Of a DNA stretch of 64,000 bases, positions 1 through 64,000 are shown piece after piece (position 1 is the stretch's first letter; every line of letters starts with the position of its first letter). Under the pieces are notes generated by a model that did not search any database, had not been told where the DNA came from, and saw only the letters and a list, made by a program, of their open reading frames with translations. Source of the stretch: Paramyrothecium sp. XJ0827 (taxonomy: Eukaryota > Ascomycota > Sordariomycetes > Hypocreales > Stachybotryaceae); the NCBI GenBank assembly GCA_020881915.1, contig JAJFPB010000004.1:5022001-5086000 (forward strand). The letters run 5' to 3'. Both the position numbers and the translations under genes were made by a program.

Positions 1-1188
1 AACTGCTGCTTCTGAGAGGACTATACCTACAATATACTCCCTATGCCAGTCGCTGCTGGAATACGGTCGGCGTGGCACTACGCGTGGCGCAGGGTTTGGG
101 CTTGCATCTGGACCAAAGTGGTTCATCCTCATCCGCTGACAACTTGAGACGCGAGATGGGGCGAAGGATCTGGTATCATTGTGTCTTCTTGGATCTGTAT
201 TACCTCTCCTGAATTGTCATCAACTTCATACCAGACTGTAACTAACATGTCGCCAGACTGTCGGCCACCACATTTGGTCGTCCGGTTTTCCTCCGCCAGC
301 CTTACTTGGTCCCATTGCCCAGGGATCTGGACGATGAATCCTTGACAGTACCTGGCAGTGGGCATTCAGCCCAAGGAAAATTATCTCGCATATCATTCTT
401 CATTCATTCCATCAAACTATGTGGTATTTGGAATGAAATTCTGGACAGAGTGTATCCTCCGGGAAATGGTCGAAATGCCGTGAATGATACTGATACAGCC
501 CCCTCAGATGTCAGCGTTGTGCACAGCCTATGCTCGAGACTTGATCAGCTCCTGGACGATTTGCCAACTCATCTCAAAAGCGAAGATTGCGGAAATGACC
601 ACAGTGGACCCTCAGTCAACTGTTTCCGAATGCAGGCGAGAGTTATGGAGTCGAGGTTGGTCCAAACATCAGCCAGAAAAGGACTGTGCTGACATCTGCA
701 GAGTTCTATATCTGCGACTCCTGCTCCTCCGACCTTCACTCATCACTGCTGTGCAGCGACGTGGCTCAGATCAGAAGGCGACAACAAAAAGAAACGCAGC
801 TTCTCACTTGCGGGAGAATGCCTTAAAGGATATCAACCTGCTTTGTGTCTCCACGGCCCACACCGTCCTTGAGGTGCTACACCAGGATATGAGCAGCAGA
901 CTCAGCACCTCTGCATGGCATGCTTTGCTTTGTACGTCTAATTACGCATGAAAAGTCTCCTGCTTACCAGTTGAAGATACCTTTGCCGCTACCTCGGTCT
1001 TACTTGCTGCTAGCTTGTGTCCTGAGCTAGAAGTAAACTTTGAGATCGATCCCGCCAAGGCGTCCTGGGAGAGAGCTCTAGCGATATTTGAGTTTTATCA
1101 GCCGTCCATAGATTCCGCCAAGAGCATGCTCGAAGCTCTTCAAATGTATCGTCTGCGTCTAACGACGGGGGGTCGTCAAGGTTCGTAG
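1..1188 (+). CDS. Fungal-specific transcription factor, C-terminal part (left-truncated), in-frame TAG near the end
   Basis: This is the Fungal_trans (regulatory middle domain) part of a Zn2Cys6-class regulator; the N-terminus and zinc cluster lie outside the window. Exons read 1-196, 257-655, 702-931 and 971-1188. The introns (60, 46 and 39 nt) have GT/AG ends, and the last carries a GTACGT donor. Family hallmarks in order are ALRVAQGLGLHLD, RRIWYHCVFLD, TTFGRP, and FAATSVLLAASLCP followed by SWERAL. The frame meets TAG at 1186-1188, but the same frame stays open with protein-like sequence (TDDNWLFDHASS, DESWW) to TAA at 1396-1398. Either the protein ends early by a nonsense change, or a 45-nt intron at about 1146-1190 (GTATCG donor, CTAAC branch) removes the stop. 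Family call is firm; the 3' end is not. Confidence 0.75.
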
Positions 1189-1398
1189 AGATCCCTTCTT
1201 TTCGAGGAACCTCTTGTAGGTACTAACAACACCACCGATTTTCACGTTGAATCAAACACTAGTCAAACGGATGACAACTGGTTGTTTGATCATGCCTCAT
1301 CTATTGATGAAAGCTGGTGGATGTCGATGATAGAGGAGTGCGATAGTATCTTTGCCTCGGACATGGTTAAGGATGACTCGTCCTCTCAGCACACCTAA

Positions 1399-1824
1399 TC
1401 GAGAGGCGGAAGGGTTTGTTGGCATTTACAGTGAACATGTCGACGAAGTAAGTAGCCTTGAGGCTAAATTTGGTTATGATATTCAATTCAAGAGCAATGC
1501 CTTTCCAATATTATGGCTACAAGCAGAGCAGCGGCCACACCCCAGTGGCCTGGTACCGTCAGGTTTTTGTGGTGACTCCATATTAGCAAGATCATATTTA
1601 ACAAGCCCGATTTTGTTTTATCTGGTCGCTAAAGCTTAGCTCTTCAACATAGCACATGAAACCACCGTGTCGCATTCGAAAAAAAGAAGAAAAAAGAAGA
1701 AAAAAGAAGAAAAAAGCCACCACTTTTACGTTGTCCAAAGCTGCCCAAAATCGTTAGCTTAGCTCTTGTCATTTTGCACCTCAACAGAAGCATTCAATTA
1801 TCTTAAGACGTTTGTGTATATAGC
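1399..1824. other. Intergenic, gene-free
   Basis: No supported gene. It holds the convergent 3' ends of the transcription factor and the SnoaL-like gene, plus the purine-only tandem repeat listed separately. Confidence 0.5.
1680..1716. repeat. Purine tandem repeat (AAAAAAGAAG)n
   Basis: About three and a half copies of a 10-bp unit made only of A and G. It lies in non-coding sequence between two convergent genes. It is a simple low-complexity tract; no function is inferred. Confidence 0.85.
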
Positions 1825-2298
1825 CTATCGTGGTCCTGGAAGTTTGATCATTCCAATCTGTGTCATGATGCCAAGCAAGTCCGGTTGTCCATATTCTCCG
1901 ACAATCATCCCCTCATCAAATCTGTATATGTTCAATGCGGACGAGACGAAAGATTTCCCAGTGGCAGGAGCTCCCAAAAATTCACCCCGATGTGTACCCC
2001 GGATGGTGAAGCGTGCAGCAACGGCGTTATCTCCCACAACAGTCTCCTCCAGAGACCATTGGACGTCTGGGAATGCGCCTCGCATCATTCCAAGAATCTC
2101 CATGTAGCCTGAAAGTCCGACAAGGGGCGCCTCGCGAAGAGGAGCATGGAAGACGGCCTTTTCAGATACCACCTCCGTTCCGATACGCTGATCGCCTGAG
2201 TTGATGAAGTCAAGAAAGCGCTCCATTCTTTCACGTAGGCTCTTTGTGATGATCAGTACATTGTCAGATGAAATCATGTCTCTGCTGGACCCGAACAT
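1825..2298 (-). CDS. SnoaL-like / NTF2-fold protein
   Basis: Single exon, 157 aa from the first ATG; the ATG at residue 25 (ERMERFLDF) would also give a full domain. The fold is that of SnoaL-like ester cyclases and related NTF2-fold proteins: an N-terminal helix (FLDFINSGD), then ISRM-like strands and the segment FTIRGTHRGEFLG..ATGK that is typical of the polyketide-cyclase-like branch. In bacteria such proteins close polyketide rings; fungal members are mostly uncharacterised and can be isomerases or lack a known activity. It sits 0.8 kb from a divergent MDR oxidoreductase, and the pair could share a promoter. No signal peptide or membrane segment is seen. Confidence 0.7.
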   Translation of the reverse strand: MFGSSRDMISSDNVLIITKSLRERMERFLDFINSGDQRIGTEVVSEKAVFHAPLREAPLVGLSGYMEILGMMRGAFPDVQWSLEETVVGDNAVAARFTIRGTHRGEFLGAPATGKSFVSSALNIYRFDEGMIVGEYGQPDLLGIMTQIGMIKLPGPR

Positions 2299-3112
2299 AC
2301 AATACGGGACTTGCCCACATCTTCCGCGTTACTTAAAAGATTGTTAGCTATAACCGAACATAGTGGTTATTTAAGCAAGTGATGGGAGTACGCACTTAGG
2401 CATTTCTTAGCAAAGATTTCGCCACTGAAAAAAACCCAAGAGCAGACGAATAAGGCTGATGAGTAACGGATGGAGCTTGAATCAGAAAAAGGCTTCAAAT
2501 GGGTGGGAGAGAAATCTTAAATACATTCGGGGATCAGATTATGGTACATTCATTCTTCGGAAACACCCTGCTAGGTAAATTGCTTGTTCCCCGAGACTCA
2601 TGGTGTCACCAGCCGCTATCTGTCCCCTTTCCGTGACATCAATTCACGTGCCATAAGAACCACAGAAAGCTGGTACCGAGAAGTGTCTTGTGGCATTTCA
2701 CTGGGGACCGTGGCCGTAGCCGAACCTTGATTCATGGTAAAGCAGATGCCGCAGCTCCACTATGAAAACTGCCAACCAGTAAAAAGTGCAGCTTATCTCC
2801 CCGAGCCGGGCGGGGATCATTCCAATTGACCCACCCTGGCAGCCGGTGTTACCAGGAGACAGGCCCCTCTTGACCTAGCCGCGACAACTTTCACGAGACA
2901 TTGATGACACTCGCAGTTTGCGCTTCGAAGTTTCTGAGATATTGACAGTCGATTTGATTCTCTGGATAAAGACAGAGGAAGAACGAAAGGAGAAACGAAA
3001 CCTCAACGCTAGCAATTGCTTGATTCGTAACGGCAATCATAATCTAAGAGGATCCTCCCAAAGCTCACGGATACAGGCATCGGCGGCCATATAGAGCTAA
3101 TCGATTACTGAA
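2299..3112. promoter_or_regulatory. Divergent intergenic region between SnoaL-like and MDR genes
   Basis: About 0.8 kb without a coding frame. It must hold the promoters of both flanking genes. GC-rich CCG/CGG triplets occur near 2803-2815, but no clear Zn2Cys6-type spaced palindrome can be claimed. Confidence 0.4.
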
Positions 3113-4200
3113 ATGGAGAACAATGCCCATGTGGCCATGCGCGCGGTGATCTGCACAGCCCCGGGGCCCATATCGGTGCTTAAGATTCAGAATGTGCCGC
3201 TGCCAGAGCCTAATGAGGGCGAGGTGCTCATCAAAGTACTAGGCTTTGGCATCAACCGTGCGGGTAGGCGAACCTCCTTTAGTTTCCAAGCTTTCGCGGG
3301 GACGTTTGACTAACCTAAATTCGAAGAGATGTTTACGCGCCAGGGACATTCCCCAGGTCTTGTTTTCCCACGCATCATTGGAATCGAGTGCATCGGTGTA
3401 GTCGCTGGGCTGCCGCCTAATGGTGCTCGGTCGTCAAAATTTAGCATTGGCACGAAAGTAGCCACGTGCATGGGAGGGCTTGGACGCCAGATTCCGGGCT
3501 CCTACGCTGAGTTCACTTGCGTGTCTGAGTCGAATCTGCTTGAAATCCCATCGACTTCTCTTTCCCCAGGCCAACTAGCCGCACTGCCGGAAAGATGCTG
3601 CAGACAACTTGGGGCTCATTGACCAGCGGACTTCAGCTAAAGCCCGGTGAAAGTCTCCTGATAAGGGGTAGCACCAGTTCCATTGGTTTGTGCGCCATTC
3701 AACTAGCGCGAAAGTTGGGTGCTACTCGTATAGGAGCGACAACCCGGCGTGCCGACAGAGAATCGATGCTGCGCAATGCAGGCGCAGACGAGGTATGCAT
3801 CGACAATGGCCTGGTGGCTGAGCAGATCTCGAACAGCTCTACAGGGTTCTTTGACAAAGTCCTAGAGCTTGTTGGGACATCAACTCTGAAGGATAGCTTG
3901 AGATGTGCCGTTCCTGGTGGTCTCGTATGCATGTCAGGAATCCAGGGCGGACAGTGGACGTTGGAAAATTTCTATCCGATTAATGATTTGCCAAATCGCA
4001 ACAAGTTGTGTGGCTATGGAGGTGGAATCGAAGACTTCCTTGCCTTGCCCTTGGAAGAGTTGATCCGGGACATCGAGGAAGGAAGAGTAAGAATTCCTCA
4101 TACAGAGTTTAAGCTTGACGATATTCAGAAAGTGCACCAAATACTCGAACTCGGAGGTGGGGGATCGAAACTAGTTGTACTGAACGACCATGCTTTCTAA
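3113..4200 (+). pseudogene. Zinc-type alcohol dehydrogenase / quinone-reductase-like MDR protein, frameshifted
   Basis: Exon 1 is 3113-3263; intron 3264-3326 has a CTAAC branch; exon 2 starts at 3327. The start MRAVICTAPGP, the GroES-like segment (GEVLIKVLGFGINR), the stretch FTRQGHSPG and the NADP-binding RGSTSSIG loop identify the medium-chain dehydrogenase/reductase superfamily, quinone-reductase branch. At about 3590-3595 the reading frame breaks: the frame with QLAALPE runs into RCCRQLGAH and stops, while the family-like continuation (MLQTTWGSL..) is one frame over, as if a single base were missing. No GT donor lies close enough to explain it as an intron. Both parts otherwise look well kept, so this is a recent lesion or an assembly error. 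Total length without the break would be near the family norm of about 340 aa. Confidence 0.7.
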
Positions 4201-4268
4201 ACTGGTCGAAGGAAGAGCAATGCTCGGATGATGAAGGCTGTTATGCAAAAATTTTGTGAAATGTATTG

Positions 4269-4300
4269 AAAGTTCCTCCTTCAGAAAGTTCCTCCTTCAG
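4269..4300. repeat. 16-bp tandem duplication
   Basis: The unit AAAGTTCCTCCTTCAG occurs twice head to tail just downstream of the MDR gene. It is a small local duplication without an evident function. Confidence 0.8.
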
Positions 4301-4659
4301 AATATTGAAACCACTGCTGCGGTTTAATCTCGTGCTCGACATGGTTTTGACCCAAGTTGTGTAGCTGAACGTGGATCCTGGCCAACGACATGGTGTTGCA
4401 ATACAGCACAAAGCACTCATTGTGCCGTCACCCACTCGTTTCCCTCCCCGTAAGGATTTCCAGCTCCGCAGACACACTAAATTGCATCGCTGGGCTTCTG
4501 CATCATAACAAACATTGAATGATACAGAGAAGCCTTCCATGAACAGCCCGAGTTCACAAACCAAAAATGACGTGGTTAGCCATGATTAAAAAAAATCACA
4601 TAAGACAGCTCTCAAGCCATTATGATCATACATGTAGGGGCAAACCAAAGACCCCTTGT

Positions 4660-5278
4660 TCAGGCGAGCTCAACCTGACTCACAATCCGCTGCCCATCCA
4701 GATTATTCAGTGCACTCATTATCTTGTTTATGTGGTATGTTGGCTGCTGAATGCTATTATCCACGAAATATACCAGGTAAACATAACGGTTTGATTCACG
4801 CAGATTGGTGCTGACTATGTGCCTGTGGATATGTTCCTTGTCCACAATCTTGCTAGTCGAAGGCACAGAGGATGAAACATGCAACGAAAGGCTCAATCTC
4901 CGAGTCACCATGTAGTGCCAAGCAGTATTATAAGACCACCAGCTGCCCGGCAATGGCAGGGCTTCGGGGAAAGCGAACTGCCCCATCATGGATCGCCCTA
5001 TGTACAGACTGTGTATAGCATGGGCGTCACTCGGAAGAAATTTGCATAAAAATTTGCGATTCCGAAAAGGTCTAGAGCAGGGACAATTCAAACCTCACCC
5101 CTGTTAGCACAGCACAGCCTAGCCAAGACTTCCGCAGGATCGTGATATAGTTGTAAAGTGGAGCCGCCACAGGCATCTCCTTATGCATTACCATACGTAA
5201 AATCTGTGCCTCGGACTGACATATCATGCGAAGTCGCGGATGTGAAATGGAATCTACTCGTACTATCGCTAGTTCCAT
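4660..5278 (-). CDS. Possible two-exon hypothetical gene
   Basis: Two open frames on the minus strand, 5278-5072 and 5091-4660, could be joined by an intron with a GTGAGG donor near 5095 and an acceptor either at the nearby CTCTAG or about 90 nt downstream. I do not recognise the product and see no signal peptide, membrane segment or family motif. It may be a chance pair of frames or a decayed gene. Listed only because the surrounding 1.7 kb otherwise has no gene. Confidence 0.15.
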
Positions 5279-5790
5279 CCCGCATAGTGACTCCGGAAAG
5301 CCGAATGTCTACTCTGACGAATGGCCCCTGAGCATAGTTCGCTCAGACATTTATCCAACCATCGTCTCATAATCCACCGGCTGAGTGACCATTCGATTTT
5401 TCTCTTGGCACTCGCTTAGCATCACCTTAGTGCATTTAACCTATCCGACGTACCGAGAAAGCATCCTGGGCATGCAGAGAACCATCTTCGATTTGCCTGC
5501 AAGGCTGGGTCGCTCTTCCGGACTATGCAAGGGCCGAGCCATTAAGCTTACTGAATGTCTACCGAGCCCACTTAGCATCCTATCGACAATTGGTCGCCTC
5601 GGTCTCCTCATCAAGGTTCATGTTCCTTCACCTGCTTTTTTGGGAGTTAGAGGGCGAAACCCCTGCTAGAGTGGTCTTGGCCACGCGAGTAGTCCCGGAG
5701 AAACCAACCCGTCCCCGTTTGCCAATGCGCCAAAACTGCACTAAAGACACAAGAATAGCACGGTGCCATTTTGAGGTTTTGCCGAACCCC

Positions 5791-5797
5791 TATAAAT
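5791..5797 (+). promoter_or_regulatory. TATA box of the AA9 gene
   Basis: TATAAAT stands 137 bp before the ATG, with a pyrimidine-rich leader between. Position and sequence fit a regulated fungal promoter. Confidence 0.5.
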
Positions 5798-5927
5798 CTG
5801 TGGCTACCGCTCTCTCAGGAACCGGTTCCTATTCCTCTACGAGCATCTGAACCTCATCTCAGATATTCGACTCAGAGCCAACTCTTCAAGAACTCCTCTT
5901 GCTCAGTCTTCCCACCTACCTGCCGCC

Positions 5928-6756
5928 ATGTTCCAGTCTCTTGCAGTCACCGTTGCCGTTCTGGCCTCCCAGGCCGCGGCCCACGGCTACCTCAGCACCT
6001 TCTACGTCGGCGGTGTCAACTATGAAGGATTCAACCGCTGGCAGGTGGACAAGGACCCTAACGCTATCGGATGGTCTTTTACTACCAACGACGAGGGTCC
6101 TGAGATGGATATCTCTAGCCCTGACTTCGTCTGCCGCCGCGGTGCCCAGCCCTCCAGGAACTACGCCAAGGTCGAGGCTGGCAGCCCGATCGAGTTCAGG
6201 TGGACTTCTGATGACAAGGTTCGTGATTCCTGATTATGTGATTATGGCCCTATGATAGATCAACGACTCACTCTGGAAACAGGTCATCAACCCTAATGGC
6301 TGGGCTGAGAGCCACCGCGGTGCTGTCATTACCTACATCGCCCCCTGCAACGGCGACTGCACCACCGTCAGCAAGACCAGCCTCCAATGGACGAAGATCC
6401 AAGAGGGCGGTCTGATCTCCGGCCCCGCCAATACTGCTGGCATTTGGGCCACTGATCTTCTGCGTACCTACGATGGCTGGAGCTTGGCCACTATTCCCGC
6501 TTCCATTGCTCCTGGCAAGTACGTTGTGCGTCACGAGCTCATTGCTCTGCACCGTGCCCATATCAACGAGCCTGAATTCTACATGCAGTGCGGTAACATT
6601 GAGATTACCAAGGGTGGCTCAGATACTCTCGCTGGCAAGGGTGTTGTTGCGTCGCAGCTGTACAGCCGTTCCAACACCCAGTTGTTCGGTTTCACTGTCT
6701 ACGGATCTGCAACCAGCTGGACCATTCCCGGCCCCGCGCTGTACACTGGAAACTAG
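5928..6756 (+). CDS. AA9 lytic polysaccharide monooxygenase (former GH61)
   Basis: Exons 5928-6218 and 6283-6756 around a 64-nt intron give 254 aa. The first 18 residues are a signal peptide ending AAA, so the mature protein starts with the copper-binding His19 (HGYLSTFYV). The second histidine-brace residue is His108 (ESHRGAVITYIAPC), and the axial Tyr197 lies in EPEFYMQCGN; His187 (IALH) matches the usual second-sphere histidine. AA9 enzymes are secreted copper oxidases that cleave cellulose or hemicellulose. The residue two before the axial tyrosine is Glu195; most AA9 members have Gln there. No cellulose-binding module follows the catalytic domain. The family call is certain; substrate cannot be read from sequence. 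Confidence 0.95.
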
Positions 6757-7925
6757 ACTGGTCGACTGTGGACAACAACGCAAGTACTCGCTCCGGATCA
6801 CCGAAACCAGCCCTATTTTTACTGGGGCTAGTTCAGGTGGATTTAGCCTCTTCGAGCAGCTCGTCTTCAAAGACGTGCTCGTTTCGCTGCAGCGGACTGG
6901 TTGGCGACGATTGAAACTGATACCAGCCGAGGAGAAACGTGTCATTTCAGCTCATAAACCTTTGGACTATATGTACAGATCCTTGGGCTCCAGTCAATTC
7001 ATTTATTCCTTGATGTTCGGCCCCTCGACGAAAGAAGAATTTTACAACCAGTGATTAGCTATATGAGCATGCTTGAGACGTCAACTCACGCAATTTAGGC
7101 ATGGGTAGTGTACAATAGCAATACAAAAAACCTTCAACAAGTTATCCTCTGTTTGTCCATATTGCTTCGCCATGTTACGGGAAGTCAGTAGTTGACCGAG
7201 CTTCGTTGTCAGACGCGTCGCCTCCCACGCTTCCCTCCCAGACACGTCACCCTGGACCGGCAGGCTCTAAGTGAGCACAGCTTCTGATTATTGAGGTCAG
7301 CTGAGATTGATGTAGTTGAAATTGCACTAAAGATTTCTTACTCCACCACCAATAATAGCACTGTATGCATGCTACCGGCTCAAGGTAAACTACACGAGCA
7401 AGACGAACTATTTGTAGGAGCCAAACTTGTCTTGAACTGAAATCGCGGAAACATCAATGGGCGAGCACGGAAATATGAGGGACCAGCCGGATATGCAGAG
7501 CACTACTTGCTCCGTCTTTGCAGACCGAATGAGCTTCTCTGTGTATCATGCTTACCATAATGCGTGAAAATCCTATTGTACCAATCCCGGCCATGAATCT
7601 CTAGGCAGCAGACGCGGGAACAAAAGGCCCTGGGAAGAATGTTCGCACTGTGCTGATTGCACTGCAGTGCGGGCTTGTGACAGGGTAACCTGATAGAGGG
7701 TGACAGGGCTTTCCTTGGTTTTTCTGCTATTCTCCAACGGAGTACAGGATAACGAGCGGGGCTCACCTCCGCAAGACTGCCAAAGGCGCGCGAGGTTGCA
7801 TTTATCCATCAAGTGACAGCTGCCTACAGAGAGGACAACTTGTGTTCAGCGCGGGAAGGTTGATGGGAACTCAGAATCTGCGATTTCTGGCAGAGTGAGA
7901 CAACAATCTCACAGCATATGATCGG
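6757..7925. other. Intergenic, gene-free
   Basis: 1.2 kb between the AA9 stop and the F-box gene start. Short open frames are overlapping and without family motifs. It should contain the AA9 3' UTR and the F-box promoter. Confidence 0.45.
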
Positions 7926-10900
7926 ATGGCAAGAACAGAATCGAGAAACCACGATCACTGCGCCTTGTGCGGCGCCCGTCTCGTTGATTCCAATGGCTAT
8001 TACTACGAGACACCCCCGGTAGACCAGTATCCATGGGGCTGCAAAGTCCGCGCACGTGAGTGTTTCGCCCAAGCAGCAGTTATCTGAGAATTATTGGATG
8101 TTGGATCGTTGACTTGGGCTTTCTCAAGTACTGTTAGAGAAAACGACTGGCCACCCTCGCTTGACCGGCATTGGCCTCTTCAGAAACCGCCAGGTGCACG
8201 CCGACATTGACACAGGGGTGGCATATACCGATCCTTCGGTGACCCTGAGCACCCACCGTCTCAGCCATAGATACACTGCAGATGGAGATGTCAATCCTCC
8301 TGTCTTTGGCATTCACGAGGCATGCTGGACTCTTTTGCTGGCTCGCATGGCGCCCCGCGCAGCGGACTCTGGGATATCAGCCATTGCCACTCATCTCTAT
8401 ACCATTTTAGTTTGCATTTCAGGAGATCGATGCAGAATCTTGCATCCAATGCAAGATTATGGCGGAATATGGAGGTTCCACGGGACGTATTCCCTATACG
8501 AAGGGGATTTCGAGGAAGATGAGTGGGGTTTTCTCAAGGCACATCCTCGCCCGGTGTCCGTCGAAAGTGTGTCTCTGCCACCGCAGGAAGACGCGCAGGG
8601 CTACATACGCAACAATCGGTGCCCCAGTGACAATGACTTCTTCACACGAATGCCCAGCGAACTTGTCGTGGCGTTACTTGCAGAGCTTCCAACTGCCGAT
8701 CTCATCAGCCTGCGGTTGGCATCCCGGGCCGTGGCCTCTGTTTCATCCCCCTCAAGCCTCCTAAACTCGTTTTGGCGCAGCCGCTTCGAACGCGGTTTTG
8801 AAATGGCCTTTTACATGGCTGGATATCCTCCTGGGCTGTCCTCAAGAGACTGGCGCGTCCTGTATGGCCAGATCCAGCATTGCTTGGCTGAACCATCCAC
8901 CCGTCCTTCTCTTTACAACCGACGCCGGATATGGAACGTTCTCGGCGACTTGAGCATCACCCTAGAGGCTCTCTTGGAAGAATCAGCGGAACAATCTTCT
9001 ATAAGCCATGCTGCCATACCGATACCTAGGCCACGGATTGAAGCGACAGTCTCCCCCTTCCATGGTCAGAATGCCGTATGCTCGTCAAAGGAATTCATAT
9101 TTACATGGAGTTCTGAGGAGGCATTCCCTACGAATCCCATCAACATGTCAAATGCTGTCGAAATTTCCGCTTCCTTCATCCACTTTGACGGTCAAGCCTT
9201 TGTCTGCGGCATCCGTGCTACAACATCTACTTCAACTGGCCCTACCACGCTGTCACAGGTTGGGCTTATTCGACCAAGTACGGAGGAATACTTCCACCTG
9301 GAACGGTGCGAGGAGATTACCAGGATCCAAGTGGTATGCTTGGCTGCGGGTGTCATCGGTCTAAAGTTTCTCATTCAATCAACCGCCGCTGATGATGCTG
9401 AATGGGGAGCATGGCAAAGTGTGGGAAGCACTAACATGTCGCAAGGCCGTAGTCAAGGGGTTGCGGAGCTCAAGACGACGGGAAAGATACTCGCGCTGAC
9501 TGTGCAGTTTAATGCAAGCTTTCCCCTTTAATCTCCTCCAATCTTTAAAACTGGTTTGACTAACGCCATATTCACAGGCCTTCATATGCGTCTCCGTCGG
9601 CATTCCCGATAACTCATCTGGAAGCTATCAGGATTCAAAGACAAAAATGTCGCCTTTTTGGTCTCCAGATATCCCGACAGACTCACATCTTCCGAGTTGG
9701 GTACTCAACGAAGAACAGGATATTGGGAGATCGAAGTATTACATCGATATGGATTTTGGAGGTCCACAAGGCCAGGGTCTTTCTCTGCTTAACCGAATCA
9801 CACCGTTTCTGGACAATCAGGGCTTGCTTCAGGGCATGGCGTTCTATTATGACGATGGCACGAAGCTTGTGTTTGGTTCTCGTCGGCAATTCACGTCTAC
9901 AAGGAATACGACAATGAGCCTCGAGCCGTCTCTTCATGTTCGCGGTTCTGCCGGTGAGCGGATCATTCGTATCGACTGCACAATCGCACCTCGTCCTCAG
10001 AGTAATTTCGAGAAGCCTAGACCTTATTTCCAGGTTCGACGCCCTCAAACTGCTACAAGTACCCTGCGTGTGTTGTAAAGAAAGCCAGCACGATTAACCA
10101 ACTACTAGATCAAGACGAACTGGGGTTTTAAATCCACGTTTGGACATCATGCTGAGGCCTACCCGTTTGCCGAGGGCTCACTCACCATCGGCTCTTCGGA
10201 GGACATGATTATCAGATTGTTCGCTCAAATGAAGGTAACTATATTTGCTTTGCGTTCACTCCTTACAAGTGAAAATCGAACCTAATTGTCATATCTTATC
10301 AGGGGTTTGACGGCTCGGTCGAGAAGTTAAGTGCCGAATGTATTAATGGTGAGATTGCGGTACCACCCGTCGAGGTGATAAAGTCCGTGCTCGTCTCGCC
10401 AGAACATCTAAGGGTCGCCTCTTACTTGAATGACCACTGCCAGACTCTTTGTACATCAGGCGCCAATCTAGAACATGTCCAGTCCATCCACTTTTCTAGT
10501 GGCGAGGACGGCCATTGCCGCTCGCGCGACAATATTTGCGGCATTCTCGTCAGATTCTGGGATATGAACCAGCCTCTAATACTTGGTCAGTGGATCAGGA
10601 AGGTTGACGGTGCTTGCATCGAATTTCAGAAGGGGGAGAAGGTCGTAGAGATCGGCATTTGGTACACTCAAATCAGGACTATGAACGCCCCCAGGGGCCA
10701 AAACAGCTTTGGCAGAGTTGCGGGGATCCGTTTCAGGACTTCTAAGGGGCAGACAAAAGAGTGTCGCTTTATGAGCACCCGCAAGCTACTGTTTGTGAGG
10801 TATCGTAATAATCTTTTTGAGGAGATTGTGAGTAACCTTCCTTCTGTTCTCAGCTAAGTAGCAATATTTTCGCCCCTTGAACGTGACTCTCATCTTACAC

Positions 10901-11549
10901 GCTACAGACTGGACTTGTTTGGAACCTCAACTCCGACTACGAGTTCGTTCAAGTACTGCGCATGCCATCTCCAGCACATACGGGGATGAAGCTCGTACCA
11001 TCAAATGCGCAAGAACATAAGGGCTGGGGTCACCATGACGAGCGTGACCACCATGACCATGAGAAGCTTCTTTGGCGGGAACTCAATCCTCAAACAGATC
11101 TCATGTGCGATTTGATGGCCATAGACGCTTTTATCTACCATCACGCCTATTCTCCCCGTCATTTCGGTCTAGTAGGTCTGCGCTTCCGCTACACAAATGA
11201 TTTGAAATATGAAGTGGGAAATTGTACCACCAGTGAAAAAGTAGCGATGGAGTCAGTGGAATTTGGGGATGATGAACTCACTTACATCGAGCGCAGCCAG
11301 GAGAGTCGAGACGATCTCTCTGGACCCGACATCAGCCTGGGAAATGACAGCGAAAATGGAGGCGATCAAGACAACTACGAAGAATTTGTTGAAGAGGACG
11401 AGCGTGATGACCTGTTGGGAATGAGATTAACAGTGAGTCCTATCCGCCTGATGCACAAACTTTCATTCTTTGTGTACGCAAAGCCGAAGCCTGGCGATTA
11501 CACCGAAGCGTCCCGTAAATGCCGTTTCATATACCTGCGGATGCTCTAG
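7926..11549 (+). CDS. Large F-box protein with N-terminal CxxC motif (DUF7600-type)
   Basis: Six exons: 7926-8055, 8129-9513, 9578-10033, 10115-10234, 10303-10827 and 10908-11549, giving 1085 aa. The N-terminus carries CALCGARL, a CxxC half-ribbon. An F-box follows at about residues 215-255 (RMPSELVVALLAELP). After the motif RRRIW comes a long repetitive beta-rich region with recurring segments such as VQFNAFICVSVG and GVIGLKFLIQ. I recall this architecture as fungal F-box/DUF7600; that name is from memory. An F-box would bind Skp1 in an SCF ubiquitin ligase, with the C-terminal region choosing the target. Intron 2 (9514-9577) begins GCAAGC, so it is a probable GC-AG intron. The C-terminus has an acidic patch (EEFVEEDERDD). 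A paralogue lies at 53210-56186. Confidence 0.75.
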
Positions 11550-12577
11550 ATTAAGCACCTGTGAAACGGAAGAAGGGACTGAGAAGAGCGAGAAAGAAGA
11601 AGTATTATCGTGATCAGCTTTGCACAATTCTCTAACATATTTTCACAGTTTCATTTTAGATCCGGTCGGAGGGTCATGCTACCCGCCCGGGCAGGGGCAG
11701 CGGAGGAAAACCGCTCAAGGGGCTTGTTTGACTTAAACACGACGACGAAGCCACTGGACGAAGACACCACGCTATTCAGAGGTGGGACGTGGGGAGATCA
11801 TGACCTGCCGCCCCGCTCACGGGGCTGCGTTGGGCTCTGGGTGCACATGCATCGGTATCCGGTTGCAGTAGATTGGGTCGGCGACCTAGGACCGCTTTGT
11901 CTGTGCGAGGAGTGATGTGCCCTTGGACACCTTCTGTCAAAGAGGATTGGTTGGTAAGGGGCGTACACCTCTCTGCACACGTTTGCCTGTAGCTTTAGGT
12001 CATATTGATAGCAAGCGCCAACCGCGATGAAAGATGTTCATCCACCAGACGCAGAATAGAGATTATTGTTAACCAAAACATCGATCACATGCTCGTCGTA
12101 ATCCGAAATAAAACAAAAGAGCATGTCACCACGCAACCTTAGTTGTCCCGGGCTTGCGGCTGGAGATGCTCCCAAATGTGGGCCTCGGCTTCCTGCTGAA
12201 CTGGACCGACCAATAGCCCACAACGTCGCCAAGGCTAGGTCAAGAAAGGAAGTAGGTGGTGCATGGCCATGTCCATTCTAGGAAATAGGTCAAGCTTGGC
12301 AATCGCCTCATGGCTGCACAGATGGCACTGATATTGTGGCCAGGCTAACTTCAAACACCGAACATATCTCATTAAGACGGGCTCTTTGGATGGATTATCA
12401 AGCTTGAATTACAAATCCGCAACAATCGCAATTGTATTTGTCCGAGTCTTCAGTATATAAACCAATCAATCTCGCGCCAGGTGATCTCTCTGGAACTTCA
12501 CTCCTCGCTCCTCTATCAAATCGTCAAACATTCTCCAAGCTTTCTTCCAAAACCAAATCAACCAATTCGCCATCAAA
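11550..12577. other. Intergenic, gene-free
   Basis: About 1 kb. No supported frame. It contains the downstream region of the F-box gene and the promoter of the NmrA-like gene. Confidence 0.45.
12454..12460 (+). promoter_or_regulatory. TATA box of the first NmrA-like gene
   Basis: TATATAA followed by ACCAATCAAT, a CCAAT-type element on the same strand, 118-124 bp before the ATG. Confidence 0.5.
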
Positions 12578-13623
12578 ATGCCTTCACCCTCAGTCCTTGT
12601 TCTTGGTGCTAGTGGATTTCTTGGCGTATACGTGTCTCAGGAATTGATCCGTCAGCGCTCCAGATTCTCTCGCGTGGCGGTTCTTACCGAGGCATCTAAG
12701 CGGCACAAGTTTGAGGCCCTCGAAGCTCAAGGAATTGAGATCGTCTTGGGATCTTATCTTGATGCGAATTCATTCAAGGGTCAGTCTCCTTGACCTGCAA
12801 TTGCAATGGTCATCCACTAGCACATTCTTACCTAGTCTCGCCAGGTTTTGATACTGTCTACTCTCTTCTGGGCAATCACGCCATGAAGGACCAACCTGCA
12901 ATCATCGATGCGGCTATCAGTGGCGGCGTAACCGAGTTCTACCCCTCTGAATATGGTTCCGATTTTTCGCAGGACGGTTACCGAACCAACCGCTACTTTC
13001 GTGACAAATTGGTTACCAGGGCGCACCTCGAGAAAGTCGCAAAAGAGAATCCAAGCTTTAACTACACCTACATCATGGTAGGAGGCTTCACTGAGTATGC
13101 TCTCGATCCACTATTTGGTATCGATATCAAGGATCATACCTTTACGTTCTATGGAACGCCAGAAAAGCAAGAAGCTCTAACTGCCACAGCCGAGTAAGTG
13201 CCTCTATTGTATCCCCTATGTTAATTGTACACTTTTAACATCCATCTTGATAGTGTTGCCAAGTACATTGTCGAATCCACATTTTTGCCCAAGTCCGAGC
13301 ATGGAGGAGAGAGAGGTTTTCGCGTTCCTGGGGGCCTTTACTCCTGGCAGGAAATCGTCGATGCAATCTCGGCCGCTCAAGGTGTCCCGTACACCTGTAC
13401 CTACTTACCACTAAAGGAGGCTGTCGAAAAGGCTTCAGAATGTCTGAAGGCAGGAGATGTTGACGGGGAGTTGAAGTTCTCCTTGAAGGCATTGATGGGC
13501 GGTACTTCTACCGTTACTGTTCCGAAGCCATGGGACAATGAACTGTTTCCATTTCAGCCTGAGGGCCTGCACAGCACTCTCAATCGATTTTTCTCCGAGA
13601 GAAAGAAGGCCGGTCAGGAGTGA
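12578..13623 (+). CDS. NmrA-like / isoflavone-reductase-like NAD(P)-binding protein
   Basis: Exons 12578-12779, 12845-13193 and 13254-13623 give 306 aa. The first 16 residues hold a Rossmann dinucleotide loop, GASGFLG (10-16). The middle has the family pattern GFDTVYSLLG and FYPSEYGSDF, and the C-terminal half has the NmrA-type region (FRVPGGLYSWQEIVDAI). Members are atypical short-chain dehydrogenases: some reduce small phenolic or terpenoid substrates, others only sense NAD(P) redox state. The gene is convergent with the regulator at 13897-15432 and lies 3 kb from the terpene synthase, so it may be a tailoring reductase of that cluster; this is inference from position. Confidence 0.85.
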
Positions 13624-13896
13624 TGACGAAGCACATTGTTAATGGTGCACATGAGTAGGACGAAGAGTGGCATGGCGTGACCCAAGTCAATTGACAAGCT
13701 ATTTGCTTCATGGCGGATCTCAAAAGGCTACACATCAGCGCGGAGCAGCAAGATAGTAATATTCATGTCACGGCTAAATACTATATGAGTTCTGTAACTA
13801 GCTGCTGCTCTTGAATTGGCAACGAGCTGACTTTCATTACTGGAAGATCCAAACCTGTCCCTTGCCACGCATCTCCCATCACTTTACAATGAAGAT

Positions 13897-15432
13897 CTAT
13901 ATCTCCACCAATGGACGTAGAAGCTCAGCTTCTTCGTCAAGCAAAGTTCTCACCCAGAGTAGAGTGGAAACGACTGTGACAATTTCGTCCCAGTTGGCAA
14001 GTCCCATCACCTGAGCAGTTTGGCTGATCCTGTTGCAGAACCAAACCTGCTCCTCACCAGTCACTTCAACGGCTGCTAGAATGCAAGCCCAAATCATCAA
14101 TATCCGAAATTTGGTCCATGCATTTGCATGTACTTGTAGAATCTTTCTCAATTTCCTCGTCTCAATCCCCGTGAAAACAAGTCGGGCCTCGAACCGCCGG
14201 CGAATCTTGCTCAAAAGTATGAGAGCTGCCAAGCGACAGCATTCGTTGGCATAATTGGACGCGTCAATGTCTTCCAAGTCGATGGTCGATTCGAGAAGCC
14301 TGTATGTTATCGGATCGACGTAATCCAGCATAAAAGCCTTGTTTTGCCAGAGTAATCCATGGTCTAGCTCTTGCCTCATGACCATCACTGTCACAGACAA
14401 ATCCAAAAATATGCCGCTGAGGCAGTCATCCGAAGGGAATATAGACTGCCACATGTTCAGCTCTCCCACGTGATCAACTGGAAGCCACCATGGAGCTTCG
14501 CGGTTTGAGCGATGCCAGTCGCTTCTAGCTTTTAGTGGAAGAGGAAACTTCAATGGGACGTTCTGGAAACACGACAGGGCAACATCGATCCTAAAATTAA
14601 TTAGATCTGCATGACTTGCTCAACATTTGAAACGTGAAAGCCTACCCAGAAAGGAGAAGCCTAAGGATCAGGTTGTGATTCAAAGCATTGGCTCCACCCT
14701 TTAACCTAATTAATGTAAGGAGGCCACCTAGATGTGACTGATACTCTCCCCAGTCTCCCTTATAGTACTTGAGACAGGACCGAGATTAGCGACAGTTCTC
14801 ATATGTGAGCAGAGAGCATCTCACTGAAAAGCACGTGAATGCTACAATGGTTCCAATAACTCCATCGGTGACAGCCAGGCTTGGGTTTGATAACCTTTGG
14901 TTGATGGATCGAACTGCCAGCGCGTGAAACTTGGAAGACTGGTTCTCAGCACCTGGCTGAGAACCACGATAGCCGACTTGTCGTGACACAAACGACAAGA
15001 TTTCGTAAAAGAATGCTGGGTCTGAAAGGCTAAGCGGAAACCACGTCTCCCTGAAAGGCCGGATCCAAGAAGATGAAGAAGTGTAGACTACATGGCTCGT
15101 CAGTAATTGAACGCACCAGAAGCAACTGCAGGGAATGTACCGTAATCGACCAACAAAAGTATGTCAGAGTTCACCGGAATTGGAAAATGCACAAACGGGT
15201 CAATTCGACTTCCCCCGACGACAAGATCTATACTTGGCTTCGCAAGGAGAGAGTGTGACATTCTCTCATGACCATCGCCTTTAGATTGAGCCTGCTGAGC
15301 AACGCCTTTCTCGCGCCTTTTCACAACAATCTCTTTCATGAGCTGTCTTCGGATCTGCTTCCTGAGCGCCTTGTCCGTCACAGCCTTCCCTGTCTCGGAA
15401 ACCGGCACAAACAGGAAGCTTGTATTGCTCAT
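13897..15432 (-). CDS. Fungal-specific transcription factor (Fungal_trans_2 type), no zinc cluster
   Basis: Four exons on the minus strand: 15432-15127, 15046-14825, 14767-14646 and 14590-13897 (447 aa). The start MSNTSFLFVPVSE followed by the basic KALRKQIRRQLMKE, then SRIDPFVHFPIPV, FHALAVRSINQRL, GVIGTIVAF and ITYRLLE..ECCRLAALI, is the standard layout of the PF11951-type proteins. No CxxC zinc cluster is present at the N-terminus, which is common in this group; such proteins may act through partners or be decayed regulators. The first donor is uncertain, since two phase-compatible choices exist near 15108-15140. Its place between the NmrA-like gene and the terpene synthase makes it the natural candidate local regulator. 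Confidence 0.75.
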
Positions 15433-16666
15433 GATGCACAGCCTGATCTGATACCCCTCACAAATATGACGAAAGAAAGACAACAAACCTTGAAACAGGA
15501 TTGCTTCATGGACATACGGACATTGCTGACTCTTATGTAAGATTGGCCCCCTCAATGCCTCTGTGTCCGAACTACCCAATCGGATCACAACGCGTTGCAT
15601 GGCTTACCAAGCATAGCTGCAACCGTAATTTATGGAGCTCTCGTCCACTGAAGTTTCGTTTCGTAGGCTGCTCCTTATCATGATGTGCAGTGCGCAGGAC
15701 CTCTGGTGCGCTCGATATGCAGAGCATCAACAGGTACGGTGATATTCGCAACTTGACAGACGACCACGTCCAACTCCTTTAATCAAGCAAGGTTTCAGCT
15801 CAAATTAGCGCCCAAGACAGTATTTCAAGGCTTCGTTGCGTGTTTTTTTAGCCATCTGAACTGTACCAGCGCGGCGCACTGACTTGGTCGCCCGGTCATG
15901 CTCTCTAATCAGCCTTCAACTCGGGCTCAATTGCTTGGTAGGGAAGAACTCCACAGACAGCATGGCAACAACACTTCGCAGGACAGACCTTGAGAGCACT
16001 TACATTAACACAGTCCGCGGCAACCCCGACAGCAATTAGCTACTAGGCGATGTGTGCTTGGCAGCCGGAGAATTGGATCTTTCGAAATGATTTCTCCATC
16101 TCCAATTGGACAATCGATTCACTTATCAAGATAGAGCAGGCTTCAGGAGCTCTGTAACACCTTGTGTCACACACGAGCCCAGTCACCACTTCTTCGACTA
16201 CCTCATCACCATAATCCTAAGTAGTACGAGAGTAAACCTCATATCGCCGCGGAAAGTAGATTCCCGTAGTCCTGAAAGCACAATTTACTCCATTAAATTG
16301 CCGGATAGCGGGTCGAACATCGAATGTGCCACCTCTCGAGGCTCTAGTCATTCCATTTAGTGGTTAAGTAGGGCACATCGTGAAATAGAGCTAGCTATCA
16401 AACTCTCCCGTACATTGGGCCACGGGAAGTCTCAATGTATTGCTACACAAAGTTTCAGCCTCCGGAGATATGGTAGTATCGGACATCACCGAGAGAGACG
16501 GTTACTGGGATATTATAGATACAGGGCACAAACGTAAAAATGACCTGGAAACCACTCGCTAGGGCATGGAGATAGTAAACAAGCAACCGCAATTCAATGT
16601 CTTCGGTTGACTCTCATTTATACTTTACGGTCGTCCAGGATCGACTGCATTTCACCTTGATGCCAA
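15433..16666. other. Intergenic, gene-free
   Basis: 1.2 kb. No family-like frame was found on either strand. It contains the promoter of the minus-strand regulator and the 3' region of the terpene synthase gene. Confidence 0.45.
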
Positions 16667-17923
16667 CTAAGCACATTCATTCCTCAGCAGTGGCTTGATG
16701 GCTGGGAAAACAGTTTCCGCACGGGCCTGAAGGGAATAAAAATGAGCCTCCCAAACTCTCTTGCATGGGTCACACAGCTTAACACCACCAAATTGCCCTG
16801 GTGTGTCTGCGCCGTAGCTGTCACGATGTTGACAGTTCTTGCATCTCCCGTTGTCCTCCAGCATCTCCGCGAGTCCTTCGAAAAGCAGACCTTCTTTGCG
16901 ATCGATGATGGCCTGGTAGCGTGCCTCGTCAATAGACCTGTCCGGAAACGGATCGACGCGGTACCAAAGCTTGACGTTCTGGCGGCTCTCCTCAATTATA
17001 CTCTCCTTTTCTGGGCGTCCAACCATCAGGTCGTCTTCAACGTAGCGGTAACGCCGCATCTCCATGTGAATGGGCCCACCAAAAGGACGAATCAAATTGA
17101 GAGCGATAACGTGCGGCAATGACCGGGCAAAAACCGTGTCCAGGGCCCAAAGGAGCTCGCGGCAATGCTTGAAGCTCTCCTGCCGAAGCGCAGGGTCAAG
17201 GTAGGCAAAGGTGTTATGCGTTTCACCCTCCGCGCGATGCTTGTAGAAAGCCGCCGCGTCATAAAGAATGTTGCCCACTTCGGCCATGATGGAGATCTCA
17301 TCTTCCTCAAACCAAAAGTCATTAATGTCATTGCACGTTATTGCTGCGGCAATGGCGGTCCGCAGAAGGGAATCATCATCCCGGATACGGTACCAATTCA
17401 GAGGAGAGCGAGCAATGGCATCGATGTAGCGGCGGAACAGGGTGGTATTGCGCCGACCGCTCGACTTCTCGGCGGCGAGCAGAAGAAAGGCTCGATACTC
17501 TCGACCCATGGCGGTGTGGCAAGGCGTTCCCGCATAGAGCGTGTCCATCAGAGCGCCGACGTCGTAACCCAGTACATGATCGCTGGCGGCGATGTCAACG
17601 AGATCCCCTCGAAACTCAGCAATAGTGGCGATGATAGTGATACGGACGAAGGCGATGTACCGGTCCCAGTTTGTATACTGCGGAATCACACACCGAGCAT
17701 ACTCCCAGGCGCAGGCAAAAGTCTCTTTCACAAACTTCTCTGGGAGATCAAAGCCTTGAAGGTCGTTTTCAATCTCGGAAGGGTAAAACCACCTGTCCTG
17801 TTTCTTTGGGGCTGTCTTCGGAGCCTTACTTCTCTGGTTTTGGTTTCGAAGCGGTGGGCTGTTGCTGGGAACAACACTGATTCGTCCCTCACCACCTTCA
17901 GATAAGTCAATGTGCGCTACCAT
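16667..17923 (-). CDS. ABA3-type sesquiterpene synthase (alpha-ionylideneethane synthase family)
   Basis: Single exon, 418 aa. I recognise the family of Botrytis cinerea ABA3, an unusual sesquiterpene synthase that turns farnesyl diphosphate into alpha-ionylideneethane for fungal abscisic acid. Family-like blocks are WFYPSEIENDLQ (45-56), CAWEYARCVIPQYTNWDRY (71-89), AEFRGDLVD (102-110), the acidic CNDINDFWFEEDE (197-209), AAAFYKHRAEGETH (223-236) and RPFGGPIHMEMRRYRYVE (279-296). A C-terminal CxxC..CxxC (Cys361, 364, 384, 387) could bind zinc. The canonical terpene-synthase DDxxD and NSE motifs are absent, as expected. The protein is cytosolic, with no signal or membrane segment. A P450 diverges from it across 0.8 kb. 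The family is firm; the product may differ from the abscisic acid precursor. Confidence 0.85.
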   Translation of the reverse strand: MVAHIDLSEGGEGRISVVPSNSPPLRNQNQRSKAPKTAPKKQDRWFYPSEIENDLQGFDLPEKFVKETFACAWEYARCVIPQYTNWDRYIAFVRITIIATIAEFRGDLVDIAASDHVLGYDVGALMDTLYAGTPCHTAMGREYRAFLLLAAEKSSGRRNTTLFRRYIDAIARSPLNWYRIRDDDSLLRTAIAAAITCNDINDFWFEEDEISIMAEVGNILYDAAAFYKHRAEGETHNTFAYLDPALRQESFKHCRELLWALDTVFARSLPHVIALNLIRPFGGPIHMEMRRYRYVEDDLMVGRPEKESIIEESRQNVKLWYRVDPFPDRSIDEARYQAIIDRKEGLLFEGLAEMLEDNGRCKNCQHRDSYGADTPGQFGGVKLCDPCKRVWEAHFYSLQARAETVFPAIKPLLRNECA

Positions 17924-18715
17924 AATTTCTGCTTTGAAATGAAAGTAAGAGGGTTTCTCGTCAAGCTTTAGAGATACGGAGACTCCTACGACGGAGTTTC
18001 GCGTTATCAGTCTACGGCGGCTATCTTATAGTTGCAAACACAAAGTGGCTAGAGTAATCGCATCCGCAGCGTTGCTTGCCTCTTCTCAGCCCTCGTTGTT
18101 GGTCAGATGAATGAGCAACCCTGTCTCGCCTCCAACCAACTGCTAGCATCAGCGCTTACACTGGATGCGTCAGTTGACGCCAATAGTTGGGGGCTGTGAG
18201 GGGTTCGCTGCGTCCTAACCAGTAGAACAGGCTGGAGGAGGATCTGGTTGATATCTATCTCACGTCGCGAGCCTCTTTTCAGATATTATGCGCGCATGCA
18301 TCGCAGCCTAGATATCACTTTGACGTATCCATGTGACACTAAATCACGAATGGGGCTAATAATTTTGGCTACCACATCCGACCATTCCCGCGCACGATGC
18401 AATCAAACACTTAGATCGAGCTAGAAAGCAGAAGAAGCGTCTCTCATTCGTCAACGTACAAGCGGCTTTTTGCTGTCATGTGGACAGAATGTCGAGTCCA
18501 TATCAGTCGGGCGTAGACTAGGATCGAGATTCATGCATGGACCTAAGGACAGGTTGAGCAGCGTGAGATCTGTGTCTTGTCAGCTGCTTCAGTTAAGCGA
18601 CCTGGATTTCGTAGCATTTTTCGAAGAGTGAATCCTTTATAAATACAATCCTGCTTCTTTTTGATTAGTTGTTCCCCACAAGTCGTTCCTAAACATCTTC
18701 GATATTGAATGCTCC
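17924..18715. promoter_or_regulatory. Bidirectional promoter between terpene synthase and P450
   Basis: 0.8 kb shared upstream region. Near the synthase start, at 17977-17996, CGGAG occurs twice with CTCC between, a layout that could serve a zinc-cluster protein, though it falls within the likely 5' leader. A TATA box for the P450 lies at 18638. Confidence 0.45.
18638..18644 (+). promoter_or_regulatory. TATA box of the P450 gene
   Basis: TATAAAT at 72-78 bp before the ATG of the P450. Confidence 0.5.
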
Positions 18716-20528
18716 ATGCCAATTGCAACAGCCATGACATCTTTCACTCAACCAAGCCTCACGGTGCTTTATGCAACGCTATTCTTGGTGCTTTGGGCAT
18801 TGTTTGTTGCTATTTACAGGCGCTTTTTCCACCCCCTCGCCAACGTGCCGGGCCCGTATCTCTGGGCGATTTCTGGACTTCCTCTTTTGTACTATCAAGG
18901 CATCAAAGAAGGGACTCTCGTGTACGAGCTTCCGCGCTTACACGGTATATATGGTATGGTTCTTCTACTTATCTGCTGGATTTCTTTCTGCGCTAACGCA
19001 ATGGACTGGAGTGCCATAGGTCCTGTTCTCCGCATTGCACCAAATGAAGTCCATATAAGCGAGCCCAGTGACTACGACAAAATATACCACGTCGGCTCGA
19101 AATTCCTCAAAGACCCGAACTACTATAAGCCCCTTGAAGGCCCGGTCCGGGCTCCAGTCCTATTCACGATGCTTAATCCGGATGCCCATCGAGTACGCAG
19201 GAACGCGGTCAGCCCATTCTTTTCCCGCCGTTCAGTCAATGAACTGGAAGGGCTGATCTGGCGTAAAGTACACAAGCTCTGCAATATCATACAACTTCAC
19301 CTGGATTCTCAGCCAAGAGAAAGGTTTGACGCTTACGGCGCCTTTCGGGCCTACTCTGTTGATGTTGTTACAGAATATTCTTACGCACGCAGCTGGGATC
19401 ACCTGGATGAGGAAGGTTTCGGATCCTGGTTTCCGGACTCCCTTCGTAATGTGCAATTGTTGTTTATATGGTGTCAGACATTTCCGTTCTTGGTTCCAAT
19501 TCTGGCCCTGATTCCCGATTCGCTCCAGACTGCAATCTTCCCCTTGTATAAGCATTGGTTGAACACATTGCAGGTCGTCCGGGATGCTGTCAAAGAAGTA
19601 CGAAAAGAAGTATCGTCTGGCATAAAGCCTACAAGAAGGACTGTCTTTCATGATCTGATCGATATAGGTTCTTCGAAATCTTCAGCTGAAAAGTTTCAAG
19701 ATTCCTTGTCAGATGAAGTTGTCTTTGCCGACGCTCTCCAGTTGACAGGGGCCGCAGCTGAGACTGCGGGATCGACGATAGAGCGTGGAGTATACGAAGT
19801 GCTCAGCAACGTTGTTATTTACGAGGAGTTGACTCGGGAGCTTCGAGAAGCGTTTCCATCCATCGAGGCTATGAATATGGCGGCTTTGGAAAAACTTCCC
19901 TACTTGGGTGGAGTTGTGAGAGAAGCTCTCAGGTAAGATTATGAATGACCTGTTATTATGCATCACGGCTGGATGTGATTTCAGTGATGCACCTCGAAAT
20001 TTCTATCCAATGACGCATCTAACACAGTCATAGACTCCATCCTGGTATCCCTGGTCGTCTGCCACGGGTAGTTCCACACAGTGGCGCAACGTTTGGCAAC
20101 ATCACACTTCCACCAGGAACCGTCGTCAGTATGAGCGCTTACACGATGTAGGTTCGAGATACAGTGGAGCTGATTGTCGGACGGGCTGACACCAACCTTC
20201 CTACAGACACCAGAACGCAGTAGCATTTCCAGATCCACAAGTCTTTGATCCAAACCGCTGGATAGGTCCCGAGGCAGACATTCGTCAGCGAGAAAGGTAT
20301 CTTGTATCCTTTAGTAAAGGAACCAGGAATTGCGTCGGAGAAACTCTTGCCATGTTCAAGATCTATTGCTCTCTTGCAGCTTTCTTCTATCAGTTTAATG
20401 ACTTGAAAGTTGCTCGGGGATTCGACCGCTGCCATCTAGACATGGTCGAGTTGTTCATTGGCTATCATCCCAGGCAAGCGATGAGGTTTGGGTTCGTGGG
20501 GAAGGCGAAGGATGATGGTGCACATTGA
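18716..20528 (+). CDS. Cytochrome P450 monooxygenase
   Basis: Exons 18716-18953, 19020-19932, 20034-20147 and 20207-20528 give 528 aa. An N-terminal membrane anchor (VLYATLFLVLWALFVAIY) is followed by the hinge HPLANVPGP. The I-helix reads GAAAETAGST, the ExxR pair is in REALRLHP, the PERF-like region is FDPNRWIGPE, and the heme loop is FSKGTRNCVG with Cys464 as the iron ligand. The first intron is 66 nt with no stop, so it can be missed by simple frame reading. It sits at the ER facing the cytosol and would oxidise the product of the divergent terpene synthase; abscisic acid clusters carry two P450s, and only this one is seen here. All key residues are intact. The P450 family cannot be assigned by eye. 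Confidence 0.92.
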
Positions 20529-20741
20529 AGTCAATTATTATGCCCATTTATGGTTCAAAGGCCGCATTATGTATCAGCAACTATTTACATGATGAGCATT
20601 GAACACGGGCCGCTTATTGACACTCTTCACAATGTCGCTGGAACCCAATGTTCGCACAATTCCACATGTTGTCATGTATCCAGCCATAAATAGACATATA
20701 GAGCAAGGGGTTTTTAATATAGCAACGGAGGTACCGCAATT

Positions 20742-22285
20742 TTAACACAGGATAGACTCGAAGGTCCCCGTTCTAAAAGTTCCTTCTTCCGTGGTATTGA
20801 GCTGTACAGCTAATCCTTCCCGGATAGTGCCTGGCTCGTTTGCTGAGAATTGGACAAAGCGACGACCGGCAAGCAAGCTCTGAACACCAATAGTCGCACC
20901 CAAAGTACTGTCGGGAACAGTTTCGGCACTAGTATCGGTATCAAGGCTGGCACTATTCCCAACGGTGGAATAAAGGTAGGTCACAATGCCGGGTCTGTCC
21001 TCGAAGAAAGTGGCTGTAAACCTATAAGGTTCATAAGACGGTCCGATACGCCGCGCAACCCACTCGAAGGTTGCCGTGCGGGCACCGACCTCAGAGCCCA
21101 GCACTTGAAAGCCGACATATTCGCCATTACTTGGATCAAGTACCAAGTCATCAAAATAGGGGAGGATGGAAACTGGAGGAAGTTTAGGGTCTGGCAGTAC
21201 GCCGTTGCTGAATCTATCCGAGTCGTCATAGAGTGATAACCGTCCATTAATGTTGATGTAAACAATGGTATGAAACGCGTTGAACACAGTGATCGGAAAT
21301 GGTAGAACAACTTGAGCGGAATCATCGTCGCCTGCTTCAAGGAGCTTCATAGGGCTGGGCATGGTTGCGTACTCCGCACAAGCTTTTGGAGTCGGGATTA
21401 TGACTCTAGATGTGGTGGTGCTTGTTGCGGTTGGCTCGCTAGACGGACTGACACTGGGCACTGGCGTTGTCCATGGGGCTGGCACGCATTGTTCGGCTAA
21501 TTTGACAAGTAAGCATTGGCACAGGAGGCGTTGGATGTTTGGGGTTCCATCATACCTGGAGAGGCGATAAGGAATACGTCTTCACAGTCGGACGGAGTCA
21601 GGGTAAATGTGAGGTATACTTGACCACTTTTAGGATCTTGACAAAAGCCGGCCTCACCCTCCGGCAATGCCGGGTTCCTGAAACGCAGACGCCCATCAGT
21701 GATGGAAAAGGTCGTTGTCACAGCTTCAGCTGTAGGTGATTCTCGAGTAGGAAAATCCTTGAAGCTTTCACCATTTTCGTAGAAGGTAGGGACCTGGTCA
21801 AACGAAAGTTGACCGGAGATCAAGACGAATACGGCGGCAGCATCGCAGTTTGAAGGATTCGGATCGATTCCACCACCGACAAAGCCCCCAAGCGCTCTCT
21901 CCGCCACACTGCGCTTCGAGACTCCTTGTGCTGGGACAATAGAGAATATGACCTTTTGAACGGGTGCCACACTTTGAGTTGGGATCACGGATGAAGATGA
22001 TGATGTGGAGCCAGACGGTGTGACTGTAGGCGAATGGGTGTGATGAGTTCCTTTGTGGGTATGTTGAGCTGTTGAATGCGTGTGGTGAACTCCGGAGTGC
22101 GTATGATGGCTTCCAGAGTGCGAGTGATGACCTCCCGTCTTTGAAGTATGGACTGGGACAAGGAAGGTTGATAGATATGTAACGCACAATGAGCCGTGCA
22201 GCTGGTCCAGGTTCTGAGCATGTTGATGAGCGCTTGCAGGACCGACTCCTGCAAGCAGAAGGGCTAAGGATGACGTCCACTTCAT
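20742..22285 (-). CDS. Secreted wall/adhesin-like protein with His-rich repeat (DUF7908-like plus C-terminal beta domain)
   Basis: Exons 22285-21556 and 21496-20742 around a 59-nt intron (GTATGA donor) give 494 aa. A signal peptide (residues 1-19) is followed by a His/Thr/Ser-rich block at residues 53-85 with units such as HHTHS, then a Ser/Thr linker. Next comes a DUF7908-like domain (about 135-245: GGIDPNPSNC, FVLISGQL), a second Ser/Thr linker, and a C-terminal domain of about 200 aa (VYININGRLSLY, ILPYFDDLVL) resembling nidogen-like extracellular domains. No GPI tail is seen, so it is probably secreted or bound through other means. The histidine block could bind Cu, Zn or Ni (inference). 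Divergent from a GPI-anchored protein gene. Confidence 0.7.
22031..22129 (-). repeat. Coding repeat for HHTHS-type units
   Basis: Six degenerate 15-24-bp units within the secreted-protein gene encode clusters of His separated by Thr/Ser/Gly. It looks like a short minisatellite that has diverged, with selection keeping the histidines. Confidence 0.75.
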
Positions 22286-23182
22286 TGCTGCAGCTCACAG
22301 ATGTACGTCTTGCCAGGAAGAAATTGACAAAAGCAGAACCGAAAGGTGGTGAAGGACATAAATGAAGGTTATGGATAAACAAGTTGCAAAAATTAACCAG
22401 CACGTCGGCAAAGACCGACGCGGCGTTTTTGCCAACAAGATGAATCACTTCATTGGCTATGCTGGTAAATCACGTAGCTTTACTCCTTCAGCATGGATTA
22501 CGTGCCGGTTGTTGAACTGGATCAGACAATTTCACGCGTTTGAAAGGCTTATAAGAGATTGAAATTCCGGGTTAATAAGGACCCCCCAGCCCAGCACGAA
22601 AAGGTCAGGGGTCCAGGAGCGCGGCAGAAGCTGAGCAAAAAACAAATTCCCATAACGAATTCAGTCTGTGGAATAGGCGAGTTCGCGCCCCAACATGTCT
22701 CAGATGCATGCCGGACCAGGGCGGTGGAATGCCCTGTACCGCATTTGACGCGTCACTGCTCCTTCTTGAGAAGCGGTTCAGGCCGATTCATTCATGCAGG
22801 AATGCCACCGGCTTGCCTTTACTATTATTGTGGGTATTGTCTTGCCGAACATCTCATTTGGTTTCCTGCTTTCGGAGAATCCTTCAACCAAATGGATCTC
22901 ACTCGCATGGGGCCGACAACATCAAGTTGACATAGAAGCGCGCCTAATCACGCCCACCTTTTGGGGATGAATTGAGCCTCCCTGGCTTTTTTATGCTCTC
23001 CTTTATATACATCAACTTCTCTTGCAGCGTCTACACCTCCGTTCGAAGAAAAGCTTTACAACACGAGCACGCTTACACTCGTTTCACTTATCGTGTGTCA
23101 TTTGAGGCACTTAATATTTTTCTTTAGCCCATTTATGCGCTTCTGCGTCTAGACTTGTCCCATCCTGCGCTTTTCCATCGAT
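22286..23182. promoter_or_regulatory. Divergent promoter region of two wall-protein genes
   Basis: 0.9 kb without a supported gene. The GPI-protein side has TATATAC at 23004-23010, 173-179 bp before its ATG, followed by a pyrimidine-rich leader. Confidence 0.45.
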
Positions 23183-24277
23183 ATGCGTTCCCAGCCTGCC
23201 ATTCCGGCGATCCTGCTCGCTCTAGCCAGCAATGTAGTAGCAAAGGATGCATCACCGAAAGACATCGTCTACACCTACAGCACAGCTACAATCACAGAAT
23301 GCTATTCTCAAACAAAAGGACATAAGTCCTCAGCCCCTACACATCACGCGAAGCCTACGATCAAGAAACCAGTGGATGTCGGAAACCCTGTGACCGTTCA
23401 GGTTCAAGCGCCAGACTGTCACTCATGCGGCTGCGACACTTGCAAGTACGTTCATACATACACAACTGCATACGATGCTTTATGTCCAACTGGCATCACC
23501 AAGCAAGTCTACGTTGTCGAGGAGACATACAGCGGCATTGCCTCCAAGCCCAGCATTCTCTCGACTGAGCTTCCCTGCGGCTTCACTCAGGAGGTTCAGA
23601 CATGCACCACGTGTGGCTCCGAGCCTATTACCGCAACAATAACATGCCCCATCACAGACGTGCCACACGCTACGGGTGTATGGGACTCTTCGGCAGAAAG
23701 CTATAAAGCCGAGGAAAACATTGCTCACCACGCCAACCCTGTAAAGCCCCCTTCAACTCACAACGAAGACAAGTCAGAAGCCGGCAACGGATCAGCCGGC
23801 ACAGAAAACCATCACATAGGAGGCGAGCCCAAGGGTGGCTCTGGATCGGCTGACTCGGGGAGTGCCTCTCATAGCAATGAGTCGAAGGGTCCATCTGGAT
23901 CGGCTGACTCGGGGAGCGCCTCTCATGGCAATGAGTCGAAGGGCCCATCTGGCTCAACTGAATCGGGAAGCAGTCCCAAAGGAAATGAGTCAAAGGGTAA
24001 CCCTGGATCGGCTGGTTCGAACAGCGGTTCTCAGGGCGGTGGTTCGAGTTCGGGGTCGATTCCAGAGGCAGGTCCTAAGTCGCAATTAAGTTCCAATCAA
24101 AGCCGTAAGTCCGCCGACGCTCCGCTTTTGCAACGTTCTTTCCAGAAAACTAACGTCTACAAAGTGCCAGGGCCAACCAAAGCATATACTGTCAGCTCGG
24201 CTACTCGAGGCATTCAATTATTGACTACCATGGGCCTGGTCATTTCGGGTTCGTTTGTATTATCGTACTTCATTTAG
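23183..24277 (+). CDS. GPI-anchored cell wall protein with Ser/Gly-rich tandem repeats
   Basis: Single exon, 364 aa. A signal peptide (1-20, ending NVVAK) leads a Cys-rich domain with CHSCGCDTC, TTAYDALCPTG and a TCTTCG motif. Residues about 220-285 are a Ser/Gly-rich region built from 18-residue repeats (GSADSGSASH..NESKG), rich in O-glycosylation sites. The C-terminus ends in a hydrophobic stretch (LLTTMGLVISGSFVLSYFI) preceded by small residues, as needed for GPI attachment. Such proteins are covalently linked to beta-glucan at the cell surface and often act in adhesion. The ligand is unknown. Repeat number probably varies between strains. Confidence 0.8.
   Translation: MRSQPAIPAILLALASNVVAKDASPKDIVYTYSTATITECYSQTKGHKSSAPTHHAKPTIKKPVDVGNPVTVQVQAPDCHSCGCDTCKYVHTYTTAYDALCPTGITKQVYVVEETYSGIASKPSILSTELPCGFTQEVQTCTTCGSEPITATITCPITDVPHATGVWDSSAESYKAEENIAHHANPVKPPSTHNEDKSEAGNGSAGTENHHIGGEPKGGSGSADSGSASHSNESKGPSGSADSGSASHGNESKGPSGSTESGSSPKGNESKGNPGSAGSNSGSQGGGSSSGSIPEAGPKSQLSSNQSRKSADAPLLQRSFQKTNVYKVPGPTKAYTVSSATRGIQLLTTMGLVISGSFVLSYFI
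23843..24035 (+). repeat. 54-bp minisatellite in the GPI protein gene
   Basis: Units at 23843-23896, 23897-23950 and 23951-24004, with a partial fourth to about 24035. The first two are nearly identical; the third is diverged. The length is a multiple of three, so gains and losses keep the frame. Confidence 0.85.
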
Positions 24278-24996
24278 TATTTAAGCCTTTAGATATTGCT
24301 CATCTCAGAAGTACCATGATTATACTAAAGAGATCTGGAGGCGTTCTCCGCCAATCTACTTTTGCCCTCTGGGCGCCAACACTATTCAAGAACGTGAGTA
24401 CAGGATTCCTAGAAGTTCCACCGAGCATTCCTGCCTCCACCATGAGGAATGAGCGCCGAAACTCCGCCTGTCGGGCGGATTTGGCAGGATACATGCAAAG
24501 GCTCTCGTCGATGCAAACCAACGCAGTGGTTTCCCTGTCAAAAATTGAACTACTTCAACCCGAAAAACACACCCAAGAAGGAACAGGCTGCAAAGCTTCC
24601 AGTCACAAGTGAATCGCAGAATTGCAGAAGTTGCTACCCTGATTGTCCGACTTTGGTGTAGCGTCGGTGTTCTTGGTGGACGTTACGAAACAGCTAGACA
24701 TACATCACTCCATCGGCTCACAGTATAGAAGTCCCCAAGTTTGCAAACTAGGCGAGTACGCGTGGCTTTAGCAACAGTGGCAATGACGGTTCTCTTATCC
24801 TCTGGACCCAGGAGGGGGGGCTGGAATCATACAGGGGAATCGCTGGTATGATTAACCGGATGCAGATGCGAGGGGAAAACAGCACGCTCCACTATTTCGT
24901 AGTCCGAAGAGATAGCCAATTTAGAAGCATCATTATGCGTCAAACATTTGCCTATTGGTTTTTTATTTATCTTGAATAACCTTGGTCCAGTATGGG
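24278..24996. other. Intergenic, gene-free
   Basis: Convergent 3' region between the GPI protein and the alpha/beta hydrolase. Overlapping short frames at 24316-24661 lack any family feature. Confidence 0.45.
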
Positions 24997-25845
24997 TTAC
25001 AACAAAAAGTTGTGCTGTTGCAACCACGCTTCACATAAGGATGGCCACTTTGACACCGGCAGGCCAGGAGTGTCCAACGCGAAGCCATGCGGCGCATCAG
25101 CAAACACGTGCAGTTCGACAGAGCCCTTCGCTTTCGTCAAACCCTCGGCGAGACGATAAGCGTTGACGACGGGTACAACCGGGTCATTGTTTGAGTAAAC
25201 AATGAAGGTGGGCGGCGCTGGCGAGGTGATTTGGACGTCCGGCTGCACCACGTCGTAAAGCTCCTGCTTCTCGGCTGGAGGTAGCGGTGGCTTGTTCTCA
25301 ACAATGGTCCGTCCTTTGGCGTTCGTCGAGATGGGACCGTATCCGAGGATGGCAAACTCGACCGGCGGAATGCTGGGCTGCTGCGACTTCCACGCGTCGG
25401 GATAGTCCGCCAATAGGGCTGCGCCTAGATGTCCACCTGAGGACAGCCCGCAGATGCTCAGACCCTTTTGCGTGTGCCCGCTCGCTTCCATGATATGCAA
25501 CGCCCGTCTAGCATCATCCAGAGGTGCCTGAGGCGGGGACTCTGAGGTAGGGAATCGGTGAACCAGGACGAAGGCGTAGAAGCCCAGCGTGTTTAACCAT
25601 TTGGCGATCGCAACACCCTCACGTCCAACCATGAGCTGGACATAGCCGCCGCCTCCGAGTATCAAGATACCGCGCCCGTTGGGCTTCTCGGGCTTGTAGC
25701 CAAACAAGATCGGCCTGTTGACCTTGGTCACCACGATATTCTCAGGATTGTCGCCTTGAACTTCGGCGTCAAAGGCTCCCTCAAGTGAGCCCTCGTCCCA
25801 CAGGGACCAAGTTTGGTCGCTCTCCAATGCGCTAACAGCCGCCAT
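24997..25845 (-). CDS. Alpha/beta hydrolase, esterase type
   Basis: Single exon; I chose the ATG at 25845 (MAAVSAL, 282 aa) because the 48 codons upstream in frame look non-coding. The fold shows ILGGGGYV in place of the usual HGGG oxyanion motif, the nucleophile elbow GLSSGG (Ser135), the acid in SNNDPVVP and His in DAPHGFAL, in the order Ser-Asp-His. This matches the BD-FAE/acetyl-esterase-like group that cleaves small ester or peptide bonds. No signal peptide, so it is intracellular. The oxyanion loop lacks the His of HGGG. Substrate unknown. Confidence 0.8.
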   Translation of the reverse strand: MAAVSALESDQTWSLWDEGSLEGAFDAEVQGDNPENIVVTKVNRPILFGYKPEKPNGRGILILGGGGYVQLMVGREGVAIAKWLNTLGFYAFVLVHRFPTSESPPQAPLDDARRALHIMEASGHTQKGLSICGLSSGGHLGAALLADYPDAWKSQQPSIPPVEFAILGYGPISTNAKGRTIVENKPPLPPAEKQELYDVVQPDVQITSPAPPTFIVYSNNDPVVPVVNAYRLAEGLTKAKGSVELHVFADAPHGFALDTPGLPVSKWPSLCEAWLQQHNFLL

Positions 25846-26478
25846 AATTAGTGAGTGCAGTGTATGAGTTTGCAAGAACTCCGATTCTCCAGTGCGTGAA
25901 GATGTGGGACATTTCTGTCTCGCTTTAATGCTATACCGAGAACCCGGACGTAGCCGAGGTACAGGGTAGCGTCTCATACTGCTACCCACACGGAACCCTC
26001 ATCGACGCATCGGTTAGGGTTGACATTGAAAAGAGGGAAAGAAAAGCATTGTATGGCTATCGACAATTCTTTTCTGTCAAAAGAATTGAGAAGATAAAAT
26101 TCGAAGCATGCATTACGTGTGTGAAGGGAAATATGGAACCCGTACTTGTCCCGTGGCTAAGGCACCAAGGTATGTTTGCGTAGCCACGCGGCTAATGCAA
26201 CAAAAGTATGCAAATGAGCAGCCAATACATCTATATCTAAGTGTATGTTCAGTTGCACTTACTCTTGATAGTAACCGAAAGAAACTGGAATTTTTCATAT
26301 ATAGTTTTACTTGATGTAAATCTGCTATCAACGTCTAGAGTCACCGAAACGCAAAGGGAAGAAGTGACGGCCAGCTCGGCTAATTGCACAGCACTAGCTA
26401 GTTCTTTGGACCAACAAGTAGCTGAAATTGAATACATCAGTGACAAAGAGCCGTGCTCCCTCCTTTCTCTTACGGAAT
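25846..26478. other. Intergenic, gene-free
   Basis: Region between the hydrolase start and the stop of the second NmrA-like gene. A/T-rich around 26040-26340, with no supported frame. Confidence 0.45.
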
Positions 26479-27587
26479 TTATTCGCTCCAGGCCTTCTTC
26501 AGCATCTCCTCCACTGTCAGGGGCTTAATCTCCGGGAACTGGGCGTTCAGTGTCTTCGGGGGGCTGTAGTTAAACCTTCCCTGTTCCATCCACAACGCAA
26601 AAGTTGCAAGAAGAGGTTGCATGAACTGCTTCGGGAAGAACTGGTAAGCGGGAACGTGCCCAGGCAGCTCAGTAATTTCTCCTTTCTGCAACTTCTCAAC
26701 GCTGTCATACACCACTTCGAATTTGGCACCTGAGAAGTATAAGCGACCTTGTCAGTGTGACTGCATATTGGAGGTGCTTACCCGTGGCAGATTCCGCAAG
26801 GCGCGTGAATTCATTCCAAGTGACGCGGTCACCGACAATGTTGCTTACTCTGTCCCAAGCGTCTGCGTTGAGAAGCGCTGTCACGTACTTGGCAACATCG
26901 GAAGTGTGGGTGAAGATGACCGGTGTCTCACCACGCCCCGGGGTGGCAGCCTTTCGATGAGGGATGTCCAGAATCAAAGTGACGGGCTGCATGTACGACT
27001 TGACCTTGGGAAAGCCCCAATAATCCAAGAAATAGCCGTTGTGAACAACGGTCCACTCCAGGTTTGTCGTTTTCTCAAGCTGCGCACGAGCCTCGATTTT
27101 CACTGCGACAGTTGGAAGTTGGGAGATGTCCCTGGTCTATCGTTAACAATCTTTTGCGCACCCGAGCTACCCCTAGACATACTCTTCTCGGTGTGGTAAA
27201 CCCCAATCGCTTGAAACCATTCGCTTGGTACTCTTCGAAGAATCCGCTGCTTGAATAAGTGCGTTCTCTCCGATAGGAGGTCCACCTGGAGTGGGCATCA
27301 TGGTGAGAGCGGACACAACAGTGTGGACGTTGTTGTCCTCCAGAGTCTTCGTCAGGGATTCGATGTTGCCATAGTCTACAGCAACAATGGGAGCTCCGAG
27401 TTGTCGTTCAAGCTCTTGGTTGGCCTGGAGAGTGAATACATGGTCAGAGGAAGGCTCAACTCGAGAAATACAAACTATTCACCTTTCTGGACAATATGAC
27501 GACCTCGTGCTGGCCTGCGGCCTGAATGGCCTCAACCAAAGAACGGCCAACGTTGCCCGTGCCTCCAGCGACTGCGATGACAACCAT
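26479..27587 (-). CDS. NmrA-like / isoflavone-reductase-like protein
   Basis: Four exons on the minus strand: 27587-27483, 27424-27183, 27131-26782 and 26729-26479 (315 aa). The N-terminal GGTGNVG (8-14) is the dinucleotide loop. Family marks follow: VDYGNIESL, TVVSALTMMP, MVSSDWGLP, EKTTNLEWTVVHNGYFLDYWG and RVTWNEFTRLAE. The second intron uses a GTATGT donor and the third GTAAGC. It probably reduces a small aromatic or isoprenoid compound, or senses NADPH; the sequence does not decide. The start codon abuts a CAT-trinucleotide run. A Zn2Cys6 regulator diverges 0.5 kb upstream, so the pair may be co-regulated. Confidence 0.85.
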
Positions 27588-27606
27588 GATGATGATGATG
27601 ATGATG
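27585..27606. repeat. (ATG)n trinucleotide run at a start codon
   Basis: Seven repeats of the trinucleotide lie directly upstream of and into the start codon of the minus-strand NmrA-like gene (read as CAT/ATC on the coding strand). The coding strand therefore reads ATCATC..ATGG, with no extra in-frame ATG created. Confidence 0.8.
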
Positions 27607-28096
27607 AGAGTGGTTGGATAATTGAGTAATTTGTTGATTGAAAGGAAAAGTGCTGAGAGAGAAATTTCCATCGATCTGTGATACGCAACCATTAAATACT
27701 TGTCGGGCGGAAGGACTATAAGGTTCGATCAACTTATTCAGAACATCCACTCGGAAGCAAATTGTATCCGCGGGAGCAGGCTGCGTAATGGTAAGTCCAC
27801 TTCAATAGCATAAGCAAATGCTTGTTCACCACTACTACTAAACGAGGCTAGCACGCGCTGGTCTACTGTAGCCCAGCCAATGGTGTTGTGGCCTAACTTT
27901 TAGATTCGGATGCATTTTGCATCCGACTTTTTACCTAAAACGAAAACTCTCCTACGAACATTGGAAATCAGAGTGGAGGTGGAGCAGCCGGCAGCTGTTC
28001 CATGACTCGGCCAATCCTCTCTTCCATCCCTAGAAACGAGGTTTGTCCTGCGCAAAGGAAGCAGATTGCATCCCTCTATCATGAGGATTGTGCTCA
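27588..28096. promoter_or_regulatory. Divergent promoter between NmrA-like gene and Zn2Cys6 regulator
   Basis: About 0.5 kb shared upstream region, with no gene and no clearly spaced CGG pair that I can defend. Confidence 0.4.
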
Positions 28097-30294
28097 ATGG
28101 ACCAGACATCGAATTCCAGTGATGAGCCCCCTGCCCCGGTGCGTCCGAGGACGTTTCAGGTATGTCTAGACACTGGGAAGACACATAAATTGGGCAGCTA
28201 ATACGCCAGAGGCCTGCCAACGCTGCCGCGCGAAGAAGATTAAATGTGATGGAAAACTCCCGAAATGCGGCCCATGCATGATCTGGGGAGCCGAAACTGA
28301 ATGCAGTTATTCCGAAGTTCGAAAGACGCGTGGCGCTGGCAAGAGGTACGGTTGAGCTTGTGACGACATTACACTGTCTACTAACTTTGTCTCAGCCAGC
28401 AACGTCTTGACAGTCTGCAGCAGCGCCTTGCAGACGTTGAGTCGTTACTGCGTCGCTCCGAGTTGGCCCCTCAGGACCCGACTGAGGCTGTTGCTCCAAA
28501 TGCCAGCACTTCTGCCCCCGTTGGTTCTTCATACACCTCGCTACAAGTACCTGGAGATGGCGCTGCAAACACAAGCGGCCGCACTATAGGACCTGCGGCA
28601 ATGAACTTCAAAAGAGTCGCTGATCTCGGTACCACGCGGGGAGTTCAAGTGCCCGTTTTTGTTCGGGCCCGCGCAAACGACTATCTTGATGAGAAAAACA
28701 CTACACGCGCGGGGGCCGAGCATATCAACATAATCAGCGTCTGTATTGATTTTATGTTTGACGAGATACCTCTCTTCGATATCGAATGGCTCAAAAACCA
28801 AGTCCAACAACCGGATATGCTGGAGAAGCAAGAAGATGGCTCTTGGTGTGCGTGTCTGAACGCCATCATGGGTTTAGCCATGCGACTCAAAGCTGTCAAT
28901 TCTTCATTTGACGAGATTTCTGTCTTCTCGTGGAGTGTGTTCAGAGAGGCCCATGCCGCTTTGCCAGACATTATTGCCGCTACCGGTACTGAAACCGCGC
29001 TTCGAGCGCTGTTGGCAATGATAATGTTCTTACGAACAACTGCGAATTCTCGGCTAACGAGTATATTGCTGTCGATGGCCGTCAGGATGTGTCAAATTCT
29101 CAAGCGTGATGTTTTTTTTTCACAGACCCCAAATGAGGCTACCGTCGAAACTCTGCAGAGGCTGTGTTGGATCACTTGGATTCTGGACTCTGAACGTAGC
29201 TTGAACCAAGGGCTCCCCGCGACTAGTGCCTCAGAAATGAGTGACTTGATCGATTGCCATGATGGCCGGTTACGCATCGGATTCCAGGATGGAACGTTCT
29301 CTTCACGGTTGTTCTCTGCTCGTGCTGAGCTTGCCGTCATACAAAGCAGCATCAGTCCAATTGCCGAGCAGAACAAGCGCCCAGGGAGTTTCGAAGTGGA
29401 CATGGTTGACACAGTCACGACACTTGACTACTCTTTGAAAACCTGGCTGTCCAACTTGCCGGCCGACCTCAAAGTTGACAGTGGACTCGGATCGCCTGCT
29501 CCAACCGGCAGAATCAGACTCCAGATGGCTTATAACAATTCCCTCTCTATCGTGCACTGGCCAGCTTTGCGCCACTGTCTCGAAAGTCGCCTTGCTGAAA
29601 CACAGGACGACGTTGCGGGCATTGTCGTACCACCAGCTTTCACCGAATCTTTAACGCAGAGCAGGATGGCGGCACGCTCTACGATCAGACTTTTTTTTCT
29701 TCTGGAAATCTTGCCACTTGCCGAACTATGGTAGGCCACCCCGTCTCTGCACTAGGTGTTGAAGGCGACCGCTAATCACTAAGTCCAAAGGCCACTGTTG
29801 TGCTATGGTCTGTCGGCCAGCATCACCCTCCTGGCGTGCGTTATCCATGAGCCCAATGGCCCCGAAGCCAGGTTTGACAGAAAGGCCATGGAACGCCTAA
29901 TTCAATACATCAAGATGATGATAGAACGTGAGGAGTGCAACCTGCAGCTTCTCCTGGAAGGCTGCAAACGATTAGTAGGGGCCGTCGACACAGCAGTTGG
30001 CGAGGCCCAACAAGATATCGGTACGGGTCATGTACATCGGGTCAGTGGGAAACCATTGTTGGGCGGAAAAACCAAGGTATGATTTCTGACAATTCTCAAA
30101 TCTGAGTCTTCTAACCTTTCAAGTTCATTACTGCCATATTTTGTACATTTACTCATCCTACACGCATCGCCCAAGGTTTGATGGGAAATTTGGACAACGA
30201 GGTCTGTAGTCGCTTCCTAGATGCTCTAGGATTGCCAGGTAATGGCGGTGGATACGGGGCCTTCGTCCCAGAAAGCATGAAGTCAGACCCGTAA
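28097..30294 (+). CDS. Zn2Cys6 transcription factor
   Basis: Five exons: 28097-28159, 28212-28345, 28396-29730, 29791-30076 and 30124-30294 (662 aa). The DNA-binding domain starts at about residue 23 with CQRCRAKKIKC, then CGPC and a last Cys in ETEC, the full CX2CX6CX6CX2CX8C pattern. A dimerisation coil follows (QRLDSLQQRLADVESLL), then the Fungal_trans region (WSVFREAHAALP, LQRLCWITWILDSERSLNQGLP). Intron 1 must end at 28211 (AGAG) to keep the finger in frame. The last short exon (FITAIFCTFTHPTRIAQGLMGNL) extends beyond a stop at 30080-30082 through a 47-nt intron with a CTAAC branch. Probable local regulator of the divergent NmrA-like gene. Confidence 0.88.
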
Positions 30295-31522
30295 TATTGG
30301 CTATTCTCGGACTTGGACGCCGAAGTAGAGCGGAGACTTGGGCATTGTAATCCTCTATCGGCTTCCATGCGCCATCGTCTACCAGAACTGTAACGGCCAG
30401 GCTATAGATCTACCCAAATATACAGAGGATTAGCTTACTACGTATTCTCTATTCAAAGAATTGCTGACCCTACGCATGCGGGTGAACGAGATCTAGATCT
30501 GCTAGTACAGAGATTAGCACACAAACAGGTGCCAGCTAGTCTAGTGCTGACAGCAATAATTAGAAGCTCGTTAGCGGCACGCGGCTTCATATGTTCCGCA
30601 TAAAGGTGATGTAATCATCTCCTAATGTAATTACAGTGGTAGGTTCCATTCATGCCGCTGACACATTCCACGACATACATCGCAGTACTGCCTGTGTTTG
30701 TGCTAAGATATCCAGCACGGCAATTGATGTTCTGGTTTGCAAGGCTTCGCAGATAGCGCGGATATTATTGCGCCTGGATCCGCGGCAGCGGCTCCTTTCT
30801 GGTTAGTATAGTAGAATTGATCCGCGAATGAAGGCTCTTTATAATGAACCTAAATGTAGGTTATGTGTCTGTTATACCCAGCTGATTAGACATAGCACTG
30901 AACAGCGCACAGAGGGTACTTGTTATTGCTAGGGCTCAGCATCGAGCAGAAGTAAGGTGGCGAAACTGCATAAGTTGGCGGTATTCAGCGTAGAAACATA
31001 ACAAGTTTGACAGCTGTGAGCCTTGGGTTCTATGATTTCTGCTGTAATCTGTATGGACTGGTTGTACCCGAAGGCTCATCGCCAAACGTTGGAAAGTTCT
31101 GATAAACATGAGAATGTCTGCCGAGGGTGCCGAAGTAGTTACTGTCAATATTTATAATAGGAGTGGTTATATAGACAACTCAGTTTAGATTCAATTGCTC
31201 GCTTGGACTGATAAATATGTAGCCGCTCAACCCCCTACCTGAGTATCTAGAACGCCGGCAATTTGAAATCGCAAGTTCTTCGTGTGGACAATGGAAACTG
31301 AATAATAAATACCAGATAAGTATAAACTACCCACCTCGTGAATGTTTTATCCTTCTGATACATTCAGGACACTGAGTCGCTGCACCGATCCACGTAATAC
31401 TCTGAATCACTGCAATGATCCACCTGCTATTTAAACTCCGCAGAGTAGGCCGTACTTTCACCCACCTCGCTTCTCGACACAGGAAAATTGGAATTCCAGT
31501 TTTCAACCAAAAATCTCTCAAC
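30295..31522. other. A/T-rich gene-free region
   Basis: 1.2 kb without a coding frame on either strand. Frequent TA-rich words and scattered stops suggest old non-coding or decayed sequence, but I found no repeat ends or transposase remnant that would prove a mobile element. Confidence 0.4.
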
Positions 31523-31968
31523 ATGAAATTCTTCGCCGCTGCAGTTGCCCTTCTCGCACCGCTCGCGGGAGCTTGGGAGATGATGATTTATGACAGGGCA
31601 TGTAACGACAAGGATGTAGAGTATGTGAGTATGGTGTTGGTGCAAAAACCATGGTTTTGATGAGTGTTCTAAGTAATGTCATCTAGTATGCTTTGGCTGG
31701 CGAAGGAGAGTTTGAAATCACGCCATGGCATGGCCCACCATGGAATGGCGACGTCGAGCGGTGCGATTATTTCTTCGACGGCGGTCACGCAGGCCCTTTC
31801 GCTTGCAACGGCCCAAACCCTTACTTCGTCGCTCGCTATGCCCGCATCCAAAAGGGAGGGTGTAATGCAGTCTATGATGAGGCGCAGTTGCAAATAGTCC
31901 CCAACACTTGTATGAAAATCGATCTTGAGTCGTGGGGAACTGTACGGGGCGTTCATTGCAAGGACTGA
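31523..31968 (+). CDS. Small secreted cysteine-rich protein
   Basis: Exons 31523-31624 and 31687-31968 give 127 aa. Residues 1-17 (ending LAGA) are a clear signal peptide. The mature part has six cysteines (27, 60, 74, 93, 109, 125), enough for three disulfides, and is rich in aromatic and acidic residues (EITPWHGPPWNGD). I do not recognise a family. Size, secretion signal and even Cys number resemble effector candidates or secreted antimicrobial-type proteins. The flanking sequence is gene-poor and A/T-rich, a setting often seen for such genes. Confidence 0.7.
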
Positions 31969-32475
31969 AGTCGAGGCTCATTGCTGTAGAACGCATCTTC
32001 CGCGAACAGTGAGGCTGGCTCTCCGGATTCAGAACCCGTGAGGACATTTCTCTCGTTTGCTTCACATGCGTTTAGGATTTTGTAGTGGTGTGAATGTGCC
32101 AATACTAGTTAGGACTTCGCGGGTTATTAGACCTGGAAAGGAAACAATTGCTATCTTGGGTCTTTTACGCATCCTGCCAGAATCTACGTTATTTTCGATG
32201 AGAGAGAGTAGAAATAAGAGCCTTTAGTGTCTTGGACGTGCAATAAACGGGGTTCAGGTGCATCAAGATTATGCTGTTGCCTGTTTGAAGTCAACTTACT
32301 TCGTATATGTCGGAGTAACAGCATTAAGTATCTTGCAACCCGAGGACCCGTAGGTTTCAGGGGATAATTAAGTCGAAATAGAATCATTGAACGTCCAGCA
32401 GTCTCAATGGTATTGCTGTCAATGCAGGTCTGTCACGCTCGTATTTTGGCTAGCGGTCCTTTCTAATTCGTCTTT
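31969..32475. other. Intergenic, gene-free
   Basis: Convergent 3' region between the small secreted protein and the epoxide hydrolase. Confidence 0.4.
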
Positions 32476-33471
32476 TCACAAAGCAAACGTCCGACCTTCA
32501 AGCCATCCCAGGATATCCTTGCCAAATACTTCTGGTATCGCCAGCAAGTTCCAGTGGCCTCCCTCTCGGGTCACACTCTCGACATCGGTCAGGAGGCCAG
32601 CATCGATGCTTGGCTGTAGTACTGCAGGTCGGCAAACAAAATCGTGCTCACAGCCCCAGAAGAACGCTGGCACCGTGACCCTCTTTCCCTCGTCGGGAAC
32701 CAGCTTGTCGGCTACATTCTGCACATTGTCAAATGCCTTGTACCAACAGCTGGGTGCGTCAAAGGCCCCCGGCGTGGCGAAACGATCGTAAAAGTCAGCC
32801 CTGTGCTCACCCTGGGCGTAGGGCAAAAGAGGTTGAGTGCGTCCTTCGGTGATGTATTTACGCATTCCACCAGGTGAGCACCAGTTCTCCAGCCAAGTGA
32901 CCGGGTCACCGTGGGCCACAGTGTAAACCGACTCGATGTTCTTGGTCATAATGGGCGTGGCATCGTCGGCACAGAAGAAGTGCCAGTACTCATAAATCCC
33001 ATGGCCATAAGCTTCTTTGGTGACTTTGTTGACTGTGTCGAGGTTGAACGTCCCAGCCGGCGGGAAGTATGCGACATTAACCATGACAAGGCCCGACACA
33101 CGCGCGGGGTAGAAGTTGTAGAAGCGCTGAGCCATCACACTGCCCCAATCGTGGCCCAAAGAGATGACTTTGCCCAGCTTCTCAGCGTCAATGATTTCAA
33201 GCGCATCGGCCGTCATGTGCTGCCATGCATAGGCTTCAAGGTCCGTAGGCTTCGAGGTCCCGCCATAGCCCAGGCAGTCGATGGCGACAACGCCATACCC
33301 ATGAGGCACGAGGTAGTTGTTGATCAAGTCCGCCCAGAGCTTTGCGCTGTCGGGCCAGCCGTGAAACAGCAGCACGGTGGGCTTGGAAGCTTTGGCGGGG
33401 GACGTGTAGTAAGTGTACGTGAACCCCCTGGATACATTCAGGCTCTTGGCCGCGAGCTGGGAAAGATCCAT
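32476..33471 (-). CDS. Epoxide hydrolase (alpha/beta hydrolase)
   Basis: Single exon, 331 aa from MDLSQL; an ATG six codons upstream (MPVSQI) is the alternative. The oxyanion motif HGWPDS is at 37-42, the nucleophile Asp108 is in GHDWGS, and the base His306 is in GGHWNL, the Asp-acid-His order of soluble epoxide hydrolases. These enzymes open an epoxide to a vicinal diol by way of an ester intermediate. Cap-domain tyrosines occur (ATPGAFDAPSCWYKAF region). No targeting signal, so cytosolic. Neighbours do not suggest a specific pathway; detoxification or secondary metabolism are both possible. Confidence 0.88.
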   Translation of the reverse strand: MDLSQLAAKSLNVSRGFTYTYYTSPAKASKPTVLLFHGWPDSAKLWADLINNYLVPHGYGVVAIDCLGYGGTSKPTDLEAYAWQHMTADALEIIDAEKLGKVISLGHDWGSVMAQRFYNFYPARVSGLVMVNVAYFPPAGTFNLDTVNKVTKEAYGHGIYEYWHFFCADDATPIMTKNIESVYTVAHGDPVTWLENWCSPGGMRKYITEGRTQPLLPYAQGEHRADFYDRFATPGAFDAPSCWYKAFDNVQNVADKLVPDEGKRVTVPAFFWGCEHDFVCRPAVLQPSIDAGLLTDVESVTREGGHWNLLAIPEVFGKDILGWLEGRTFAL

Positions 33472-34637
33472 GATTTGTGAAACTGGCATAAAGTAATGGG
33501 TACCGGTAGCGAATGAGCAAGATGGCAAGTCATTCAAGGTTGAATGCCGAACCAACTAAACCGGGTATTTAACGGATCGCAGTTGGAATGCTGCCTTGGA
33601 ATGCCACGTTCTTCCCATAATGTCCCAGGTCCGCTACACTGATCAGCATGCCTGGGGTGGGTGCTTTAATGAAGGCCCCATACGCCGGTAACTGAACCCT
33701 GCTGCGTCCGTCGGTAGTTGACCGATTCATCACCACAGGTCTTTCTGATTGGGGAATGGACCCAATTCGATGGGGACTAGACAGCGAGACCCCTCATGCA
33801 AGAAGACGAAAGAATGGTGTGAAGCTGCAGCGGTGTGTTCTCTCGGCAATGGAACCGGCCAGGCATTCCACCCTGCATCTCATGCCCCAACATGTTAATG
33901 AAACCCGCCTCCGTGTCACTGGAATCGGTCATGGATCGTGGAATCAAGCTTGCATGAACATCTCAAAAACTACCACGGCTTTCACAAACCTGCGTGTCTT
34001 CTGCTGCTGGAGTAGGGTGAACCCGGGTAACCAGCCGGCTTGCGCCGTCGTCGGGCCGCAACCCCATGCCAACTTAGCTTTGCGAAGCAGCGCCGGTGCG
34101 ATGATCGTCTTGCGGCCTGACCGACGCCAGGCCGTTACCTGTCTGCTAGCAGGGTATCCGGGGGATACCAGAACGCGTCAACCTTAATTCAGGCAAGCTA
34201 TGCATTGGCCAACAAGGGCTACCCCAGGAGCTGGCGCCCAGTCTTTCAAGAATTAACCCGAGCCAAGCTTTGGAGGTTTCACCTCCCCAGTTACGCGAAC
34301 TGCCTTGCTCACTGGTGTTTATTGGGATGGGACGATCGGCGGGCGATGAGACAGGCTCGGATTCTTCCCGAGGCTAATAAAATGCGCATACTTAAAAAGA
34401 CTGGGGAGGAGCCTCAACCGTGGATCGGTTGGATAACGTGCATCGGGATGTTTGAGGTCTGAAGTTTTGCAGATCCATCACCTCCTGAATATCACCAGGA
34501 TGGGAGGGAATATGTTTATCAATGACTCCGATCTCAGCAACCTTTGTCGGATTCCATAGCTTGTGCTGCCACCACACTGGCTATCCCGTCGCACACTCAC
34601 TTGCCGGTAGCAGAGACACAAACGAAATCTTATCGAC
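33472..34637. other. Intergenic, gene-free
   Basis: About 1.2 kb of upstream sequence for two divergent genes. Small frames at 33756-34462 lack family features and are considered chance. Confidence 0.4.
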
Positions 34638-35847
34638 ATGAGGACGGTCACGCCAGAGGGAGATGGATTGACCACCTTCGTCCTCACCATCTTTATGCTG
34701 ATAATCTGCATCCCGACCGTCATTGCTCGCTTCATGTTCCGACTCCAGAAGGGCGCACTCGGCATTGATGACTGGCTCATGGGACTTGGGCTGGTTCGTG
34801 GCTTGGTCCGTATTCCGTCTGGACGCATCTTGCTGACGACTTGAAGGTCATGACTGTCGCCTGGTCCGGGGTCTTGATATCCTACTGCTATTCCGGCGGA
34901 GGCTATGATCCTCTCGATCCCCGACTCGACACAGAAATAATTGCTCAGGCTTTGAAGGTAGGACGGTCGACCATGCACAAGGCGTAGCTCTCGTCACTAA
35001 CGCATGCAGTTCTACTTCATCTGTCAAAGTGTGTATTGCCCAACAACTGTGCCCATCAAGGTCAGCATCTGCGCCGCTCTGCTTCGTATCTCTGGAATGA
35101 TCACCGTCTATAAGTGGTCGCTCTATGCCATCATCGTCATTGCCACCGTCTCTGGAATTGGAAGCATGATCGGGATTGTGGCATCCTGCAGTCCTCCGTC
35201 TGCCTTTTGGGACCCGTCAACCGGTACCTGCAACGCGGTGGTCAACACTTTTGCAGCCTACTTCATCTCTGCCTGCAGCATCCTGACAGATTTCGCACTC
35301 GCGATTCTCCCTGGATTTATGTTGTGGAAGATCCAGCTTCGCCGATCAGTCAAGGTCTCCATTGCCATCATTCTGAGTTTTGCAGCCTTGTTCGTACCAC
35401 AGCAACCTGTCTATTTGCCATTGTCATACTTGCTAACCGCCATCTAGTGCTTCTTGCGCTACCATTGTCCGTCTCCGCTACCTCCTCGCCCTTCTCGACA
35501 CCCAAAACTTCCTCCTCGGCTCCGGCAAGATCGCCATCTGGACAGTCGTCGAGCTTGCGATTGGTATCTTTGCCGGATCGGCGCCCGCCTTGCGACCACT
35601 GCTGCGTTATGTCCCCTTCCTGTCACACCAGGACAGCGAAGGCTCGGCTCATCGTTATAAGAAAAGCGGCACTCACATCCGAATGGAACCGTTCAAGCCT
35701 GGAACCTTCGATGATGTAACGCAGAAGCCAAAGAATAATGTTGTGGTGGAGGATGGTGATAGCCAGGAGTTTATTCTGCGGAGCAATGGATCAATGATGA
35801 ATGCCGGAATCAGACGGGATATTGAGGTGCAAGTTGAGCGGACTTGA
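34638..35847 (+). CDS. PTH11-like integral membrane protein (rhodopsin-fold domain)
   Basis: Exons 34638-34793, 34847-34957, 35010-35389 and 35448-35847 give 348 aa. The layout is that of fungal PTH11-type proteins without a CFEM domain: an N-terminal helix (FVLTIFMLIICIPTVIARF), the conserved IDDWLM, then helices with VPIKVSICAALLRI, CNAVVNTFAAYFISACSILTD and the turn SCATIVRLRYL. A cytoplasmic tail of about 80 aa is hydrophilic. Two of the three introns use the weak donor GTTCGT. The role is probably in sensing an external signal at the plasma membrane, but many such proteins have no known ligand. Confidence 0.8.
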
Positions 35848-36520
35848 CATTCAGATGCGCTCAGATTCACCAAAACCACATAGAACAGGCTGCAAAGCAC
35901 TTTGTCCCCCTTGTGCCGGGGGCAAGTCATCGGATCATCGGCCACCAAGCAACTACACATGGCGTCGTGTCACCGTAGGACCACTGAACTACCACTGTAT
36001 CTTTCGCGGACACACCGAAGAACTAAGTTAGTTATCTTCATTCCTGGATCATCAAATAGCTTCAACATGTTGACTCCACTAGCGCTTCCTCGATAAGTTA
36101 GCCGTCTACTTTGCTACGTTTTCGGCATTGTTACTGGACACTTACATATCACGCTAAGACGCCCTGTACCGGACTTTGTTGTTCTCTTGCATGATCAACT
36201 CGATCTCCCTGACACGGGCACCCGCATCACAATTGGGCCCCCGACAACACCGCATATCGCGGAGTTAAGCTTCTTGACAACATGGAGCCATTGTTCAAGT
36301 TCCTGATAGCCCCGTGGGATCACGGTGGTATTAGGAAGGAGCCTAACCCATCCAGGGGCGTATCAATGGCTCAATCACGCGAGGCGCATGGTGCCGCTGG
36401 ACGAGGTGACGACGCGGATGGCGAAAGATGAGACTGAGAATTCACAATGTAGCATAGTAATGTGTATATGCAGTCAACGATAGCATCATAAGAGAGGCAT
36501 GTCACAGGAGATGCCAGCTT
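35848..36520. other. Intergenic, gene-free
   Basis: Convergent 3' region between the PTH11-like gene and the kinase-like gene; no coding frame supported. Confidence 0.4.
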
Positions 36521-37912
36521 CTACTTCATTCCCTTATTGATTCTCTCCTCTAACCCCATGATATTCGTGCCTCCCGATTCCAGGTCATCTAACCAGTTCC
36601 CAATCCGCCGAGTCGTGAACGGGTCATCGCATGACACCATCGCCATGCAAAAATCCCGTTGTCTTTGGCTTGCTTCAAAAATCTCGACCCATCGAGGCTG
36701 AAGCTGTCGCATCTTGTCCAGAAAAACGGCCCGCAGTTTGTGTAATTCATGAGACTCGAGCTCTTCCCAATAGAGCTCTGCTGGATTGCCATTTTCGTCG
36801 GTATGAAACCTACTCCTGTCCGGTTCTGTGCTCACGGGTTTGCCTTGGAGGAACGATGGGTATTGACACCCAATGCACCAAGGCTGGGTAGATACCGACT
36901 CCCAGTCCACGACAGCCGTTAGCTGTCCAGAGTCATCGACAAGAATGTTGTGCTTGTTCAAGTCATCATGGACAATCATGAAATTCTCATCCGAGTCGGA
37001 ACCGTCGGGGAAAAAGTCATGAACAAAACCCTTCAATCTCTGGATGACCGCCAACGCCTTCTCGAGATCCTCAGGATCTTCAAACTCATCATCGCCGTCT
37101 GAACTATTGTGGTAGTTCTCTCTAGCCGGAATCAGTCGTTCCTGAAAATCAGCAGTAGCCACGTCAATGTGAGCAAAAGTCCACTGGCGTGTAGACGAGA
37201 AAGGGCCATGCGGCCGGCCACTCTGGGTCCGAGTTATGAAGTTCGACGCGACACTCCTTCCCAGATACAAGGGAGTAGTTCCTACGATGCTTGATTAGGA
37301 ATTAAGACGGAGATATAGAGGCATTTGTAAGATTGAGATACCTTTTGTCGGAACTTTCACGGCTAGATGATCATGATTAGAAGCATCATCCTCAAAAAGA
37401 CTCCCAATGGCCTTCATTCGTACGTCAAATGTCTCCGCGCAGAAGGAAGCAATGCGGTGCACTAGGACTTCTTTAGTAGAGAAAGACATGTCGTCCCAAG
37501 CATCCGCTAGTGTTTTGCCAGGCATTTTCTCCATTATAATCCACTCAAAACCTATCGAGCTTTGACGGTCTGACCGGAAAGCCAGTATTTGTGGTACTGG
37601 CAGAGTGGTGTTGTCGCGCACCCATTTTATCGTTGCCACTTCGCTCTCAGTCTTGAACTTTGGACATATTGGGAGGCTGACTCGAACAACCACTTCTTGC
37701 GTGGGAGACTTGACGACAAAAAGCCGGTTAAATGCTCCTTGGGCCAGAAAATCGATGGTACAAGGCTTCTCAAGCTGGAGAGACGACTTGGCCGTTGATA
37801 CGATGGCGTCCTCATCCAGTTCGACAGTCCACCTCGGCTCGGCCCCCCATAGAGTCAGCACCCATTCCGAGCCCGTCGTGTCTGGTAGTTCCTCCGAGTC
37901 TGGGCGCTGCAT
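36521..37912 (-). CDS. Aminoglycoside-phosphotransferase-like (APH fold) protein
   Basis: Exons 37912-37342 and 37281-36521 (60-nt intron) give 443 aa, starting at MQRPDSEEL. The ATP-grip part is FLAQGAFNRLFVV with VVVRVSLP; the hinge is EWIIMEKMPG. The catalytic loop is HDDLNKHNILVDD and the metal-binding Asp is in VVDWES, so the kinase fold looks complete. Fungi carry many of these intracellular proteins, and almost none has a known substrate; resistance to antibiotics should not be read from the family name. An acidic insert (NSSDGDDEFEDPEDLE) lies before the catalytic loop. Confidence 0.85.
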
Positions 37913-39001
37913 AATGATTGCAGAACAACGAGGTCCAAATTGGCTGATAGAAGAAGGATTGAAAGGATCAGCTGGCTTGATCGGGCTATTTGTGTGCGGA
38001 AAAGTCACGACACAGCCCCGGCCAATCAACATTCATTATACTCACTGTATGTTTCACACATTCCTTGGGTGTGCTTACGTGCAGGGGATGTATCAGTCTC
38101 CGCATTAACATAAACGGAGGACGAGATATAAGGTGTCGTGACAGACAATATGCAATTTCTAAATGATTCGACGCTTACGAATAGGCTCATCCTAGTTGAT
38201 CAATTGTGTCGTTCCAACGGCTTCATTACTAGATTTATCCCGTCGGGTAGGACAGTAGCCCGGCCCGCTTTCAGAGATGCATCATGCACCCTGACTCGAG
38301 AATACCTACGTTGCATGGGTACGGTACGCGCCGACGAAGGACTCGTTCCGAACTTATGTCGATGATTAGGCGATTTGATTTCGTCGACTCCTAGGAATTC
38401 ATGACGAGAAACAAGTTGAATAGTCATCGAAGATATGCTTTGAGCTGCTGGTTGTACTTGTAGACAGCTTCTTATCCATCAGCGGAAGATCCTGTGTCCA
38501 GCTATCTTTGGAAAATATGCGCTCGTAGTCACCAAAGAAAAGCAAGTCGAATTGGAGCCCTTGCCTTGAGGAACATCTATCAGAGTCGAGTCAAATTGAC
38601 GAGACCATGGGCAGCCACAAGCGACTTAGGACCTCTTTTCTTGATTGTCCGCAAAGCAGGCTTACGTCTCACTAAAATCTTCATGTGAGATTTTCAGGGT
38701 TATTTTGCATCGGCTTCGCTGTTCAGCCCTTTCCACAGTCACGTTGTACCTGTCAAAAGACACTCAAACAACAAGACTTTAACAAGAGGGTCCGCATGGC
38801 CAGCTGCAGATATTCGCTGAGATTTGGCAAGCTATTTAGTGGTATAGACTTCACAGAGCGCCCTGGGTGGGTAAACATCAAGAGCTAGTAAGGTAGCTTG
38901 AGCACAGAGTAATATTTTTATATTAAGCATATAGACCACAGGTGAATTAATCGTATTATACAACCCTTGACCGTAGTGGTCGACCAAACCCAGGTCTGAA
39001 T
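37913..39001. other. Intergenic, gene-free
   Basis: 1.1 kb. No supported frame on either strand. The stretch 38900-38960 is A/T-rich, as expected for a 3' end of the GH16 gene. Confidence 0.4.
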
Positions 39002-39976
39002 TTACACACGGACAGCCTTGCCGACCTCAGGGGACAGATCAACGCTGCACACGCGCGGGCACGAGGCCTTGTCGGTGACGCCGTACAAAAGCTCAATCCA
39101 CTGGACGTACTGGTACGCGCGGCCGCCAACAGGCATCTGGCCGGACCACCACGGGTCACCGTTGCTCCAGCTGTTCAGAACAACCTGCGCGGGCTTGGTA
39201 GGAACCTGGAATGTCATTTCAAAGGTCTCCTGGCCGTCCAAGTACCAGGTGGTCAGGCCCGGGGTCCAATCCAGGCGGTGGGTGTGCCATTGATCCCAAG
39301 TCTTGCCGTCAGGGAGGGTGATCTGGTGGCTAGCCCCGGGTACGGAGTCGTCGGTGGTGGCATTGTAAGAGGGCTGGTTGGTGTAGCGGATCGTGGTGGC
39401 GGGATCCCTCGTCAGGATCTCGATGTCAGTCTCCTCAACAGTGCCGTCCTCATCTTTGCGATAGGTGAAGATGGCCGTGCAGCCGCCGGCCGTGCCGCCA
39501 GTCCGCGAGTGCATGCGCATGGAGACGTGGTCCAGCTGCTGCCTGGACTCGAACTCGGCAGAGGTCTGGAAGCCCTCGAGAGGACGGGCAGTGCGCATGG
39601 CCAAGTACGTCGCGCTCTGGTGTCCCCTGTTCTTCTCAATGTATAGGTTGTTCAGGGAATTTTGGTTGGGGAAGTTCGGGTCTTCGCTATTCCACGTCTG
39701 GGCGTACCAGAACTTGCCGAACTCGGAGTCGTAGTTCAGGTACGGGGTGACGAAGTCGGCATTGGCATTCTCCTCAATGGAGTTAAGAACGCCAGGAGGG
39801 TTCACCACGGCGTACTCCAAGAGAGAGCGGAAGTCCCAGAAACCATGAGACTTGAAGTAGGTGGGAGTCGTGCCGTTGGTGACAAAACAGTCGCACTGCG
39901 AGTCATCGACGATGGTCTGGGCCAGGGCCGGAATGGCCAGCAGGGCGGAAACGATGGCGACGTTGGCGTTAGGCAT
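39002..39976 (-). CDS. GH16 glycoside hydrolase (endo-1,3(4)-beta-glucanase-like), secreted
   Basis: Single exon, 324 aa from MPNANV; a second ATG lies six codons upstream. A signal peptide (1-19) ends PALA. The catalytic signature is EETDIEIL, with ExDxE at Glu182, Asp184 and Glu186 as nucleophile, helper and acid/base. Aromatic substrate-binding stretches follow, WDQWHTHRLDWTPG and WSNGDPWWSG. The fold is a concanavalin-type beta-sandwich that cleaves beta-1,3 or mixed-linkage glucan in plant or fungal walls. No GPI tail or binding module is seen, so it is a free secreted enzyme. Strong codon bias to C/G-ending codons suggests high expression. Confidence 0.88.
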   Translation of the reverse strand: MPNANVAIVSALLAIPALAQTIVDDSQCDCFVTNGTTPTYFKSHGFWDFRSLLEYAVVNPPGVLNSIEENANADFVTPYLNYDSEFGKFWYAQTWNSEDPNFPNQNSLNNLYIEKNRGHQSATYLAMRTARPLEGFQTSAEFESRQQLDHVSMRMHSRTGGTAGGCTAIFTYRKDEDGTVEETDIEILTRDPATTIRYTNQPSYNATTDDSVPGASHQITLPDGKTWDQWHTHRLDWTPGLTTWYLDGQETFEMTFQVPTKPAQVVLNSWSNGDPWWSGQMPVGGRAYQYVQWIELLYGVTDKASCPRVCSVDLSPEVGKAVRV

Positions 39977-41928
39977 GATGAGATTTTGCAGCAACTTTTC
40001 TCTGAAGCAGGCTCACAAGCTGGTCCAAGCAGAGGCTTGATGGAAGAGGGCACCTTCAATCTATGTACCTATATAGACCGCTGAGCAAGGGTCGACCCCT
40101 GCGGGCCAGTGTGGCCTGCGGATCCATCCGGCTGGATCCGACCATGAGGATAACAGGCACAATCCTCCTCTCGGACTCGAAGGCCAGGGTTCCGGGCTCG
40201 GACTTGTAAAAGTGGGATGGTGCCATGTTCAAGTATCGCCTCATGTGGTGTCAGGAGATATGTGGTGGCAACATAGTCTTGACTGCCACAGCAAGCTCAA
40301 CAGCTATTTTTCTGGAGGTGCATTAGCTGCACAAGCGTTGTGGAGCAGAAATGTAGAACATACGCTGGCTGCTGGGATTCTTTGTGGTGCGAATCCTTCG
40401 ACCAAACTACGGGGTTCCACAGGGCTGTTGCCAAGGATAGATGCGGCCTAGACAGTATAGGGGCAAGATGGGCAGAATACGTGCAACAGCGGCCAATCAT
40501 ACTGAAATCTCTTTTCCCAGCAGGAGGCGGCCTTGACCCAGATGAGCTACGCCGAAGGCTCGCCCCATTTCTATCCACTTCCGGTGCCACATTGCGGAAA
40601 TGACAGCTCTATTCCACTCTATGCACTTCAGCTTAGTCCTCCGGGGTCCCCAAAAGCACTCTACGCCACAGGCTAAATTCAAGAAACACAAGGATTGACT
40701 CCGTATTCGAAGCTTTGGCTCATAGAGTTCTCGGCCCGCTCGGAGTCTAAGTCGAATGGAAGGGGTTAGATGGCGGGTAGACACGGCTATTAGCAAATCG
40801 TGCTACGGTTTTCATGTTCCCAATTGGCAGATTGATGAGTGCGGACATACGCTTCGCGATCGCAATCACGATTCTAGCAGTTGAACTGGTGCTATTCCAT
40901 TGACAGTACGAAGGCTTAACGAGATACCTTACTAGAACAACCGAACAATAACACAATTAAATAGTGCAGAATGCCTCACAGCGACCACAGCAGGGCCAGC
41001 TTAAGAGAAATGTCCAAATGCGAGAGTTCTTAAATTATCGTTCAACCTCAAAAGTGGAGATTGCTTTGGAAGGATAGGATGAGACGAAGTTAGGTGAAGC
41101 AGACACGCTTGCTTGTAGCAGTATGGATATGGCATTGATGGTAGTTGACATATTCTTAGCAGACTAATAAACATCTGCAGAGGAGACGCTGCGGCTTCAA
41201 GACCATTTACTTGGAAAACTTCCGCCGTACTGCCAAAGCCACATCCAAGGCCTAGGATCCCAGCTTCTACACGACATTGGCAAAGTACTTTTGCTCCAGT
41301 CGTCGAGAAATATAGTTTGGATCACAACCTAACCAAGACTCAACCAAGAATTCGCTGCAGACAACCTGACCTGAACCAGCGCGACCAAAAGCTTTGTCCC
41401 AGTTCCTCATGAACCCGGTAGCAGTTTGCTGGCCACCGCAGTGTTGTTACAAGCGGACACCAGCCTCGGTCGTCTCCGCGCCGGAGCATCATTGATACCC
41501 AGAATACACATATGCCGAAACAAGTTCTGGGCAACTGATCAGATTTTTTCTTCTTGACAACGAACAGTGAGAAAACTTAACGTTGAGATAACTCACCTGG
41601 TCGCTTAATTGTTACCCAATGCTTTGTTTTATTCCCATCCTTGCACCACCCAATACCTTTCTTCCAGCGCCACGCTCTGTGCGAGCGTCGAACCAAGGGC
41701 CGAGTGCCACATCCCATCTCGACAGGCCCGGGAAAGCGGCTCGAGACTGAAGAGGAGATCGAGGCTCGCCACTTTCTTTTATATAATGGCGTATCCATCG
41801 GTATCGAAGCCAACGTGGTCAACGTCATCTGGAAGATCTGAATATTATGCCGTTACTGTTGCGCCCTAAAACCAAACCAACCCAATAATCAACGTAGTAT
41901 ACACCGCAGGACATAGCCGTTCATGAGA
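39977..41928. other. Long gene-poor region
   Basis: Nearly 2 kb upstream of the GH16 gene. One stretch at about 41641-41841 has a locally protein-like frame (GKRLETEEEIEARHF) ending in a stop; it is too short and isolated to call, and may be a gene relic. No transposon ends were seen. Confidence 0.4.
40069..40075 (-). promoter_or_regulatory. TATA box of the GH16 gene
   Basis: TATATAG on the minus strand, about 95 bp before the chosen ATG. Confidence 0.45.
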
Positions 41929-43708
41929 TTAGAAGGTATAGTCCCCGCGTTGAAGCTGCTCGCTTGTCCTTATTGAATTCACCCTCGTCGTCGTTCGTAC
42001 ATGGATCCTGGGCTCGTCGGCGATGTGGCGTAGCAGATCGTCGTCGTATGGCTGTGAGCTGCGGCTGTCTGCGCGGTCGCTGCTTTTGCCCCCAACCTCG
42101 GTGTAGACGTTTCCGTGGATTCTGTCGCCCAGTTCGAGCTTCTCCTCGCTCTCGGTGTCGCCTCGGACTTTGGTAGCGATCGTGTATAGATTGAACTTTG
42201 AATTCGCCTGCTCCTGGTTGGCCCCCGTCGGTTCCGGCATTCTTTGAAACTCGTGGTCCTTGGTGCCTCTCGCGGCGGATCGACTCGAGCTGCCGTTGGT
42301 GTCTTTGTGACTCCTGGACCCCGAGGTCGTGGACAAGCCTACTCGGGAGAGAAGTGTGTTGATGTTGGTGCCGACGCGATCTCGGAGCAAGATGCGGATA
42401 GCGGGAAGGCTTGTAACGACCATAGACACGGCGACCTCGAAGCCCGACCAGATCAGCACATCCGTGTGGTCCCAAGTCGGGTTGACTGATCGCCTGTACA
42501 TGATGATGTACCGCAGACGAAGGCACGCTGTAATTAGGATGAAGATTCCCAGACTGAACATGACCAGGATTCCCGCCTTGGATTTCCAAGACATCTTCAG
42601 GCCGACAAGCAGGGGCAGCGGCAATATCAACATCACGGTATCCAGCCCAATACTGAAGCCAGCAGCCGTAATGACGAGCGTGTTGATATCGACGCAGCGG
42701 AATTCACCAGCACCACCCTTCCAGCCCTCCCAGTTGTAGGAGATCGGTATGCACTGGAAGATCTGCATGAAGACGAAAATGGTGGTAGAAATGCCGGTGA
42801 CGAGCATGGTAGCGAACGTGGCGAATCGGAACTTGTCGTGGGGGAAGATTCGCAAGAAGAAGCACAGAATGGAGAACTTGGTCAAGGCCAAGCAAACGAG
42901 GTAGAACGTCTGGGCGACATAGAAGAGCTTCAAGCCGGTTGTAAGGTCGTCAATATCGACCGTCCATATATCGCGGCCAAAGGCAGTACGGCCCGCTAGT
43001 TACTTGGTCAGACCATGATGCTATTATATTAGCATGGAATTCAACTCACCGTACTGTCCAATGACAAGGAAAGGGGTATAGAGAATCTTGACGACACGTT
43101 AGCTGATGAAAGGGCAATACTTGGGAGGTAAGCAGTCGTACGAGGCAAATAAGCATAATCCAGTCGTCGTTCTTGAACTTATCAGTAGTGAACCATCTTG
43201 CGTACAGTCTGAGCAGCACGGCAAAGAAACCGAGCAACAAGATGGCCAAGGGGGCATCGAGGTCGTGTCGGCGATCGCGAGTTGGTCGGCCACAGGCCTC
43301 GGCTTCCAACTTGGCAACGTCTAATCCCGAAAGTCTTAGCTGGGAGAAGGACCAACGGCCATCGGGCCAGTTTGAAGGGATCATTGCGCACCTATAGCAT
43401 CTAACGGGTTCTCGCAAGTACTCGTTACACAATCCTGGGTTGCCATGTACAGTCCAGGGTCGGTGCAGATGCAGGTCAGATTGGTCAAAGAGCCGCAAAC
43501 CGATTGTGGCACCTCCTGCATGATACAAGTAAGCTGCAGAGGAATATCGTTAGTAACAGTTCCTGCAGGCAGGTCTGTTGCAGTGATTGCGTTGCAAACT
43601 CACGCCACATGCTGGCATCCGGCCGACGTATTGGAGGAGGTCGTTCTGGGCATTCCCTACGCCGGTCAACGCACCCAGCACCAGTATTCCGAGGGCCGTT
43701 GGACGCAT
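41929..43708 (-). CDS. CFEM-domain, PTH11-class G-protein-coupled-receptor-like protein
   Basis: Five exons: 43708-43604, 43533-43392, 43320-43142, 43086-43050 and 42995-41929 (509 aa). A signal peptide (1-20) leads into a CFEM domain with Cys34, 38, 48, 56, 58, 70, 75 and a further Cys in EACGRP, completing eight. Asp60 follows the CICTD motif, the place of the heme/iron-binding Asp in known CFEM domains. Seven membrane helices follow (for example LFYVAQTFYLVCLALTKFSI, LVITAAGFSIGLDTVMLILP), with the conserved GRDIWT and NPTWDHTDVLIWSG. The 150-residue tail is hydrophilic. This is the same class as Magnaporthe PTH11, linked to surface sensing in plant pathogens. Phase bookkeeping across all exons is consistent. 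Confidence 0.88.
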
Positions 43709-44956
43709 GATGGCTACCTGCTCGTCACTTCCGTTCTCTCGAGCTGTGTTACCGTCGACAGAATGGAATCATGGGGGATGCAGCGACAGAAAAGAGCAAA
43801 ACACTGCATGGAGGAGCAAGTTCGGCCGACGATTCATGAAGGCAGTCATTTTAGGGTCTGGAACCAGCACGTCCCGATGGGCAAATCAGCTGAAGTCAAT
43901 ACTGTATAGCTCAGGGCTAAAGCAGACGCTACGGGAGCCGGCGCGACGCGGCAACTGCCCAGACGTCCTAGCGCGAGGCCGTCGTCCCGATTCCCCTCGC
44001 CGTGAGACACGCGTTCCTCGTTGTGGGCAATCCATCCGAAGCTGAACCGGCCTATTTGATCGGTGGCGCGGGCCCGAAACAACGGATCTAACTAGGAAGA
44101 GCCTTCAAATGACTGATCGTGTGCTGCCCCGGCTTTTCAGCTGCCCGCGCCAAGTTATTGCCGGGTGCCGCTGACTCGTGCGGCGATTCAGGGGGCCGTG
44201 CGACAAACCGTTGGTGCAGGACGAGGAGTGCTTCCGTATTTATCTTCAGACACTTACTTCAGACACTTGCAGCTTTACCATCATACTTTGCCTCTTCCTT
44301 GGATTCCAGGGTCCATGTTAAAGTTCGGCGGTTGCTATTGGTGTCGGCCTCATCTCCGCGTGTTGGGACAGCCGATGGCCTTCATGACCTCAAGCGGACG
44401 AGGCGCCTGTCACCTAACCGTACTTGTAACCATCTCCCGCGCGGCTGAAGCTAAGCATGTCCTTAAGAAAGAAGAATTGCACTTCTTCGTAACCTGACTC
44501 TGTCAAAGCGCAAATGGAGTAGTTCATCAATTAGGGAGTGGCGCAACCAGATGTAGTGCTATCTTAAGCTAGCTCCTTGATCGTACCCACAACTGATCTA
44601 CGGCGTATAACACAAGTGACCAATTGACCACACAGTTCTCAAACCCTACAGCTTTCATTGTTGCGTGCGGCAGTGAAGAGGCTCAATGAGTTGGCCGTCG
44701 TGTGCGAATACTTGACGATAGCGGCATAGCCTTTGAATGGAATTAGGATGAGTAGACCCGAATATCTCTGCCCATGCTTGTTAAACCAGGGGCTACAGAC
44801 TTCTTCAATTGTAACGTGAAAATTAAGATTATCTTTCGTCTCAAAGATTCAAGCTAGTTCCAGAATGCTTCTTGCCAGGAAGTGTCGTCTTACGCTGACG
44901 TTCAATGACCAGGTGGTAATCAAGTCGTGGACTATTTGTTGTCGTCTTACTGTTTT
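43709..44956. other. Intergenic, gene-free
   Basis: 1.2 kb holding the receptor promoter and the 3' end of the questin-oxidase-like gene. A short direct repeat TCAGACACTT occurs twice near 44247-44270. Confidence 0.4.
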
Positions 44957-46682
44957 TCAAGAAGATGCTAATGCGTCGGCTGAATTACCGCTTCCAGTTT
45001 GAAGGGCTCGAAGTTCCTCGTCGGCACGTCGGGGTGTGCCGTGGAGCGGAACGTCCTGAAAACGCGCACACAAGGTCAGATTTCATCGTAGTCCGGACAC
45101 GGTGCAGAGTCACTAACCTTCCACGCTTCCTCATAACCGGCAGATCGGGCGTAGAGCGGGCCTGGGATCTCTAAGGAGTCAACTACCATGTGCTGAATCT
45201 TCTCCCAGATCGCATCTCCCTTTAACACAGCCCACAGCTTGTTTTCCCACTCCTTCATTAGCTCGTGGCACAGGGCGGTGGCACGTGCTTGTTTGATGCC
45301 GTGCCCATCGTCCCCGAAATCATGCAGCCTCTGGCCGATTTCTTGAGACGAAATGGTCAGTCAACGGGTCGTGAGAATTGGGGCCGGATAGGGCATGGGT
45401 GGTCAAGGAACCGACCTCTGATAGAAGACTTGGACGGAATCTTTGGCTCATAAGAGGCAATTCCCTCCACGAAAATCGGAGTACGGCCACGTGCAACATA
45501 TTGGATCAGATCCATTCGAATCTTCCATTCCAGCATCCGGCACTTGTCTCGGCGGGAAAGCCATGGCTGTTGGAGGGTCGTCAGGTACATGATTGCGGAG
45601 TTCACGTGGTGCCTGCAACGATCAGCATGGCATCGCACCTCCAACGCTTGTCTGCAGTCGTGCAAGGGCTAACCTTACATTAGGAAGAAATCATATTTAA
45701 CGTGGTGGGGCGGGTGGAAAGCGGCACTGGACGCGACGAGAACGATGGTGTGGAACATTTCAGCCGTCCGCTCCTCCAGCTCGTCGTCCGCGACATGCAC
45801 CTGCTGCAGCACTGACAGCATGGGCTCCCGGGCTCTCTTCAGTATTCCATCTTCGATCTTGCTCTCGTCTTGGAAACGAGCTGCTCCGTCGAATTTTGTG
45901 TCTGCGTGGACCTGCTCGAAGAGGCTCAGAAGCGAGGGCATGCGCTGGGCGGCCTTAGCTCCCAACTCGCTGGTCAGCAACAACGCGTCCAAACCGTCGA
46001 TTCCGTGAACGCAAGTTTGTGCGAGGGCCTCGGCGACGACAGCGGGTTGCTTCCACTCTAGGGCGTACATGAGCTGAATCAGCGAATGCAGGACGCCAGC
46101 GTGGAGCCGGACGAGTAGATCATCTGCCAAGGCGTCGCCCTTTAGCAGGTACTCCCTGACGACCCACTCATATCCGTGGTCGTCGATCTGCTTTTGAAAG
46201 TAGACAAGAAAGTCGGGGTAGTGGTCCTCGTTGCCCAGGTACTTCTTGGAATGATCCCAAGACGTCAAGAGATCCGAGATGGCATGCTCATGGCGGGGCT
46301 CCACAGGCCGCTGGAGGCCATGGCGCAGATCGAAAGCTCTTTGGATCTGCGCGGCATTGGCACCGGTGCCGTAGAGTGCAAGGATGTGGTGGAGCATCTA
46401 ATAAGTCATAAGCAAACTCCTGTACGGGGAACGGACAAGATACGCGCATGGTCGTGGAAGCCCTTCCGATTGAGGAATACGTGGTGGAGCTAGGCTGCTT
46501 GTTAGTGAGTGCAATCCACCACAATCACATGTTAGTCGTCTCGGCGCACGCACCGCTAGGTCTTTCTCGAGCAACTCTCCAGTACGCCGGGCAGCGGGTT
46601 CATCTTGGACAATGTTCCAGTGCCCTGTATTTTGGGCAGAAACCCGGATGTGGGACGAAGTAGGTTCAGTTGACGTCGACAT
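44957..46682 (-). CDS. Questin-oxidase-like protein (DUF4243)
   Basis: Six exons on the minus strand: 46682-46554, 46489-46448, 46397-45679, 45612-45416, 45341-45118 and 45055-44957 (469 aa). Family marks are LHHVFLNRKGFHDH, HHILALYGTG, WDHSKKYLGNEDHYPDFLVYF, LHSLIQLMYALEW, and FHPPHHVKYDFFLMHHVNSAI. Characterised relatives are Baeyer-Villiger-type oxygenases that open anthraquinone rings (questin oxidase, aflatoxin AflY). The second intron (46447-46398) gives the right spacing only if it starts with GC, so it is either GC-AG or a damaged donor. No polyketide synthase lies nearby, so it is an isolated copy, as is common for this family. Substrate unknown. Confidence 0.8.
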
Positions 46683-47715
46683 GTTGGATGGCCAATGGAG
46701 AGCCTGTGCGCGGGTGAAAGTTGATGGTTTGCCGAGTGATTAAGCGCAACTAGGAGTTGGGAGTGAGGGCAGCAGAGGATACTCGCTGATGGACCATGAA
46801 ACAGACCAAACGAAGAATGAACAGATCTTTCTGTACTCTTCAGCTCGCAATCAAGGCTGGCGCATTCAGTTGCTTTGACGTCAAGTTCACCGCGACTTAC
46901 AGTAACCTTGGTCGTCATTGGTTCAACACAGACAACTCCCAGGCCGGGACGTGATTATGACTTGGTGGAGTCTGAGGAGAAACGGCCTTTCCCGATCGAG
47001 CACAATTCTTCCACCGTCACGTGCCACGTCCCGTCCCGAAAGATGCTGCCGTCCTGAGCGTGGCGCCGCTCCCGTCCGAATGCCCTCAACTCGCGGGTCC
47101 CACCCACGCCTGGTAATCCAGGCGAACCGCTCAGTATTTCGTGCAAGATGTTTAGACAACATTCACGACGAATACTCTCCGAGAAGGATTGATTTGGCGG
47201 CCAAATAGGATGCTTGCCGTGTGTGATCGTCAGCTACCTGATCTATGACCTTCTTGTGGGGAAGCGTGCATGTGGCACATGAATCGGACTCAGCGCAGGT
47301 ACAAATCAAGTAAAGTTTATAATAAAAAAAGAGGTACAAATGGCTTTGAAGTCAGACAAACATTAACCAAGATTAGATCTGTGCCTACCTTGGTTATCCT
47401 GTGCTCATCATCATCCCAAACTCAAAGACATGCAGCAAATAGTCCAGGGTAGGGACCCGAGCATTTGGTCCCTGACTCCGCATTGACTTGGCGTAAATAC
47501 CGTAGCCGTTTCGGGATGCTTCGCTAAGCCCAGTCCGGCCAAGACCCATTCAGGAGCAGATCCTATTGGCTGAACTCCTGAAGCGTCCAAGGACACCCGG
47601 AACCGGTACCTCGTTTATCGTATCTTATCCTTATCGTCTGCTCTGCTTCCACCTTCAACTTCTTCCTCCTCAACTATCTTCACCACCAAACTCATCTTCC
47701 CGTCACCGCCCTGCC
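46683..47715. other. Divergent intergenic region
   Basis: About 1 kb between the questin-oxidase-like gene and the glycosyltransferase gene. No coding frame supported; pyrimidine-rich just before the glycosyltransferase ATG. Confidence 0.4.
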
Positions 47716-49191
47716 ATGAGGCTGCTGCGGCTCGTCCACGGCCTCGCATCCATCCCGGCCGTGCGGGCACTGGCCCTGAGCGCCGTCCTGTGGCTGCTGG
47801 TCTTTGCCTACTGCGACCAGGCCCTGTGGCGTGACCCGCACGGCGCATACTTCCACATCGAGCACATCTACGACCTCGGCTACTCCTCCGCGCGTCAGCA
47901 GGAGGCTCGTGAATTCTTGAAGCAGCAGTCGGATCCGTCGAGCCCGAATGCGACGGCCGTCCAACATGCCGGCGACAACCCCGTCCTCTGTGCCGCCTTC
48001 GTCACCGTCCGCCGCGAACACCCCAACGCCGCCCGCTACTTCTCCGATGCCATCGGCTCCATGCTGCAGGGCTTGTCCCCTGAGGAGCGCGCTGCCCTCA
48101 ACCTGACGGTGCTCTTCGGGAACGCCGACCCGACCCAACACCCCGAGTTCGCGGCGCCCTGGCTGTCCCGAGTCGTCGACCATGCAAGTGGCTACCAGAA
48201 CCTGTCCACCGACGAACTGGCCGAGCTTGGCCGCCTCGAGAGCACCCAAGACTTCCAGCGCAAAGGCGTACTGGACTACCTTTACGTCCTGGACCAATGT
48301 TATCGCGAGACGGATGCGCCCTTCATCGCCGTCTTCGAGGACGATATCGTGTTCGCCGCCGACTGGATGGCCCGCACCCTCCTCGGCCTGCAGTACCTTG
48401 CGAGCCACCCTCCGACAGCTACGGGGGTCGACAAGCGACCGTGGCTGTACCTGCGTCTGTTCTATACCGAGACATTCCTACAGTGGGACGAGAGCGACGA
48501 CTACTGGTACGGCCACATGACGCTGACTTTTGCGCTGGCCAGCTTTACGACGGCAGCGCTGCTCGTGCTGCTGCGCCAGATCGTCTGGCTGTGCGGACGC
48601 AGGAGTGCCGGTCGGGACAACTACAGGGCGCCGGCCAAGGCGTGGCTCTGCACACCCTCCAACCTCGGCCTGCGTCTAGACATAGCAACCATTGTTGTGC
48701 TCTTAGTTATAGTTGCGCCGGCCTTTACCGTCCTGGCCTTCATGGCGGGCAAGTACAATTTGCCCATGTATGCCCTCCACGGGACCAGTCACGCAGTCGG
48801 CAAGATGATCCCTGGCACGCAGGCCTGGCAGAAGTACGGGGGCGTGATGCCCATGGACCGCCATGGGTGCTGCTCGCAGGCGCTCGTCTTTGACCGCGCG
48901 CGCGTGCCCGACCTGATGGCGTACCTGCGGAAGCGCGAGCGCGGCCAGACGGACATGATGATCGAGGACTACTGCTCGGAGACGTCGCTGCGGCGGTTCG
49001 CGCTCGGGGAGCAGGCGGTGCAGCACGTCGGCACCTTCAGCAGCCGCACGTCCAACACCGTCAACGGGCAGAGCGTGTGGGCGTTTTACTTTGAGGAGAA
49101 CTCGGTGGACAGGGCAGAGGCGAGGCATCAAAGTACGTTGGCGAGCATAGACTGGGGCGTGTTTCAGGCACTGCAAGGTCGAAATTCATGA
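47716..49191 (+). CDS. PGAP4-like membrane glycosyltransferase
   Basis: Single exon, 491 aa, starting at MRLLRLVHG. An N-terminal helix (ALALSAVLWLLVFAYC) acts as signal anchor. The catalytic part has the GT-A-like motif FEDDIVFAADWMART (EDD), followed by YLRLFYTETFLQWD. Two membrane helices interrupt the domain (LTFALASFTTAALLVLL and IVVLLVIVAPAFTVLAFMAG) before it resumes with HGCCSQALVFD and QTDMMIEDYC. This unusual split by two membrane segments is typical of PGAP4 (TMEM246), the Golgi enzyme that adds a sugar side chain to GPI anchors. The window also encodes a GPI-anchored protein. Codon use is strongly GC-ending. Assigned from layout, not a database search. Confidence 0.75.
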   Translation: MRLLRLVHGLASIPAVRALALSAVLWLLVFAYCDQALWRDPHGAYFHIEHIYDLGYSSARQQEAREFLKQQSDPSSPNATAVQHAGDNPVLCAAFVTVRREHPNAARYFSDAIGSMLQGLSPEERAALNLTVLFGNADPTQHPEFAAPWLSRVVDHASGYQNLSTDELAELGRLESTQDFQRKGVLDYLYVLDQCYRETDAPFIAVFEDDIVFAADWMARTLLGLQYLASHPPTATGVDKRPWLYLRLFYTETFLQWDESDDYWYGHMTLTFALASFTTAALLVLLRQIVWLCGRRSAGRDNYRAPAKAWLCTPSNLGLRLDIATIVVLLVIVAPAFTVLAFMAGKYNLPMYALHGTSHAVGKMIPGTQAWQKYGGVMPMDRHGCCSQALVFDRARVPDLMAYLRKRERGQTDMMIEDYCSETSLRRFALGEQAVQHVGTFSSRTSNTVNGQSVWAFYFEENSVDRAEARHQSTLASIDWGVFQALQGRNS

Positions 49192-49427
49192 GCGAGAACG
49201 ATGTGACGAATACATGTATGAATGAAGAGCTGAAGATTTATGGCTCCTCGGGCGCGTCTGGACTATCGTGATACCATGCTCACTGCGACGAGGGAGAGGG
49301 TGATCGAATTGAGCCCCTCAACACATCCAGCAAAGCAGGCGACGGGATGCAGGCCACCTCGTTTCCCAGGATCTTTGGCACTAATGCATCTTGCCTCAGC
49401 TCTGCCGTTGCTGCTTACAACCCCTTG

Positions 49428-51032
49428 CTATCCGCAACGTGCATGACCATCTGCCCTTGCCTTGACGGCGGCCATGATTGCATCGTACGCCGCGTCGTCC
49501 TTCTCGGGAAGCCCTTCCTCCAGCTCGTACCCCCTGTCGTACGACCCGTAGAAGTCCGGCCCAGAGTAGTCTGGCGTCTCGTAGTCAAAGTACTGCATCC
49601 GCAGGACGCGATGCCTGGACAGCCCAGTGCCGAACAAGAACTGGCCGGGGGCCAGCTCGTCTGTCATCTCGCAGCCCTCCTCGTCGTAGACACCCAGACC
49701 AGCAAAGTCCCGGTGGGTGTTGTAGAGGAGGCGGGACCACAGAATGTCACGATCTGCTGCGACAGTGCTGTACGCTTCGTGATCCGAGGCCGCATACAAC
49801 GCCTCGCTGTGTCCGTTGCATCCCGAGCCTATGCGAAACACCTCGAGTGCTTCCAGTGACTCCCGACAACGCGAAAGCAACCAATGCCACCGCAGAGGGA
49901 ATTGGTGTTCTGCCCAGTCCCCTCTTTCGGCCAACACTGTGTCGACCTCTGGGTAGCCAGGAGAGCAGGCCTTGTCGTCGAGCGGGCCATACTGAATAGC
50001 CTTGTACAAGATGGGGCAGTTGTCGAGATACAGCTCCCTCAAGCCTCCGACATGCTGTCCCAGAGACACGAGCCACTCGACCTCGCATTCGTGGGTGAAG
50101 ACGTAGCGCCCCAACGCCAGGACCCTGAGGTTGGGCAGTTGGATGCTGCTGAGGTCGAGCCTGGGAAACCAGCCCCAATACTCCCGGTAGTGCAGCGAAA
50201 GAGTCTGCAGGTGGCTTGTTGTGGAGGGAGCGAGCCAGGTCGTCGGAAGAGCGGAAAAGAAGTCGTACTTGTCCCTGATTTCAAAGAGCCTCTCTGGGCG
50301 ATCGCTGTCCTCCTCCGTCGTGATGAGCAGCTTCAGATCAACGAGGGTGGGCTGTGAGATGACGGCGCGCCAGGCGTCTGATGAGTGGAGGTCTTCGTTG
50401 CAGAAGTCTTCGAGGTTTGAGATTGTGAGTTCTCGAAGACGCATGGCTTGGCCATTTGCGACATCTAGGTCTTCGACATCGTATTCGAGAGGAACGTCAA
50501 AGTCTTCCAAGAAGTCTTTTGCGTCGATCGCAGCCTGCGCCGCGATGGTCCACATCCCTGCGATGCAGTGGCAGATGGTATCCAGCACACGGTACCGGAA
50601 CTCCGTCGTCTCCTCCACGCTCCTGAAATCTTCGTTCTCATCGCCCCCGCACTGCTCGTTGAACCTGATGTGGAGCGTCTCGACCCGCGTGAACGCCCGC
50701 AGGTACGGAAGAGTCTGCAGGAACACGACGGGCAGAGCAAAGGCGGTGTTGTTGTACGAGTACCCATAGCCCGGGATGCGCGTGTCAATCGTCAGCTCGC
50801 AGACGAGGCTGTGAAGCTCGGGGCTTTTGGCGATGGCGACGAATCGCTTGGCCGAGTCTTCGGAGGCATCGAGGTAGATGCTCGTGTAGAGATGGGACAG
50901 AGCAATGTCCCTGAACCTGCGGGAAACCAGCCTCAGCCGGGAGAGGCTAGGTTTGTAAAGATACGAGCATATGTGATGACAAACTTCAGCAGGTATTGAA
51001 GCAAGATGGTTATTGCCCGGTGTTCTTGACAT
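49428..51032 (-). CDS. F-box protein with leucine-rich C-terminal region
   Basis: Single exon, 534 aa. The F-box is at the N-terminus (IPAEVCHHICSYLYKPSLSRLRLVSRRFRDIAL, about residues 13-45). The rest has leucine-rich, LRR-like patches (LRELTISNLEDF, LVDLKLLITTEE, LQTLSLHYREY, LRVLALGRYVF, LRELYLDNCPIL), a layout used by SCF substrate receptors. The C-terminus ends in an acidic, Tyr-rich segment and a short Ala/Lys helix. It is not a close relative of the two CxxC F-box genes in this window. Convergent with the glycosyltransferase gene, 236 bp away. Confidence 0.85.
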   Translation of the reverse strand: MSRTPGNNHLASIPAEVCHHICSYLYKPSLSRLRLVSRRFRDIALSHLYTSIYLDASEDSAKRFVAIAKSPELHSLVCELTIDTRIPGYGYSYNNTAFALPVVFLQTLPYLRAFTRVETLHIRFNEQCGGDENEDFRSVEETTEFRYRVLDTICHCIAGMWTIAAQAAIDAKDFLEDFDVPLEYDVEDLDVANGQAMRLRELTISNLEDFCNEDLHSSDAWRAVISQPTLVDLKLLITTEEDSDRPERLFEIRDKYDFFSALPTTWLAPSTTSHLQTLSLHYREYWGWFPRLDLSSIQLPNLRVLALGRYVFTHECEVEWLVSLGQHVGGLRELYLDNCPILYKAIQYGPLDDKACSPGYPEVDTVLAERGDWAEHQFPLRWHWLLSRCRESLEALEVFRIGSGCNGHSEALYAASDHEAYSTVAADRDILWSRLLYNTHRDFAGLGVYDEEGCEMTDELAPGQFLFGTGLSRHRVLRMQYFDYETPDYSGPDFYGSYDRGYELEEGLPEKDDAAYDAIMAAVKARADGHARCG

Positions 51033-51599
51033 GTTCGTCCATTGAGCGACGCGTACGTCAATGATGATGAACGTCCCAACTTGATTCTGATATTGGTGAA
51101 CATTTTAGTTGACAAGCCGCACGTATTTCACAGGAGCAATGAGTAAGCCCCTGCCCAGGACTAACCGATTCTGCTCTGCTGCCTGCTGCGCCTCGGCGAT
51201 GGCCAGTTTCGGAAGTTGTTGAACAAGCAAGATGCAAGGGTAAGGCAAAGCAACCGCCATCGAACATGACGCTGGCTAGAAGTGCAATAAGGTCCAGGCG
51301 TGGTGAAAAGAGAGCCACAGTAAGTCCTGGGGTATCAGACACCTTGGCAGAGGGCGTGGGGGTAACAGTCCTGCCTGCGTCTCAACCCAAACAAGCACCG
51401 CACATCTCTGCGTCGCGTGCTGATACCCTTGGGCAGTGTTGGCCAGAGCTTTGAAACCACGGGAATAAATCCATTGCCTCTTCATACCTCGATTGACTCT
51501 ACTCATATCTGGAAGTTGACTTGGTCGCAAAGATCTGGCTACCACTCATCCTCGCGAACAGAACATGGCACAACAAAACGAGCCGCCTCATCATCAATC
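51033..51599. other. Intergenic, gene-free
   Basis: Upstream region of the F-box gene and of the tRNA; no coding frame supported. Confidence 0.4.
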
Positions 51600-51690
51600 G
51601 GTCTGGTGGTCTAGTGGTATGATTCTCGCTTAGGGCAACACCCGAAGCACGATTTGCGAGAGGTCCCGGGTTCAATCCCCGGCCAGACCC
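51600..51690 (+). tRNA. tRNA-Pro(AGG) with a 19-nt intron
   Basis: The acceptor stem GGTCTGG pairs with CCAGACC at 51683-51689, leaving discriminator C51690. The A-box TGGTCTAGTGG and B-box GGTTCAATCCC are both present. The anticodon stem CTCGC (51625-51629) pairs with GCGAG (51656-51660). The loop TTAGGG..T places anticodon AGG at 51632-51634, and a 19-nt intron (51636-51654) sits one base 3' of it, the standard place. A T-run follows at 51702-51706 as the Pol III terminator. Confidence 0.93.
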
Positions 51691-53209
51691 TGTGTCTCTT
51701 CTTTTTGCATGTGTTGATCATGTTTTTTGGGTCGTGTTGTTCTGTGTTGCTGATTGAGGAGTGTGAGAACTGTCATGGTGGGTTTCGTTGATGGTTGTAC
51801 GTGTTGTCAAGTCAAACGGCATGAACATTTGTGTCTCTGACCAGCGATTGATGGGGGCTTGCATTAAATATCGCCACGACGGGTGAAACAGGAATTAGAT
51901 CTCGGGCTAGTGGAGAATAGTATCGACTGTTTTGACTAGCTCGTGTCCTGCCCATCTTGAGTCGACGCTTTGAGTGGATCTAAGCCAACCACTTGATGCC
52001 ACCAGTATCTACTTCATCGCATTTGCTTTTAGACTGGCAACATTGAGGTTGGTGTTGGACGAAATGCCGTCTGCATTCTGGGTTCTTTGTTGTCGCAACT
52101 GCCCCTTGTTTGTCGCCGTAGATAATTGTAGCGGCCAGCTCAATCTTACTCGAGTCTTGGAGCATGTCTTTGCGGAGGGTTCAAAGCCATGAGGTTTCCT
52201 TGGTGGCTTGGATTTTGGCCCATTGCTTGGGACTCGCAGGTTGATAGAGCTACAGGTAGCTTGCCTTTCAGGTTGCTAGTCTATGGCTCCGCTATTTTGG
52301 TGATGTTTGCGAAGGATGCCAGGCTTGAGAGGCACCTTGCATCTTGCTGTAGATGAATGGAGACAATGACGAACAAACTGCGCAAAGGAGAATTTGCCTG
52401 ATACCCGCTGAACATGCAAGTTGCTTCTCCGTACGTTCGATGAATTGTCGCAGCAAGTTCTGCTTAAACTTATGAAGCACACCCACAGTAATCTAGCGCG
52501 ACGCATGCAAAGTTAACCGATGAGTATTGTCCATATGCGTCGCAGAGAACCCCGGGCCATTGTTGCCCATCTAACAACCCGTCTCCGCTCCCATATACCA
52601 TGATTGATTGGTCAGAGTCCGCTCCGCAGTTCCTCTAACATGACCGTCTCGAAAGCCTGGTCTACCTTTCCCACCAATTTCCTTGCCGCAAATGGTCTGA
52701 AGTTGCCCCTAACTGAAACAAAAGGTCTGCCGACCCAAAAAAGTCCTGGGGGACTCTTGGCGATTTCAACATGGGAGCTTCTAGTATCAAGGCTGAAGCC
52801 TAGTTGGCCATCCACGATAAACAATGTCTGTGGAGAGTGACCGCGTGATGCCACTCCCTGAGATGCTCATGAATTACATCGCAACCTTCACTAGTAGGTT
52901 CTCCTTTGAACGGTTGGCAGTGTTGCACAAGTTTGGGTGCAAAAGAGATACGAGAGTGTGAGCAGGCAGAAGCATGCCGAAACAGGCCGCATCCACCAAC
53001 AAGAAGCCATCAACCCCTGCAGCAATATGAGGCGCTGAATGAGTGCAGCCTAAGCGAAGGCAAGAATGGGCCTAGAACAAAGCGCCAACCGCAACGAAGG
53101 CCCCTCAATCTCCCATTATAACCCGGCCCTACATCGCTGTTTCGCCTCGACAGGAAGTGCCTGTCTCACTCACTCGCAACCTCCATCTGTCAGCGAAACT
53201 CGCGGAACA
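51691..53209. other. Intergenic, gene-free
   Basis: 1.5 kb after the tRNA. Frames at 51974-52192, 52276-52506 and 52604-52854 have no family features. The last 150 bp before 53210 form the leader of the F-box gene. Confidence 0.4.
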
Positions 53210-56186
53210 ATGTCCGACACTCATTACTGCGCCCTTTGTGGGGCACCTCTTGGTCACGGTCTATGGGATGAAGAAACACACGTCTACTATGACGATAGGC
53301 CCCCGGATAGTCAAGATCCCAAGCTCTCATGGTTGGATGACATGCGTCTCATTGGAGAGACCCCCAAGGACGCTGACACACCTTACAAGTACGCGCGCGA
53401 GGGTCTGACACGGCCACAGGACAACGAGTTAACATTGAGCACAGAGCGTGGATCTCGGGTCCCGTCATCCGGTATGACTGGGCCGTGAGCTATCGCAACG
53501 CAGAGCATGGGCAGCCACCAGATCCCGCTCTTCAATCCTTGCAGATTTCGAATCCAATACATATGTGAGTACTCAAATGGCGTATATCACGAGGCTCTTC
53601 TAGATCTGTTTTAGCTATGTAATCGATGGCAGTGAAGTGTGGGCGGCTCCTTTCCATGCATGCTGTCGCACAGTTCTCTGCAAGTACATGGGGATCTCGG
53701 TGTCACAGCTCGATAAGGACCACTTCCTGATGACGTTGAAAAGCCTGGCAGAGAATCATGGGGGAGCGAGCCTTGACATCGACTATGGGGATATAAGCGA
53801 GTACATGCAAGAGTACTGGGAGGGGGGTGAAGATGGATACTTTTCAAGCAATCCAGTTGAGGTGGTGGGCCTGGAGGACGTCTACGCCAACCTGCCGTTG
53901 CGTGATGTCTCAACCGCGAGAGATGTCAGAAGGTACAACACCGAGGGAGATCCTTTTTCGATGCTCTATCCAGAAATCCTACTGCGCATCGCCTCTCTTC
54001 TTGACAAGATGACCACGGTTTACAAGCTCCGAAGAGCTTCCCCCACATTTGCAAGCATTCACTTGGACAATGGCTTTTGGAAGCGCCGCGTCCACACAGA
54101 CATGCCGTGGCTCTGGGATCTTCCCTCTGCGATGGATCGAACGCTCGACTGGGAAATTGCGTATCGCAGGCTCTACTGGGGCGGCAAACTCAAGTCGCAA
54201 GATAAGAACAAGATCCTCGGCCTCTGCAACAGGCGAAGGATCTGGAAACAGGTGTGTCCCACCATCGCACGCAGGTACCGAGGGGAAGATCCGTTCCCGG
54301 ACGAATCAGTCCGTAGTACGCTGCCGGTGATACATCCGGTCCCCATTCCGGTCCCCATCGCGGTCCCCATTCCGGTCCCCAGGACGGAGTCCATCACGGT
54401 ACCGAACACGATCGAGATCTCTGATACTGTTGAGGTTGCGACATTCACAGGCTCTTGGGCCCCTCCAACCACTCATAAGCTGCTGAGCCAGGTTACAGAT
54501 CTGTCCGTCGTGAACCCACGTCTCCTGGTGAAGTGGACCGAAAATCGCCAATTGGCTGACATCGCTATATCTGGAGAAGCGAATGAGGATACGGGCATTC
54601 AAGATCCGAACGTAAATTCCGTGCCCGAATCCGTGCCAATCCCCGAGAGCGACTGGCCGAGAGGGTTTGTCTTTACGAGCCGCTTGGTGAGGGATGAGTT
54701 GGATGAGGGGGTCCGGGTGGTGGTTGGGCTGAAGATTCTCTTTGCCAAACGTGAGCCAATTCAACTAGGCGCGAGTGCAGGAGACAAAATCCTGGTCTAC
54801 GGCAAAGAAGATCACTTCGTCGTGGGATGGAAGATCTACCAATCTACTAGTGGTATCTTGTACCGTGTGGCATTGCTCGAGCAACATCTAGGCTACGCTC
54901 GTGATCACCTCCGGGTCGTAGATGACCACAGGGACGAGTATAGCTATCAAGAGGCTCCTTTCCTCTGGCGCAAAGCCATTCTTCCACCCGGGATGTGTGC
55001 GGCTCTCGATCATCAGGCCGGCCGAAATATGATCGGTGGGTACCATCATCCGCGAGAAGCCCTCGTGTTTGGCACATCGGAGGAGGAGGTGCTTGGCATG
55101 ACAAGCATATCAGCAGACATTCAACTGGGCGGCTTTGAAGTTACCTACAAGGACCGTCATAGCCAGGCTATTGGTCCTCGTCGCAAGGCAATGGTCACTC
55201 TCACCTTGGACTTCGAAGCAGGTGAGCATCTCGTCGGGATTGAGGTCAGCGTGGCAGGCGAAGTTGTTACAGCAATCCGGTTCATCACCGACCGAGAGCG
55301 CCACCTTTCTGTAGGTCAGTTCACGGAAGACGGAGCCATATCTTTTTGCTGCTACAGACCGGCTGGCATATTTGCCCACTGGGATTGCAGGACATCGGAG
55401 CATAATCTGAAGTGGTTTGACGCCCTGCACCTGAAGTCCCAGCGACGGAGCAGTAGGATGCACCTGTCCCCTTATTTACCAGAGGACTCCGAAGGGCGAA
55501 TATGGCAGTCAGGGGCACCACCAGATGCATTGAAAGAAGCGGACAATATCTGCGGCTTACCTATGACTACGAGACGGACTACTAAGAGCCCATTTAAACC
55601 TCGTCAACTCGGGTGCACTGTCGGTTGGCTTGACTGTAGCCAGCCCCTTACGGAAGTGAAAATTACGACAATCGCCAATAAAAGCACGGAAGTAAAGCCA
55701 CAGGCTCCCATCTTGGCCATATCTTTCAGATACACGGATGGGAAAATGGCTGCAATAGGCACGGGCAAATTCCCGATAGACCCAAAATGCGAGTGGTGCT
55801 GCTCCTCCGAGCAGCACGGGGAGGAACCAACTCCTTCACGGATGCATGATCACGAAACTTGGAATATTGGAGGCAAGAGGCTAGCTAGTTTACGAGTGTG
55901 GCATACCTCAGCCCATGGTATACTTGGAGTGCAGTTTGTCGCAGATGGGCAAGTTGAAAGTCCAGTCTATGGACAGGACGTGCTCAACGTCGAAGATGCG
56001 GTCATTAACGAACTGGATTTCTCTGACACAGCGTGCAAAGGAGTTGTCGGGCTCAAATTCTACCTTCAAAACGCGCCCATGAATCAACAGCGTTTGCCGC
56101 CGGATGGTTCTGGGGTGCCAGGCAGAGGCTGTGTAGTAAGCGACATTGACACTGTGGTGGCTATTCAGGCGCTGGAGACTCGCTGA
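53210..56186 (+). CDS. Large F-box protein with N-terminal CxxC motif (paralogue of 7926-11549)
   Basis: Exons 53210-53402, 53447-53564 and 53615-56186 give 960 aa. The start has CALCGAPL, almost the same as CALCGARL in the 7.9-kb gene. The F-box (LYPEILLRIASLLDK) lies at about 218-255, the same place as in the paralogue, and the motif NRRRIWK follows. The region at 345-359 is a PVPI/AVPI tandem repeat. The C-terminal half has beta-rich segments (VTLTLDFEAGEHLVGIEV, GVVGLKFYLQ). Introns 1 and 2 (44 and 50 nt) are phase-checked; intron 1 ends at AGAG, so its acceptor is the less sure one. It has fewer introns than the first copy. Likely an SCF substrate receptor; target unknown. Confidence 0.75.
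54336..54380 (+). repeat. 12-bp coding repeat (PVPI units)
   Basis: Close to four copies of a CCGGTCCCCATT-like unit encode alternating Pro-Val-Pro-Ile inside the F-box gene. It is a short in-frame minisatellite, absent from the paralogue at 7.9 kb. Confidence 0.8.
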
Positions 56187-56692
56187 GGTTATCTTGAGAT
56201 TTTGTGGTAGCAACACGTCCGTGGCCTGTATGTGTGCATATTGTGGATAATGACTCTTCGTTGGTAATGGAATTTCGTCTGGTATAAGACCGGGGGATGG
56301 TGAATGTACCCGAACACACGCGTTTCACATGTAATAAATGCAGTTAATATTCCTATCTATTAATTCCACGAGGTCGGGACAGTACAGAACCAGAAGGTGG
56401 AACCTGATCCAGAAAGAGGCAAAGCCAGCTTCAACGCCTCGTCTATTGTTAATGCTTACTTCCAGTCCCTAACCGAGCCAAACTCAAGTAGTCGAAAGTG
56501 TTTCCTGGGCAAGACTGGTCTTGCCTCATACAAACAAACAATCTTGAGAGTGTCCGGTTGAGATAGAGCTTTGCAACAACAAGTAAATAATTCAAAGCCA
56601 AGATACAAAAACAAGTTTCGTGCACTACAAACCTGGTCCATGATCGGGAAACAATCATCTTCAAACCCCTTGTTAACAACTCCTACATCGCA
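56187..56692. other. Intergenic, gene-free
   Basis: Convergent 3' region between the F-box and the ankyrin genes; A/T-rich and without a coding frame. Confidence 0.4.
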
Positions 56693-58648
56693 TCATCGCC
56701 TATTCAAGCCCGTCTGTCGCACCACAGCCCTGTTCATCAGTGACCGCATTTCGCCATCCATTCCATAGGGGCTCCGGCCCCCTTTCATGAAGGTTTCCAT
56801 GGGCGTTTCTCCGAGTGCATTCCGGAGGTACAGGTTGGGCTTGGCATCGAGAAGAGCCTCCACTTTCAAGACATCGCTCTCCGACAACCTCCTTTTTTTT
56901 AACATGATGTGCAGAGGGGTGTCGCCAAAACGATTCTTGGTGTCGACTTTGCAGCCACTACGCACTAAGAAACCAAGGGTCCTCATGAACGAGGCCGCGT
57001 TCACTTTACAGTTCTCTACCAAGTAGTGAAGACAGGTTTTGCCGTCGGCATCCTTTGCGTTGGGGTCTATGCCAAGCGCTATGTGCCGTGCGGCAAGACC
57101 ATGGTGCTTCGCGTCGACGTATTGCTCATTACCCAGCAAAAGCATCAGCGTGTTCTTTTGGGTACGAGTGCCGATGTTGGTAGGGTCTATGTAATGGACG
57201 AGCAACTTCGTAAGGCTGCTACTGTGAATTGCGGCGTTGTCGAAAATCCTCATGATGATTGTCTTCCATTCATTTTCGTTTGCTCTGCACTTCCCGGGGA
57301 GCGGTGGCGGATAGCATTCGAGCAGGAAGTCAAGGCTCCTATTAATGGTCCAAGGCTGCTGGGTCACGATGCAGTACGCAGAAAACCAATCCGCCTCATC
57401 GATGGAGTCCTCCAGAAACCGATTAAGGTGCACTGGGATGTGGTACGAGTTGGCATGGAGGAAAGTCATGATCCTGTCTTGATTGACCGTAACTCCAGCA
57501 TCCTGCAAGATGGTCAAACACTCGATTGTGGTTTCAACAATCTCCGGCTTGTCCTCATCGTAATACGAGCTAGCAATGTGCCACGCATCCGCATCTGGAC
57601 TCGAGGCGTGCAAGGGATCCGCTCCATGGTCCACAACAAGACTGCGGAGAATCCGGACATTGTGTTCGTACGCAGCGGCAGCGACGACAGACCATCCATG
57701 GCTGCTCAGAGCCTTCAAATCCGCACCTGCATCGACCAAGATATCAACCACCTCTGTACAGTCATCGCCATGGTAACTAGAGCAGTGATACAGTGTTGTG
57801 CAGTTGGCGTCATCGCGAGCAAGGACATTGGCCCCGGCGGAAAGTAGTTTTCTCACAATCCTCGGCCCCTGGTTCTTGCATGCCTCAAGCAGCGGTGTGC
57901 TTCCGAACGCGTTCCTGAAGTTGACATTGGCACCATAAGACTCCAGAAGTACGTCAATAACTTCCTCACAGCCCCCGATGACCGCACCAAACAGTGCCGT
58001 TCGTTCTAGGTTTTGATCTGCCTTTTCGACGATCCAAAGTATCTTTTGGCTTGCACCTCGCGTGAGAAGTGTGAGCGCTGTAGTAGCATGGGAGAAAGTA
58101 AGTGCAGACGCCAATGGAGTTTGGACGAAGGTTGTTTGCTCATTTTCCTCGGCGAACTGTCCGAGGCTTTCAATGTCTGCCCCGTTATCGAGCAGAAGTG
58201 TTACAATGTCGTCATGTCCACACAAAGCTGCAACATGCAACGGTGTGGCCGTAGCATACCATTGCAGTGACTGAAACACCGGTGCTCTGTAGTTTATGAG
58301 CTCGTCACTGCCAGCCTCGAGGGATCGTCTTATCAAGGCGGCATCTTGATACCTCGCTCCCCAGGCTAGTGCCAATGAACCCCAGTGGTGACCCAATCGT
58401 TGCCCCAGTTCGACATTGATCTGTTCATCGTCCAGGCGATACCTGAGCACGAGAGGCGCGTCTTGGGCCAGCAAAACGTCTTTCTTGTAAAGTATCTCGA
58501 CTGCGATATAGTGCAGGCGCTTTATCATGGCCACTTGTGCAAGATCATAAATGCTGAGTTGCCAGCAGATTTCCACCCAGACTTCATCCGGTACTTCGTT
58601 TTTCGCGGATCCGGGCGGGACATAGATTGGATCATCCAATTCCATCAT
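56693..58648 (-). CDS. Ankyrin-repeat protein with F-box-like N-terminus
   Basis: Single exon; I take the ATG at 58648 (MMELDDP, 651 aa), since the 52 codons before it look like leader sequence. The N-terminus (VPDEVWVEICWQLSIYDLAQVAMI) resembles an F-box. Ankyrin repeats then run from about residue 130 to the end: TPLHVAALCGHDDIVTLLLDNGADI, TALFGAVIGGCEEVIDVLLE, TPLLEACKNQGPRIVRKLLSAGA and others. Several repeats in the middle have diverged, and the last ones (TCLHYLVENC, TPLHIMLKKR) are closer to consensus. It is a cytosolic protein-binding scaffold; its partner cannot be read from sequence. Confidence 0.85.
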   Translation of the reverse strand: MMELDDPIYVPPGSAKNEVPDEVWVEICWQLSIYDLAQVAMIKRLHYIAVEILYKKDVLLAQDAPLVLRYRLDDEQINVELGQRLGHHWGSLALAWGARYQDAALIRRSLEAGSDELINYRAPVFQSLQWYATATPLHVAALCGHDDIVTLLLDNGADIESLGQFAEENEQTTFVQTPLASALTFSHATTALTLLTRGASQKILWIVEKADQNLERTALFGAVIGGCEEVIDVLLESYGANVNFRNAFGSTPLLEACKNQGPRIVRKLLSAGANVLARDDANCTTLYHCSSYHGDDCTEVVDILVDAGADLKALSSHGWSVVAAAAYEHNVRILRSLVVDHGADPLHASSPDADAWHIASSYYDEDKPEIVETTIECLTILQDAGVTVNQDRIMTFLHANSYHIPVHLNRFLEDSIDEADWFSAYCIVTQQPWTINRSLDFLLECYPPPLPGKCRANENEWKTIIMRIFDNAAIHSSSLTKLLVHYIDPTNIGTRTQKNTLMLLLGNEQYVDAKHHGLAARHIALGIDPNAKDADGKTCLHYLVENCKVNAASFMRTLGFLVRSGCKVDTKNRFGDTPLHIMLKKRRLSESDVLKVEALLDAKPNLYLRNALGETPMETFMKGGRSPYGMDGEMRSLMNRAVVRQTGLNRR

Positions 58649-59859
58649 GTTCAACTTGGTTGTTTTGCGGCGGCTTCGGGCAGTGTGAGTCTCAAGGAAT
58701 TTAGCAACGCCTTTTTGAGTTGCAGAATCGGTGTATGATAAATCAAATACTGTTTGAGACGACGGAACCCAGCAAGAAATGGAAGCAAATAAAAAGAACA
58801 GCATGCATCCACCTACAGTTGTTGGTTCTTTGTGTAAGAAATCGAGCCAACTATAGAAAATGTGTAGATTCTTTCAAAGCTCAAAGCTCAAAGGATATCG
58901 CATTGTAGCACCAGTCCATTTCCAAATTTACTTCGCAACAAAGTCGCGTTCATGTTCCTATGTGGTGTTCAACCCAGCGACTATGAGTTCAGACAAAGAA
59001 TCTTTAAGTCACAGAAGTTTGACAGCTTTCCGTGGGATAATTTTGGCATCCTGCCAAAAGTCATTACTTTGGTTCGTCTTTCATTCGGGAAACTCTTCTG
59101 CGGTGTTTTAACAAAGACCCTGTGTTGATGTGTGGGACTCGAGCCTGAACAACCTTTCACGGCATTTTGTGTCTGTTGGAAAGACATTTATGATGCTTGA
59201 AGAAGGCAAATTGCTGCTACAGCATTAGACGAGAATGGTCGTGCGAACTCACTTCACAATGGATACAAAGGATGCCTATTTTAGTAAGTAGTCACACACC
59301 TGAAAACACAAGGCCATGAAAAGCTTTGCCGTCAATTGGATGATGGGCCCGTGCTGTGTTCTTTATTTGATAGAGGGGAACTTGAAGAATGAGACTTGGA
59401 CCAAAAACTTTCGTCCATGAACACTTCGCTACTCATAAAATCCTTTCGTTCTGTACTATTGAACCAATATTGTGATCACCCTGACATAACTTGCATCATA
59501 CTGTAAGGAGACTGACTCTGAATGGTCGGGATGATGCCCTCTCGAGGATCACTGGATGCGGTAATTATGACAGATACAGTACAGGGTAGCTGCTTGTTCC
59601 AACTGATTTGCAGTCGAGAGCAGTTTCCGTAGTTGTTTGTTGACCACGAGCAAATGCACACCGCCGAAAGTAGAGACGACATCTCTTGGAAACTCAACCG
59701 GTTGATTGATAAATAGACTCAATTTGCGTCAAGTAGTATCCCACGCTTGGATGGGACTACCGCTGCCTTGCTGTACGCCACAATCCACGCTTGAACATGT
59801 TTCCATACACTTTTACATTCTAATCATACATTACAAACACCAACGACTTTCTCTATATC
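58649..59859. other. Intergenic, gene-free
   Basis: 1.2 kb of A/T-rich sequence upstream of the ankyrin gene and downstream of the acyltransferase gene. No supported frame. Confidence 0.4.
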
Positions 59860-61083
59860 TTATGTTGACGGAACAACAGTCATCTTAGAGAGAATAGACA
59901 TCCACCTCTCGATGGAGCTGATCTGCTTGTGAAGCCGTGGGAATTTCCACAGAGGGACGCCCCAGAAGAAGAAGGAAAATGTCCATGAGTAACCCACAGC
60001 CCAGCCTAGCCAGCTCCTTTCGATAATGGCCAGCTCACGTGCCCACCCCATTTGTTTGGCTGCGCTCCTGATGGCTGAAAGGGTCAGGGTCTCTGCCAGA
60101 CAGGCCGCAAAGTTGAGCAGGTACCATTGCAGGTCCAGCCAGTCGTTTGTGCCCAGGCGCCAACTGATAACCTTGTGTGTGAGACCGGAGATCAGGAAGA
60201 CGACGAAGGCGATGACGGCTCCTGCTCGTGGCGAGTGATGGCCGGGTTGCAGCAAGCCCAGATGGCTGGCGACAAGCCGTCCGTAGTTTGAGTATGAGCG
60301 CACAGCCAAACGATGCCAGAAGCGGCCCCAGAACCGGCGCAGGCCGCAGGCATCGGTGGGCTTGCCGAACAGAGGCGGCCAGTCGGACGGCTGGAAGAGG
60401 CCCGTGGTGACGGTGACCACAGCCAAGATGGTGTGGATGCCATCCATCAAGATGAAGCTGTCCCAGACCCAAGAAGCAACCGCGTACAGGCGGACGACGG
60501 CCTCGCGAGCCGTCAAACTCGACAGCCGCGTGAGCAAAGCTGCCTGAGCCACGTCTTCAGGGTAGATCTCAACAACTGTCTCACTGAAAATGGCAGGCAG
60601 CACATATCTGTGCAGGTAGTAGTAGAGCGGCAGCCTGGGAAGACGAAGAATCAAGAAAGTGACCAGAGAGTCACCGTCTTTGGCTTTGCTCTCGTCGCCG
60701 ACGCCGCCATCATCCTTGGCCTTGCTCGCTTCTGGGAGGAGCTGCGGGTTTCCCCATACCAGGTATGTGGCTCGGAATGCCTCGGCGGACAGCAACGAGG
60801 TGCCGCTGTCGCGCTGCGGCGCTGCCCACTTCTCTATGAAGAGAAGCGAAATGACGTGGAAAACATTTAGAGTAATGCTCTGGGACCAGATCCCAACAAG
60901 TGCGGGTATAATGAAGGCCTTTGACGTGGTGAAGGATAGCCACGCAAAGCCCAGAAAGAAAGGAGTGAGAGAAAGACGCACCCGCTCGGAGGGCGAATGC
61001 AGGGCGAAGTGAAAGGCAAGAAAAGACAGGGCCAGATGGGCAACGGGGGTGAGGCAAGGAAGGAGAAATTGCGTGTAAATCAT
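59860..61083 (-). CDS. Wax-synthase-type membrane-bound O-acyltransferase (MBOAT)
   Basis: Single exon, 407 aa from MIYTQF; an in-frame ATG 16 codons upstream is possible. About eight hydrophobic helices are seen, with the family block RRFWGRFWHRL and the active-site His in ISGLTHKV near the C-terminal third. Fungal members (wax synthase domain) transfer acetyl or acyl groups to hydroxyls of secondary metabolites at the ER; examples are known from trichothecene and meroterpenoid pathways. A hydrophilic loop (about residues 115-140) is rich in Lys/Asp. It stands alone here, without a recognisable biosynthetic core gene within 14 kb. Confidence 0.82.
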   Translation of the reverse strand: MIYTQFLLPCLTPVAHLALSFLAFHFALHSPSERVRLSLTPFFLGFAWLSFTTSKAFIIPALVGIWSQSITLNVFHVISLLFIEKWAAPQRDSGTSLLSAEAFRATYLVWGNPQLLPEASKAKDDGGVGDESKAKDGDSLVTFLILRLPRLPLYYYLHRYVLPAIFSETVVEIYPEDVAQAALLTRLSSLTAREAVVRLYAVASWVWDSFILMDGIHTILAVVTVTTGLFQPSDWPPLFGKPTDACGLRRFWGRFWHRLAVRSYSNYGRLVASHLGLLQPGHHSPRAGAVIAFVVFLISGLTHKVISWRLGTNDWLDLQWYLLNFAACLAETLTLSAIRSAAKQMGWARELAIIERSWLGWAVGYSWTFSFFFWGVPLWKFPRLHKQISSIERWMSILSKMTVVPST

Positions 61084-61573
61084 CTTGTGTCTACGCGTTT
61101 CGCGGTGGATAGGCGTGTAGGCATGGCGCAAGACATGGTTATAACCACTACCACCGGTATTCGCGCCTCCTGCTAAGAGACATGTTGCTAATCATGGTAT
61201 AGCCGCTCACCTCTCACGCTCCCAGACGTCTGACGCTCCGTGCCCACCAGCCTTGTTGTTGTGGGGGCCAAGCCTTCCAGGGGCCCTGGTCGCCAACGCC
61301 GTCTCACTGCATGTTCTCGTCAGATATACAGAGGGCCGGTAGCGTCGGCCAGGCTCCGTGGGGTTTTGGGAAATGCGGAACAGTGTGGAGCTGCGGAGAC
61401 GGTGGCGGGCGGCCTCATATCCAGCTCATTAACAGCGCCTCTCACAATATGCACTTTTGCCTTGCTTTAGTGGCACCATGTTAAAATTAGCTACCGCACT
61501 AATAAACAAACCATTCGCCCCAAACCACTTGCCCCAAACCAAATCCCCCTTCCCCTTGCTAGCCTTGGTGATA
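61084..61573. other. Intergenic, gene-free
   Basis: Contains the acyltransferase promoter and the 3' part of the LURP-one-like gene. Confidence 0.4.
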
Positions 61574-62230
61574 TCATTGCTTCCAAACATGTCCCATCTC
61601 CGCCCTACACAGCATCATAATGAGGATCGGCAGCAATGTTAGTGCTTCTCCTATAATAGAAAAGATATGGTCAAATTTGGAAGGAGAACTCACAAGGCTC
61701 AAGTCAACCCCACCGGCAACCTTGGCTTCCCAGACGCTCCTCTCCTTGTCCGTCTTCCAGGCCCGCACGTTGTCCACAACCTTGCTGATAACGGCAATGG
61801 TGGTGTCGCCCACGCTGACTACCGTGGTGGTCGCCGCGTAGTCGTTCGGCCGCATGAGCACCAGGACCTGGTCACCGGCCTGGGTGTGCACGGTAGCGTC
61901 GACGGCGACGGGCTCTGTGAAACGCTTGTTGTGCTCGAGAGCGCAGATGGTTTGCTTAGTAGGATCTTCGACGGCCCACCGGCCCTTGACGCCCGTCTTG
62001 CGGAGGTCGAACAGGTGCTTGTCGTTGTGGTCAGTCACGGTGCGCCTCCAGCTCCACGACGAAAAGGTCTTCCCGTTGACCGTGAAGAGTCGGTAACCCG
62101 TGCCGTCCGAGACTTCGACGTGCTTGAAGTAGGGATCGTGACAGGTCATGAGCAGCGTGGTTTCCTGCGTCGATACGTGGCCGCTGAGCAGGTTTACGGC
62201 GGGGTCAGGGGTCTTCAGAGTAGTGTCCAT
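61574..62230 (-). CDS. LURP-one-related (tubby-like fold) protein
   Basis: Open frame of 218 aa. The core (YFKHVEVSDGTGYRLFTVNGK, SSWSWRRTV, HLFDLRKTG..GRWAVEDP, VISKVVDNVRAWKTDKE, WEAKVAGGVDLSLV) is that of the LOR/DUF567 family, a 12-strand barrel related to tubby and scramblase domains; it probably binds membranes or acts in stress response. After VDLSL the frame passes through GTGAGT and a CTATTATAG, a strong 43-nt intron candidate (about 61664-61706). Splicing it would end the protein three codons later. The C-terminal 39 residues of the long frame may therefore not be real. Cytosolic; no signal peptide. Confidence 0.78.
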   Translation of the reverse strand: MDTTLKTPDPAVNLLSGHVSTQETTLLMTCHDPYFKHVEVSDGTGYRLFTVNGKTFSSWSWRRTVTDHNDKHLFDLRKTGVKGRWAVEDPTKQTICALEHNKRFTEPVAVDATVHTQAGDQVLVLMRPNDYAATTTVVSVGDTTIAVISKVVDNVRAWKTDKERSVWEAKVAGGVDLSLVSSPSKFDHIFSIIGEALTLLPILIMMLCRAEMGHVWKQ

Positions 62231-63070
62231 GTCTGCGAAAGTTGCTGTGGTGCGAGATTTTGCTGCTGTTGCTGGGATCTTTTGCGGTGTAGAGAAATGA
62301 GATGAGGGAAAAATGCTCCGGTCTTTCCGTGCTCGACAGTGAAGTCAGATATCAAATTCTCGTGGTCCCAGTTTGCGGCCAGCACTCGGCTTATCACGGT
62401 CTCACCTAATACTGCGGTGACTGGCTGTGTCTTGCCCCCGATTGGCACATGCAAATGACCTCAGATGGGTCAGTTAGGCTCCATGGTCTCCTGTGGGCTG
62501 TAGGTGCTGTGCCACAGGCTGGACGATCCCTGGTCAGATTTTAGCTCTTGTGGAGCTGCCACGCAACGCCTCTTCCTTCGCGTCTGTTCCACTCGCCTTG
62601 ATTCCTGACCCCTGCCGATCACACTAACCTTAAACATGCCACGGGCCAGGAGCCTCAAGCCACTTCGAGGGATTGAGGTGCAATCTATTCGGAATTCTTG
62701 CTGAATTTGGTTTGCTTCCAGGCTTCAGCTGATGCTATGGTGGAAACACAAGGGGGGGAAGGGGGAAGGAAGAGGATGATGTTGTTTGAACCTCGTCACG
62801 AACCAAAAATAAACCGAAGAGGTGGAAGAGAGGGAGCTCATCCTGGGGTGTCGTGATGTATAAAAGCGGCCGTCTCTCTCACCTTTCTGTGATTCAGAGC
62901 AAGCACTTCAGTACAATTCAATTCATCACCACCTTTTCCTTACCGTTTTTTCCTTACCGTCTTTTCTTTCCTTACATTCACTTCCTCTCTCAACAAAGTT
63001 CACAGACAACTACTTCCGCGCCAATCAAGCCTATCCTTCTTCATTTCTTTCATTCCAACAATCATTCAAG
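62231..63070. promoter_or_regulatory. Divergent region with TATA box and CT-rich leader
   Basis: 0.84 kb between divergent genes. On the right side TATAAAA stands at 62859-62865, about 206 bp before the next ATG. A long pyrimidine tract (about 62925-62995) follows, with a duplicated CCTTACCGT word. TATA plus a CT-rich leader is typical of highly expressed fungal genes. Confidence 0.55.
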
Positions 63071-63631
63071 ATGCCTTCCCTCAAGATGACCCTTTCCGCC
63101 GTTGCCACCCTGGCTCTGGTCCAAGTCTCCTCTGCCCACTTCCTGGCTGCCATCCCTGCCGCCACTGCTGCTGGCATCGGTGCCGTCTCCGGCGTTGTCG
63201 GTGCCGTGGCTGGTGTTGCAGGAACCGTCACCTCTGCCGTCCAGAACGCTCAGAACAACCGCCGTGGTGCCAGCCGTGTCTACCGCCGCCAGGAGCAGAA
63301 CCAGCTCGCCTGGCAACTTTGCCGCGATGAACTTACCACCGCCACTGTCACATTCTCCGGCCCCGCCCCTGGAAGTGAGTCTATATACTAATTCCTTTTA
63401 ATTAATATTCTACGCCATATCTCATCAATATTTCATCCAATACTAACTGATCTTTTTCAAGGTGTTCTTGCTGAGGGCATTCCTCCCTCCTGCATGACTC
63501 TGGCCACCGTCATCACCGGTCAGCACAACCAGGGCAACCCCATCCCTATGGGCTCAGCTTCGATTCTCTTCCAGAACCTCAGCGACGAGGAGATTTACGA
63601 GATCCAGGCTGCCCTTGACGCCCACCCTTAA
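63071..63631 (+). CDS. Small secreted protein, Ala/Gly-rich N-terminal half
   Basis: Exons 63071-63374 and 63462-63631 (87-nt intron) give 157 aa. A signal peptide ends SSAH. Residues about 25-60 are hydrophobic and small (AAIPAATAAGIGAVSGVVGA), glycine-zipper-like. Dibasic sites (NNRRGASRVYRRQEQ) suggest Kex2 processing, leaving a mature C-terminal domain with two cysteines (LCRDEL and SCMTL). I do not know the family. Codon use is strongly biased to C-ending codons, and the promoter has a TATA box with a CT-rich leader, so it should be highly expressed. Confidence 0.75.
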
Positions 63632-64000
63632 TTTCCTCCGCGCGACAATCAACGAGGGAATCAGGAGTGTCCTATGGGTAGGATCGGGGGTAGATGCGTG
63701 GGAAGAGGGCACTTGATATTGGTTTGATGAATTGGATGGCTTACAGTAGGGGTCTTGATTCTTGACCCTGTCTATGATCTTATTTGTTATTGCTTGAAGC
63801 AATATTTACACTCCTTTTGCTCATTATTTGCTAGTTGGTAATTTATTACTGTCTGGCTACTCTCCATTTCGTATTTGACGTGCAGTTTGAGAAAGACTAC
63901 CCTGATGATTGACCCCGAAAACCTTCACTGTCAGGTAAGTTTCTGATGAGGAACCTGTAGTACTACGGTATCGCTGTTTCATAATTAGTAGGGGGGCGCT
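63632..64000. other. Downstream region to window end
   Basis: 3' UTR and intergenic sequence; no coding frame supported. Confidence 0.4.

What the first reader, a model, noticed from the sequence alone, without database searches (positions are those of the whole stretch)
12578..20528. Candidate terpenoid cluster built on an ABA3-type sesquiterpene synthase
The synthase (16667-17923) has the family blocks of Botrytis ABA3 and lacks classical DDxxD/NSE motifs. Around it lie a divergent P450, a Fungal_trans_2-type regulator and an NmrA-like reductase. Known abscisic acid clusters have two P450s and a short-chain dehydrogenase; here only one P450 and an NmrA-type reductase are seen, so the product may be a different ionylidene-type or other sesquiterpenoid. 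Cluster borders are inferred from spacing.
Basis: partly seen in the sequence, partly recalled or inferred. Interest (0 to 1): 0.8.

Follow-up and report, generated by a model that had tools for sequence, protein, structure and literature searches.

The report
ABA3-type terpene synthase paired with P450
This fungal locus carries an unusual plant-hormone-type sesquiterpene synthase whose relatives repeatedly sit beside one particular kind of oxidising enzyme, which points to a small two-gene pathway for a terpenoid that is probably not abscisic acid itself.

The parts
16667..17923 (-). ABA3-type sesquiterpene synthase, 418 aa, intronless
18716..20528 (+). Partner cytochrome P450, 528 aa; exons 18716-18953, 19020-19932, 20034-20147, 20207-20528
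17924..18715 (.). 792-bp stretch between the two divergent genes; shared promoter region (inferred)
   Evidence: coordinates
13897..15432 (-). Fungal_trans_2 protein, 456 aa, four exons; possible regulator, membership not shown
12578..13623 (+). NmrA/isoflavone-reductase-type oxidoreductase, 306 aa, three exons; probably an unrelated neighbour

Best explanation
The core is a two-gene sesquiterpenoid module. The synthase has the fold of the non-canonical ABA3 type of class I terpene synthase and probably takes farnesyl diphosphate, by way of neutral diene intermediates as reported for BcABA3, to an ionylideneethane-like monocyclic or related C15 hydrocarbon; the divergently transcribed P450 then oxidises it. 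Shown here: homology, fold match, intact frame, position outside the BcABA3 clade, repeated physical linkage of the two gene families. Inferred: substrate, intermediates, product, and that the P450 acts on the synthase's product. The product is more likely not abscisic acid: the window has one P450 where the known ABA cluster has two, that P450 is of another family than those beside the BcABA3-clade synthases of the same genome, and the synthase has 18 clade-specific states among 186 conserved columns. The NmrA-type gene is probably a bystander, the Fungal_trans_2 protein a possible regulator.
Confidence: 0.72

Rival explanations
1. A four-gene cluster: synthase, P450, NmrA reductase and regulator act in one pathway.
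For: All four lie within 8 kb. The NmrA gene has no close paralogue in the genome (next best 57 bits), as a dedicated gene might. A Fungal_trans_2 protein next to a synthase is a plausible local regulator. Weak NmrA-family hits (27-29% identity) also lie on C2 some 11 and 27 kb beyond the C2 pair.
Against: None of 33 listed NmrA hits shares a listed contig length with any of 120 synthase or 107 P450 hits. In P. foliicola the NmrA relative (72%) is on a 3.63-Mb contig, synthase and P450 on a 2.18-Mb contig. No NmrA or regulator match in the 10-kb stretches round the C4 and C2 copies, and no regulator match on C2 or C4 at all.
Confidence: 0.15
2. It is an abscisic acid locus: the synthase makes alpha-ionylideneethane and the missing steps are encoded elsewhere in the genome.
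For: ABA3-type synthase; known ABA clusters vary, and in Colletotrichum tofieldiae ABA4 lies apart from ABA1-3 (PMC10482981, passages read). The genome has further P450s beside its other ABA3-type synthases.
Against: The BcABA3 clade holds the C12 and C15 synthases, not this one, and its P450 is of another family than theirs.
Confidence: 0.12
3. The synthase and P450 are neighbours by chance, or the synthase is inactive.
For: Relatives on C2 and C4 are truncated or frame-broken, so decay of this subfamily has happened in this genome.
Against: The C10 gene is open over its full length and its departures are at columns at most 93% conserved elsewhere; linkage recurs in seven contigs.
Confidence: 0.04

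Closest known systems
Botrytis cinerea BcABA3 and the BcABA1-4 abscisic acid cluster
   Same: Same synthase family and fold; P450 beside the synthase.
   Different: 47-50% identity and outside the BcABA3 clade; one P450 instead of two; an NmrA-family instead of a short-chain dehydrogenase neighbour, and that neighbour is not seen to be conserved.
SkABA3 of Shimazuella kribbensis and actinobacterial ABA3-like synthases
   Same: Same family; in 3 of 8 bacterial loci fetched a P450 lies directly upstream of the synthase.
   Different: Operon-like layout; whether those P450s are kin of the window's P450 clade was not tested.
Paramyrothecium foliicola proteins named alpha-ionylideneethane synthase aba3 (P0001) and cytochrome P478 monooxygenase (P0121)
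   Different: Names as given by the source; I saw no function reported for them.
Canonical class I terpene synthases (SydA, CotB2, aristolochene synthase)
   Different: No DDxxD or NSE here; sequence identity 5-14% in those alignments.

Membership tests
ABA3-type sesquiterpene synthase family | Full-length sequence homology to BcABA3 | tested here: met
   E 7e-139 over residues 29-410
ABA3-type sesquiterpene synthase family | ABA3 variant of the class I terpene synthase fold | tested here: met
ABA3-type sesquiterpene synthase family | No DDxxD/NSE; KHRxEGE block and C-terminal CxxC...CxxC (motifs named by me from the alignment) | tested here: met
   window protein has both blocks and neither classical motif; KHRxEGE in 118 and CxxC..CxxC in 119 of 123
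ABA3-type sesquiterpene synthase family | Turns FPP into a cyclised sesquiterpene | not testable with these tools
   Needs an enzyme assay
BcABA3 orthologue group (alpha-ionylideneethane synthases) | Falls within the BcABA3 clade | tested here: not met
   BcABA3 clade 100/99 without the window protein; same
ABA biosynthetic cluster (BcABA1-4) | Two P450s beside the synthase | tested here: not met
   One P450 gene in the 64-kb window
ABA biosynthetic cluster (BcABA1-4) | P450s orthologous to BcABA1 and BcABA2 | tested here: inconclusive
   BcABA1/2 sequences not at hand; in-genome stand-ins 23-28% identical
ABA biosynthetic cluster (BcABA1-4) | Short-chain dehydrogenase like BcABA4 | tested here: inconclusive
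   Only an NmrA-family oxidoreductase identified beside it; no ABA4 sequence to compare, rest of the window not scanned for this family
Synthase-P450 pair (this report) | P450 of the window's clade on the same contig as an ABA3-type synthase | tested here: met
   7 of 19 public P450s of the clade; 2 on another contig than the listed synthase of their species; 10 undetermined

The most novel reading that the evidence does not exclude
ABA3-type synthases outside the BcABA3 clade, together with one dedicated P450 clade, form an old two-gene pathway of ascomycetes whose product is a new oxidised sesquiterpenoid; the abscisic acid cluster is an offshoot of this family that took on other P450s.
Probability: 0.3. 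Interest if true: 0.65.

Novelty: new variant of a known kind. Interest (0 to 1): 0.45.

Why it matters
In the passages I read, BcABA3 is the only member of this synthase family with a product shown by assay, although three members have solved structures. A compact synthase-P450 pair found in Sordariomycetes and in a Leotiomycete (Mollisia) is an easy target for heterologous expression and would show whether ABA-type chemistry is one branch of a wider family. It also warns that names such as 'alpha-ionylideneethane synthase aba3' may be wrong for this branch.

Tried and rejected
A scan of bacterial genomes with the window protein alone found no relative; the one further scan then allowed, with an alignment of 15 bacterial-side homologues (12 named bacteria), found eight. 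NCBIfam has no family for the synthase at E up to 0.01, Pfam only a chance match below cut-off. An NSE look-alike at residues 198-206 does not fit the NSE pattern and is not conserved as one in the family. Clade-specific changes in helix 182-196 look concentrated (5 of 12 eligible columns, p 0.0025) but less so once the choice of stretch is allowed for (117 of 2000 permutations as dense), and I had no coordinates to say whether they line the pocket. Two contig-length matches (9.3 and 6.1 Mb) were dropped from the linkage count. The Pfam whole-genome P450 search scored 92 of 399 candidates and did not list the window's own P450, so it is not used as evidence of absence; one search is. Six paper searches on ABA3 and one on P. 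foliicola, all in an open-access library, listed no paper that from its title or abstract describes this pair, nor the paper behind 8zac-8zag; subscription papers are not held. Papers: passages only were read of PMC12001456, PMC13288456, PMC10482981, PMC9920419 and PMC6876084; the Takino papers were not read. BcABA1, BcABA2 and BcABA4 could not be compared for want of sequences. Regulator linkage in other species was not tested (the three protein searches went to synthase, P450 and NmrA).

Full report
What is there. The window lies in a 51.8-Mb genome of 15 contigs. For the three proteins searched (synthase, P450, NmrA) the closest named relative is from Paramyrothecium foliicola, a hypocrealean fungus. 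The synthase is intronless, 418 aa, and starts at 17923, where the P. foliicola relative starts with the same residues. The P450 is a complete four-exon gene with its ExxR and haem-binding blocks (motif names recalled; read in the protein), and it is the only P450 in the window.

Where in the family. In a quick tree of 123 proteins (120 of 291 hits, the window, and the C12 and C15 paralogues) the window protein groups with P. foliicola and one metagenome protein on a long stem, outside a 48-row clade that holds BcABA3, C12 and C15. A careful tree of 61 of these rows gives 100/99 for the BcABA3 clade (24 rows) and 100/100 for the window clade. Identity is 47.5% to BcABA3, 44.6% to C12, 46.1% to C15 and 55.2% to an Amycolatopsis homologue, against 62.6% between BcABA3 and that homologue. 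The branch order among the other fungal groups is weakly supported. Eighteen of 186 conserved columns carry a state specific to the window clade.

Linkage with the P450. Among listed hits, 9 of 120 synthases share a contig length with one of 107 P450s. Seven of those P450s fall in one clade of 21 with the window P450 and the C4 copy (support 100; tree of the first 57 of the 107 hits plus these two): P. foliicola, Thozetella (two contigs), Mollisia scopiformis, Aphanocladium album, Trichoderma arundinaceum and an unnamed 18-kb contig. Aphanocladium with the unnamed contig, and the window with P. foliicola, are sisters in both trees. Of 19 public P450s in the clade 7 are linked, 2 lie on another contig than the listed synthase of their species, and 10 could not be judged because no synthase on their contig is among the 120 listed. 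No linked synthase lies in the BcABA3 clade (0 of 46, against 7 of 48 others; 26 rows of the first fork, whose 12 named members are all bacteria, left out). Only the longest contig per hit is shown in those tables, so links can be missed.

Other copies in this genome. On C4 a synthase relative and a P450 relative lie under 1 kb apart on one strand; the synthase reading passes between frames. On C2 there are three copies: two truncated near residues 201-213, and one frame-broken with a DDE_Tnp_1_7 transposase piece between it and its P450. C2 and C4 copies are 97.4-99.8% alike in DNA over their longest alignments. Among the 11 matches the C10 gene is the only one of this subfamily open over its full length. 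C12 and C15 carry BcABA3-clade synthases next to P450s that are kin to each other and not of the window's kind; C15 has three P450 genes within about 15 kb and an aldehyde dehydrogenase, C12 one P450 within the 30 kb read.

Bacteria. Eight bacterial loci were fetched. In 3 of 8 (L041, L043, L044) a P450 frame ends 5-35 bases before the stretch matching the synthase; Pfam confirms all three. In L042 two canonical terpene synthases lie upstream, in L045 a P450 piece lies on the opposite strand, and in the three Streptomyces loci (L046-L048) my P450 profile found none among open frames of 150 aa or more.

The neighbours. The NmrA-type protein is nearest in sequence to isoeugenol-synthase and isoflavone-reductase-like structures and has no close paralogue in the genome (next best 57 bits; two weak NmrA-family hits lie 11 and 27 kb beyond the C2 pair). 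None of its 33 listed relatives shares a listed contig length with a synthase or P450 hit. The Fungal_trans_2 protein has only weak relatives in this genome (28 bits or less), none on C2 or C4. It could still regulate the pair.

Verdict. A real ABA3-type synthase with a likely partner P450, best read as a two-gene sesquiterpenoid module whose product is unknown and more likely not ABA. The four-gene border is not supported.

Noticed in passing
G000 C15:447700-467699 (L022, L050): A BcABA3-clade synthase with three P450 genes within about 15 kb and an aldehyde dehydrogenase; a better candidate for an ABA-like cluster in this genome than the window locus.
   Followed up: partly
G000 C12:1165000-1174999 (L018): A second BcABA3-clade synthase beside one P450 related to a C15 one, with an FAD oxidoreductase (PF00890) nearby.
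   Followed up: partly
L017, L019, L020, L021 (C2 and C4): Near-identical decayed synthase copies over two contigs, with DDE_Tnp_1_7 and hAT transposase pieces in the same stretches; perhaps duplication between accessory chromosomes (inferred).
   Followed up: partly
window 16667-17923, residues 361-387 of the protein: CxxC...CxxC in 119 of 123 family members, perhaps a structural metal site; not mentioned in the passages I read.
   Followed up: no
L041, L043, L044: Actinobacterial P450 gene directly upstream of an ABA3-like synthase gene, operon-like.
   Followed up: partly
L042:4405-6996: Two canonical terpene synthases (PF19086) directly upstream of an ABA3-like synthase in Umezawaea endophytica.
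   Followed up: no
window 20742-22294 (-): Protein with DUF7908 (PF25485) beside the P450; no sign that it belongs to the pathway.
   Followed up: no
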